Source of the DNA: Candidatus Cloacimonadota bacterium
GTDB taxonomy: Bacteria; Cloacimonadota; Cloacimonadia; JGIOTU-2; B8-G9
Reading direction: 5' to 3'
DNA length: 6,528 bases
NCBI GenBank assembly: GCA_003647765.1
Contig: QMNM01000087.1
Location: 1 to 6,528, forward strand
The notes below the pieces were generated by a model that saw only the letters and a program-made list of their open reading frames with translations, did no database searches and had not been told where the DNA came from. The position numbers were made by a program, and so were the translations under genes. This document shows positions 1-6,528 of the stretch, piece by piece. Within the stretch, counting starts at the first letter, position 1, and each line of letters opens with the position of its first letter.

Positions 1-236
1 CAGAGACAAAAATTGAATATCAACTACCAAAAGACACACAAGTAGAAATCAGCATTTACAATATTCGTGGCGAGAAAGTAAGAACATTGGTTGACGAAAG
101 TAAAAAGGCAGGTTATCACAGCATTATTTGGAATGGAACTGATCATAGAAATAGGGAATTGTCCAGCGGAGTTTATCTATACAAGATAAAGACAGATGGA
201 TATTGTGCGACAAAGAAAATGTTGTTAATCAAATAA
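1..236 (+). CDS. Secreted protein, C-terminal fragment with FlgD-like / type IX-type sorting domain (5' end outside window)
   Basis: The reading frame is open from base 3 to the TAA at 234-236, giving 77 visible residues. They read as one small beta-sandwich. It opens with EYQLPKDTQVEISIYNIRGE, continues with VRTLVDESKKAGYHSIIWNG, and ends with ELSSGVYLYKIKTDG and a basic tail, KKMLLIK. The order (IYNIRGEKV, then GYH..WNG, then SSGVYLYKI, then KKMLL-K at the very end) is the pattern of the FlgD Ig-like fold and of type A type IX secretion C-terminal domains. In that family the domain targets a large extracellular or surface protein for export across the outer membrane and is often cleaved. 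The catalytic or binding part lies upstream of the window, so the protein's function cannot be named. The stop lies where such domains normally end, which also shows TAA working as a genuine stop here. Confidence 0.85.
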   Translation, partial: ETKIEYQLPKDTQVEISIYNIRGEKVRTLVDESKKAGYHSIIWNGTDHRNRELSSGVYLYKIKTDGYCATKKMLLIK

Positions 237-239
237 ATA

Positions 240-278
240 TATGGAGTTCCATCTGTCTTGGACAAGTGGAACTCCATA
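240..278. terminator. Strong hairpin, probable transcription terminator
   Basis: A perfect 12-bp inverted repeat, TATGGAGTTCCA (240-251) and TGGAACTCCATA (267-278), begins four bases after the upstream stop codon. The inner part continues as one G-U pair, one mismatch and a 4-bp TGTC/GACA stem around a TTG loop, so almost the whole 39 bases folds on itself. The position right behind a gene end suggests a terminator or an mRNA 3'-end stabiliser. There is no clean T-run after the right arm (CTCTAATTTA follows), so classical Rho-independent termination is likely but not certain. Confidence 0.65.
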
Positions 279-311
279 CTCTAATTTACATTGAGTATAA
301 AAAAGTGAAAA

Positions 312-1874
312 ATGAAAGACAAGTATGAAGTTAACTTCCAAAAAATATCTATAATTGTAGTTTATCTTCTATTTTCTATTTTTTATGTAACAAATACGAA
401 TTGCCAGATAAGTAATATAATTCCATCATACCGTATTCCACCAGAAGGAACTATTGTATGGGAAACTGCTGGATGTAATTTGCTTTTACATCCAATAGAA
501 TATACAGAATTTATAGATGTAACAGAACAAGGTGTAGTAGGAGATGGCTTTACACACAATTATAATGCTATCAATCAAATACTTTCAAATATTGATCCTA
601 ACGAATTTACAATAGTATATTTTCCATCTGGAACTTATATAATTGAACAAGGATTAACTTTACCCAATAATACGGTTATAAAAGGAGCTGGCTCAGATAA
701 TACATATTTAAAATTTGACTTGTTAACTCCTGATAACTGTATGTATGTTTCATCCAATAAAGTAGGCATAGAGGATTTATATATTGAACGAGTAGATACA
801 GAAGGAGATAATGGCGATAATATTAGATTCAGTAATGCTGATAGCTGCTGGGTTCGTGGTATAGAAAGCTATTATCCTCAAAGATATCATATAACAATAC
901 AAGGCATGAGTTCATATATTTCTATAACAGGTTGTTATTTCCATCATGCACAGGATTATGGTGGTGGTGGGCATGGGTATGGCATTTGCATTGTAAATTT
1001 GGCAAATCATTGCTTAATTGAAAATAATATCTTCAAAAAATTACGGCATTCCATAATATTGGGACAGGGTCCACATCGTAATGTATTCGGTTATAATTAC
1101 AGTAGAGACGCTTACGGTATATATATGTTTATGGGTATTCCAATACAGATTCCAGTTGCTGATATATGTTTGCATGGAGATTGCTCACAAGGGCATAGTG
1201 GACATCCTTACACAGGGCCTACATATAATTTATTTGAAGGAAATATAGTAGAGTGGATTTTTGTAGATGCTGTCTGGGATTATAATGGTCCTTATAATAC
1301 ATTCTTTAGAAATCGTGCTTATCATTATGGATTTAAAATTGAAACCAGCCATAGCGGTTATCCAATTACAAATGATGATCAGTATAGGCAAAATATTGTT
1401 GCTTGTGATGCTGACCCTGATCCTACAACACAAAATCTTATTAACGATTATGGTTTTTCTGCATATTGGCCCGAAAATTATCTGAGTATCCCAGATACTC
1501 AAGCATCATATTATTATTCTGCTAAACCTAATTTCATTACAAATTGGCCATTTCTTGCGAATCAGGATAATCCAGCAAAAAACCGTTGGGATTCAGGAGG
1601 CACAAAAACTGTATTTGCTGGGTTTAGTGAATATAAACCTCCAACTGTTGAAAATGTCAGAATAAATATTGATACTGCTTATGTCTATGTAGAATGGGAT
1701 TCGGTCCCAGGTGCAACATCTTATAAGATTTATTCTTCAAATAATCCTTATACCGAATTTGAGTTAAATACTTCTGGAACATTTAATGGCACAACCTGGC
1801 AGTGTCAGATAAATGAAAATAGAAAGTTTTACTATGTAAATGCAATAATTGATAATACTATTATTAAGAATTGA
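312..1874 (+). CDS. Exported pectate-lyase-type parallel beta-helix protein with C-terminal fibronectin-III-like domain
   Basis: The protein has 520 residues. It starts with a Sec-type signal: basic residues to K11, a hydrophobic core at about 12-26, and probable cleavage near residue 31. Residues 66-135 match the start of the pectate-lyase-3 / GH28-related beta-helix family: FIDVTEQGVVGDG, then FPSGTYIIEQGLTLPNNTVI, then KGAGSDNTYLKF. Beta-helix coils run to about residue 420, with a glycine-rich YGGGGHGYGI turn at 216-225 and the segment FEGNIVEW...NGPYNTFFRNR at 308-334. Residues 441-520 form a fibronectin-III-like unit (YVYVEWDSVPGATSYKIYSS, then KFYYVNAI). The fold suggests binding or cleavage of a polysaccharide outside the cytoplasm, but I see no certain catalytic set, so substrate and activity are unknown. 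It ends straight after the last beta strand and has no type IX-type tail, unlike its upstream neighbour. There is no clear Shine-Dalgarno before the ATG. The gene is separated by a hairpin upstream and 115 bases downstream, so it is probably its own unit. Confidence 0.85.
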   Translation: MKDKYEVNFQKISIIVVYLLFSIFYVTNTNCQISNIIPSYRIPPEGTIVWETAGCNLLLHPIEYTEFIDVTEQGVVGDGFTHNYNAINQILSNIDPNEFTIVYFPSGTYIIEQGLTLPNNTVIKGAGSDNTYLKFDLLTPDNCMYVSSNKVGIEDLYIERVDTEGDNGDNIRFSNADSCWVRGIESYYPQRYHITIQGMSSYISITGCYFHHAQDYGGGGHGYGICIVNLANHCLIENNIFKKLRHSIILGQGPHRNVFGYNYSRDAYGIYMFMGIPIQIPVADICLHGDCSQGHSGHPYTGPTYNLFEGNIVEWIFVDAVWDYNGPYNTFFRNRAYHYGFKIETSHSGYPITNDDQYRQNIVACDADPDPTTQNLINDYGFSAYWPENYLSIPDTQASYYYSAKPNFITNWPFLANQDNPAKNRWDSGGTKTVFAGFSEYKPPTVENVRINIDTAYVYVEWDSVPGATSYKIYSSNNPYTEFELNTSGTFNGTTWQCQINENRKFYYVNAIIDNTIIKN

Positions 1875-1887
1875 TACTTAAATAACT

Positions 1888-1965
1888 TTTAGCCACCAAG
1901 AACACGAATCATACCAAACAATTATAATTACATCTTAGTGGAATTTAGCAATCTTAATGGCTAAA
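1888..1965. repeat. Imperfect inverted repeat in the gap before pyrG
   Basis: TTTAGCCACCAAGA (1888-1901) and TCTTAATGGCTAAA (1952-1965) pair over 14 positions with two adjacent C/A mismatches. A third related copy, TCTTAGTGG (1933-1941), could pair with CCACCAAGA (1893-1901) with one mismatch. The gap therefore seems built from degenerate copies of a GTGGCTAAA / TTTAGCCAC-type unit. It could act as a weak terminator for the upstream gene or a folded leader of pyrG. No T-run follows the right arm. Confidence 0.5.
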
Positions 1966-1989
1966 TAATCACCAAACCTTAGGAGCATT

Positions 1990-3207
1990 ATGAAAAAGAA
2001 ACATATTTTTATTACTGGCGGAGTTGTCTCTTCATTAGGAAAAGGCATTGCTTCTGCTTCTATTGGCTTATTACTAAAAAGAATCGGATACAATGTTATT
2101 ATTCAAAAACTTGACCCTTACTTGAATGTTGACCCAGGAACAATGAATCCTTTTCAACATGGTGAAGTATTTGTTACAGATGACGGTGCAGAGACAGATT
2201 TAGATTTAGGCCATTACGAGAGATTCTTATGCCAATCATTGACAAAAGATAGCAATAGCACAACAGGACAGATCTATCGCACTGTTATAGAAAAGGAACG
2301 AAGAGGCGATTATTTAGGAAAGACAGTGCAGGTTATTCCTCATATTATTGACGAAATAAAAAGAAGGATAAGATTATTAGATAAAAAAGCTGACATTATT
2401 ATTACAGAGATTGGCGGCACTGTTGGTGATATTGAAAGTTTGCCATTTTTAGAAGCAATCAGACAATATCGCTTGGATATAGGCAAAGAAAATACTTTGT
2501 TTATTCATCTTGCATTAGTGCCTTATATAAAAACAGCAGGAGAATCTAAAACAAAGCCGATTCAACATAGCGTCCATAAATTAAGAGAAATCGGTATTCA
2601 ACCAGACATTTTACTATGTAGAGCCGCAAGAAAAATAACCAAAGAGATGCGTCAAAAGATTGCTCTATTTACTAATGTGCCTGCTGAAAATGTGATTGAT
2701 GCCCAAGATGTGCCTTGTGTATATCAAGTCCCTATTAACTTTTATCTTAATAGATTACCAAAGATTATCTCTCAATACTTTCACTTAGATTATAAAGAGA
2801 TTGATTTATCCGATTGGCAAGAAGTTGTAAATAGATATAATAATCCCAAAAAACAGGTCAGCATTGCTCTTTGTGGCAAATATGTTCGTCATCAAGATGC
2901 ATATAAAAGTATAATTGAATCCTTGATACACAGTGGTATTTATCATTGGACAAAGGTGAACATTAAATATATTGATACTGATAGAATCTTTCATAATTTT
3001 GAAAAGTCCGACTTTTCCAGTTATGAAGATTTTTTGAAACACAAATTAAATGATGTTGACGGAATTTTAGTACCTGGTGGTTTTGGTGTAAGGGGTATAG
3101 AAGGTAAAATTCAGATTATTAAGCATTCCCGTGAGAATAATATTCCTTTCTTTGGTATATGTTTAGGAATGCAATGTGCAATTATTGAATTTGCTCGCAA
3201 TGTATAA
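1990..3207 (+). CDS. pyrG: CTP synthase, synthetase domain and first part of glutaminase domain; ends at a premature in-frame TAA
   Basis: CTP synthase (EC 6.3.4.2) makes CTP from UTP, ATP and glutamine-derived ammonia in the cytoplasm. The start is fixed by AGGAG at 1981-1985, four bases before the ATG, and by an N-terminus that lines up with E. coli PyrG almost residue for residue. Visible motifs are the ATP-binding GGVVSSLGKG (10-19), KLDPYLNVDPGTMNPFQHGE (40-59), DDGAETDLDLGHYERF (64-79) with the magnesium ligand D72, EIGGTVGDIESLPF (140-153) with E140, and KTKPIQHSV (187-195). The class I glutaminase domain begins after about residue 290, with PGGFGVRG forming the oxyanion region and GICLGMQ carrying the nucleophile Cys391. 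After residue 405 (FARNV) the frame meets TAA, although CTP synthases run to about 535-550 residues. Homology resumes at once in the same frame, as [11 protein letters not shown], through to 3693, so 1990-3693 is really one gene of 567 codon positions before its final TAG. Either the stop is a sequence error, or the protein made is a truncated form that may depend on free ammonia. Confidence 0.95.
   Translation: MKKKHIFITGGVVSSLGKGIASASIGLLLKRIGYNVIIQKLDPYLNVDPGTMNPFQHGEVFVTDDGAETDLDLGHYERFLCQSLTKDSNSTTGQIYRTVIEKERRGDYLGKTVQVIPHIIDEIKRRIRLLDKKADIIITEIGGTVGDIESLPFLEAIRQYRLDIGKENTLFIHLALVPYIKTAGESKTKPIQHSVHKLREIGIQPDILLCRAARKITKEMRQKIALFTNVPAENVIDAQDVPCVYQVPINFYLNRLPKIISQYFHLDYKEIDLSDWQEVVNRYNNPKKQVSIALCGKYVRHQDAYKSIIESLIHSGIYHWTKVNIKYIDTDRIFHNFEKSDFSSYEDFLKHKLNDVDGILVPGGFGVRGIEGKIQIIKHSRENNIPFFGICLGMQCAIIEFARNV
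3205..3207 (+). other. Premature in-frame TAA inside pyrG (codon 406)
   Basis: The codon lies between AATGTA and CATCTG in the pyrG frame and falls between ARNV and [13 protein letters not shown] synthases have a variable small or hydrophobic residue here (Ala in E. coli, often Leu elsewhere, from memory). One T-to-A change from TTA (Leu) would create it. No frame change is involved, and no other stop lies in the frame between 1990 and the final TAG at 3691-3693. Confidence 0.95.
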
Positions 3208-3267
3208 CATCTGGAACATGCTAATAGCATAGAATTTGATGCACAAACAAAATATCCTGTAATTGAT

Positions 3268-3693
3268 TTGATGATTGAGCAAAAACATATAAGACACATT
3301 GGTGGCACAATGCGTCTCGGTGCTTATACTTGTCTATTAGCAAAAAATTCATTCGCAGAAAGAATCTATTTGTCTAATGATCAAATTGATAAAGACAATC
3401 TTGTAAGAATTGAGAAAACAAAAGATGGTTTATTGATAAAAGAGAGACATCGTCATAGATATGAATTTAATAATAAATATAGAGATAAATTTGCAGAAAA
3501 GGGGATGAGATTTTCAGGTATCTATCCAAAAGATAATCTGGTAGAAATAATAGAATTAACAGACCATCCATTCTTTATCGGTGTACAGTTCCATCCAGAA
3601 TTTAAGTCATATCCGACTAAACCACAACCTATATTTAGAGAATTTATAAAAAGTGCTTTAATATATCAGAATGAACGGAAAAATAAAGAATAG
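3268..3693 (+). pseudogene. pyrG: C-terminal part of CTP synthase glutaminase domain, downstream of the in-frame stop
   Basis: This stretch continues the pyrG frame. Homology actually begins at 3208, directly after the TAA; 3268 (TTG), 3271 (ATG) and 3310 (ATG, with GGTGG four bases before it) are only possible restart codons. It carries the rest of the class I glutaminase domain: [19 protein letters not shown] and GVQFHPEF, whose His and Glu (residues 535 and 537 in full-length numbering) complete the catalytic triad with Cys391 in the upstream part. None of these restarts has a strong Shine-Dalgarno, so independent translation is doubtful. All conserved motifs are intact, so any inactivation must be recent, or the stop is an error. 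It ends with a lysine- and glutamate-rich tail at a TAG. Confidence 0.85.
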
Positions 3694-3799
3694 CACACTG
3701 AAGAACCCTGACTAAAGACGCTGAATAATACAGAAAATAAATTTCAGTAAAAAATAAATATTTTAATTCGTGAATTCGTGGCTTAACGAACGGAAAAAT
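3670..3799. repeat. Direct repeat pair bounding the pyrG-kdsA gap
   Basis: AATGAACGGAAAAAT (3670-3684), in the last codons of pyrG, recurs as AACGAACGGAAAAAT (3785-3799) just before the kdsA ATG at 3801. They differ at one base in 15 and share a perfect 12-mer. The two copies enclose about 100 bases of non-coding DNA that includes the end of pyrG and the AATTCGTG tandem repeat. The arrangement looks like an insertion with target-site duplication, or a small duplication, but I see no terminal inverted repeats at the edges. Confidence 0.55.
3765..3786 (+). repeat. Tandem AATTCGTG repeat running into GGCTTAA
   Basis: AATTCGTG occurs twice back to back (3765-3772 and 3773-3780) and is followed by GCTTAA. 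I recall similar AATTCGTG/GTGGCTAA strings from intergenic DNA of many environmental bacteria, though I cannot verify that here. The motif matches, in one orientation or the other, the units at 1888-1965 and 6370-6378. Confidence 0.6.
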
Positions 3800-3800
3800 C

Positions 3801-4604
3801 ATGAACTTACAAATAAATAAAGAACATTTCACAATTATTGCAGGTCCTTGTGCGGCTGAATCAAAAGAATTATGTTTGGAAATTGCTAAAGAAATGAATG
3901 CAATGTGTAATAGATACAATTTCCAATATGTTTTCAAAGCTTCATACAAAAAGGCAAATCGCTCTTCTGGAATTTCATATCGTGGTCCTGGACTTAAAAA
4001 GGGCTTACAATTCTTGTCCGCAGTAAAAGAGGAACTTGGCATCCCAATATTGACTGATGTTCATTGTCAAACAGAAATAAAGCGTGTGGCGCAAGTAGCT
4101 GACATATTACAGATTCCGGCATTTTTATGTAGGCAAACTGAACTGATTGAAGCATCTGCAAATACAGGCAAAATAATCAATATAAAAAAAGGACAGTTTC
4201 TTGCTCCGGAAGATATGAAATTAGCAATGCAAAAGGTATTCAATACTGGAAATGATAAAGTGCTAATCACGGAACGAGGAACTTGTTTTGGGTATCATAA
4301 TTTAGTTGTGGATTTTCGTGGACTGCAAATAATGGATGGTTATAATATTCCGATTATTTTTGATGTAACGCATAGTATTCAGAGACCGTCAAGCGGAGGC
4401 GAACAAACAGGAGGAAATCCCGAATTTATAGAGACATTGACAAGAGCAGCTGTTGCAACAGGGCATCTGTCTGGACTGTTTATTGAAACCCATCCAGAAC
4501 CAAAGAAAGCCAAAAGTGATGCATTGTCTATGCTTCCTCTATCACAAATGAATGGATTACTTAAAAAGATTAAAATTATATTGGAATGTGTTAGGAAATT
4601 ATGA
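3801..4604 (+). CDS. kdsA: 3-deoxy-8-phosphooctulonate (Kdo-8-phosphate) synthase, metal-dependent type
   Basis: KdsA (EC 2.5.1.55) condenses phosphoenolpyruvate with arabinose-5-phosphate to give Kdo-8-phosphate, the precursor of the Kdo sugars that join lipid A to the LPS core. It works in the cytoplasm as a (beta/alpha)8 barrel. The 267 residues span the normal family length. Motifs are AGPCAAES (14-21), FKASYKKANRSS (45-56), SYRGPGLKKG (59-68), PILTDVH (82-88), PAFLCRQT (106-113), TERGTCFGYHNLVVD (157-171), IFDVTHSIQRP (186-196) and FIETHPEP (227-234). Cys17, His191, Glu229 and Asp240 correspond to the metal ligands of the Aquifex enzyme (Cys11, His185, Glu222, Asp233), so this is the metal-requiring class rather than the E. 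coli type, which has Asn in place of the Cys. A weak GGA (3792-3794) precedes the ATG. The stop overlaps the lptC start by four bases, which implies coupled translation of the LPS genes. Confidence 0.96.
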   Translation: MNLQINKEHFTIIAGPCAAESKELCLEIAKEMNAMCNRYNFQYVFKASYKKANRSSGISYRGPGLKKGLQFLSAVKEELGIPILTDVHCQTEIKRVAQVADILQIPAFLCRQTELIEASANTGKIINIKKGQFLAPEDMKLAMQKVFNTGNDKVLITERGTCFGYHNLVVDFRGLQIMDGYNIPIIFDVTHSIQRPSSGGEQTGGNPEFIETLTRAAVATGHLSGLFIETHPEPKKAKSDALSMLPLSQMNGLLKKIKIILECVRKL

Positions 4605-5161
4605 AAATCTATTATAAAATAATTTACTTAGTTTTTATGTTAATCTTATTTTCTTGTAGCAAACAAGAATATACTGATGATTTTGAGCTAACAAAATCCA
4701 TTCCAAATGAGCAAGTAGATACAGTTATTGTGCAATCAAGCAATTTAGACAAAACTGAGTGGACATTAAGAGCAGTTCAAGTAAGACGATTTGAGAAAAA
4801 TGATATTACTAAAATAACAAATATAGATTTAGATATTTATGAAGATAATGGCAGTATTTCAAACTTAAAAGCGCATAGAGGATACATCTATGGTAAAAAA
4901 AACCTGATGTGTGCAAGTGGCAATGTGCGTTTTATATCAGAAGAAAAACAGTTATTCGGTGATTCATTACTATGGAATCGTAATAATGATAAAATCTACT
5001 CAGAGGATTGGGTAACTATTATTCGTAGAGGTGATACTCTATATGGCAGAAAATTAGAAGCAGATAGTAGCTTGGAACATATAAAATTAGAGCAGGTCTC
5101 TGCTAAAGGCATCATTGAGAAAGAGGAAGTAAATTGGGAGAGAAAAAATACACGAAAATGA
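4601..5161 (+). CDS. lptC: LptC-family LPS export protein, predicted lipoprotein
   Basis: LptC sits in the inner membrane on the periplasmic side and passes LPS from the LptBFG transporter to LptA. The 186-residue length fits the family. The N-terminus is a signal with a hydrophobic core (7-17) and a lipobox-like LFSC ending at Cys19, so this form is probably lipid-anchored rather than held by a transmembrane helix as in E. coli. Residues 52-171 show the repeated strands of the OstA/LptC beta-jellyroll: TEWTLRAVQVRRF, then SNLKAHRGYIYG, then LMCASGNVRFISEEKQLFGD, LLWNRNNDKIYSED, WVTIIRRGDTLYGRKLEAD and LEQVSAKGII. The start is supported by the ATGA overlap with kdsA and by AGGA at 4593-4596. 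The stop in turn overlaps the next start by ATGA. Assignment rests on fold pattern and position, since sequence identity in this family is low. Confidence 0.82.
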   Translation: MKIYYKIIYLVFMLILFSCSKQEYTDDFELTKSIPNEQVDTVIVQSSNLDKTEWTLRAVQVRRFEKNDITKITNIDLDIYEDNGSISNLKAHRGYIYGKKNLMCASGNVRFISEEKQLFGDSLLWNRNNDKIYSEDWVTIIRRGDTLYGRKLEADSSLEHIKLEQVSAKGIIEKEEVNWERKNTRK

Positions 5162-6273
5162 ATATACAAAAAATGCATCGGCTAATTGCTTTGATGTTGG
5201 CTGAATTTCTATTCTGTCTATATTTATTTAATTATATCTTTGCTGATGAACCTGCACATTTTAATCTCATCAATGCTAATAAGATGAACATAGATTTAAT
5301 TGGCAACGAAAGAGTAACAACTTTAACAGGTGATATAGATTTTTTCTATAATCAGATAGAGTTCAAATCGCAAAATGCACAGATTTTTGAAAAAAAAGAG
5401 ATTGTCAAATTAACAAATGAGGTAGAGATTATTGATGATACATTAAAATGCACTGCTCATAAGGCACAGTATTTTAAAAAAAAGGAGATGATTTATCTTC
5501 AAGGGAATGCCGTATTCACTGAATTTCATTCTGATAATACGATACGAACATTCAAAGCAGATAAAATAACTTATTATAGAAATAAGAGATTAGTTATTGC
5601 AAAAGACAATATTATTTCTTATGACCAAAGGGAAGGTATTACTATTACAGGTGGTTATGCACGTTATGATATAAATGATGGATATGGGTTTCTGAAATAT
5701 CATCCAGTTTTAGTGCATAAAGAAGATGAGGATACTCTTATCATTTCCAGTAAAGAGATGGAATTTTTCAAGAATTACGAAAAATTAGTTGCTACTTATA
5801 ATGTAAGAGTAAATGTTAGTAATTCATTGACTACAAGTAGGTTTTTAATCTATTTTAATAAGGAGAATAAGGCAATTCTGTTAGGTGAACCACAATTCAA
5901 AGGAGAAAATAGTATTGCAAGTGGTGAGGAATTACAGCTTTATTTTTCAGAAAGGGAGTTGACAGAGATTCATATTAAAGACAACGCTCAAATTTTCTAT
6001 AGCGAGAAACAAAAGGAAATAGACAAAAAAGGGGATAATTACCTATTTTCTGACTTAATAAAGATTAAGATTCGTGATAGGAAAATTAAATTTTTACAAG
6101 CAGAAGGTAATGTGCAAGCAAGATACGAGCAGGAGCAGACAGAGAAACGTGATTATGCGAAAAATATTATATTTGGTGATACTCTAAGGATGTTTATTGA
6201 CGAAGAGGATAGAATAGATAATATAAGGGCTAATAACAGAATAACTGGTAATTTCTTTTTTCAAAAAAAGTGA
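5158..6273 (+). CDS. lptA: OstA/LptA-family periplasmic LPS transport protein with two or more OstA-like units
   Basis: OstA/LptA proteins form the periplasmic bridge carrying LPS to the outer-membrane LptD/E complex. I chose the ATG at 5158, whose ATGA overlaps the lptC stop and gives 371 residues. A TTG at 5134 would add eight residues and has GAGGA at 5124-5128, but it lies deeper inside lptC. Residues 9-27 are a hydrophobic signal core, with likely cleavage after IFA (27-29), giving a periplasmic protein. From about 40 on there are repeated short beta strands typical of the OstA jellyroll: TTLTGDIDFFYNQIEFKSQN, then VKLTNEVEIIDDTLKCTAHK, then IYLQGNAVF...TFKADKITYYRNK. A second set runs from about 165 (GYARYDINDG, then LIISSKEMEFF, then ATYNVRVNV, ending with LQAEGNVQARY). 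E. coli LptA has about 185 residues, so this is about twice as long, closer to the OstA-like proteins of Bacteroidetes relatives. There is no LptD-type barrel. Calling it LptA itself is an inference from position next to lptC. Confidence 0.75.
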   Translation: MNIQKMHRLIALMLAEFLFCLYLFNYIFADEPAHFNLINANKMNIDLIGNERVTTLTGDIDFFYNQIEFKSQNAQIFEKKEIVKLTNEVEIIDDTLKCTAHKAQYFKKKEMIYLQGNAVFTEFHSDNTIRTFKADKITYYRNKRLVIAKDNIISYDQREGITITGGYARYDINDGYGFLKYHPVLVHKEDEDTLIISSKEMEFFKNYEKLVATYNVRVNVSNSLTTSRFLIYFNKENKAILLGEPQFKGENSIASGEELQLYFSERELTEIHIKDNAQIFYSEKQKEIDKKGDNYLFSDLIKIKIRDRKIKFLQAEGNVQARYEQEQTEKRDYAKNIIFGDTLRMFIDEEDRIDNIRANNRITGNFFFQKK

Positions 6274-6279
6274 GCTATA

Positions 6280-6335
6280 AAATTGTGGAATGTAAGTGTA
6301 AATATCGTTCTCTGGAAGGCTGAATTCCATAATTT
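6280..6335. repeat. 12-bp inverted repeat just after the OstA/LptA gene
   Basis: AAATTGTGGAAT (6280-6291) pairs with ATTCCATAATTT (6324-6335), with one G-U pair, around a 32-base loop. It starts seven bases after the stop codon, so it may mark the 3' end of the LPS operon. The long loop, weak A-T pairs and lack of a T-run make it a poor intrinsic terminator. Confidence 0.4.
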
Positions 6336-6369
6336 GAGCATAAACATTATAAAAATTTTCGCATTTTTT

Positions 6370-6378
6370 GTGGCTAAA
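6370..6378 (+). repeat. GTGGCTAAA motif in the 3' intergenic region
   Basis: GTGGCTAAA follows TTTTTT. It matches the right arm of the inverted repeat before pyrG (ATGGCTAAA, 1957-1965) and, with one change, GTGGCTTAA at 3779-3786 before kdsA. The function is unknown. A nine-base match in AT-rich DNA could be chance, but the confinement to gaps between genes is suggestive. Confidence 0.3.
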
Positions 6379-6505
6379 ATTTGACAGAGTGTATTAAAGA
6401 ATCAAAGTTTGTAAAATGAAATTCTTCGGTAGTCCTGTATAAGTCTAATAAAATATCAAAATCCAAATTTCTAATGTGGTAAAAATGGTTAAAGCTATTT
6501 ATATC

Positions 6506-6518
6506 GCTCCTACGGAGC
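6506..6518. repeat. Small REP-like palindrome GCTCC-TAC-GGAGC
   Basis: GCTCC (6506-6510) and GGAGC (6514-6518) form a 5-bp G+C-rich stem with a TAC loop, standing out from the AT-rich surroundings. The wider string TATATCGCTCCTACGGAGCT resembles dispersed intergenic palindromes I recall from FCB-group genomes (recollection only). The window ends ten bases later, so the element's right edge and any further copies cannot be seen. Confidence 0.5.
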
Positions 6519-6528
6519 TATGATTTGC

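Follow-up and report, generated by a model that had tools for sequence, protein, structure and literature searches.

The pyrG gene in the DNA analysed here is interrupted by an in-frame TAA, for which an error in the consensus or a recent mutation is the most likely origin, rather than a new mechanism. The whole stretch of 6,528 nucleotides, referred to as the window, is contig C113 of the draft metagenome-assembled genome G000 (1.97 Mb in 360 contigs, 88.8% complete). We propose that this pyrG, which encodes CTP synthase, is the normal, vertically inherited and apparently single-copy gene of an uncultured bacterium, that the TAA lies a single, isolated base change away from a sense codon, and that it most likely entered the consensus of this fragmented draft as an error or as a minority strain variant. 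To this reading, in which we infer a wrong or rare base at codon 406, we assign a probability of about 0.65.

The frame opens with an ATG at 1990 and closes with a TAG at 3691-3693 (Table 1), and does not run as a single uninterrupted frame because of the TAA at codon 406. The initial annotation had placed the stop at this codon, and we confirmed that it is in frame with the ATG and that CTP synthase homology lies on either side of it. The translation upstream of the stop matches the CTP_synth_N profile at 413 bits over 265 of 265 positions, while the GATase profile (PF00117) is split at the stop, with positions 4-93 before it and 95-189 after it. Alignments obtained with tblastn cross the stop in all full-length relatives retrieved, and the codons that follow are approximately 60% identical to the order relatives; with 161 open codons, this homology goes far beyond chance. 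The Cys-His-Glu triad of the class I GATase is present, in two pieces split by the stop. It had also been claimed that the cut falls between the nucleophile Cys391 and the His535/Glu537 pair, leaving the synthetase domain whole, and both points hold: all three residues are present with the stop between their codons, and CTP_synth_N occupies residues 4-266 of the 405 that the truncated protein retains.

Table 1 Coordinates of pyrG and associated features in the window.
Feature	Position	Strand	Details
pyrG (CTP synthase) frame	1990..3693	+	567 codons ahead of terminal TAG, internal TAA read over
Open 5' part of pyrG	1990..3204	+	405 codons; complete synthetase domain and first GATase half; CTP_synth_N 4-266, GATase 303-405 (protein)
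Codon of nucleophile Cys391 (TGT)	3160..3162	+	From alignment to CTP synthases
In-frame TAA, pyrG codon 406	3205..3207	+	
Open 3' part of pyrG	3208..3690	+	161 codons after the TAA; second GATase half; profile positions 95-189
In-frame 18-codon insertion in pyrG	about 3382-3435	+	Directly before ERHRHRYE motif
Codon of His535	3592-3594	+	
Codon of Glu537	3598-3600	+	
kdsA (KDO-8-phosphate synthase; DAHP_synth_1 family)	3801..4604	+	Pfam PF00793

The gene had further been described as aligning on both sides of the stop without a gap or frame change. Homology and frame were borne out, but the absence of gaps was not, as an insertion lies 60 codons downstream of the TAA. The stretch that bears it is 47 residues long in G000 and 29-30 residues long in 109 other pyrG genes, and the insertion is absent from 109/109 of these. 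It shows that pyrG of G000 carries some real lineage-specific change, which counts against a reading of plain error.

In order to assess divergence we performed a relative-rate comparison, in which identity to six outgroups was compared between G000 and twelve order relatives. Identity was 0.658 in the synthetase domain (relatives, 0.62-0.63), 0.599 in the part of the GATase that precedes the stop (0.54-0.59) and 0.549 in the part that follows it (0.50-0.57), so that no clear acceleration of divergence after the stop was found in G000 relative to these twelve genomes. This indicates that the stop is recent, that it is absent from the real genome, or that the downstream part is still translated. 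A decaying pseudogene was rejected, since the stop is the only lesion of pyrG in G000 and post-stop identity to the outgroups falls within the range of the relatives.

A comparison with related genomes, which the initial annotation had proposed as a check, returned a sense codon at the position of codon 406, Leu in most order relatives, Met in one and Phe in one; Cys is the most frequent residue in more distant relatives, ahead of Leu and Ala. Two order relatives, among the loci read at codon level, use TTA at this position, a Leu codon from which TAA is one substitution away. No stop was present at this position in the relatives retrieved, for which the nearest level of comparison is the order, since no second member of the family was among the genomes that the searches returned. 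Only one gene with CTP_synth_N was found in the G000 assembly, where contigs of approximately 2.5 kb (read as N) were possibly outside the search. The possibility that this copy is a plain pseudogene beside an intact one is thus not supported, no second pyrG having been found in the assembly. In other genomes of the phylum pyrG is intact, with few exceptions. Its neighbours in the window are kdsA and two LPS transport genes (LptC and LptA/LptD families), and the order pyrG-kdsA is common to G000 and to the order relative G009, whose locus (L013) was read by eye; the presence of kdsA after pyrG in G009 as well marks this as the ordinary pyrG locus. A pattern scan of viral contigs for wider copies gave no match, and the literature searched for interrupted pyrG genes and for stop codons in draft genomes offered nothing directly relevant.

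We also searched G000 for other interrupted genes. A codon-usage scan covered 81 sequences (693 kb, of which 67 kb are N, leaving approximately 0.63 Mb) and ranked pairs of open reading frames lying in the same frame; among the pairs listed, inspection by eye left two in which a conserved gene is clearly interrupted, namely pyrG and hutH. The second case is an in-frame TAA in a single-copy hutH-like gene (PF00221; L239:2468-2470, minus strand, G000:C71), directly after the ASGDLAP motif, at a position where most relatives have Ser, again one substitution away. A homology scan of G000 with the open reading frames of the relative G002, over approximately 65,000 aligned residues, found the pyrG stop as the sole stop; it gave no frameshift-like breaks, and a frameshift-rich assembly was accordingly rejected. 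A single substitution in this coding sequence yields a stop in 5.3% of cases, so that two stops correspond to approximately 37 substitutions, or 7.8e-5 changes per base, an error rate that we judge plausible for a draft genome as fragmented as this one.

Both in-frame TAAs are directly followed by CAT (positions 3205-3210 of the window; L239:2465-2470, minus strand); of 191 ordinary TAA stops in G000, not one precedes this codon. The chance that two sites share the next codon is approximately 3% (sum of squared codon frequencies), which makes the shared CAT weak evidence and a curiosity.

The initial annotation had favoured a sequence error or a recent nonsense mutation, and the evidence favours the same two explanations, the stop being a one-step change in a gene with no other lesion. 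A genuine recent nonsense mutation, which would leave either a truncated PyrG lacking a working glutaminase in a cell that relies on salvage, or a deleterious minority variant, ranks second and is in our view unlikely. The lack of any further lesion and the unaccelerated divergence after the stop are what a recent event would be expected to leave, and hutH bears the same kind of lesion. However, the mutation would strike the sole pyrG found in the genome, a gene kept across the phylum with the few exceptions mentioned above, and CTP synthase is described as essential (PMC4126345).

Readthrough or suppression, in which an amino acid would be inserted at the UAA and a full-length PyrG produced, is improbable. 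The downstream half of the gene appears constrained, and the CAT that follows both in-frame TAAs could be taken as a shared context. The complement of release factors might also be seen as favourable: one release factor gene was found in G000, read as RF2 from its sequence, and the assembly yielded no RF1, despite TAG ending 74 of 288 terminated open reading frames longer than 250 codons. Nevertheless, a single release factor gene is likewise seen in several further drafts from the order, so that the missing RF1 is put down to incompleteness, and RF2 also reads UAA. No stop anticodon, UUA included, was present among the 35 tRNAs found in G000, a set which also lacks tRNA-Gln and tRNA-Ile and is therefore incomplete. 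Furthermore, no stimulatory RNA structure was found after the stop, where the sequence folds less well than its shuffles (z +1.76), the stop is absent from relatives, and TAA is the commonest terminator in the genome (159 of the 288 open reading frames, the remaining 55 ending in TGA).

Another proposal was that the 405-residue product could itself be a functional, ammonia-dependent CTP synthase, supporting growth in an ammonia-rich habitat, which we regard as highly improbable. The family biochemistry behind this proposal stands: exogenous NH3 is a usable substrate for CTP synthase (PMC9138612), and there are structures in which the synthetase domain forms a chain of its own (2vo1, 3ihl), so that a truncated enzyme is biochemically possible. 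Support from the sequence did not follow, as the post-stop half diverges no faster than in relatives. The stop lies inside the GATase fold and would leave approximately 100 residues of a half-domain; moreover, the downstream half has its catalytic residues and normal conservation, both of which relaxed selection would erode in time.

We give hardly any credence to the idea that UAA-CAU might be a leaky, lineage-specific readthrough context yielding full-length enzymes from the interrupted pyrG and hutH. A lineage-specific change of TAA from stop to sense, suggested by two in-frame TAAs in conserved genes, has next to no likelihood and was ruled out by terminator usage, as the 159 open reading frames ended by TAA mark it as an ordinary stop in a standard code, in-frame TAA is very rare in conserved genes, and the two sites would need different residues, Leu and Ser.

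An in-frame TGA occupies the codon of the catalytic Cys in the pyrG of G009 (L013:1768-1770, G009:C178; GI-*-LGMQ), and thus pyrG interruptions in draft genomes are not unique to G000. In G009 a tRNA-Sec over the cut-off and selB were found on the same contig, and selenocysteine forms have been reported for a PyrG-related glutamine amidotransferase (motif GxUxG, PMC13188914; COG0504 PyrG, PMC12013277). Judging from these features, the G009 gene may possibly encode a full-length selenocysteine-containing CTP synthase. A sequence error is equally possible, because the hairpin that follows the TGA also folds in the genus mate G003, and G003, like the remaining genus mates read, has TGT at this codon. 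For the pyrG TAA of G000 selenocysteine was rejected, as it is inapplicable to TAA and neither tRNA-Sec nor selB was found over the cut-off in this genome.

The gene resembles bacterial PyrG proteins (PF06418 and PF00117) in its complete domain order, its catalytic Cys, His and Glu residues and its usual neighbour kdsA, and differs from them in the stop at codon 406 and in the insertion before ERHRHRYE. With nonsense-interrupted genes of draft metagenome-assembled genomes it shares an isolated stop, one substitution away from sense, in a gene that is otherwise intact, hutH being a second case; it departs from these in that the gene struck belongs to the core set and is apparently single-copy. 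A parallel with programmed stop-codon readthrough is that conserved coding sequence runs on past the stop, whereas pyrG of G000 has neither a stimulatory structure nor a stop conserved in relatives.

On present evidence, the pyrG stop serves mainly to show that a lone stop in a core gene of a draft genome calls for read support ahead of interpretation. If the stop in pyrG were both real and tolerated, it would mean that a free-living bacterium either bypasses the UAA of a core enzyme by readthrough or has no need of the glutaminase half of the protein for CTP synthesis.
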